Source: a virus
Length of the DNA: 29,329 nt
Virus record (IMG/VR): IMGVR_UViG_3300001815_000090
Location: 18 to 29,346 of that record
Strand: one strand, 5' to 3'
Every line of letters begins with the position of its first letter. Positions within the stretch are counted from its first letter, which is position 1. Made by a program: the position numbers and the translations under genes. Under the pieces are notes generated by a model. That model saw only the letters and a list, made by a program, of their open reading frames with translations, was not told where the DNA came from and made no database searches. This document shows, one piece after another, positions 1 through 29,329 of this stretch.

Positions 1-7
1 CAGTCGG

Positions 8-709
8 TCAGCTCCGGAACCTCTGGCGCATTGCCATGAACAGGCCGCCACCGAACAGGGCGGCAAGACCGAGGCCGATGAGGACTCCCTCGCGCCTTCC
101 GTCGTATTCCGGCGGCTCCCCACCGGCGGGGACGGCGGTCGGGATGCGAACGGTCTCGCTCGGCTCGACCGTCTCCACCGGCGAGTCCTCAGCCGGCGGA
201 TCCACCGTGGGCACCGGCTCGCTCGTGACGGTAGGACTCGGAGTCTCGGTGGCAGTGGGCTCCGGCTCCGGCTCCGGCACGAACTCCGTGCAGGCCTGCG
301 ACTCGTTGCTCGAGGCAACTCCCTTGTCCCCGCCGTCCCAGTAGACCGTGTACCCAGCTCCCTTGGGCAGCGCGACGTAGATGGTCTCGTCGGCCGAGAT
401 CGTGTCGGGCGCCCCGTCGATCGGGTCGCCGTCACCGAGGCGGACCTCGACCCCGGTGGCGCCGGCCAGACCGTCACGCTCGCGCACCCTGAACACGTAC
501 TCGCCGACGTCGAACAGCCCGCCGGCCGCCTGCTCGACGGCGATCGGCTCGTCGTGCTCCTCAGGGTCGACGAAGCAGATGAAGGTGAGGTTGAGGCGAG
601 GCTTTGGGGCCGGCTCCGCCGTCTCGATGTCGGTCGCCGCTGCGGGAACGGCGAACAGCATGCCCACCGCCGCCAGCAGGGTCGCCACGATGGGCGAAGT
701 GATCTTCAC
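8..709 (-). CDS. Secreted membrane-anchored protein with Pro/Glu/Thr stalk
   Basis: 233 residues from a GTG start preceded by AAGGAG. An upstream in-frame start exists but would add 46 Arg-rich residues before the signal peptide and overlap the neighbouring gene, so I reject it. Visible parts: a signal peptide (about 1-25, ending VPAAA), a small globular region with two cysteines, a Pro/Glu/Thr-rich stalk (about 145-195), a C-terminal membrane helix (about 208-227) and a short basic tail. This is the topology of a protein displayed outside the host membrane. No LPXTG sorting signal is seen. It follows the other Pro/Glu-rich surface protein and is probably co-transcribed with it. I recognise no family. 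A role at the host envelope, such as superinfection exclusion, is only a guess. Confidence 0.8.
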   Translation of the reverse strand: MKITSPIVATLLAAVGMLFAVPAAATDIETAEPAPKPRLNLTFICFVDPEEHDEPIAVEQAAGGLFDVGEYVFRVRERDGLAGATGVEVRLGDGDPIDGAPDTISADETIYVALPKGAGYTVYWDGGDKGVASSNESQACTEFVPEPEPEPTATETPSPTVTSEPVPTVDPPAEDSPVETVEPSETVRIPTAVPAGGEPPEYDGRREGVLIGLGLAALFGGGLFMAMRQRFRS

Positions 710-750
710 GTGTTCTCCTTGTTGTTGTCGTTGTCCCCGCGTCAGGAAGA

Positions 751-1305
751 TCACGCCGGGACCCACGTGCCGCAGTCGGTCGAGTCCAGGATCTCTCCGA
801 CCTTGTTCTCGTCGATGTCGATGATGGTAGCGCCTTCCATGTTCCACTCGAAGACGTCGAGCGTGTTGTCATCGATCACGACCAGGCAGCCCGTGCCCGA
901 GATGTTCTCGGCGGGCTCAGCGGTGCGGTAGCGGCCGGGGGCGATCTCCTCGCCCACGATGAACTGACCATCGCCGAACGAGCTGGCCGCCGTCTCCGGC
1001 TCCGGCTCAGGTGCCGGCTCCGCTTCGGGCGCCGGCTCCGGCTCGGGCGCTGGCTCCGCTTCAGGCGCCGGCTCGGGCTCAGGTGCCGGCTCGGGCTCGG
1101 CCGTCACGGTCTCGGTGACCGTGGGCGCCGGCTCCGGAGACTCGTCCTCTGTGTCCCCACCGCCGACGGCAACACCACAGCTCCCGAAGACGAGAGCGGT
1201 CGCGATGATCGTGAAGATGCTCGTGCGGCTGAAGCGCTTTGCCGGGGCCGTCGGCGTGTAGGTCGGCGGCTCCGAGGACGTGTTCGGGTTGGCGTAGTCA
1301 GACAT
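751..1305 (-). CDS. Membrane-anchored protein with Pro/Glu repeat stalk and actinobacterial-type C-terminal domain
   Basis: 184 residues, with GAAAGGAC upstream of the ATG. A hydrophilic N-terminus is followed by a membrane helix (about 29-49). Cys43 in FGSC is not a good lipobox. A repetitive Pro-Glu-Ala stalk covers about 57-104. The C-terminal domain (about 108-184) has the pattern IVGEEIAPGRYRT, then two cysteines (C140, C178) and CGTW near the end. This domain resembles one common in secreted or membrane proteins of Actinobacteria and their phages, where it carries no assigned reaction. The C-terminal domain would lie outside the membrane. Host origin is plausible. The DNA of the stalk is a low-complexity repeat that may vary in length. 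Confidence 0.85.
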   Translation of the reverse strand: MSDYANPNTSSEPPTYTPTAPAKRFSRTSIFTIIATALVFGSCGVAVGGGDTEDESPEPAPTVTETVTAEPEPAPEPEPAPEAEPAPEPEPAPEAEPAPEPEPETAASSFGDGQFIVGEEIAPGRYRTAEPAENISGTGCLVVIDDNTLDVFEWNMEGATIIDIDENKVGEILDSTDCGTWVPA

Positions 1306-1347
1306 GGTGGTGGTCCTTTCAAGGGATGGCGGAGTGAAGCAGTGCGT

Positions 1348-1395
1348 GCTCTGGCCCGACTCGAACGGGCAGGCGTGCCGGCATCACGGCAGAGC
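1348..1395 (-). other. tRNA-like folded element (T-arm-like hairpin)
   Basis: In the 109-base gap between two minus-strand genes the minus strand can pair as GCTCTG/CAGAGC (outer, 1390-1395 with 1348-1353), TGCCG/CGGCA (arm, 1387-1391 with 1376-1380) and GCCCG/CGGGC (1366-1370 with 1354-1358) around the seven-base loop TTCGAGT, which fits the tRNA T-loop consensus. The first two stems compete for two bases. It is about 50 bases long, too short for a complete tRNA, and lacks CCA. It could be a decayed tRNA, an attachment-site core or chance pairing in GC-rich DNA. Confidence 0.25.
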
Positions 1396-1414
1396 TAGGA
1401 GAACGTACTGTGAC

Positions 1415-1654
1415 TCAGATGGTGACGTTGCTCGGGTGGACGAGCGTGACGTCGACTCGCGGGAAGGCGAGCACCTGGGCGGTGCGGTCGGGCGTGATCC
1501 GCAGCACGCCGTGGTGACGGTCGACGTTGATGTGCTTGACGTGGATGTCCGTCATGGTGACGTCCACGATGATGAAGTACCCGGACATGCCCGAGACGGT
1601 GGCGTACTGGCCGGCGAGCTCGCGGCGGTTTCCATTGGCAGCGGTAGCGTTCAT
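1415..1654 (-). CDS. Small protein of unknown function behind a leaderless-type promoter
   Basis: 79 residues starting ATGAAC. No Shine-Dalgarno sequence is present. Instead the -10-like TAAGGT lies six bases before the ATG, as in several genes of this region, so the mRNA is probably leaderless. The protein looks like a compact beta-rich fold with alternating hydrophobic residues (YFIIVDVTM, VLRITPD, DVTLVHP). No motif, membrane segment or cysteine is seen. It is the last gene before the two surface-protein genes. Function unknown. Confidence 0.7.
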   Translation of the reverse strand: MNATAANGNRRELAGQYATVSGMSGYFIIVDVTMTDIHVKHINVDRHHGVLRITPDRTAQVLAFPRVDVTLVHPSNVTI

Positions 1655-1688
1655 GAGTACACCTTACCACGCTCACGCGGTGGGCAGG
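1655..1688 (-). promoter_or_regulatory. Leaderless-type promoter P1 (degenerate -35)
   Basis: Minus strand: extended -10 TGGTAAGGT (hexamer 1661-1666), then GTACTC and ATGAAC of the following gene. The -10 and start region match five sister sites, but the -35 position reads CCTGCC rather than TGGACA, so this copy may be weaker or activator-dependent. Confidence 0.5.
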
Positions 1689-2167
1689 AACTCTCGCTTG
1701 CACAGTCCGCAGGTGATCGCGCCGGCTGCGGCGACCGTGGGGGCGATGCGCAGACGGCGCGGCTTCTCGCAGCCGCACAGCATGACCATGAGCACGCCGC
1801 CGGTCGGCTTCTTGGGGTACATGGCGAGCGCGAAAGCCTCAAGGTCCGAGTCGGTCCCCTTGACGTAGGTGACGTCCTCGTACCCGCGCGACCTGTGGGG
1901 CGCGGCCGGCGGCGTCAGGCAGTGCGCCGTGGCGAGGTCGGCGTACTCCTTGTTGCGGTAGCGGTTCGTGTGACCGTGCTCTTCCGCGATGCGGTCGAAC
2001 GCCGAGATCAGGATGGTCGTCATCGCGCGCTCGAAGTCGGACTCGCCGGCCACGATCGGCGCGGCGATCTCGGTGGCGTCGTTGGCTATGTCCGCCGGCA
2101 CGTCCAGGTAGCGGTACATGTTCTGGATTGCCTTGGTGATCTGAGCGGTGTCCTCCGTGATGTTCAT
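1673..2167 (-). CDS. Protein with C-terminal zinc-ribbon-like cysteines, unknown function
   Basis: 164 residues starting ATGAAC directly behind promoter P2, with no Shine-Dalgarno sequence (leaderless). The first 70 residues are helical (ITKAIQNMYRYL, FERAMTTILISAFDRIAEEH). The C-terminus has a CxC then CxxC arrangement (CGCEKPRR ... CGLCKREF) with basic residues between, typical of a small structural zinc ribbon. This could bind nucleic acid or protein, but no family is recognised. Its stop lies just upstream of the next leaderless promoter, so each gene here appears to have its own transcription start. Confidence 0.75.
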   Translation of the reverse strand: MNITEDTAQITKAIQNMYRYLDVPADIANDATEIAAPIVAGESDFERAMTTILISAFDRIAEEHGHTNRYRNKEYADLATAHCLTPPAAPHRSRGYEDVTYVKGTDSDLEAFALAMYPKKPTGGVLMVMLCGCEKPRRLRIAPTVAAAGAITCGLCKREFLPTA

Positions 2168-2173
2168 GAGTAC

Positions 2174-2201
2174 ACCTTACCATGCTCACTCGCCACGTCC
2201 A
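2174..2201 (-). promoter_or_regulatory. Leaderless-type promoter P2
   Basis: Minus strand: -35 TGGACG (2196-2201), 16-base spacer ending TGG (extended -10), -10 TAAGGT (2174-2179), then GTACTC and ATGAAC. The expected start of transcription falls at or next to the A of the ATG. Upstream, an inverted repeat GTGAG-TT-CTCAC lies at 2214-2225. Confidence 0.75.
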
Positions 2202-2240
2202 GTCCTTCGCAGAGTGAGTTCTCACGTGCCGGCACATGAA

Positions 2241-2274
2241 AGCGCCCCGCTCCCCTTTGGGGGAACGGGGCGCT
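2241..2274 (-). terminator. Rho-independent terminator
   Basis: The stem AGCGCCCCG/CGGGGCGCT continues through an imperfect C-rich/G-rich helix to a short loop. On the minus strand it is followed by TTTCATG. It lies just after the stop of the gene ending at 2285 and before promoter P2, so it separates two minus-strand units. Confidence 0.75.
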
Positions 2275-2284
2275 CGGTGGTCGG

Positions 2285-2524
2285 TCAGACCCCGTAGGTC
2301 TCGCAGATGTACTCGGCGGCCTCCGGGGTGAGCTCCCGAGTCTTGCGGTCCACCCAGACGAACTTCGGATCGCCCATGTCGGCGGCCACGTCGTCCGCGA
2401 ACTTGGTGAGCTCGCGGGTGGTCTCGCCCGAGATGAAGCGCTCGCCCCGATCGAAGTGGATCAAGAAGGCGATCTCGCGGATCGTCGCGGGGGTGTCGGT
2501 CTCTGTGCTGTTCTCCGTGTTCAT
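2285..2524 (-). CDS. Small acidic protein, unknown function
   Basis: 79 residues starting ATGAACACG behind promoter P3, leaderless with no Shine-Dalgarno. The protein has a Thr/Glu-rich N-terminus and a mostly helical remainder (IREIAFLIHFDRG, TRELTKFADDVAADM, TPEAAEYICETYG). No catalytic motif is visible. It is divergently transcribed from the small cysteine-rich gene at 2639. A terminator follows immediately. Function unknown; position and promoter suggest an early accessory gene. Confidence 0.7.
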   Translation of the reverse strand: MNTENSTETDTPATIREIAFLIHFDRGERFISGETTRELTKFADDVAADMGDPKFVWVDRKTRELTPEAAEYICETYGV

Positions 2525-2530
2525 AGGTAC

Positions 2531-2558
2531 ATCTTACCACGCTCTAGCGGCGTGTCCA
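2531..2558 (-). promoter_or_regulatory. Leaderless-type promoter P3
   Basis: Minus strand: -35 TGGACA (2553-2558), 16-base spacer ending TGG, -10 TAAGAT (2531-2536), GTACCT, then ATGAAC. It forms a divergent pair with P4, 46 bases apart at the -35 boxes. Confidence 0.8.
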
Positions 2559-2592
2559 GTCCTGAGACCGTCTCCGGATGCGGTGTAGGTCA

Positions 2593-2606
2593 CACTCTCG
2601 AGAGTG
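2593..2606. promoter_or_regulatory. 14-bp perfect palindrome, possible operator
   Basis: CACTCTCGAGAGTG lies between divergent promoters P3 and P4 and overlaps the first bases of the P4 -35 box. A dimeric regulator bound here could affect both promoters. No such regulator is identified in the window. Confidence 0.4.
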
Positions 2607-2632
2607 GACACGCCGCTGGAGCATGGTAAGAT
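2605..2632 (+). promoter_or_regulatory. Leaderless-type promoter P4
   Basis: -35 TGGACA (2605-2610), 16-base spacer ending TGG, -10 TAAGAT (2627-2632), GTACCT, then ATGAAC at 2639. It drives the only plus-strand gene pair in this part. Confidence 0.8.
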
Positions 2633-2638
2633 GTACCT

Positions 2639-2779
2639 ATGAACAACACAGAGACCACGATCTTGACGCCGATCGACTACCACTACTGCAGCTGCACCAA
2701 GTGCGAGTGCAACTTGCTGACCGCCACCTCGTCGGGCGTGTGCCGCATGTGCACTGCCAACGAGCACCGTCGTCTCTGA
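2639..2779 (+). CDS. 46-residue cysteine-rich zinc-finger-like peptide
   Basis: The ATG at 2639 sits six bases after the -10 of P4 and has no Shine-Dalgarno, so the mRNA is leaderless. The 46-residue product has six cysteines in the order CxC, CxC and CxxC (C17, C19, C22, C24, C35, C38) and a basic C-terminus (EHRRL), like a small zinc-binding knuckle. It ends 13 bases before the next gene, whose ribosome site GGAGG follows the stop, so the two are one transcript. Zinc binding is inferred from spacing only. A role as a small regulator or adaptor is possible but unproven. Confidence 0.7.
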   Translation: MNNTETTILTPIDYHYCSCTKCECNLLTATSSGVCRMCTANEHRRL

Positions 2780-2792
2780 AGGAGGAACACCC

Positions 2793-3014
2793 ATGGGCCA
2801 CGGCACTTGCCCCCACGTCCCTGCCGGCGAGACCAACCCGAACGGCTGTTCGTGGTGCGGCCAGACGTGCGGAAACGAGAAGGTCCGCTACTTCGGGACC
2901 GCCCGCGAGAACTACAGCTACTGTGGCCTCCCCGCCGGCCACTCGGGGCGCCACCGGAGCACCGATGACGGCACGTCCTGGGTGACTCCCTCCACTCAGT
3001 TCCCTTGGATGTGA
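2793..3014 (+). CDS. Small Cys/His-rich protein, unknown function
   Basis: 73 residues with a strong GAAGGAGG site upstream of the ATG. The Cys and His residues are arranged TCPH, CSWCGQTC, then YCGLPAGHSGRH, which suggests a zinc-binding or treble-clef-like mini-domain. The segment CGLPAGHSGRH is reminiscent of short phage and actinobacterial proteins with a C-x(5)-H-x(3)-H pattern. It is second in a two-gene plus-strand unit and is followed by a hairpin facing the convergent endolysin gene. Function unknown. Confidence 0.75.
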   Translation: MGHGTCPHVPAGETNPNGCSWCGQTCGNEKVRYFGTARENYSYCGLPAGHSGRHRSTDDGTSWVTPSTQFPWM

Positions 3015-3049
3015 ACAGCGCGTAGCGGCGGCCCCGCGGCCGAGCGCCC

Positions 3050-3076
3050 CGCCCCACCCCGGTTCGGGGTGGGGCG
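3050..3076. terminator. Hairpin between convergent genes
   Basis: A perfect 12-bp stem CGCCCCACCCCG/CGGGGTGGGGCG around GTT lies between the plus-strand gene ending at 3014 and the endolysin gene ending at 3086. Placement fits a bidirectional terminator. There is no clear T-run on either side. Confidence 0.6.
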
Positions 3077-3085
3077 CTCGTGCTG

Positions 3086-3994
3086 TCACCTGTCCCTGTC
3101 GAGGTCGCTCGAGTAGAAGTCGATCATGATGTCCATGTCGTCGTCGCTGAGCTCGGCCTGCACGTCGTAGATCTGGCTCAGGCTCCGCCACTCGTCGGGC
3201 ATGATGTGCCGAGCATAGCCGGGAGCCATCGCGTAGATGGCGTGATCACTCTCGCGCCGGTAGATGTCGAACGCCCGGCCTCGTTGCGCGTTTGCTCGAG
3301 CGTACGTGGCGGCGATGTCTGTCAGGCGCAGCATGGTGAAGCCGGACTGAGCGATCGTGCCGTCCTGGCGAGGCGCTTCCGTTCCGTCCTCGTGACGGAG
3401 CTTGTACTCCTCGAGCGGGATGGTCGAGACTCGGCGGGCGATACGGTCAACGTCCTCAGGCTCAAGAGCCATGAGTGGATCCTCACTTCCGATAGCGAGC
3501 GGCTGATTGTCCCATACACGAGCCTTGTGGCGAAGGTAGTTGCCAGGGCACGCGGTGCTCATGAAGTCACTGTGCGGCCGCACGCGATCGCCGGCCGATC
3601 CCTCACGTCGCAGCATGATGATGCCGGCGATGACGGCGTCGTACATGTCGGTTGTTGGGGACTCGCCGGCGCCGATGATGCCGCAGATCGCGTAGTAGGT
3701 CCCGTTGGCCGGCCCGGTGGCGGCCGTGCGGACGCCGGCGCCTCGGCCGGCGAGCAGGAAGCCGTGCCGGCACGCGCCCATCGTGTAGGCGATGTCCACC
3801 CATCCGTTCTGGTGCATGTGATGCCTCTGGTAGCTGCGCCAGCGGTTGACGCAGCTTGCGTGAGTACTCACGCGCTGGGCCGGGCCGGCGTAGTGGATCG
3901 CCACGCCCCCGCGCTCCGGCTCGATGTTCGTGGACCGGGCACGCGGCGCCATCAGGCCCAACTCTGCTCGGCTCACGAAGCCCCGGTACGTCAT
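3086..3994 (-). CDS. Endolysin: PGRP/amidase_2-type N-acetylmuramoyl-L-alanine amidase
   Basis: 302 residues. The enzyme should cleave the MurNAc-L-Ala bond of host peptidoglycan at lysis. The N-terminal domain (about 1-158) has the family landmarks: SRAELG near residue 8, AIHYAG with H34, GWVDIAY with Y70, VRPHSDFMSTACPG with H141 and C149. H34, H141 and C149 are the expected zinc ligands. Residues 160-302 form a separate C-terminal region with no motif I recognise, presumably cell-wall binding. The start overlaps the stop of a small upstream ORF (ATGA). The holin-like gene is about 8 kb away rather than adjacent. No lipase resembling lysin B is visible, so nothing here points to a mycolic-acid envelope. 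Confidence 0.92.
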   Translation of the reverse strand: MTYRGFVSRAELGLMAPRARSTNIEPERGGVAIHYAGPAQRVSTHASCVNRWRSYQRHHMHQNGWVDIAYTMGACRHGFLLAGRGAGVRTAATGPANGTYYAICGIIGAGESPTTDMYDAVIAGIIMLRREGSAGDRVRPHSDFMSTACPGNYLRHKARVWDNQPLAIGSEDPLMALEPEDVDRIARRVSTIPLEEYKLRHEDGTEAPRQDGTIAQSGFTMLRLTDIAATYARANAQRGRAFDIYRRESDHAIYAMAPGYARHIMPDEWRSLSQIYDVQAELSDDDMDIMIDFYSSDLDRDR

Positions 3995-4122
3995 TCGGAC
4001 TCCTCATGGTCGGTGCACGGCGAGGCGTCCTCCTCTTCACCGACGTCGAACAACAGCGGAACACCATCGGTGAAGTCAGGGACGGCGTCGGCAGCCACTA
4101 CCGAAGACGAGGGATCAGCCAT
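3991..4122 (-). CDS. Small acidic ORF coupled to the endolysin gene
   Basis: 43 residues from ATG at 4122, with a possible GTG start two codons earlier. The stop overlaps the endolysin start as ATGA, typical of translational coupling. The product is acidic (FDVGEEEDASP), with one cysteine and no membrane segment, so it is not a holin. Upstream ribosome-site similarity is weak. The overlap and the lack of another use for this stretch support a real gene; function unknown. Confidence 0.5.
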   Translation of the reverse strand: MADPSSSVVAADAVPDFTDGVPLLFDVGEEEDASPCTDHEESE

Positions 4123-4148
4123 ACTCACGAAGATACCCTGAAACGACG

Positions 4149-4180
4149 AAGGCCGCCCCGGTCGAGACCGGGGCGGCCTT
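4149..4180 (-). terminator. Rho-independent terminator after the membrane micropeptide gene
   Basis: A perfect 15-bp stem AAGGCCGCCCCGGTC/GACCGGGGCGGCCTT with a 2-base centre; its end supplies a short T stretch on the minus strand. It lies 7 bases after the stop of the 23-residue gene and before the endolysin unit. Readthrough or an unseen promoter would be needed for the lysis genes. Confidence 0.75.
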
Positions 4181-4187
4181 CAGTCGG

Positions 4188-4259
4188 TCAGATCACGATC
4201 GCGACCACCAGGGCCGCAACCGCGACCACCAGGGCCGCGATCAGGAAGATCACTCGCAT
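4188..4259 (-). CDS. 23-residue single-helix membrane peptide
   Basis: The ATG at 4259 follows a strong ribosome site (GGAGGTGAGACG). The product is 23 residues: a short MR start, then an almost pure Val/Ala/Leu/Ile helix (for example LIAALVVAVAALVVA), enough to span a membrane once. Codons repeat internally (GCGGCCCTGGTGGTCGCG occurs almost twice). It has its own promoter P5 and its own terminator, so it is a dedicated monocistronic unit. Unlike its sister genes it has a leader of about 20 bases with a Shine-Dalgarno. Possible roles are a pinholin-like or regulatory membrane peptide near the endolysin; both are inference. Confidence 0.65.
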   Translation of the reverse strand: MRVIFLIAALVVAVAALVVAIVI

Positions 4260-4288
4260 CGTCTCACCTCCTCCGTGCTGATAGGTAC

Positions 4289-4316
4289 ATCTTACCATGC
4301 TAGAGCGGGGTGTCCA
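4289..4316 (-). promoter_or_regulatory. Promoter P5 (same family, leadered)
   Basis: Minus strand: -35 TGGACA (4311-4316), 16-base spacer, extended -10 TGGTAAGAT (hexamer 4289-4294), then GTACCTATCAGC. The block matches the leaderless promoters, but the ATG is replaced by ATC and the gene starts further on at 4259. It is divergent from P6. Confidence 0.8.
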
Positions 4317-4330
4317 GCCTTCGCGAGAAC

Positions 4331-4358
4331 TGGACACGCTGCTCTAGCGTGGTAAGGT
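4331..4358 (+). promoter_or_regulatory. Leaderless-type promoter P6
   Basis: -35 TGGACA (4331-4336), 16-base spacer ending TGG, -10 TAAGGT (4353-4358), GTACCC, ATGAAC. Only 14 bases separate its -35 from that of divergent P5; that gap contains TCGCGA. Confidence 0.8.
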
Positions 4359-4364
4359 GTACCC

Positions 4365-4619
4365 ATGAACAGCACAGAGAACACCGCGACCGCCGCCGAC
4401 CTCCCCGGCCTGATCGGCAAGCTCGAGCGTCACCACTCGATCGCGTTCAGGCTGCCGGACCTGTCGAACCGGCACATGCGTGCCTTGTACGCCGGCCCGA
4501 TCGGCTTCGGTGGCCTGATTGAGATCGTCTTCGAGATGCGGACGACGAACGGCATCGATGACGTCACGGTCATTGTGCCGGGGGAGACCGAGATCAGGTA
4601 CGCGTACAGCAGCAGCTGA
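4365..4619 (+). CDS. Small protein of unknown function
   Basis: 84 residues starting ATGAAC right behind P6 with no Shine-Dalgarno, so leaderless. After a Thr/Ala-rich start the protein appears alpha/beta (LPGLIGKLERHH, FGGLIEIVFEMRT, DDVTVIVPGETEIRY). No cysteines, no membrane segment and no known motif. Its first residues (MNSTENTAT) resemble those of the gene at 2285 (MNTENSTETD), reflecting a shared start region. It converges on the resolvase-like gene, with a hairpin between. Function unknown. Confidence 0.7.
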   Translation: MNSTENTATAADLPGLIGKLERHHSIAFRLPDLSNRHMRALYAGPIGFGGLIEIVFEMRTTNGIDDVTVIVPGETEIRYAYSSS

Positions 4620-4625
4620 CGCATA

Positions 4626-4667
4626 CGACAGCGCCCCGTCGACTACACGGTCGGCGGGGCGTTGTCG
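4626..4667. terminator. Hairpin terminator between convergent genes
   Basis: An imperfect 18-bp stem CGACAGCGCCCCGTCGAC/GTCGGCGGGGCGTTGTCG with a 6-base loop, placed between the stop at 4619 (+) and the stop at 4668 (-). The GCGCCCCG core recurs in the other terminators of this region. Confidence 0.65.
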
Positions 4668-5030
4668 TCACTCGGCGTCGAGATCGGCGCCGAGCAGCCA
4701 CGCGAGATCATCGACCGTCATGGTCACCCATTGCTCGCCAGGGCGGTTGAGGCTGACGCCGTAGCGCTTGTGCACGATGACGCCAATGGCGGCGTCGTCG
4801 TTGCCGGCCTCGGTCTCCGCCTGCCTCTTCCACGTACTCAGCTCGAGCCGGCTGTGGTTCTTGCACTCGATGACGACGCGCTGCCCTCGATGCCGCACGC
4901 CGCCGATGTCGCCCCTGTCCTTCGCGCCCGTCCGGGCTCGACGCTCGATCCGGTCGTCAACCAGCTCGGCCAGTCGAGCGGCGACGACCGACTCGAGGCG
5001 TGATCCCTTGGCCCGGTCCGCCGCGCTCAT
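4668..5030 (-). CDS. PD-(D/E)XK nuclease, Holliday-junction-resolvase-like
   Basis: 120 residues. The fold signature is E15 in the first helix, D41 in DIGGV, E55 and K57 in IECKN: the order expected of a PD-(D/E)XK core, and close to archaeal Hjc-type and phage resolvases in length. It would cut branched DNA or act in recombination and packaging. The start overlaps the stop of the C5 methyltransferase by 4 bases (ATGA), so the two are co-translated. That pairing also allows a restriction-like nuclease partner for the methyltransferase. The resolvase-like reading is favoured because the protein is small and has no visible target-recognition domain. Confidence 0.75.
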   Translation of the reverse strand: MSAADRAKGSRLESVVAARLAELVDDRIERRARTGAKDRGDIGGVRHRGQRVVIECKNHSRLELSTWKRQAETEAGNDDAAIGVIVHKRYGVSLNRPGEQWVTMTVDDLAWLLGADLDAE

Positions 5031-6148
5031 GCTGCCGCCTTCCGCTTGGGCGGCCGGATGGTCTTCGTCTCGTAGTCGAGCACGGTCTGTCGGTCGTACA
5101 GCGGCGTCTCAAGCGGAAGCTGCTCACCGATGCCGAGCGCTCGGGCGAGGTGCGCCACCATGATCGGCGGCATCGCCGAGCCGGACTGCTGGAACTGGTG
5201 GGAGTTGGCGCCGGCCCACGGGTGGTCGATGGGGAAGCCTTGCATCACGCCGATCTCGAATCCCCTCGGCTTGATGTACACCCCGAGCTTGCCGGTGTCG
5301 GCACGGGGGCGGGTGATCTGACGAGGATTGTCGACCCAGCCGTTCGTGAGCACGCCCCGGCTGTAGATGTCCTGCGGCTGCGACCACGACGTGAGCGGTC
5401 CGACGACCGTCATGGTCTGGGCCGGCCGGCGGGTCCAGCCCCAGCCAACAGCATCGCTCATTGTGAGCCAGGGGAGCAGCGACTCCTCGTCCGGCAGGAA
5501 CTCGTCGCGCTTCCGGCGCGACGAGTACGAGCGGTGCGTCGGTGCCGGCCACGCCACCTCGTCGTGCAGGGACGCCATGAGGAACGCCCGGCGGCGTGTC
5601 TGAGGCAGCCCGTACTGTTCCATCGAGAGCACGCGGGCGGACGCCGAGTAGCCGAGGTCGCGGAGGTGCGACGCGTACTCGTTGAACACCGTCATGGCCG
5701 GCGGCACCTCTTCGAGGATGACGTAGTCGTACGGCGTGCCGGCGCGGTGGGCGGCCGAGATGTACCGCATCGGCTCGAGGATGCCCTGCGTGCGCGAGTC
5801 CTCCCACGACACGTCGGGGGAGCCGCCGGAGGCGTACTCGGCCAAGGCGGATGAGATCCGCTCGGCGTCCCTGTGACCGGACCCGAGGCCGGCCACCGAG
5901 AACGTCGGGCACGGCGGCTGCCCGACGAGCAGCGTGCGAGGGAACAGCCTGTGCTCGGCGAGGCTATCGATCGGGACCTCGGTGACCTCGGCGACGACTG
6001 TCTCGAGCCCAGCCGCCTGCCGGCACTCGACGAACTTGGGTCGAGGATCGATCCCGGTTGTGGCGTGTCGGGGCACCCCGATCATCTCGAGACCGAGCTC
6101 CCAGCCGCCGGCCCCGGCAAAGAGGTTGTGAGTGTGAACGAGCGTCAT
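5027..6148 (-). CDS. DNA (cytosine-5) methyltransferase
   Basis: 373 residues, ribosome site GGGAGG before the ATG. It transfers a methyl group from SAM to C5 of cytosine in DNA. Motifs in order: I FAGAGG (10-15), IV GQPPCPTFS with catalytic C80, VI LEEV (145-148), VIII QYGLPQTRRRAF (178-189), IX RPAQTMTV (241-248), X QSGSAMPP (321-328). The variable target-recognition region lies between VIII and IX or just after. Motif VI reads EEV instead of the usual ENV; the essential glutamate remains. It overlaps the nuclease gene downstream. Likely use: protection of phage DNA from host restriction. A structured hairpin precedes it. Confidence 0.9.
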   Translation of the reverse strand: MTLVHTHNLFAGAGGWELGLEMIGVPRHATTGIDPRPKFVECRQAAGLETVVAEVTEVPIDSLAEHRLFPRTLLVGQPPCPTFSVAGLGSGHRDAERISSALAEYASGGSPDVSWEDSRTQGILEPMRYISAAHRAGTPYDYVILEEVPPAMTVFNEYASHLRDLGYSASARVLSMEQYGLPQTRRRAFLMASLHDEVAWPAPTHRSYSSRRKRDEFLPDEESLLPWLTMSDAVGWGWTRRPAQTMTVVGPLTSWSQPQDIYSRGVLTNGWVDNPRQITRPRADTGKLGVYIKPRGFEIGVMQGFPIDHPWAGANSHQFQQSGSAMPPIMVAHLARALGIGEQLPLETPLYDRQTVLDYETKTIRPPKRKAAA

Positions 6149-6171
6149 GGAGCAGATCCTCCCTCAGAATG

Positions 6172-6220
6172 ACGGAAGCCCGCCGTCCACCTTCTGCAGG
6201 CGGTTTCGGCGGGCTTCCGT
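6172..6220 (-). terminator. Long hairpin between pyrophosphatase and methyltransferase genes
   Basis: A 14-bp outer stem ACGGAAGCCCGCCG/CGGCGGGCTTCCGT with a smaller inner helix (CCGCC/GGTGG). It follows the stop at 6235 and precedes the methyltransferase ribosome site. It may be a terminator or a structured 5' element of the methyltransferase mRNA; the T-tail is weak. Confidence 0.55.
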
Positions 6221-6234
6221 ATGGATAGATCGTA

Positions 6235-7152
6235 CTAGGCCAGAATCCTTCTGTATGCCTCGTCGATCCCTCGGCGATAGTCCTCGTCCGTCTCGATCAC
6301 CGTGTCGTCTATGCCGGACCGGGAGATCACCATGTCGTCGAAGATCGACGGGTGCTCCATCTCGTCCTCTGACACCGCCGGCAGCACCCAGGTGTCGCCG
6401 AGCGGGTCTGGCTCGTCCTCGACCACTCGCTCGTCCTCCGGCTCGTCTTCGGTCTCCTCGGGGCGCGCCATGACGGCCGGCGGGGGCACGTGACCGATCA
6501 GGCTGGGGCGGGACGCGCGCGTGTTCGTCTCGCCGGCGTCCCTTGCCGCGGCGCGCTGACGGTTGACGTCCTGCTTGGCCTCGACGCGCCGCCGCAGGTC
6601 GCCAGGTGACAGGCGGAGCGCAAGACACAGGTTGGTGACGAACAGCATGACGTCAGCGAGCTCGTCACGCGCTGCCTCCTCGTTGATGAAGGCGTCTTGG
6701 CTCCACGGCTTCCACCCCACTTCGCGCAGTGTCTCGTGGACCTCGTCGAGCAGCGCGAGCACGTTGTGCTTGATGTACTCGACGCGGGTGGATGTCTCGA
6801 GAGACGCCACGTCGATCCCGTACGCGCTGAGCTGCAGCTCCTCTTGGGCGGCGAAGACGGCGCTCAAGTGGTCGGTTGGCAAGGTCGCCGGATTGGGCAC
6901 GATGATCTCGGGGGCCGGCGGCGACGCCACGCTGCTGACGCGCGACTGAAGATGATCGATGGTCTCGACCATGTCCGCGTGCCGCTCGTTGGCTTCAGCA
7001 AGCTTGGCGGACGTCTGATTGAGCAGATCGGTGAGCGATTCGACGTGACGGGCCATGTCACGGCGTGACGACGCGACCATGGTCAGCGCGGCGGTGAGAC
7101 CGACGGTCGCCACTGTCAGTAAGATCATGAGGACGGTTTCGAACAAGTTCAC
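6235..7152 (-). CDS. Membrane-anchored all-alpha NTP pyrophosphatase (MazG/dimeric dUTPase-dCTPase type)
   Basis: 305 residues. The N-terminal membrane helix (about 5-27) is followed by a coiled coil (about 29-75), a Pro-rich linker and an all-alpha NTP-pyrophosphatase domain (about 95-200). An acidic Glu/Asp-rich tail completes it. The domain shows the metal-binding pattern E137xxE140 ... E164xxD167 and a basic helix KQDVNRQR. Members convert (d)NTP to (d)NMP plus pyrophosphate; T4 gp56 (dCTPase/dUTPase) belongs to this superfamily. A membrane anchor and coiled coil on such an enzyme are unusual. The start overlaps the stop of the zinc-ribbon gene (ATGA). Substrate cannot be read from the sequence. 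Confidence 0.8.
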   Translation of the reverse strand: MNLFETVLMILLTVATVGLTAALTMVASSRRDMARHVESLTDLLNQTSAKLAEANERHADMVETIDHLQSRVSSVASPPAPEIIVPNPATLPTDHLSAVFAAQEELQLSAYGIDVASLETSTRVEYIKHNVLALLDEVHETLREVGWKPWSQDAFINEEAARDELADVMLFVTNLCLALRLSPGDLRRRVEAKQDVNRQRAAARDAGETNTRASRPSLIGHVPPPAVMARPEETEDEPEDERVVEDEPDPLGDTWVLPAVSEDEMEHPSIFDDMVISRSGIDDTVIETDEDYRRGIDEAYRRILA

Positions 7153-7322
7153 GATTGTCCCTTCGGGAGTCGAACGTAGCGGACGTCGTGGTGCTTACTG
7201 GCGCAGGGGAGTTGTGACCAGTTGCACGTCGGGCTTGAGCAGTGGGGACGGAGGACGATCGCGACGTACTCCCGCCGGCAGCGGGGGCACGCCACGATCT
7301 CCTCTTCATTGATAGCGGACAT
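7149..7322 (-). CDS. 57-residue zinc-ribbon protein
   Basis: Starts at ATG 7322, sharing one base with the stop of the upstream gene (TGATG), and ends in a 4-base overlap with the pyrophosphatase start. The product has CPRC (12-15) and then HCSSPTCNWSQLPC, consistent with a small zinc ribbon. The in-frame upstream extension would overlap the previous gene by about 100 bases and is rejected. Tight coupling on both sides supports a real gene. Probably a nucleic-acid or protein-binding accessory factor of the replication unit; function unknown. Confidence 0.7.
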   Translation of the reverse strand: MSAINEEEIVACPRCRREYVAIVLRPHCSSPTCNWSQLPCASKHHDVRYVRLPKGQS

Positions 7323-7729
7323 CAGACAGCGAACGGGTCCTCGGCCTTGGCCTTCTCCGCCTGGTCCGCGAGGTACTTGCGGGCGGCCTTGACGTCGTCC
7401 TCGGACACCGCCATGAACACCCAAACCGGCTTCTCGCCCTTGGTGTTCTCGCGCGTCCCCAGGCGGGCAAGCAGCTGCGGCTTCTCGCGACCGATGCGCT
7501 TCTCGAGCGTACCCACGAGCGGGGCGTTGAAGACGTTGACGCCCTCGTACGTCGAGCCGGCCTCGGGGCCGTCGAGCACGACGTAGTCGGCGACCACGAC
7601 GTCCTGCGCGTCCTTGTACTTGGTCTTCTTGGTGATCTTCTCGCGGGGCGTGACCAGCAGCAGCCTGTCCTTCTGGTCCTGGATGTTGTCGAGTCCCGTG
7701 TTGGTGCTGAAGGGATCGTCGAAGCTCAC
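7322..7729 (-). CDS. Conserved-type phage protein, possible OB-fold/ssDNA-binding
   Basis: 135 residues from GTG at 7729, with GGAGAA seven bases upstream. The longer in-frame ORF (to 7870) overlaps the nuclease gene and is rejected. The core has alternating strands (RLLLVTPREK, VVVADYVVLDG, GVNVFNAPLVGTLEKRIG, PQLLARLGT) and ends in a Lys/Glu-rich helix with DPFAV. The C-terminus is less acidic than classical SSB tails. The pattern resembles proteins in actinophage replication modules that I take to be OB-fold, but I cannot name a family. Position next to the Cas4/RecB nuclease fits a recombination or replication accessory. Confidence 0.7.
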   Translation of the reverse strand: MSFDDPFSTNTGLDNIQDQKDRLLLVTPREKITKKTKYKDAQDVVVADYVVLDGPEAGSTYEGVNVFNAPLVGTLEKRIGREKPQLLARLGTRENTKGEKPVWVFMAVSEDDVKAARKYLADQAEKAKAEDPFAV

Positions 7730-7776
7730 TCTGTTCTCCGTTCGTGCTCGGTGGACGTTGCGTTGGACATCGTACC

Positions 7777-8847
7777 CTAGATGTCCAGCTCGGCGTGCCG
7801 CCTCTTCGCCAACTCGGCGAGGCGCTTGAGCGTGTTCTGGTCGTACCCTCGGTTCCGGATCTCGCCCCACGCCGTCATCACATCGTCTCGTGTCTCGGCC
7901 TTTCGCAAGGCAGCTTCCGCGACAACGCCGAGTCCGCCACTCGGCTTCGACGCGATGCCCACCTCACGAGGTCGAGGCTTCAGCCGGCGGTGGGATCGCA
8001 CCGAGGCGCAGAGGTCGGCGGCCTTGCGGCCGGCCTTCAGGTCGACGCCGAACAGGGTCGCCGTCCCCTTGGTGGCCGGGACCCAAACGACGAGCGCGAC
8101 ATCGGTGCGGACCTTCGGCATCGGCTCGTAGACGAGCTTGTCCGTGTCCCAAAGCGCGTCGCCCCAGGCGTACGTCGTGAGCTGCACCTCGATCTCTTGC
8201 CAGCCGTACGAGAGATCCTTACCCGTCTTCAGGTCGCCGATTAGCAGGCTGCCGGCCTCGATGTGCTTCTCGTCTCCGGTGTCCATCGTGATCGTCAAGG
8301 GACGAGTGAGCTCGAAGATCCGATCGAACGTGCCGGCGACGTCCCACTGCGTGCACGGCACGACTCGCTCGACCCACTCGGGACGGGTGGCGAGACCGTA
8401 GCGCGTGAGCAAAGTCGAGTAGGCCTCAACGTCTTGCTCGAGGAAGTCGGGCACGACAGGGGACAGACCGAAGTCTCGCTGCTCGGTCAGGGAGTGGAGG
8501 GCTGTGCCGATGTTGGCGCGAGAGCCGGCTTCAGCCGCCTCGACCGCCTGCTCGGCGATCTTGTTGAGATCGTCTTTCTGCTTCTCCGGATCCATGATGG
8601 ACGCCGCCTGCGCGAACAGATCTCGTCGCCGGCCGATGCCGTACGCCGTCATCCGCTTGCCCCAGAGATTGATCGCGAAGGTGTCACTCGCAAGCTTAGC
8701 GAACGTGCTAGAGCGCTGCCACAGACGGGCCTTGCCCGTGGTGAAGTCGGGAATGTCGTACCATCCCCACTTGCCGCGCTTGACGGGGGTGCGGATGAAC
8801 TGGTCGGCCGGCGACCCGCCCGCGTGGACCTCAAAGGGATCGCTCAC
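7777..8847 (-). CDS. Cas4/RecB-like PD-(D/E)XK exonuclease
   Basis: 356 residues. Motifs in order: GTALHSLTE with H118 and E122, GTFDR with D175, LIGDLKTGK with D205 and K207, and QLTTYAWG with Q222 and Y226. This is the RecB/Cas4 nuclease arrangement (H, D, DxK, QxxxY). I see no cysteine cluster for the iron-sulphur site of true Cas4, and no CRISPR array in the window, so a phage recombination exonuclease is the better reading. It would process DNA ends during replication or recombination. The start overlaps the stop of the small upstream gene (ATGA). Confidence 0.88.
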   Translation of the reverse strand: MSDPFEVHAGGSPADQFIRTPVKRGKWGWYDIPDFTTGKARLWQRSSTFAKLASDTFAINLWGKRMTAYGIGRRRDLFAQAASIMDPEKQKDDLNKIAEQAVEAAEAGSRANIGTALHSLTEQRDFGLSPVVPDFLEQDVEAYSTLLTRYGLATRPEWVERVVPCTQWDVAGTFDRIFELTRPLTITMDTGDEKHIEAGSLLIGDLKTGKDLSYGWQEIEVQLTTYAWGDALWDTDKLVYEPMPKVRTDVALVVWVPATKGTATLFGVDLKAGRKAADLCASVRSHRRLKPRPREVGIASKPSGGLGVVAEAALRKAETRDDVMTAWGEIRNRGYDQNTLKRLAELAKRRHAELDI

Positions 8848-9056
8848 GTGATGTCCTTCCAGTGATCAAGACGGTTGGCTTCAGAGGTCAGATCAGATAC
8901 GACGTTGCGTATTCGCGAGGCGAGCTGCTGGCGCTTATCGAGTTCACGAGTCGTCTTGGCCGGCGCTTGGCACAGCACTTCGACGCGCAGGTACGTGGCT
9001 TCAGCAATAAGCTCGAGCTGATCGACGGCGCAGGCGAGACGATCGACGTTGTTCAT
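8844..9056 (-). CDS. Small helical protein upstream of the nuclease
   Basis: 70 residues starting ATGAAC. No Shine-Dalgarno; a -10-like TACTTT lies six bases before the ATG, as in the leaderless genes. The product is helical throughout with Leu/Ala-rich heptads (LACAVDQLELIAEATYL, RIRNVVSDLTSEANRL). It overlaps the nuclease start by 4 bases. It is the first gene of a unit running to the pyrophosphatase and directly follows a terminator. Function unknown. Confidence 0.65.
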   Translation of the reverse strand: MNNVDRLACAVDQLELIAEATYLRVEVLCQAPAKTTRELDKRQQLASRIRNVVSDLTSEANRLDHWKDIT

Positions 9057-9069
9057 AAGGACAAAGTAA

Positions 9070-9110
9070 CGCGCCCCGAGTCTATTCCATGAGAATAGAC
9101 TCGGGGCGCG
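9070..9110 (-). terminator. Strong rho-independent terminator
   Basis: A perfect 18-bp stem CGCGCCCCGAGTCTATTC/GAATAGACTCGGGGCGCG with a 5-base loop, then TTACTTTG on the minus strand. It lies 12 bases after the stop of the gene at 9122 and just before the next unit, so the promoter of that unit must overlap the tail of this hairpin. Confidence 0.85.
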
Positions 9111-9121
9111 GAGGGAGCGGG

Positions 9122-9415
9122 TCAGGCCTGGTGCATCCGCAGGATGCGGTTGGTGACGACCGGTCCCTCGCCCGAGTTGAGGGCGCGCACGAACTCATCA
9201 CGGAGGCCGCGGACGCTCATCTCCTCAGGCGAGACGGTCGAGATCGCCGTGTAGACGTGCCCGCGCTCGTCCCGGCCAAGGTACCGGACGTCGATCTTGC
9301 CGCCGTCCTGAACGGCTTTGGCGACTGCCTCAGCGTCGGTGGCGTGCTCGACGATGATGACGGCGGTGGCGATGTTCTTGGGCGCGGTCGAAGCCGCCTT
9401 TGTGTTCTCAGACAT
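9122..9415 (-). CDS. Small alpha/beta protein, unknown function
   Basis: 97 residues from ATG 9415, 11 bases after the helicase stop. The longer ORF to 9862 overlaps the helicase and is rejected. The product has a Thr/Ala-rich start and then an alpha/beta core (ATAVIIVEHATDAEAVAKAV, IDVRYLGRDERGHVYTAI, GLRDEFVRAL). No catalytic motif or membrane segment. It is last in the helicase unit, closed by the strong hairpin downstream. The ribosome site is weak, so translation may be coupled to the helicase. Confidence 0.7.
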   Translation of the reverse strand: MSENTKAASTAPKNIATAVIIVEHATDAEAVAKAVQDGGKIDVRYLGRDERGHVYTAISTVSPEEMSVRGLRDEFVRALNSGEGPVVTNRILRMHQA

Positions 9416-9426
9416 GAGTCCAGACA

Positions 9427-11097
9427 CTACACTGCTCGGTACGCGCCATCGAACGTCTTCGACGCCTTCGCGATCGTGATCCACTCCGACAGCGCGCCGG
9501 CACGAACGTTGTCCTCGTACTCGATGCCGAGGCTCGTGGCGAGCGCCTTCATCTCGGTGCTGGCGCGCTTCTTGCGCCATGGTCGGTTCCGCGCGGCGAT
9601 CGTCTCGTCGAGGTCGACAGCATCGGACTCCGCCCACGCCATCGCCATCTCGATGTCGAGACCGCTCTGCAGCCACCTCCCGCCTTTGCCCCGGACGGGG
9701 CGGAGACCGACCTTCCATCTCGGTGGTAGCAGCTCGTGCTGCGACCTCTCCGGCCACAGGAACACGTAGTTCTTGCGCGTCGGGATGAACCACACGCCGG
9801 CCGGCGTCTGAAGCCAGGCGGCGGACGAGCCTTGAAAGAGATTGATCATCTCGGACGACCAATCGGACTCCTCGATCATCTCCCCGGAGATCGGATCCGG
9901 CAGGGTCCCAGCGATCTTCTCTACTGCCTCGGTCAGCGGCTGTCCCTCAGCAAGGGTGGCGCCGTCCCGGCCGGCCAGATCGGCCAGGGTGGCCAGTGGC
10001 ATGCGCGAATCGACGCCGCGGACGTCCAGCACCAACGCCTCCGTCTTGCCCGTCCACGGCGAGGGGCGAAGCACGCGGCCAACCATCTGGGAGAACAGGC
10101 CCGGATTGGACGTCGGGCGGGCGACGATGCAGACCTCGGCCTCCGGCATGTCGAATCCCTCCGTGAGGACGGACACGCTCATGATCACGTCGATCTTGCC
10201 GTCTCGAAGCCGCTGGTAGGCCGCCAGACGGTCTTCAGTGGGGGTCGTGCCGTACACGGCCTCGGCGAGGATACCTCTCGCCACCAGATCTCTCGTGATC
10301 TGATCACAAACTCCCTTGGTCGGGGCGAAGCCGATGCCGCGCCTCAGCGAGCCGTCAGGCTTTGTGGCGTGCGCCCGGTACGCTTGAGCGATTGCGGGAC
10401 CGACGGGAGTCGCCTCGAGCGCGTGGCCGAGGTTGTGATTGCTGTAGTCCATCGAGTAACTCTGAGTGCCGTCAGTCGGACGGACACGGGCTCGTTGAAC
10501 GCCCTGAAGCGAAAGCTCGGGGACGTCGACGGAAAAGCCCCGGACGTTGACGAGATAGCCGGCCGCGATCGCCGGCAGGATGTCCATGTGAAACACGACG
10601 TCGTCCCACACGTCGCCGAGCGATCGGTTGTCCTGTCGAGCAAGCGTGGCGGAGAATCCCACGCGTCGAGCCGTCTTGAAGTGATCGAAGACGCGCGTGT
10701 AGATGTCGGCGGCGGCGTGATGTGCCTCGTCCACGATGATGTGCGTGAACACGCTCGGATCGAGCTTGTCGAGTCGGGTGTGACGCGAGAGCGTCTGAAC
10801 GCTCGCGACCGTCACGTCTGTGACGTCGTCGTGCTTCGCCTGCAGCCGGCCGACCTGCAGGCCCGGCGAGACCGCCTCGATCTTGTCGATGGCCTGCGTG
10901 ATCAACTCTTCTCGGTGAGCGATCACGCACACGCGCTGGCCGGCGTCACGCAGGTCGGCGGCGAGCCTGCTGAAGATCACGGTCTTGCCCGTGCCTGTGG
11001 GAAGGACGACGGCCGGCGACCGTGTGCCGGCGTCCCACGCGTTGTGGATAGCTTCGAGTGCTCTAGCCTGATAGGGCCTGAGGTGGAGTCGGTTCAT
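9427..11097 (-). CDS. SF2 DEAD/DEAH-box helicase
   Basis: 556 residues from ATG 11097 (ATGAAC, no Shine-Dalgarno); a TTG three codons earlier is the alternative. Motifs, numbered from the ATG: Q-like LRPYQARAL, Walker A PTGTGKT (about 33-39), DEAH (about 123-126), SAT (about 149-151), and motif VI QMVGRVLRP (about 337-345). This is the SSL2/RecQ-like SF2 layout found in phage replication modules, so it should unwind or remodel DNA with ATP. The last about 150 residues are a C-terminal extension rich in Trp and basic residues, without recognised motif. TATCTT stands seven bases before the ATG, so the mRNA may be leaderless. Confidence 0.92.
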   Translation of the reverse strand: MNRLHLRPYQARALEAIHNAWDAGTRSPAVVLPTGTGKTVIFSRLAADLRDAGQRVCVIAHREELITQAIDKIEAVSPGLQVGRLQAKHDDVTDVTVASVQTLSRHTRLDKLDPSVFTHIIVDEAHHAAADIYTRVFDHFKTARRVGFSATLARQDNRSLGDVWDDVVFHMDILPAIAAGYLVNVRGFSVDVPELSLQGVQRARVRPTDGTQSYSMDYSNHNLGHALEATPVGPAIAQAYRAHATKPDGSLRRGIGFAPTKGVCDQITRDLVARGILAEAVYGTTPTEDRLAAYQRLRDGKIDVIMSVSVLTEGFDMPEAEVCIVARPTSNPGLFSQMVGRVLRPSPWTGKTEALVLDVRGVDSRMPLATLADLAGRDGATLAEGQPLTEAVEKIAGTLPDPISGEMIEESDWSSEMINLFQGSSAAWLQTPAGVWFIPTRKNYVFLWPERSQHELLPPRWKVGLRPVRGKGGRWLQSGLDIEMAMAWAESDAVDLDETIAARNRPWRKKRASTEMKALATSLGIEYEDNVRAGALSEWITIAKASKTFDGAYRAV

Positions 11098-11108
11098 GAC
11101 GTACAAGA

Positions 11109-11125
11109 TACATCGCAGGCCTAGG
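11109..11125. repeat. Direct repeat of palindromic GGCCTAGG upstream of the helicase
   Basis: GGCCTAGG-C-GGCCTAGG is seen just upstream of the helicase start and next to the methyltransferase stop. Two adjacent palindromic sites at a unit boundary could be an operator. Function not shown. Confidence 0.4.
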
Positions 11126-11129
11126 CGGC

Positions 11130-11756
11130 CTAGGTGAGCCTTGTCAAGATCACCAATCCGTTGCAGTGATCGGTCTCGTAGGTGATCCTGAAGGCGCCTC
11201 GTGTCTCGATCAGGAACTTGTCGACGGCTTGAGTCACGGGGAACGGAGGCTGCGGCGGAAGGCGCTGCATCGAGTGGTGCGGGAACTTCTCGACGGCGGT
11301 GTCATGCAGCACGATCACTCCGCCGTGACCGACCAAGGGCGACCACAGGCGGAGCTCCCGAAGCGTCAGGTCGTAGTCGTGGTTGGTGTCGATGAAGACG
11401 ATGTCCGCGCTGCTGTACAAACTCGTCACCTCGTCCGACACTCGCTCGACGACGTCGAGACTCGTCGAGTCGCCCTTGACGAACGTGCACTGAGGGGCGT
11501 GAGCGACGTGAGGCGGCGCCTCGTTGAGGTCGATCGCCCACAGGCGGCCGCCAGTGATCTGCAGGCCGGCCAGCCACGCGATCGTCGAGACACCACCACG
11601 AACGCCGAGCTCGACGATCGCATCGGACGACCTCGTGGTGACGAGTTGGTACAGGTGCTTCAGATGGGCGTTGATGTCGCCGACTTCCCGAGAATGGATC
11701 TCGAGCGCGTCATGCCACATCTGGCACGTCTGGGCTGTTCGCAGATCGTCCGTCAT
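11130..11756 (-). CDS. Class I SAM-dependent methyltransferase (Methyltransf_24-like)
   Basis: 208 residues. The Rossmann core shows motif I ELGVRGGVS (49-57), the acidic residue D76 after WAI, FIDTNHDY (121-128) and GGVIVLHDT (145-153). The D-x-N-H-D pattern and HD pair are typical of the Methyltransf_24/cephalosporin-hydroxylase-like group, which often methylates small molecules or sugars in a metal-dependent way. The start overlaps the holin-like stop (ATGA), so it belongs to the tail/lysis transcript rather than to DNA metabolism. It could O-methylate a glycan made by the phage glycosyltransferase; that link is inference. Confidence 0.82.
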   Translation of the reverse strand: MTDDLRTAQTCQMWHDALEIHSREVGDINAHLKHLYQLVTTRSSDAIVELGVRGGVSTIAWLAGLQITGGRLWAIDLNEAPPHVAHAPQCTFVKGDSTSLDVVERVSDEVTSLYSSADIVFIDTNHDYDLTLRELRLWSPLVGHGGVIVLHDTAVEKFPHHSMQRLPPQPPFPVTQAVDKFLIETRGAFRITYETDHCNGLVILTRLT

Positions 11757-12037
11757 GAGACGTCGTCCTCTCGCGCGGCCCGCGTGAGCTCTCGGGGCAG
11801 GTACTCCGGCGCGCTGTCGGCGCCGAGCAACCAGCCAAAGGACGGATGCACTCGTCGCTCGAGCAAGGTCACGAGCAGGTAGTAGCCGATCGCGGCGCCG
11901 GCCACGATCGCCGTCTCCCACTGCTCGACGAGCTCCGGATCGGCGTTGACGCCTCGACCGGCCAGCCACGCCACGAACAGCCCGACGAGCGCTGGCACGG
12001 CGGTGCGGATGGTGGCGATGACAACGGTCATGAACAC
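11753..12037 (-). CDS. Holin-like two-helix membrane protein
   Basis: 94 residues from GTG 12037, seven bases after AGGAG; an ATG two codons on is the alternative. Two membrane helices are visible (about 4-28 and 43-62), each starting after a charged turn, followed by a hydrophilic tail with HPSFGWLLG. Size, two helices and soluble C-terminus match actinophage holins. It directly follows the coiled-coil membrane protein and precedes the methyltransferase. The endolysin is not adjacent, so the holin assignment rests on topology and neighbours. Confidence 0.7.
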   Translation of the reverse strand: MFMTVVIATIRTAVPALVGLFVAWLAGRGVNADPELVEQWETAIVAGAAIGYYLLVTLLERRVHPSFGWLLGADSAPEYLPRELTRAAREDDVS

Positions 12038-12047
12038 GCGAGTTCTC

Positions 12048-12356
12048 CTATCGTCGGCTGATCCTGTCGACGGCGTCCCTGAGCGTATCCCCGCCGTTGG
12101 CCCTGAGCTGCTCGTTGATCCTGTCAAGTCGAGCGCTCTGCTCGTCGAGCCGAGTCTCGATGTGATTGATGCGATCGTACATGCTCGGAGCGTTCTCATC
12201 GCCATTCCATTGGCGGACCATCTCGGCCCCTCCAAACACAATCGTCTTGAAAGCCTTGTACATGACTCTGACCAATCTTGCGACAAGGAAGGTGGCGGTG
12301 AGAACAGCTGTGACTGCTCCAGCGGCCGCAGCGATCATAAGTGCGGTGTCAGTCAT
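12048..12356 (-). CDS. DUF2746-like membrane protein with C-terminal coiled coil
   Basis: 102 residues from ATG 12356, with GAGGT upstream. The longer in-frame ORF overlaps the tail-tip gene and is rejected. It has an N-terminal membrane helix (about 5-28), a short linker, and then a heptad-rich helix (MYDRINHIETRLDEQSARL onward). This is the layout of the DUF2746 family found behind tail genes in actinophages, often considered part of the lysis cassette. It is followed by the holin-like gene 10 bases later. Family assignment is from layout, not a search. Confidence 0.7.
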   Translation of the reverse strand: MTDTALMIAAAAGAVTAVLTATFLVARLVRVMYKAFKTIVFGGAEMVRQWNGDENAPSMYDRINHIETRLDEQSARLDRINEQLRANGGDTLRDAVDRISRR

Positions 12357-12366
12357 GACTACCTCG

Positions 12367-14853
12367 TCAGTATCTGGGTACGAAGTATATCTTTGTCTCC
12401 CACGACAGGCCTTCACTGACTGTATGTGAAGTACCGTTTACCCAGAACGTGTCAAGGACCGACGCCCCGAGATTACCCGGGGTGTACGTCAGCGACACCG
12501 TGTCTGTGAACTCCAGGAAGAGCATATCGCTCGAGAACTCTTCTGCTGAAACGTCCACAGAAACGGAGTTGACGCGTGACGTCGGCTCGGCGAACCTGTC
12601 GAAGACCGCGGTCGCAACTAGTTCAGCTTCTGAATAGTTTCGGATCCGCACTGGGATGGTACGGCGCCGAGAGCCGTACCTTTCGATGCTCGGCAGGTTG
12701 TAGTGAACAGTCTTAGCGATAGCCTCGCCGTTGTTGCCCAACCACTCGAGCTCAACCGTGTTGATCACGTTATCGAGGTTGTTTGGAGTGATGTCCCAGT
12801 TGTAGCCTCGGCACGTCGGGGCCGGCGAGGCGCCGTCAACGTCTGAGATGCCTTCCTGCGGCGGAGGCGCGCTGTCACGCCACGGGCGGGGATGGAACTT
12901 GATGACGTTGTTGCGGTGATCAAAGTACAGGCCGCCCTGCTCAGTCGCGATCAAGCCGGCCAGCTCGTCGAGCAGGAACTCGCTGCCGTAGGAGTCCTCG
13001 CCGACATCCGCTACGAAGTCAGCGCGGTCCTCAATCTCGTATAGGAAGTCTGGTACTCCGGAAGACCACATCAAGACGTCGATACGGTCTGGCATGGAGA
13101 CCGCGCCGGCTATCGCGTCCCACAACTCGCCTTGTTCGGTGCTGAACAAGTTATACGGAATGACAAACGTTTCATCGAGCGTTCCGGCCAAGTGGTCTCC
13201 GCCGATATTGTTGCTTCCAAAGTGGAGATCCAACGGGCCGGAACTGTTAGCAACAGATCCGGATCCAGACGATGTAAACGCCGCGTTATTGATACGAAAC
13301 GAGACGTTTCCGGACGAGTTTACTGTAACAATAACAAAGTACGGCACGTTATCGTTTATTGTTGCACTGTTTGCATGTCGCGCGACAGACGTGGCGTTAT
13401 ACTGAATACCATCAGCGCCGCCACCGCCATTAGGTACAAAGATTGTGGCTCGAACTGTCGTTGTGCCGGCGTCAGTGATCTGAAGCGTGACGTTGTTGGC
13501 CCCATTATCCTCTGGAATCTTTACAAAGAATCCATACGTCATGGGGCGCAAGTCGTGCGGGTACTCGATCTCTACGACACCGTTGGAACCCTTGGGGTCG
13601 CGATCGATCTGCAAGGCGGAGCCGGCCTGGGTCTTCATGGCTGACGAGCCGTCTGTCGCAACCTCAGTGTCGTATGTCGCGATCGTGCCGTCGAGACCGA
13701 GATTGATGACTTCTCCGCTAGGAAGCAAGTTGTCGTACGTCAGGTACACGGACGGGCCGTGCAGCAGCAGATGGGATTGGAACTGATCTCGAACGATCGG
13801 GGCGTCGGCGATGACACCGAGCAGGTCAATGCACTCGATCTCGCACTCAAGCGTCTCCGGCCGGCGGTAGACCTGCTTCCACCCCGACTCGACGAAACCG
13901 CGCCACAGCACCACGAAGTCGTTGTACAGGATGCGAATGGGGACGCGAGGCAGCAGATCGCCCGAGAATGGACTCGAGGCGTAATCAGGGTCGAGATGCC
14001 TGTTGTCGTTCGTGATGACCAGCTTGGCAGTAGACGCTTCAGCCCGGGACAGCTCTTCCTGCTTGCCTGTCGACCACGTCGCGGCAATGACCTTGTTGGC
14101 CGCCAGGTCGCCTTCACCGAACGTCAGCCATTCCGCGTTGAGCTCAGACGTTCCAGTCAGCGTGCCCCATGTGCCCCCGGACGCCGGGGACGAGAACGTC
14201 TTCTGACCCCCAGGAATATCCTCGAGATTGGCGACGACAGAGCCGTTCTCGTATATCCGGATTCCCCAGAAACGAGTATTGGTCAGGAAGCTGTCATCCG
14301 TAATCCCAATCGCGAGATCTCCGGACGACGTGACTCGAGCGACGCTGTGAACCTGGTCGTGAAGTACCCGCCACTTGACGGAATCAAGACCGTACACGGC
14401 GGATTGATACATGATGACGCGAACAGTGCTCGCCGTGATCCCAATCACCTCGAGCCGCACCGTGATTCGGTCCCCGACAACTCGGCCGCGTTCGCCCTCC
14501 TCGGCCAGCAGAGATCGGTCGGACTCGATGACGACGTCTGACGAGCCTGAACGCATACGAAGCTGAAGCTTGGAGTCGAATGACACTGACAGTCGATAGT
14601 CCGTGTTGCCGGTCGAGCCACTCAACCAGCGCCAGAACAGCGGCTGCACAGACGACGCCGAGCCCGGAGTGTAATCGCTCATGGCGAAGTCGACCCGAAC
14701 CTCAATGTCACTGAGGTTGTTCCACGATCCTACCGACCCACCGGGGTGAGTCAGCGGATCAGACTCGCCGTCGATCCGTCCGTGTTCGGGGACGAACAAC
14801 GGATTGACGAGCCCAGGCGCCATCTGAACCTTGAAGCCGACAGGGAATGTCAT
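12367..14853 (-). CDS. Minor tail / tail-tip protein with two LamG-like domains
   Basis: 828 residues. Region 1 (about 1-225) reads as a concanavalin-like LamG sandwich (DYRLSVSFDSKLQLRMR, then FWGIRIYENGSVVANLED). Region 2 (about 240-365) has the actinophage minor-tail pattern (RAEASTAKLVITNDNRHLDP, LLPRVPIRILYN, VLWRGFVESG). Region 3 (about 368-570) is a second LamG domain (GTLDETFVIPYNLFSTEQ). Region 4 to the end resembles hub-type tail proteins. It probably forms the tail tip and binds host surface sugars. It overlaps the tape measure start by 4 bases and is the only large tail gene after it. Confidence 0.88.
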   Translation of the reverse strand: MTFPVGFKVQMAPGLVNPLFVPEHGRIDGESDPLTHPGGSVGSWNNLSDIEVRVDFAMSDYTPGSASSVQPLFWRWLSGSTGNTDYRLSVSFDSKLQLRMRSGSSDVVIESDRSLLAEEGERGRVVGDRITVRLEVIGITASTVRVIMYQSAVYGLDSVKWRVLHDQVHSVARVTSSGDLAIGITDDSFLTNTRFWGIRIYENGSVVANLEDIPGGQKTFSSPASGGTWGTLTGTSELNAEWLTFGEGDLAANKVIAATWSTGKQEELSRAEASTAKLVITNDNRHLDPDYASSPFSGDLLPRVPIRILYNDFVVLWRGFVESGWKQVYRRPETLECEIECIDLLGVIADAPIVRDQFQSHLLLHGPSVYLTYDNLLPSGEVINLGLDGTIATYDTEVATDGSSAMKTQAGSALQIDRDPKGSNGVVEIEYPHDLRPMTYGFFVKIPEDNGANNVTLQITDAGTTTVRATIFVPNGGGGADGIQYNATSVARHANSATINDNVPYFVIVTVNSSGNVSFRINNAAFTSSGSGSVANSSGPLDLHFGSNNIGGDHLAGTLDETFVIPYNLFSTEQGELWDAIAGAVSMPDRIDVLMWSSGVPDFLYEIEDRADFVADVGEDSYGSEFLLDELAGLIATEQGGLYFDHRNNVIKFHPRPWRDSAPPPQEGISDVDGASPAPTCRGYNWDITPNNLDNVINTVELEWLGNNGEAIAKTVHYNLPSIERYGSRRRTIPVRIRNYSEAELVATAVFDRFAEPTSRVNSVSVDVSAEEFSSDMLFLEFTDTVSLTYTPGNLGASVLDTFWVNGTSHTVSEGLSWETKIYFVPRY

Positions 14854-16913
14854 AGCGGCCTCCCCGCAATCGCCACACGGCCGACTGTACGCCGTCCGAC
14901 CCTCTGCAAGGCACGGACGACAAAGTCCTCGACGTTGCGGGAGTCGGGAGTGATGGCTTCTCGCATGTCGATGTACACGCTAGCCGCGCCAGGGCCGCCG
15001 AACACGGCCGTGGGGACCAACGCGGCACGCGGCGCCGACGGGGAGCTGAGGACGTCATTGAACACGCCGCGGAGATTACGCTTCTCGTACTCCATGCCGG
15101 ACGCCACTCGGCGGACGATCTCGCGGCCGGCCCATCCGTTGTTGATCACTTTCAGCGGGCCTTCACGGACCGGCGACCCCGGCAGGAAGCGCCCGATGAC
15201 ACGCGTGATCGAGCTCATGCTGTTCCTGACGCGGCGCACCATGGATCGGATGCCGTTGATCAAGCCTTGGATGACATCTCGACCCTTGCGGTAGAGCAAG
15301 CTCCGAAGGTTACCGACGGCGCGCGAGATGCGGCCCGGCAGGCCTCGGGCCAGGCCAACGGCCCTGCTGATCGCCGAGCGGATCCCGCTGACCATCCGGC
15401 TGCCGGCGGACCTGATCGAGTTCACGATTCCGGACATGGCTCGGCTCACGTGCCCGCCGATCCGGCGGAACGATTCCATGAACAGGCTGCCGATGCCGCT
15501 GAGGATCGAGCGCAGGATTCCCCATGCGCCTTGGAGAATCGACACGATGATGTTCCACAAGCCTTGGAAGATCTGAGTGACGCCCTCGCGGATCTTGCCG
15601 AAGTCACCGGTGAAGATGCCAATGAGAACGTTGAGCAATCCCTGAATGACTTGCCACGCGCCTTGCATGACGCCGGCCACCGTCGACCACAAGTTACGGA
15701 AGATGTTGATGACGTCATCCCCCATGATCTCCCACAGCGTCGTGACAGCTGTCGTGAGGGTATCGACGACCGCCGTCAGGAACTCGCCAAGGGTGGTGAG
15801 GGTCGCGATAACCTGATCCATCGCCGCACGAACCTCAGGTTCGATCTCGCGCCACGCCGCGATAAGCTCCGTCATGAACTCTTCGAAGACGGGGCGAAGC
15901 TCATCGATCGAGTCCTGAATCGACTGCCACAGCTCGGTGAAGCTGTCCACGAGCGGGTCGATCTTGTCGCGGAACTCGCTTGAGCGCTCGCCGCCCGTGC
16001 GGAAGTCCTCGATGATGCCGCCGACGAACTCTTGAGCGCGCTCGATGGCCGGCGCCAGGTGCTCGCCGAACCACGCGGAGGCGTCCTCCAGCGCCGGCAC
16101 GAGCGTGTCCGTCAGGATGCCGGCGAGCCTGAGCTTCGTGTCCACCATCGCGAGCTCGATCGGCAGCAGCTTCTCACCGATCTCCGCCCGCATGTCCTCC
16201 ATCGAGGCCTCTGCCACGCGCGTCTTGTTCGCCAGCTGATCGCTCGTGTCGGCGAAGTCTCCGGCCACGGCTTCCGTCTGCGACATGATCAGGTTGACCC
16301 GTGCTGTCGCCTTCTCTTGCTCCGTGAGAGCGTCAGCGCTCGACTTGCCGGACATGGCGAGCGCTTCCGCCTCGACGGCCGCCGCGCTGAGCCGCACACC
16401 GTACTGCTCGAGCGGGTCCGACTCGCCCCGCAGGCCGGCCTGAACGGCCGACAGCGCCTCGCTCACGTCCGTGTTGAAGACAGACGCCATGTCGCTCGCC
16501 CGCTCGGTGAGCATGATCGTCGAGTCAGTGACGTTCTGCATCTCCATGCCCGAGTTCTTGAGCATGGCGCCGAGCGGGGTCGCGAGCTGTTGAAACTCGG
16601 CTCGGCTCAGACCGAGCGCGTTTGCTGACTCCTCGCCGAACGTGGTGATCTGATCGGCGAAGTCACCGAAGATGGCGCCAACTGCGTTTGTCGACTCTCC
16701 GAGATCGACGGCAGCGTCGATCGCACCGCGGTAGCCTTCGCGAAGCGAGTTGAGGCCGGACTGAATGGCATCGGAGGCCAAGATGCCGCTAGCGATTGTG
16801 CCAACAGACTTCAGCACATTGCCGAGCCTCTTGAATCCACCCTCGGTAGACTTCACGGCATTCTTTGTCTTGTCTTTGCCGAGAATCTCAATCGTCAGCT
16901 TGCGATTGGCCAT
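14850..16913 (-). CDS. Tape measure protein
   Basis: 687 residues with GGGAGG before the ATG. It sits inside the tail tube and sets tail length. An N-terminal helical region contains the common phage pattern around ANALGLSRAEFQQLATPLGAM. A hydrophobic segment in the middle (about 400-490, with WSTVAGVMQGAWQVIQGLL and WNIIVSILQGAWGILRSIL repeats) is followed by a basic, Gly/Arg/Ser-rich C-terminal region (RSAGSRMVSGIRSAISRAV). By the usual proportion of about 0.15 nm per residue the tail would be near 100 nm. It follows the assembly chaperones, as expected. Confidence 0.93.
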   Translation of the reverse strand: MANRKLTIEILGKDKTKNAVKSTEGGFKRLGNVLKSVGTIASGILASDAIQSGLNSLREGYRGAIDAAVDLGESTNAVGAIFGDFADQITTFGEESANALGLSRAEFQQLATPLGAMLKNSGMEMQNVTDSTIMLTERASDMASVFNTDVSEALSAVQAGLRGESDPLEQYGVRLSAAAVEAEALAMSGKSSADALTEQEKATARVNLIMSQTEAVAGDFADTSDQLANKTRVAEASMEDMRAEIGEKLLPIELAMVDTKLRLAGILTDTLVPALEDASAWFGEHLAPAIERAQEFVGGIIEDFRTGGERSSEFRDKIDPLVDSFTELWQSIQDSIDELRPVFEEFMTELIAAWREIEPEVRAAMDQVIATLTTLGEFLTAVVDTLTTAVTTLWEIMGDDVINIFRNLWSTVAGVMQGAWQVIQGLLNVLIGIFTGDFGKIREGVTQIFQGLWNIIVSILQGAWGILRSILSGIGSLFMESFRRIGGHVSRAMSGIVNSIRSAGSRMVSGIRSAISRAVGLARGLPGRISRAVGNLRSLLYRKGRDVIQGLINGIRSMVRRVRNSMSSITRVIGRFLPGSPVREGPLKVINNGWAGREIVRRVASGMEYEKRNLRGVFNDVLSSPSAPRAALVPTAVFGGPGAASVYIDMREAITPDSRNVEDFVVRALQRVGRRTVGRVAIAGRPL

Positions 16914-16937
16914 GTCCGACGCCTCCCTTTCACCATT

Positions 16938-17515
16938 CTATCGCCGGCGATTCATCTCAGCCTCAACGCGTTGTCTTTCCGTGATGATCTCTTCGGTTGT
17001 TTCTACGAACTCTTTGATCTCGTCGTACGTGAGCCACGGATCGCCACCGAAGTGCCACGGCAAGAGGCCGAACTCTTTCGCAAAGAATGGCATTGCATGC
17101 GTCAGCTGACGCCTCACTCCAAAGGGTGCTCGTCCTCCTCAGTGTCCTCGTCGTCCTCGATCGACTCGATCGAGATGCGGCCGTTCTCGAGCCACTCAGG
17201 AAGATCGAGCATCTTGGGGAAGATGTCGCTGCTGAAGCGCGACCACTTGAGGACTGGGTGGCCGCCCTTTCGCATGGCGACCCACACCATCACGGCGATG
17301 GAGTCCGCGCTGAACGTCTCCTCTTCTAAGAACGGGGAGATCGGCAAGCCAGTCGCGCGCCGGCACATCAGATCGTCCTGCGGACCGATGTCGGCGAAGT
17401 CGAGAACATAGTCTTCGCCGTCAAAGTGAATCTTCAAGGCTTGACGCTGCGAAGAGTCCTTGCGCTTCGCCTTGGTCGCGTTCGGCGTTGAGCCGGGGCG
17501 GGGTGCGCGCGCCAT
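16938..17515 (-). CDS. Tail assembly chaperone, -1 frameshift fusion (G-T type)
   Basis: Joins the 133-residue upstream chaperone to a second ORF in the -1 frame. The slip at C-CCT-TTG near the end of the upstream ORF changes the frame to CCC-TTT, after which reading continues through GVRRQLTHA into MPFFAKEFGLLPWHFGGDP and ends at TAG 16938-16940. The second ORF is not preceded by a ribosome site, and PWHFGGDPWLTYDEI is typical of the T part of siphovirus chaperones. The fusion is needed in small amounts to load tape measure and tube subunits during tail assembly. Seen directly: frames, heptamer and ORF. Inferred: efficiency. Confidence 0.88.
17114..17515 (-). CDS. Tail assembly chaperone, unshifted product (G type)
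   Basis: 133 residues ending two codons after the slip site with an acidic tail (SIESIEDDEDTEEDEHPLE). A basic N-terminus leads to a beta-rich domain (ALKIHFDGEDYVLDFADIGP) and a helical part (SIAVMVWVAMRKGG). The pattern and position between tail tube genes and the tape measure match phage tail chaperones, which coat the tape measure before tube polymerisation. It starts one base into the stop of the upstream small gene (TGATG). Confidence 0.88.
   Translation of the reverse strand: MARAPRPGSTPNATKAKRKDSSQRQALKIHFDGEDYVLDFADIGPQDDLMCRRATGLPISPFLEEETFSADSIAVMVWVAMRKGGHPVLKWSRFSSDIFPKMLDLPEWLENGRISIESIEDDEDTEEDEHPLE
17120..17126 (-). promoter_or_regulatory. Programmed -1 ribosomal frameshift heptamer CCCTTTG
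   Basis: Minus-strand CCCTTTG fits the X-XXY-YYZ rule (zero-frame codons CCT TTG). It lies nine bases before the zero-frame stop and links directly to the open -1 frame. Confidence 0.85.
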
Positions 17516-17703
17516 CAGCGAGTCTCCACGTCAGACTCTGTCGACTCGCCGGCCGATCCCTTGCCCCGAGGCGTCACCCGGACGAAGCCTTGATCCTCGA
17601 TGCCGGCCAGCTTACCCGACTTCGCCTCGATCTCCTCGCCGTGCTGCACGGTGCGGCCGAGCGGAACCACGTACACTGGTCCACCGGTGTTCCTGAACTT
17701 CAT
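17515..17703 (-). CDS. Small protein in the tail module
   Basis: 62 residues, with GAGGAGAT upstream of the ATG. Short beta-type start (FRNTGGPVYVVPLGRTVQ), a Gly/Lys-rich middle and a disordered acidic/basic tail. Located between the HK97-gp10-like gene and the chaperone; sits one base over the chaperone start. Similar short ORFs occur here in other siphoviruses. No motif for a specific role. Confidence 0.7.
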   Translation of the reverse strand: MKFRNTGGPVYVVPLGRTVQHGEEIEAKSGKLAGIEDQGFVRVTPRGKGSAGESTESDVETR

Positions 17704-17712
17704 GTGATCTCC

Positions 17713-18183
17713 TCAGTCTCTGAAGGCGCCTGATTCTCGTGCTGCCTTCTCATAGGCATCAAGCACCATATCCTCTACTTCATCGATACTAGCGTTGATT
17801 GCGGGTCCGATGAAGTATGGCCGGCCGCCTGTCTCGCCGGGGTCCCACTGATTGCCCACCCACCGAGGGTGCTGGGTCGTCGAGCCGGAGTATCGCGGAC
17901 TGGCGTACCATCCAGTGCGCTTCTTGGTACCCCAGAACCGCACGAGCGCGTCTGGGGCGCGCGAGGACGGCACCGTGGCGATCTTGGCGGACCGGGCGGA
18001 GGCCTGAGGCTTGATGGCGGTCCTGACGCGCGCCGGCGCGGCCGAGCGCGCTCGGTCGCTGACGAGCTTGGCGGCCTCGTAGTGAACCTTCCTGATCTGC
18101 TTCGCGGCCTCCGGGCTCATGCGCCGGAGGCCGCGGACGAACTCTGGAAGGTTCTCGATGTCGACGCGGTAGGACTCGCTCAC
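17713..18183 (-). CDS. HK97-gp10-like head-tail/tail completion protein
   Basis: 156 residues from GTG 18183, overlapping the tail tube stop (GTGA). An N-terminal helical pair (LPEFVRGLRRMSPEAAKQIRK) is followed by a basic region and a C-terminal helix (NASIDEVEDMVLDAYEKAA) after PYFIGPAI, the pattern of HK97-gp10-type proteins. These act at the head-tail joint or tail completion. Its place after the tail tube gene is slightly unusual, since gp10-like genes normally come before it, but assignment by pattern is fair. Confidence 0.72.
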   Translation of the reverse strand: MSESYRVDIENLPEFVRGLRRMSPEAAKQIRKVHYEAAKLVSDRARSAAPARVRTAIKPQASARSAKIATVPSSRAPDALVRFWGTKKRTGWYASPRYSGSTTQHPRWVGNQWDPGETGGRPYFIGPAINASIDEVEDMVLDAYEKAARESGAFRD

Positions 18184-19127
18184 GGATTGGTCTGAGTGTT
18201 CGTGATCACAGCCGTGATGGCGCTCGCGTCGCTACCGTCGCCGACGCACTTGAACGGCGACTCGACAACCACCAGGCCGCGACCCTCGACGGTCGGCGTG
18301 ATGCCGTCGTAGCGAGCGTTCATCGTGATCGTCACGCTCGAGCTGGGGCTGGAGGTGATCGTCAGCACGACCGAGAACTCGTCGCCGTCGCGGTAGCGCT
18401 CGTACTGGGCGGTTGTGGAGAACTCCATGCTGATCGTGCCGTCGTACGCACGGAGCTCGGCACCAGTGGGCTGCAGCCGAGTCCGGTCACCAAGACGCCA
18501 CCGGTCGGTCGTCAGACCGTTGGAGCCGCGCACCGTGATGCCGCGGACGTCCACAGCATCGCCGCCGATCTCGGCGCTCGCCTCAGCGAAGATGAACGGG
18601 CGAGCGGCGTCCGACTGGTAGGTCGCTGTCGCGAGCGAGGTGTCGGTTGTCTCCGACTGACCGATGACGGTCAGACCAAGCGTCACGACCTCATCAACCT
18701 GAGCGCTCAGCTCCCACTCGCTGATCTTGACGCCGGAGTAGGTGTAAGGGTAGACGGTGCCGAGCACGTCCGGCCGGCCGACCTGCACGGTCAGACTCTT
18801 GTCGAGCAGCGATGCCGGCGTGGCGGTGTGCGTCGCGATGCCGCCGGACGTGCTTGAAGTGATGGCACCGAGCATGTGCTCGAACAGCAGGGCCGTCTGC
18901 TGCTCGTAGAGCTCGAGCCCGATCTCGCCTTCGACGGCGATGGTGCCGGGCTTCCACTGCTCGCTGCGCAGCACGTTAGCGCCGGCGATGATGCCTTGCG
19001 ACTCCAAGCGGTTGCGGGTCGCGATGATGGCCTCGGAGACCATCGGATAGAATCGCGACACGGTAACAGCAGTTCCGTAGGTGGTCTCGGCGGCCAGGCC
19101 GAGCTGGGCGGACAGTCCTGACGACAC
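18180..19127 (-). CDS. Major tail tube protein
   Basis: 315 residues from GTG 19127 with AAAGGA upstream. The N-terminus SSGLSAQLGLAAETTYGTA is characteristic of phage tail tube proteins, followed by alternating beta strands throughout (TIAVEGEIGLELYEQQ, YSGVKISEWELSAQVDEV, GTISMEFSTTAQYERYRDG). It polymerises into the tube around the tape measure. The C-terminal part (VEGRGLVVVESPFKC) completes the beta sandwich. Position before gp10-like, chaperone and tape measure genes agrees. Confidence 0.9.
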   Translation of the reverse strand: MSSGLSAQLGLAAETTYGTAVTVSRFYPMVSEAIIATRNRLESQGIIAGANVLRSEQWKPGTIAVEGEIGLELYEQQTALLFEHMLGAITSSTSGGIATHTATPASLLDKSLTVQVGRPDVLGTVYPYTYSGVKISEWELSAQVDEVVTLGLTVIGQSETTDTSLATATYQSDAARPFIFAEASAEIGGDAVDVRGITVRGSNGLTTDRWRLGDRTRLQPTGAELRAYDGTISMEFSTTAQYERYRDGDEFSVVLTITSSPSSSVTITMNARYDGITPTVEGRGLVVVESPFKCVGDGSDASAITAVITNTQTNP

Positions 19128-19205
19128 GGGCCGAGTCCTTTCGGTTGAAGTCGAGCGCCACCCTTGATCGTAGCAGGCAGCCGCGCGTCTCTAGGGGCCA
19201 AGGAG

Positions 19206-19730
19206 TTACACGGGAAAGCCCCTGCGGGCCTGCACTTCGATCCCCAGCGCGATTCCGCAGCCGTATCCTGACTTGCCTTCGACGCGTGTTGTCACAATCT
19301 CAATCGTGGCCGGCGTGAACCACACGTAGTCGAATGCTTCCAGTCCCAGCGCTTCGCGGTCGCTCCAGAACCTTTGATTGGAGATCTCGCTCAAGACTGC
19401 GTACAGAATCTCATTCGCGCGCGTCTCGGTAACATCAGCTGTGTCTGCATTCGTCACCGGAAGCACTTCGATGCGGAACTCGATGATGACGGTCTCGTCG
19501 AAGCGCAGCCGGCCGGCCGTGAGCACCTGGACGTCCGACGTCCCGCTCGCGTCCGTGACGGGGTACACGACCTCGTACTTGCCTTCGACGGTGCGGAGCT
19601 GAGACTCTTTGTCCGGCTGGCCTTCGAGAACTCGCACTCGGTGCATCTGACTCGCGGGGTCGGCGGCGGCGCCGGCCAGGTGACTCGTGATCGCTCGGCG
19701 GACGGTTGGGGCGGCGAGACCAGCGTTCAC
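19206..19730 (-). CDS. Tail terminator-like protein
   Basis: 174 residues from GTG 19730, overlapping the upstream stop (GTGA). After a helical start (APTVRRAITSHLAG) it has strands with DETVIIEFRIEVLPV, a helix (ETRANEILYAVLSEIS), and then a strand pair near the end (TIEIVTTRVEG, GIALGIEVQARRG). This alpha/beta order and the place just before the tail tube gene suit a tail terminator or tail-completion subunit. I assign it by layout; no diagnostic motif exists. Confidence 0.55.
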   Translation of the reverse strand: MNAGLAAPTVRRAITSHLAGAAADPASQMHRVRVLEGQPDKESQLRTVEGKYEVVYPVTDASGTSDVQVLTAGRLRFDETVIIEFRIEVLPVTNADTADVTETRANEILYAVLSEISNQRFWSDREALGLEAFDYVWFTPATIEIVTTRVEGKSGYGCGIALGIEVQARRGFPV

Positions 19731-20038
19731 TGGAACGTCACCTGACCTGCGAGAACAACAGGGTCCTCTGTATCGCCGTCGTATCGCACCCAGACGTACG
19801 CCGGGCCCGCCGGCATGTCGAACGTCTGATCGGGGCCCACGAGAACGCCGACTGTGAGATCCGATCCTGTCCCGCTCAACAGCGTTGACGTCTCGTACGC
19901 GGCGATCTCAGGCTGCGCCGGCGGAGGAGCCGTGGTGATGGACAGCGAGACGCTCGAGGCCACAACGCTGTCGTCGTCCAGATTACGAACTCGAACACGA
20001 AGGTATTCGATAGACGATGTCGGAATGAGAATACTCAC
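19727..20038 (-). CDS. Small beta-rich structural protein
   Basis: 103 residues from GTG 20038, with AAGG upstream. The sequence is all-beta in character (SIEYLRVRVRNLDDDSVVA, AYVWVRYDGDTEDPVVLAG), with a Pro-rich middle. It resembles an Ig-like or connector-type fold. It overlaps the next gene by 4 bases and follows the repeat protein by three bases. A head-tail joining or decoration role is suggested by position only. Confidence 0.65.
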   Translation of the reverse strand: MSILIPTSSIEYLRVRVRNLDDDSVVASSVSLSITTAPPPAQPEIAAYETSTLLSGTGSDLTVGVLVGPDQTFDMPAGPAYVWVRYDGDTEDPVVLAGQVTFQ

Positions 20039-20041
20039 GAC

Positions 20042-21271
20042 TTACCTTCCAACTAGTTCGGCGGTTACAGGCCGCTTGCGTATTCCAGCACCCATCCCGC
20101 GAGGTGCGATTGACGCCGCGAACTGCCGGTGCGTCAACAGACTGATCGCCAACGTAATATCAGGGAAGTCGGTCGTGATTCTGAATCGAGCCTCAACCGC
20201 GGGCAGGACGCCAGACGCTACAGCGTCAATAGACGACCCTGTGTCGAACGAGACTTCAAGCGCCGGCAGCGTAGCGGCAAAGGACGAGCCGGACTCCGAC
20301 GTCGTCTCGAACGAGACTTCAAGCGCCGGCAGCTCGGCCGCCAGCACGGTTGATGTTGCGGAGCCAGTAGTCTCGAATGACGACTCAATCGCCGGCAGTT
20401 CGGCCGCCAATGACGAGTCGGACTTCGACGTCGTCTCGAATGACGACTCGATCGCCGGCAGCTCGGCCGCCAGAGACGCATCGAACTCCGACGTCGTCTC
20501 GAATGACGACTCGATCGCCGGCAGCTCAGCCACCAGCACGGTTGATGTTGCGGAGCCAGTAGTCTCGAATGACGACTCGATCGCCGGTAGCGTGGCTGCC
20601 AGAGACGCATCGGACTCCGACGTCGTCTCGAATGACGACTCGATTGTCGGCAGCTCGGCCGCCAATGACGAGTCGGTAGACGACGACCCCGACACGCCGT
20701 AGTGCTCGAACACCGCGATCGCGAGGTCCATGTAGCCGGTCGTCGGAACGTCTCCCGGGGAGGCGTCCTGCACGATGAACGCCCGCGGCCCGTCGAACGA
20801 CGCCGAGGAGTCAATGATGCCGACCCGGTACCTGGTGCTGTTCCGTCCCCAACACCCCTGGAACCCGGTGACTGTTCTGGCGTCACGCGTCTCTTGCATG
20901 TCGGTGCCCGACACGTACCAAGTGTCTCCCCCCGTCGTGGGGGACACGGCCGCGATCGCCGCTGGGCAGCCCGTAGCAGTCGCAGAGCCACCGGATGTGT
21001 TGGTGCCGGTGCTGGTGACGGTGATGAATCCGAAGACGTCGCCGCCCGCGTTGTCCGACACGACGGCCAGGCCGGTGAAGTCGAGGTCCGCGACGGTGCA
21101 CGCACCGAACGCGAACCACACCGCGTCATACGCCGAGGCGTCCGGGCTGGCGTCCCATGTCGCCTTCGCCTGCTCGGTGACCGTGTACCCAGCCGCCACG
21201 AAGTGCGCGGTCCACTCGTCGTCCTGCGCGGTCGGCGACGCCCCGGCGTAGACGTAGAGGACAGCGGCCAC
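20042..21271 (-). CDS. Virion-region protein with N-terminal domain and eight tandem repeats
   Basis: 409 residues from GTG 21271, with GAAGG upstream. Residues 1-193 form an alpha/beta domain (VLYVYAGASPTAQDDEW, YDAVWFAFGACTVADLDF, RAFIVQDASPGDVPTTGYM). Its fold looks like a glutamine-amidotransferase/ThuA-type or vWA-like sandwich, but no catalytic triad is clear; it has only a few cysteines. Residues 200-367 hold eight copies of about 20-22 residues with the core LPAIESSFETT. The tail is short and basic. It lies among head-tail connector genes, so it is probably a virion surface component. Function unknown. Confidence 0.75.
   Translation of the reverse strand: MAAVLYVYAGASPTAQDDEWTAHFVAAGYTVTEQAKATWDASPDASAYDAVWFAFGACTVADLDFTGLAVVSDNAGGDVFGFITVTSTGTNTSGGSATATGCPAAIAAVSPTTGGDTWYVSGTDMQETRDARTVTGFQGCWGRNSTRYRVGIIDSSASFDGPRAFIVQDASPGDVPTTGYMDLAIAVFEHYGVSGSSSTDSSLAAELPTIESSFETTSESDASLAATLPAIESSFETTGSATSTVLVAELPAIESSFETTSEFDASLAAELPAIESSFETTSKSDSSLAAELPAIESSFETTGSATSTVLAAELPALEVSFETTSESGSSFAATLPALEVSFDTGSSIDAVASGVLPAVEARFRITTDFPDITLAISLLTHRQFAASIAPRGMGAGIRKRPVTAELVGR
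20171..20674 (-). repeat. Coding tandem repeats (8 units of about 60-66 bp)
   Basis: Minus-strand repeats encode LAAELPAIESSFETTSES-type units. Two triplets (units 2-4 and 5-7) match each other as larger blocks, with the insertion GSATSTV after the first unit of each, so a three-unit block was duplicated. The last two units have drifted (LPALEVSFDT, LPAVEARFRI). Confidence 0.9.
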
Positions 21272-21273
21272 GA

Positions 21274-21702
21274 CTAGCCGCCTTCAGGCATTGTCACCGA
21301 CCCCGACGTCAGATTGACGTCAAGCCCCGAGCTGACGGTGACTGTGGACATGGTGAGATCTCCTCCTCCGCCCGTGGCGGACACTGTTCCGTCCATGATG
21401 ACATTGTCGTCGCTGTCGTAGAGACGGAACCATCCAACGTCTCCGGATGCGGCTCCGGTTGCGCTGATAGCCGGGCTGAGGGACAGGTCCGCTCGGCCGG
21501 CCGCAGACGCGCCGGCGTTTCCGAACGCAGGATCATTCAGCGTGAACGTCACAAGGAGAGTACCGGTTGCCGTATCCCCAGGGGTCGCGGGCTTGCTGCC
21601 AGACCGGAGCTCGATGTACGCGGCTCCAGATCCGGCGTCGGCGAGATCGACAACAGCGTCTGCTGCAGCGTTACGAGTCGCTGCGGGAAGCCCAATAGCC
21701 AT
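21274..21702 (-). CDS. Small phage structural protein (beta-rich)
   Basis: 142 residues. The beginning AIGLPAATRNAAADAVVDLADAG followed by YIELRSGSKPATPGDTATGTLLVTFTL and DGTVSATGGGGDL is a pattern I associate with a widespread family of phage virion proteins encoded between adaptor and tail genes. All-beta, Gly/Thr-rich, no cysteines. The ribosome site is weak. It would be a decoration or connector subunit. It is followed by the repeat protein within 3 bases. Confidence 0.72.
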   Translation of the reverse strand: MAIGLPAATRNAAADAVVDLADAGSGAAYIELRSGSKPATPGDTATGTLLVTFTLNDPAFGNAGASAAGRADLSLSPAISATGAASGDVGWFRLYDSDDNVIMDGTVSATGGGGDLTMSTVTVSSGLDVNLTSGSVTMPEGG

Positions 21703-21717
21703 GCCGGCATCATCTCA

Positions 21718-22368
21718 CTAGCTCACGCCGGACGGGCCTTGCCATTCGTCCGCAAGCATCATGGGGACGATGTTGGGGATGGCGAACGTCGGGAAGCTGC
21801 TGCGCGGCACCGTATACTCGCCCAGCTGCTCAGTCCCCGGCTCACGATCGCGCCACATGTTGTCGAGCACGTACGAGCAGGCTCGCTTCCACAGATCGGG
21901 CACCGAGGCGGTGTCAGCGAACCGGCCGGCCACGTACGTCACGACAACGTCGCCGTCCCACACGGTCGTGATGCCGGCCACGCGGCGCTCGAGGCGGCCT
22001 GAGTACAGGTGCGACTCGTTCTGCCACCGGTAGGCCAGATAGCCCTCGTTCGGGGGCGCCGTGGTCGACAGCTCCTCAGAGCACACGGTCTGCTCGCCGT
22101 CGCGCCACTCCACAACGCTTGAGAACGAAACGACGGGGGCGAGGCGAGTGCGCACTCGGGTCAGCCGATGCCCCGACACGTTGCGGTGGAGAATCCTCTC
22201 GTCCTCGACCGTTCGCTGCACGATGGGGCCGGCATGCTCCATGCCGTCGAGCGTCCTGGACGCCGCCGTGACGTAATACTGCAGCGATACGTCTTGGCTT
22301 GTGTCTTCGGAATCGATGTCAAGCGCCAGCTTTGCTTCAGCTAGCGTCAGCAGGTCCGTGAGCGCCAC
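21718..22368 (-). CDS. Head-tail adaptor (gp6/gp15-like connector)
   Basis: 216 residues from GTG 22368, eight bases after GAGGAG. The first helices (TDLLTLAEAKLALDIDSEDTSQDVSLQYYVTAASRTLDGM) and the later helix around PDLWKRACSYVLDNMWRD are typical of phage adaptor proteins that bind the portal ring. A beta insertion (RTRLAPVVSFSSVVEW) lies between. The gene starts 32 bases inside the end of the glycosyltransferase gene, an unusually long overlap. The ribosome site inside that gene supports this start. Confidence 0.82.
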   Translation of the reverse strand: MALTDLLTLAEAKLALDIDSEDTSQDVSLQYYVTAASRTLDGMEHAGPIVQRTVEDERILHRNVSGHRLTRVRTRLAPVVSFSSVVEWRDGEQTVCSEELSTTAPPNEGYLAYRWQNESHLYSGRLERRVAGITTVWDGDVVVTYVAGRFADTASVPDLWKRACSYVLDNMWRDREPGTEQLGEYTVPRSSFPTFAIPNIVPMMLADEWQGPSGVS

Positions 22369-23857
22369 TGCGAATCTCCTCTACGAACGGGCTCCACTTA
22401 CGACGGAATGATTCGGTATCAAGACGCAGGATCTCGGCTCGTTCACGATCACCAAACCAGTCGCAATCGACGGTTGCACCGCCCGGTCCCTTGCCAGTCA
22501 CATCGACGTGCTGGCACGTGGCGGCGAGGACGATGCCGCTGCGGTAGCCGTTGCTGCCGCTCCGCACGCGCGTGTGCAGCAGCGACAGCACGAGGTCGTT
22601 GTCGCCGTACCACCACGTCATATCCTGAGGGAAACGGTACCCACCGACCATGTACTCGCCCTTCAGCATGAAGGCGAAGCCGGCGATTCCGCCCGTGCCG
22701 TCATAGCGGTTACCGCAGATGTCTGTCTTCTCAAGTATCGCGGTCTCCCCGCCACGGCCGTCGTAGTTTCCGCTGACGAGGAAGTACTCGGGATGATCGT
22801 CTATGGCGTGACTCAGAATCGCAAGGAAGTCGGGGCACACCTCGAGGTCATTGTTCAGGAATGCAATACGAGTTCGAGGACCGTGTGTCTCGATCAAGTG
22901 CTCGGCGCCCATGTTCCACATGTGATGAATGCCGGCGCCTGGGGCCGCGAGCACGGTGACGTTGTGGTGTTCCTGCCACCAGTCGAGCCGTTCAGCCGTC
23001 ACATCCTCGACTGACCCGTTGTCCACGACGACGATCTCGTCGTAGGGCGACGCGACCAACTGCTCGAGCAGCCGGTCGGTGAGGTGCATCTTGTCTTTCA
23101 TCGGGATCACGGCCGTCAGGCGGGGCCGCTGACCGGTCCGGTCGCCGATGTCGCTCGGCCACCAGATGCGGCCGTTCTTGTCGTGACCGATCTTGGTCGT
23201 CGTGTCGACGAAGACACGGAAACCGAGCTGATTCACCTGGTGGCAGAACGCGAGATCCTCACTCACCCAGTGCGCGACACTCCCGTCAGAACCGTCGACG
23301 TTCACGACTCGCTCCGAGAACCAGCCGTAGTCGTGACCGGCCTCGTCACGCATGCGCTCAAGCACGCGCTTGTGGATCATGAGACACGCTGTGCCGGTGC
23401 CGGCGACCTGCACGAGCGAGTTCTCGACATAGTCGAGCTGAACGCGCGTGAATCCGGTTGACCCCGGAACATGGTCGTACTGATAGATCGTGGGGATGGC
23501 GCCGTTGCCCGTGACCATGACGCACAGGCCGCCGACCACGTCAGCATTCACGTGATGGGCCGCCATCTGCAGGCGGACGATCACGTCGTGGGGAAACACC
23601 ATGTCGCTGTCGAGGAACAGCAGCCATTCCGCGCCGTTGTTCTCGGACTCGCGCAGGAACGCGGCCGCCAAGTCGTTGCGACTCTTGCTGATCTGCGCGC
23701 CGCTCCGCGCCTCGAGCACGCCGGCCAGCGCGTCGATCCCGCTGGACACGTCGAACGCACGGAGCTCGTGCAGCGAGCGCGAGTACTCAGCGCTCACCCG
23801 ACCCGGCGACACGTTGGCGATGTAGGTCGGGACGATCTCGAGCTTGTCGTCGCTCAC
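22337..23857 (-). CDS. Two-domain glycosyltransferase
   Basis: 506 residues from GTG 23857, with GAGGT upstream. Domain A (about 1-240) is a GT-A fold with FLDSDM (D83, D85), the acidic SEDLAFC (199-205) and a late GHDKNG (H225). Domain B (about 247-490) is a second GT2-type domain with TAVIPM, IVVVDNGS (276-282), FLNNDLEV (NND 335-337) and YGDNDL (417-422). Each domain could transfer a sugar from a nucleotide sugar. Acceptor unknown: virion proteins (suggested by position among virion genes) or modified DNA bases (suggested by the two upstream enzymes). It overlaps both neighbours by 4 and 32 bases. Confidence 0.88.
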   Translation of the reverse strand: MSDDKLEIVPTYIANVSPGRVSAEYSRSLHELRAFDVSSGIDALAGVLEARSGAQISKSRNDLAAAFLRESENNGAEWLLFLDSDMVFPHDVIVRLQMAAHHVNADVVGGLCVMVTGNGAIPTIYQYDHVPGSTGFTRVQLDYVENSLVQVAGTGTACLMIHKRVLERMRDEAGHDYGWFSERVVNVDGSDGSVAHWVSEDLAFCHQVNQLGFRVFVDTTTKIGHDKNGRIWWPSDIGDRTGQRPRLTAVIPMKDKMHLTDRLLEQLVASPYDEIVVVDNGSVEDVTAERLDWWQEHHNVTVLAAPGAGIHHMWNMGAEHLIETHGPRTRIAFLNNDLEVCPDFLAILSHAIDDHPEYFLVSGNYDGRGGETAILEKTDICGNRYDGTGGIAGFAFMLKGEYMVGGYRFPQDMTWWYGDNDLVLSLLHTRVRSGSNGYRSGIVLAATCQHVDVTGKGPGGATVDCDWFGDRERAEILRLDTESFRRKWSPFVEEIRSGAHGPADAS

Positions 23858-24726
23858 GTGTACCTCACGAAGTAGCGCGTGTAGGGGTCAAAGAGCTCGT
23901 CACGGTGAAGGAACGGAACGTGATCATGGAACCACGTCGGCCGGCCAATGTGGCGGACGGCGTCGAGCGCCGACTGCGTGTAGGACGACCAGACGCCCCT
24001 CTCGCCGGAGAACGTCATCGAGTCGATGACAGGCAGGGGCGTGTCGTCCTCGACGGTCTTGAGGCGCTCAGCGGCCTCGATGTCCTTCTCGTACAGATGC
24101 AGGGAGTCGGCGCGGTGCGCGTACCGACCGGGTGGCAAGCCGAGATAGCCGGCAACCGCCAGCTGCAAGCGGGTGAACATGAAGACGTCGTACGGCACAC
24201 CGAGCCAGACGTCGCTCGACCTCATGTGAGCGTCGAGGCACAGGTGATTGTCGCGGATTGAGAACCGAAAGTAGACCGTGCACGGCACGTCCTTGGACGG
24301 CGGTCCCATCGCGTCCCACGGCCGCCACACCAGCGCGACCGCCTGGCGGGTGTCAGGGTCCGCCTTGAGTCGTTCGACGACGCTCAGCATCTGAGACGAG
24401 ATTCGAGGGCCGTACGCGCCCTGAAGCGTGACACCATCGTCCGAGAACTGCGAGAAACGACCGTTGGACGCCGCATCGAGCTGATACAGACTGCTCACGC
24501 CGGCGACAAGATGAGCCGCTTCGGTCGCCGCTATCTTCACGTTGAGGCGACGACCGACATCTGGCACCAGCAGCGCGCGCTGAGGACTCTCGAGAACGAA
24601 CGACGCGCGCTCGATCTCCCGCGTCGGAACGCCACGGGGCGACACACGGACGCCTTTGTCACGGACAAAGGCGACGAGCGACTTGTACTCACTCGACATG
24701 CTCGTCAACCGATGACGCGTCATCAT
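23854..24726 (-). CDS. Thymidylate-synthase-family enzyme, predicted dCMP (hydroxy)methylase
   Basis: 290 residues from ATG 24726, sharing ATGA with the kinase stop; a start at 24723 or a later one at 24699 is possible. Family landmarks, in my numbering: E69, catalytic C149 in DVPC, RSSD (169-172), D180 in GVPYD, and H210/Y212 in LHLY. Spacings C to RS (20), D to D (8) and D to H (30) equal those of E. coli ThyA (C146, R166, D169, N177, H207). N177, which reads the uracil face, is Asp here, as in T4 dCMP hydroxymethylase. The His after the Cys is Thr, and the Gln before RS is Met, also as in T4 gp42. The Arg-Arg pair of ThyA reads Arg-Gln. Substrate change is inferred from family knowledge. 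Confidence 0.82.
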   Translation of the reverse strand: MMTRHRLTSMSSEYKSLVAFVRDKGVRVSPRGVPTREIERASFVLESPQRALLVPDVGRRLNVKIAATEAAHLVAGVSSLYQLDAASNGRFSQFSDDGVTLQGAYGPRISSQMLSVVERLKADPDTRQAVALVWRPWDAMGPPSKDVPCTVYFRFSIRDNHLCLDAHMRSSDVWLGVPYDVFMFTRLQLAVAGYLGLPPGRYAHRADSLHLYEKDIEAAERLKTVEDDTPLPVIDSMTFSGERGVWSSYTQSALDAVRHIGRPTWFHDHVPFLHRDELFDPYTRYFVRYT

Positions 24727-25322
24727 TCTGCGCTCCACAGGTTTGTTCCGAGCATCCAGATGTCGAACAACTTTGAGATGATCTCGTGTTGCGACATGCC
24801 GTCGATTGCGATGTCACGCCACCCTAGACGACGAAGATCGGGGAGCAAGGACACATACGCGTCGTTCGCGTCAATGATCTGATCTTCAGTCAGCAGAGAA
24901 TCGCCGCGACGATCATAGCGATCACAGAGAATGTCGGGGTCGTTCGCGTACATCACGACCTTGACGGGGCCGCACGCTTGACTGATCTCTTTGTCAAGAC
25001 CGACAAGATCATCCCAGTCAGAGTATTGAGACTCCCGCCCGACGATGGGGGGATAGACGAACTCGCCCAGGTGCCAGCGATCCATGAGCCAGTAGTGACG
25101 GCGCCACGAGTGGACGTCCGACCAGATCGGCGTGACGTACTCGTCGTACAGACCCCAATACCCAGGCTCTTTCGGGAACGGGCCGCGCGACATCACGCGA
25201 ACATCCCGAACCGAGACATCCGCCGCTGCTTCATAGCGCTTGCGCTGATCGCTCGAGCTAAGATCTCGTATCGCTGTCGACTTGCCGACGAGGTCGGCGC
25301 CTTCGATGAGTAGTGCAGGCAT
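24723..25322 (-). CDS. P-loop deoxynucleoside monophosphate kinase-like enzyme
   Basis: 199 residues. Walker A GADLVGKST (8-16) follows LLIE, as in thymidylate kinase and deoxynucleoside kinase families. DRWHLGE (81-87) resembles the DRY/DRW base-binding motif, and DRYDRRGDSLL (134-144) resembles the LID with its arginines. It should phosphorylate a nucleotide or nucleoside. It is first of the three-gene insert and overlaps the thymidylate-synthase-like gene. TAAGGT lies seven bases before the ATG and AAGG could also serve as a ribosome site, so the start is either leaderless or weakly leadered. Role may parallel T4 gp1 (hmdCMP kinase). Confidence 0.82.
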   Translation of the reverse strand: MPALLIEGADLVGKSTAIRDLSSSDQRKRYEAAADVSVRDVRVMSRGPFPKEPGYWGLYDEYVTPIWSDVHSWRRHYWLMDRWHLGEFVYPPIVGRESQYSDWDDLVGLDKEISQACGPVKVVMYANDPDILCDRYDRRGDSLLTEDQIIDANDAYVSLLPDLRRLGWRDIAIDGMSQHEIISKLFDIWMLGTNLWSAE

Positions 25323-25363
25323 GACGGAAACCTTACACCAACGTCAGTACGGCCTACACGTGG

Positions 25364-25409
25364 TTCCCACCAGCAGCACCGGGCGCGCTACCGGTGCTGC
25401 TGGTGGGAA
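25364..25409 (-). terminator. Terminator after the capsid gene
   Basis: A perfect 19-bp stem TTCCCACCAGCAGCACCGG/CCGGTGCTGCTGGTGGGAA with an 8-base loop, 5 bases after the capsid stop. It would cap capsid mRNA and lower expression of the enzyme genes behind it. T-tail absent apart from the stem edge. Confidence 0.75.
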
Positions 25410-25413
25410 GACT

Positions 25414-26841
25414 TCAGCCGACCTCGGGCGGCGTGGTGAGACCGGAGCCGGCGAGCACCAAGGTGGCCGTGGTGTACCGGCCGGCCGTGAAGGCGCTGTA
25501 GCCCCAGGCGACGACGGTCACCGTGAGGTTCTTGGCGTCCGGCTGCACCTCGATCATGTTGGGGACAGCCGACTCAGTCCACAGGCGCAGATCGGACGTC
25601 CGCGTGATCACGACCGGATCGGTTGTCGATCCCTGCGTCTCGTCGTACGAGAGCGTGATCGGCATGTTGGCGTCGAGGATGACCGGCGTGTTGTGGATAA
25701 AGCCGGCGATGTTGCTCTCGAAGTCTTGCCCGGGCTGCACCCGACCGAAGGTGTTGAAGGGCCCGTTGGCGGTCGGGGTGACGACCGGCCGGTCGCTGCC
25801 GTCGACAGCCTGCAGCATGTACGCCCACCGACGCGGGTGCATGAAGACGACCTGAGCGCCCCGCTTGCGGTTGGTCCGCAGCGTGCCGAGCGCCGAGATG
25901 ATCTGACGCATCTGCGTGATGGCACCGGCGTCCGAGACCGTGATGGTCGAGATGCCGGTCGTGCTCAGGATGCCATAGTGCTCGTTGTTCGCCCCCGAAC
26001 CGTTCCACAGCTGCCGGTCGAGCTCCTCGGAGTACGTCCCGACCAGATCCTCCATGATGATCGAGTCAGCGCCGGCACCGGCACCGCGGTCGATCGACTG
26101 ACGCGAGAGGTCGTTGTAGCCGGCGATCGTGATGACCGGGATCTCGAGGTCGTCGGTCGTGTAGGTCCGGCTCGAGACGGCCGTGTTCTCTGTCGTCTGG
26201 GAGCCCACCAGCGTGCCGGTCTGGGCCCGGGGCAGCGTGACGGTCAGACCGACCGGCGGCAGGTCAGACGCACCGATAGCCAGCCCGAACGGCATGCCCT
26301 CACGAGCGATCGGCGCGAACTCGTTGACCAAGTACTGCGGAGTCACGATCGAGTTGAAGTCACTCGAGTCGTTGGCCGCCCGGGCCTCCGGGTGCGAGCC
26401 GCCTCGCCGGCCGAGCTCGTAGCCCATGTGACGGTTGATGCGGTCGGCGGCGTTCGGGTTGCGCGTCATGTTGCGCAGGTCGGCGAAGAACGAGTGCGAC
26501 CCGCCCTTGCGGTAGATGTCGGGCTCGGACACGCTTGCGCCGGCCTGACGCCGCTCGTGCACGACGTCCTCACCGAGTCGATCAACGAACTCGCGCTGCT
26601 CGTCATCGGCTTCCTGGACGCGCTCCAGCTGAGCGATGCGCTCCTCGACCTGCTTGCGGTCCTCATCGAGCTTGTCGACTGCGGCGCGAGCCTCGTTGAA
26701 CTTCTCGAGGTCTGTGCCCGACAGCTCGCTCTCGCCGCGCGACTGAACGCCGTCCACGAGCGACCGCATCTCGGCAACCGCAGCCGAACGCTCGTCCAGA
26801 ATCTGCCGGAGGCGGCTCCGCAGCTCTTTCAGCGTGAACAT
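25414..26841 (-). CDS. Major capsid protein, HK97 fold
   Basis: 475 residues with AGGAGAT upstream of the ATG. The first about 100 residues are a charged coiled coil (delta/scaffold domain), with a likely cleavage site before the capsid domain somewhere around 100-150. The remainder shows HK97-type patterns: FNSIVTPQYLVNEFAPIAREG, TGTLVGSQTTENTAVSS, EELDRQLWNGSGANNEHYGIL and the P-domain-like VVFMHPRRWAYMLQAV. It follows the prohead protease and is followed by a strong terminator, fitting an abundantly expressed gene. Confidence 0.95.
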   Translation of the reverse strand: MFTLKELRSRLRQILDERSAAVAEMRSLVDGVQSRGESELSGTDLEKFNEARAAVDKLDEDRKQVEERIAQLERVQEADDEQREFVDRLGEDVVHERRQAGASVSEPDIYRKGGSHSFFADLRNMTRNPNAADRINRHMGYELGRRGGSHPEARAANDSSDFNSIVTPQYLVNEFAPIAREGMPFGLAIGASDLPPVGLTVTLPRAQTGTLVGSQTTENTAVSSRTYTTDDLEIPVITIAGYNDLSRQSIDRGAGAGADSIIMEDLVGTYSEELDRQLWNGSGANNEHYGILSTTGISTITVSDAGAITQMRQIISALGTLRTNRKRGAQVVFMHPRRWAYMLQAVDGSDRPVVTPTANGPFNTFGRVQPGQDFESNIAGFIHNTPVILDANMPITLSYDETQGSTTDPVVITRTSDLRLWTESAVPNMIEVQPDAKNLTVTVVAWGYSAFTAGRYTTATLVLAGSGLTTPPEVG

Positions 26842-26922
26842 AGTGATCTCCTATCGAACTGAGATTGTCATGAGACAGCCTGAGTGCGATCGAAGGTGCA
26901 ACGTCGGGTGATAGCTGCGGTG

Positions 26923-26934
26923 CGATAGCTATCG
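26923..26934. promoter_or_regulatory. 12-bp palindrome upstream of the capsid gene
   Basis: CGATAGCTATCG is in the 132-base gap before the capsid gene, with a partial second copy GATAGCT about 14 bases away. It may be a regulator site or an RNA processing hairpin. No clear -35/-10 pair is seen in this gap. Confidence 0.35.
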
Positions 26935-26973
26935 GCGCGACGCGCGGCGTTCGTGCGGCTCGTGCTCAATCAA

Positions 26974-27681
26974 TCATACGGTGAGCGAGTCGATTGACGC
27001 AGTAGCCAGTGACAGGCCCATACCGCGCTTCTTGTCCTTGCCCTTCTTGTAGCCGGCACCGAGCCCCACCACAGTCGCGGGATTCGCCGGGTAGTTCACG
27101 ACCGACACGTCGAATAGGCGAACCTCGCGGATGAAACGGCGCGTGAAGTTCTCATTCCATTCCTGACGAGTCACCTGAAACGCGAACGACATGGCATCAA
27201 GCTCGCCGCGGTCGATTCGGTTCACGATCTCCATCGAGTACTGCGACCGAGTGTCCGGCATCGTCTCGTTGAGCAGCCCAATCGAGTCGTCCTCAAGCGA
27301 CAAGGTGCCGGCGCGTGTCGCACCGAGCGGCAGGCCGGCGTGATCGAACAGCATGCGCACGTTGTCGTTCTCGTCAATACTCTTGGTCGCGGCGCCGGCC
27401 TCAACAGACTCCGTCCAACCACCCATGTCGGGGCCGCCGTACAAGTCGTACTCGAAGCCCCAGACGCTGGCGTAACCGCGAATGACGGGCTGATCAGTGC
27501 CGTCGTCCGTCTGACGACGCTCAAGCATGAGGCTGGCGTCGTCTCGCTTGATGACTCGCTGCTCGAGAATCCTCGAGCCTCGGTTGACATCGAAGCCGGC
27601 AGTACGGGTCGACAGGTCGGCGCCTGCGTCCATCAGACGCTTCAGCAGCGGCTCGGGCAGGTTGCGGCAGTCAGTGGGCAT
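26974..27681 (-). CDS. Prohead protease, HK97-type peptidase S78
   Basis: 235 residues, with GAGGAGGT upstream of the ATG. The S78 core runs from PVIRGYASVWG to SVVNYPANP. The catalytic His is H114 in FDHAGLPLG and the Ser is S165 in DAMSFAFQV, in the order expected for this herpesvirus-type protease fold. It should trim the capsid delta domain during maturation. It lies between portal and capsid as in HK97. Confidence 0.92.
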   Translation of the reverse strand: MPTDCRNLPEPLLKRLMDAGADLSTRTAGFDVNRGSRILEQRVIKRDDASLMLERRQTDDGTDQPVIRGYASVWGFEYDLYGGPDMGGWTESVEAGAATKSIDENDNVRMLFDHAGLPLGATRAGTLSLEDDSIGLLNETMPDTRSQYSMEIVNRIDRGELDAMSFAFQVTRQEWNENFTRRFIREVRLFDVSVVNYPANPATVVGLGAGYKKGKDKKRGMGLSLATASIDSLTV

Positions 27682-27707
27682 CAGACACCTCCTCGATCAT
27701 CCTAGCG

Positions 27708-29021
27708 TCATTCTGCTGCCGCATCGTCTCCGACAACCTCGCTCCCGTTCGGTTCGGGCACATCGTCTGGTGTCTCCTCGTCTGCGGCCGTCTCGGCCGT
27801 GTCGAGCTGCTGTCGCAATGGGGGCCAGAGGTAGCGATCGCCTTGCTCGCCGATCTCCGGCCTGTCCTCGAGCAGTCGAACCTCGTTGACGTTGAGCCAG
27901 CCATTACGGATCGCCGACTCGTAGGCCTTGTGGCGCGTGATCGTGTCAACTCGCAGCAGCGCGTCGACATTGAAGCGAAGCACGCGACCTCGGGGTCGAA
28001 GCGCGGACAGCGCTTTCTCAAGACGAATGAGCCATGGACCAAGGGTCCTGACGAGCAGGCGCAGCTGATCGAGCTCAGGATTCTGGTACGTCAACGTGCC
28101 GCCGCCTGACACGGCAGAGCCGATGTCTCGGGGATCAACGCCGAACATGCGAGCAATATCGGGGATGGTCGCGGAGATCGTCTGAAGGAACTGACTCTCG
28201 TCCGGGTTGATGGTGATCTGCTTGAACGTCCAGCCGTTGGAGAGCGCACGCACGCGACGGTTACCGGTCGTCTCCTCTTCCCAGATGTCGAGCACCTTCT
28301 CGCGAGCTCGAGGCGTCACTTCCGCTTCATTCTCGAGCACTGCCTTGGGAATGCCGCCGTCGCGGAAGAACTGCGCGCCGAAGTCTTGCGCGTTGAGCCC
28401 GATCTCCACAGCGAGCGACGCGTACGTCAGAGGCGAGATCGAGAACGGCATGCCGGCCACGGGGTAGCCGTGCATCACCCACAACGGCCCGGCCGGCCAC
28501 AGCTCGACGGGCCTGCCGTACAGCTGCCACTCCTCGGCGCCGAGCGTCGAGTTCATCGACCGAGTACGCCTCTCAGTGACCGTGACGGCGGTCGGGTCGA
28601 CGTCGATGAGGGCGTCTGGCCAGCCTCGCCGGTCCGTACTCGCCACACGAGCGAATCCCATACCGCGCGAGAGCGTCGAGTCGATGACAGCATACGCGAA
28701 GTCGTGGAACATGCGCGAGCGACCGTCGACGTTCTCGAGCCACAACGCGGGGTCGTCAACCGGCACGAGCCGGCCGGGGCTGCCGTTGGGGGACCGAGAC
28801 TCACGCCGGTACTCGTGAATCGGCAGGGTCGAGATCATGCGAGAGATCAGGTCGCGGCAGGCGAAGACGGCCGAGTGCCGGCGCATGTTCTCGACGTCCG
28901 CCGACAGCCGACCGGCGCGCAGCGGGGTGCCGTACCGGGGATGCCGTGTCAGTCCCTGCATGAGGCTCGGGGACAACAGCACGCCGGATCGCACCTCACG
29001 CCGGGGCTGGAAGAGCGTCAC
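27708..29021 (-). CDS. Portal protein, HK97 family
   Basis: 437 residues from GTG 29021, overlapping the stop of the preceding gene (GTGA), with GAGGGG upstream. A longer in-frame ORF adds 16 Arg-rich residues and is less likely. Family patterns: AVFACRDLISRMISTLPIHEY, FDAP-like VDDPALWLE, SISPLTYASLAVEIGLNAQDFGAQFF, and GGGTLTYQNPELDQLRLLVRTLGPWL. It forms the dodecameric DNA portal. The C-terminus is acidic and disordered, typical of adaptor-binding tails. Confidence 0.93.
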   Translation of the reverse strand: MTLFQPRREVRSGVLLSPSLMQGLTRHPRYGTPLRAGRLSADVENMRRHSAVFACRDLISRMISTLPIHEYRRESRSPNGSPGRLVPVDDPALWLENVDGRSRMFHDFAYAVIDSTLSRGMGFARVASTDRRGWPDALIDVDPTAVTVTERRTRSMNSTLGAEEWQLYGRPVELWPAGPLWVMHGYPVAGMPFSISPLTYASLAVEIGLNAQDFGAQFFRDGGIPKAVLENEAEVTPRAREKVLDIWEEETTGNRRVRALSNGWTFKQITINPDESQFLQTISATIPDIARMFGVDPRDIGSAVSGGGTLTYQNPELDQLRLLVRTLGPWLIRLEKALSALRPRGRVLRFNVDALLRVDTITRHKAYESAIRNGWLNVNEVRLLEDRPEIGEQGDRYLWPPLRQQLDTAETAADEETPDDVPEPNGSEVVGDDAAAE

Positions 29022-29329
29022 AGCTGTCGCCCCTCGCCATCGAATCGGCGGCCGGCGTCGTCCACCCACACGTACGGGCTGATCTGGCGGAGCCGGCCGG
29101 CCGGCGCGGACGGCGCGGACGGCGCGGTCGGCGCGGTCGGCGTGGCCGGCGCGGTCTCAGGCTCGTCCACCGGCTCGTCCACCGGCTCGTCCACCGGCTC
29201 GTCCACCGGCTCGACGTCCGGCTCGACGTCCGGCTCGTCCACGACACGCGCCTCGACCACTGAATCGGTCGGGCAGCCGTTCGTGTGACGCTTGGGGATG
29301 CGGCCGCTCGGCTTCACCCGGACGGGCTT
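29018..29329 (-). CDS. Partial Pro/Asp-rich protein upstream of the portal
   Basis: Reads from the window edge with no in-frame stop, so the start may be GTG 29317 (99 residues) or lie outside. An N-terminal basic stretch (KPSGRIPKRHTNGCP) is followed by the linker VDEPVDEPVDEP and APSAPSAP-type repeats, then a compact C-terminus (RLRQISPYVWVDDAGRRFDGEGRQL). The gene ends inside the portal start (GTGA). It probably belongs to the terminase-portal gap region as a small accessory gene. Function unknown. Confidence 0.65.
   Translation of the reverse strand, partial: KPVRVKPSGRIPKRHTNGCPTDSVVEARVVDEPDVEPDVEPVDEPVDEPVDEPVDEPETAPATPTAPTAPSAPSAPAGRLRQISPYVWVDDAGRRFDGEGRQL
29101..29241 (-). repeat. 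9-bp and 12-bp coding tandem repeats
   Basis: The plus strand shows GGCGCGGAC/GGCGCGGTC 9-mers (about 29102-29155) and four copies of the 12-mer CTCGTCCACCGG, then CTCGACGTCCGG copies. They encode the APSAP and VDEP repeats of the linker. Slippage-prone, so length may differ between relatives. Confidence 0.85.

Follow-up and report, generated by a model that had tools for sequence, protein, structure and literature searches.

The window, a stretch of 29,329 nucleotides from the uncultured virus record IMGVR_UViG_3300001815_000090, carries a cassette of a nucleotide kinase, a thymidylate synthase (TS)-like enzyme and a tandem glycosyltransferase (GT) between its major capsid and head-tail adaptor genes. 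The reading that is somewhat favoured is that a hydroxymethylase-kinase pair was inserted in a variable virion-glycosylation locus, where the GT would glycosylate a virion protein. The cassette genes, all on the minus strand, are given below with their borders and two further genes of the window.

6235..7152, minus strand: dUTPase_2/MazG-like NTP pyrophosphatase in the replication module (Pfam dUTPase_2, 1.7e-6)
11130..11969, minus strand: Methyltransf_24/RMNT_CmcI methyltransferase (Pfam, 7.7e-15 and 8.2e-13)
21718..22368, minus strand: head-tail adaptor, the downstream border (phrog_442, 1.6e-9)
22337..23857, minus strand: tandem GT-A glycosyltransferase, 506 aa, GTG start (phrog_1574 N-terminal, GT2 C-terminal)
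23854..24726, minus strand: TS-family dCMP hydroxymethylase-like enzyme, 290 aa from ATG (Pfam Thymidylat_synt, 5.5e-20; PHROG, 1.3e-41)
24723..25322, minus strand: P-loop nucleotide kinase, thymidylate-kinase-like, 199 aa (phrog_761, 5.6e-8, and conserved motifs)
25323..25413, minus strand: capsid-kinase spacer with an 18-bp perfect hairpin right behind the capsid stop codon (RNA fold)
25414..26841, minus strand: major capsid protein, the upstream border (Pfam Phage_capsid, 9.2e-11; phrog_2263, 4.8e-42)

Given the ATG start of the TS-like gene at 24726, both junctions of the cassette, kinase to TS-like and TS-like to GT, are 4-base overlaps, and the gene coordinates thus bear out the three overlapping genes between capsid and adaptor described in the first-pass annotation. 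An alternative GTG start of the TS-like gene is possible upstream, at 24738. The GT gene shares 32 bases with the adaptor gene (22368-21718), and the kinase gene starts 91 bases downstream of the end of the capsid gene. The RNA fold of the spacer between them reaches −53.6 kcal/mol (z −5.2), and none of the shuffles was equally stable. The consensus terminator scan did not pick up its hairpin, and the promoter scan of 21600-27000 matched no sigma-70-type promoter.

The three-gene cassette is real. The arrangement is found in three near-identical virus contigs (the window, G001 and IMGVR_3300001815_000132), where the TS-like and GT proteins of the latter two are 100% identical to those of the window and the overlap with G001 has an identity of 99.7-99.9%; an assembly artefact is unlikely because two further contigs agree. 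No kinase-TS-GT cassette was found in 84,980 species genomes, which hold 38 TS relatives, none with such a kinase or GT nearby. The GC3 of the kinase gene is rather low, 0.69 compared to 0.77-0.90 in most large neighbours, and several other genes of the window are equally low. A recent transfer of the kinase and TS-like genes from DSL-LC01-like phages was also considered; the identity is only ~35-42%, and therefore no recent donor was identified.

As the first-pass annotation had claimed, Asp180 of the TS-like enzyme stands exactly in place of ThyA Asn177 with identical spacing from C149: the distances C149 to R169, D172 to D180 and D180 to H210 are 20, 8 and 30, and their ThyA counterparts are C146-R166, D169-N177 and N177-H207. 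This Asp is not due to chance, because it is found in 82 of 82 viral relatives. A second Asp lies three residues ahead of the catalytic Cys (Asp146-Val-Pro-Cys149), which is the water-activating signature described for the T4 dCMP hydroxymethylase (dCH; PMC6400193). At positions 143/147/177/167 in E. coli ThyA numbering, supplemented by 126, the window enzyme reads D/T/D/S with R126 (Asp146, Thr150, Asp180, Ser170 and Arg127). T4 gp42 has the same D/T/D/S, the SPO1 dUMP hydroxymethylase D/N/N/S, ThyA L/H/N/S, and a MilA-like chromosomal enzyme D/T/D/A with K126. The window pattern is thus common to T4 gp42, where the likeness extends to Arg126, the catalytic Cys, Glu58, His207 and Tyr209; it is absent from ThyA, the SPO1 enzyme and MilA, and it is invariant in all 82 viral relatives compared. 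In the MetaGPA study, no other positions are associated as strongly with modified cytosine in the DNA of environmental phages as 177 and 147 (PMC8670742).

None of the residues expected of ThyA (Asn177, His147, Leu143) is present, nor are the Asn residues at 177 and 147 of SPO1 gp29. A 5-hydroxymethyluracil pathway as in LuckyBarnes, whose TS has Asn at both of these positions, was rejected. Ser and Arg at 167 and 126 are associated with deoxyribonucleotide preference and Ala and Lys with ribonucleotide preference (PMC5175136). MilA has Ala176 and Lys133 for ribose, whereas the window has Ser170 and Arg127, which rule out a MilA-type ribonucleotide enzyme; therefore, a preference for deoxyribonucleotides is predicted. 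The sole exception among the cytosine-specific and hydroxymethylase-type residues tested is the Ser/Thr of T4 Ser94-x-Tyr96, where the window has Gly103-Ala-Tyr105, with Gly in 82 of 82 viral relatives and the Tyr kept. This Gly counts against the favoured reading; the position is no clean sorter of products, because RB69 ORF048c, of the 5-hydroxy-dCMP (5-hodCMP) synthase type, has Thr there.

Among solved structures, MilA, the CMP hydroxymethylase of Streptomyces rimofaciens with Asp at 143 and 177, is nearest to the TS-like protein by sequence (1.5e-27), and it is also the best VIA match of the structure model (pLDDT 91.9), with Z 27.4 against ~21-22 for thymidylate synthases. T4 gp42 differs by its distance in sequence, by a longer C-terminal extension and by its setting among replication genes, adjoining the beta-glucosyltransferase gene.

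Actinomycetia phage DSL-LC01 and Stenotrophomonas phage AXL3 carry enzymes of the same TS subfamily (38-40% identity) with a TMK-like gene directly upstream. The AXL3 TS has the same diagnostic residues as the window, and AXL3 DNA is cut by 2 of 37 restriction enzymes, both with A/T-only sites, while the 35 with G/C in the site fail (PMC7504290). The AXL3 paper calls the adjoining gene 'thymidylate kinase' (PMC7504290); its Pfam match is 0.0053, below the cut-off. In viral relatives, the kinase-TS pair is part of the replication module, and genes for dCMP deaminase and PolI usually come next: two kinase queries match 78 and 82 of the 87 TS-bearing loci, the deaminase 80 and PolI 78. This also holds for DSL-LC01, with deaminase and PolI, and for AXL3, with deaminase and NTP-PPase; these phages differ from the window in this location, in the lack of a GT beside the pair, and in a kinase of ~330 aa with an extra domain.

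The window kinase matches thymidylate kinase more weakly than the TS-like protein and the GT match their own families. It contains a Walker A motif, a DR motif (DRWHxGE) and the LID Arg-Gly-Asp, and E7, G8, D10, G13, K14, D81, R82, W83, H84, G86, E87, R139, G140 and D141 are conserved in an alignment of 79 kinases from TS-bearing contigs. Most relatives are ~340 aa, and their additional C-terminal domain is missing from the window kinase. A tblastn search of named phages gave no matches at 1e-2, and the relatives emerged from the fetched loci. The kinase is proposed to be an hmdCMP kinase.

We infer, with good support, that the TS-like enzyme and the kinase convert dCMP to hmdCMP and then to hmdCDP, because the residues, the fold, the conserved kinase-TS pairing and the restriction resistance of a relative agree on it. 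The TS-like enzyme would transfer a methylene from methylene-tetrahydrofolate onto C5 of dCMP, followed by hydration to 5-hydroxymethyl-dCMP; the kinase would yield the diphosphate and host enzymes the triphosphate, and the phage polymerase would incorporate hmC, which would blunt host restriction. Two steps of the T4-like pathway proposed in the first-pass annotation, the making of hmdCMP and its phosphorylation, are well supported on the same evidence, while sugar addition to DNA is not, the GT belonging to a family of the capsid-adaptor slot of phages where no hydroxymethylase was found.

The GT has a phrog_1574 match at 19-233 (1.8e-18) and a Pfam GT2 match at 249-371 (2.7e-13). GT2 is a GT-A family and the best Foldseek matches are tandem GT-A enzymes; compared by fold, the window GT thus differs from the T4 alpha- and beta-glucosyltransferases (GT72, GT63), which are GT-B (PMC13216743). 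The latter and T6 TAGT resemble it as sugar transferases near a hydroxymethylase gene. In the PDB, the GT profile matches a single sequence, STIV A197 (0.003).

The window GT lies between capsid and adaptor, as do its relatives: its closest homologue over the full two-domain length, L107 (E 1e-74), fills this slot and has neither TS nor kinase, the nearest relatives of the N-terminal domain are also found there, and at least 20 of the 68 neighbours upstream are phrog_10 major head proteins. These capsid-slot systems (L107, L110-L127; MW202711), often with an O-methyltransferase or epimerase, differ from the window in having no hydroxymethylase-kinase pair in the slot. No TS-profile relatives were found in 19 GT-slot contigs, mostly fragments, or in the complete genomes of MW202711, DLP_6 and ACG-2014f. 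Mycobacteriophage Courthouse, where a methyltransferase and three GTs fill the slot, gave no TS-profile match either; its likeness to the window is the slot position only, as its GTs are unrelated in sequence. Both this and the fragmentary state of most GT-slot contigs count against the favoured reading. For mycobacteriophages Che8 and Rita, glycans on the capsid have been reported, as cited in PMC11256854.

Because the GT family occupies this slot in phages where no hydroxymethylase was found, the GT more likely decorates the virion than glycosylates DNA. In the favoured reading, two functional units stand back to back: the precursor-making kinase-TS pair, a replication-module pair in relatives that would here have entered the variable slot, and the tandem GT-A enzyme, which would belong to the slot and most likely act on a protein of the virion, which may be the capsid, perhaps together with the sugar O-methyltransferase-like protein of the phage. 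Gene order, residues, fold and distribution are observed; every enzyme activity, the entry of hmC into DNA and the acceptor of the GT are inferred. DNA glycosylation by this GT is possible but doubtful. The full T4-like pathway, in which hmC in replicated DNA receives one or two sugars from the tandem GT, is accordingly unlikely, although it has several points in its favour. The 4-base overlaps, that of the TS-like and GT genes in particular, fit a shared function; GT-A DNA glucosyltransferases exist, T6 TAGT having a predicted GT-A fold (PMC13216743); and in Streptomyces phage KimJongPhill a TS with Asp at position 177 occurs together with a distant relative of the GT C-terminal domain. These three points count against the virion reading. 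With its two GT domains, the enzyme could also assemble a disaccharide. However, L107 and the top N-domain homologues are encoded in the capsid slot, and no hydroxymethylase was found with them, and the window-type GT occurs in none of the sampled flanks of TS relatives. Less probable still is that the pair recruited the capsid-slot GT as a new GT-A DNA glycosyltransferase, which would place one or two sugars, possibly O-methylated, on hmC from a late-expressed operon.

A different product from dCMP, either 5-methyl-dCMP as in phage XP12 or 5-hydroxy-dCMP as with the RB69-type 5-hodCMP synthase, is improbable. It would agree with the finding that Asp at 177 by itself converts thymidylate synthase to a dCMP methylase (Liu and Santi 1992, as cited in PMC8670742), and with the VIA matches to 9iqc/9iqu, a phage dCMP hydroxylase (Z 22.6-23.5). 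However, Asp146, the hydroxymethylation residue of T4, MilA and SPO1 and Leu in ThyA, makes 5-methyl-dCMP, the main alternative of the first-pass annotation, less likely in a comparison of these four enzymes. The window also retains D172, G176, Y212 and Asp146, whereas D169, G173 and Y209 are gone from RB69 ORF048c, which carries Glu at −3; seen in this one sequence only, these differences are tentative markers of the 5-hydroxy-dCMP product. An ordinary supply of dTTP by thymidylate synthase and thymidylate kinase, with no link to base modification, corresponds to the family-level phage annotation, such as AXL3 gp28/gp29. This is very improbable: positions 143, 147 and 177 of the window enzyme all lack the TS-specific residue, AXL3 DNA resists restriction, and AXL3 also has a gene for a thymidylate synthase complementing protein (PMC7504290).

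The window enzyme extends a large phage family, mostly annotated as 'thymidylate synthase', whose members are probably dCMP hydroxymethylases and which a short residue rule separates, consistent with the reported resistance of AXL3. Since a hydroxymethylase-kinase pair can occupy a virion-decoration locus, finding a hydroxymethylase gene beside a glycosyltransferase gene does not by that alone point to glycosylated DNA. Should DNA be the target of the GT after all, this would be a hypermodification enzyme of a new kind.

A C5-cytosine methyltransferase gene at 5027-6148 suggests that some cytosines in the phage DNA stay unmodified, and neither the window nor the 37-kb relative showed a recognisable dCMP deaminase; both count against the favoured reading. 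The product of 6235..7152 is a possible dCTP pyrophosphatase partner. The methyltransferase of 11130..11969, with homologues at 37-40% identity that L125 and L127 carry in their capsid-adaptor regions, may be a sugar O-methyltransferase partner of the GT. The phage is probably actinobacterial, as the first-pass annotation had supposed: the phages matched by its capsid protein infect Mycobacterium or Mycolicibacterium in 57 of 57 cases.

The window covers almost the whole of a 29,346-base virus record. Genes on the − strand run in the order portal, protease, major capsid protein, kinase, thymidylate-synthase-family (TS-like) protein, glycosyltransferase (GT) and head-tail adaptor, and the slot between the capsid and adaptor genes is variable among relatives:

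25414-26841, − strand, major capsid protein
25322-24723, − strand, kinase (199 aa)
24726-23854, − strand, TS-like protein (290 aa)
23857-22337, − strand, GT (506 aa)
21718-22368, − strand, head-tail adaptor
6235-7152, − strand, dUTPase_2/MazG-like protein
5027-6148, − strand, C5-cytosine methyltransferase

The 4-base overlaps between the cassette genes and the residue spacings in the TS-like protein, both given in the first-pass annotation, were correct, where the kinase/TS-like overlap holds given a TS-like start at ATG 24726. The TS-like and GT proteins are 100% identical in two further IMG/VR contigs, and the 37-kb relative contig G001 shows 99.7-99.9% identity to the window across the shared overlap. 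Genes in unannotated contigs were called from open reading frames and codon-position composition. A perfect 18-bp hairpin (z −5.2) lies 3' of the capsid stop codon, so transcription of the capsid gene may terminate at this point. A promoter scan showed no sigma-70-type promoter, although actinobacterial promoters may deviate from that consensus.

The nearest solved structure to the TS-like protein by sequence is the CMP hydroxymethylase MilA (1.5e-27; 1.1e-49 using a 40-sequence profile). MilA also gave the best structural alignment to the AlphaFold2 model (pLDDT 91.9), with Z 27.4, followed by a phage dCMP hydroxylase (Z 22.6-23.5) and thymidylate synthases (about Z 21-22). Four positions in E. 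coli ThyA numbering separate the characterised enzymes, and at these the window protein has the pattern of T4 dCMP hydroxymethylase.

Residues at the diagnostic positions 143/147/177/167
ThyA: L/H/N/S
SPO1 dUMP hydroxymethylase: D/N/N/S
T4 dCMP hydroxymethylase: D/T/D/S
MilA-like chromosomal protein: D/T/D/A, with Lys126
Window TS-like protein: D/T/D/S, with Arg126

D/T/D/S and Arg126 are kept in all 82 viral relatives compared. The literature supports each position: in the T4 enzyme, cytosine recognition falls to Asp179, and the water molecule that supplies the hydroxyl is activated by Asp145 (PMC6400193); the deoxy or ribo preference is set by Ser/Arg versus Ala/Lys (PMC5175136); and in phage DNA from the environment, 177 and 147 are the two positions with the strongest association with modified cytosine (PMC8670742). 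The proposed T4 signature of a Ser or Thr at the second residue ahead of the active-site Tyr was not found, Gly occupying this site in the window protein and in 82/82 relatives. RB69 ORF048c, which its length and family suggest to be of the 5-hydroxy-dCMP synthase type, differs at D169, G173 and Y209, whereas the window protein keeps all three. Chromosomal relatives, mostly from Streptomyces (L196-L209, L213, L229), carry Asp177, Thr147 and Asp143 with Gly at the ribose-sensing position 167; they are possibly ribonucleotide hydroxymethylases of nucleoside pathways.

Of the 87 loci bearing this TS subfamily, 78 and 82 were matched by two kinase queries, 80 by a dCMP deaminase and 78 by PolI. 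These matches indicate that the kinase-TS pairing is old and general. The window kinase has kept its P-loop and its DRWHxGE and RGD motifs; at 199 aa versus about 340, it is without the C-terminal extension of its relatives.

The GT consists of two tandem GT-A domains; its model has a mean pLDDT of 71 (above 80 over most of the first domain), and Foldseek places it closest to enzymes that are likewise tandem GT-A proteins, among them K4 chondroitin polymerase and COLGALT1. A search with the N-terminal domain found 80 viral loci; of 68 genes neighbouring the GT on its upstream side, at least 20 match the major head protein phrog_10. In the best-matching loci (L110-L127), the capsid gene is followed, often after a small protein, by a related GT; adaptor-like genes come last, in many cases preceded by an additional GT, an epimerase or a Methyltransf_24/RMNT_CmcI methyltransferase. 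The GT of locus L107, homologous across both domains (E 1e-74), occupies the slot without a kinase or TS. The hydroxymethylase profile had no match in 19 GT-slot contigs, which are fragments in which absence alone is weak, or in the complete genomes MW202711, where the GT adjoins the capsid gene, DLP_6 and ACG-2014f. These findings are interpreted as the GT being the slot's resident and the kinase-TS pair the newcomer.

The small protein directly before the slot GT recurs in many slot loci (L110:5603-5833, L111:5709-6008, L114:5620-5886, L120:580-795), with a shared motif like 'DDPLVxxxPDLF' and often an end near 'APGEKR'; no counterpart was seen in the window. In L110, the slot GT and the adaptor are separated by a serine-recombinase-like gene at 6699-7253 ('MRIGIARVSTRDQHPEAQEDAL').

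All 57 matches of the window capsid protein are from Mycobacterium and Mycolicibacterium phages. In Courthouse, a TylF-type methyltransferase and three GTs occupy the slot, whereas the slots of Typha and prophiGD43A-5 have no GT; the TS profile had no match in these three. The Courthouse GTs show no sequence kinship to the window GT, and the parallel is therefore positional. Mycobacteriophage capsid glycans have been reported, as cited in PMC11256854.

The first-pass annotation had proposed that hydroxymethylated cytosine is made, incorporated and glycosylated as in T4. The likeliest reading is that the kinase-TS pair would supply hydroxymethyl-dCTP, while the GT would glycosylate the virion. 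The GT could instead act on DNA, as might be suggested by the 4-base overlap of its gene with the TS-like gene and by the GT-A DNA glucosyltransferases of T6-type phages (PMC13216743). A distant relative of its C-terminal domain also coexists, in Streptomyces phage KimJongPhill, with a TS having Asp at 177; position −3 of this TS is occupied by Arg instead of Asp, which makes its product uncertain. The named relative AXL3 has the same TS residues as the window protein, and only 2 of 37 enzymes, TasI and Tru1I, cut its DNA, all 35 non-cutting enzymes having G/C in their sites; its authors annotated the gene as thymidylate synthase and did not identify the modification (PMC7504290). No GT is annotated within the 18-gene stretch around the AXL3 kinase-TS pair, and the restriction resistance of the subfamily therefore seems not to need a GT.

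The dUTPase_2/MazG-like protein could remove dCTP, a possible substrate. The adjoining C5-cytosine methyltransferase gene is hard to reconcile with complete cytosine replacement and would be odd if all cytosines were hydroxymethylated; its presence makes partial modification possible.

The KimJongPhill enzyme (L193:161-1045), which also has Thr at 147, is annotated 'thymidylate synthase', as are its homologues in many Gordonia phages; it may act on dCMP, a role so far unrecognised, and yield a different product. G001 also encodes a 1373-aa protein in one reading frame (L023:13745-17863), with a D5_N primase/helicase region and a family A DNA polymerase. At 20042-21271 (− strand), the window encodes a protein with repeated units like 'AAELPAIESSFETTS', whose length is 409 aa both here and in a second relative contig (3300001815_000132) versus 452 aa in G001. 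The 129-base difference falls at the repeats, so the copy number of the array appears to vary between strains.
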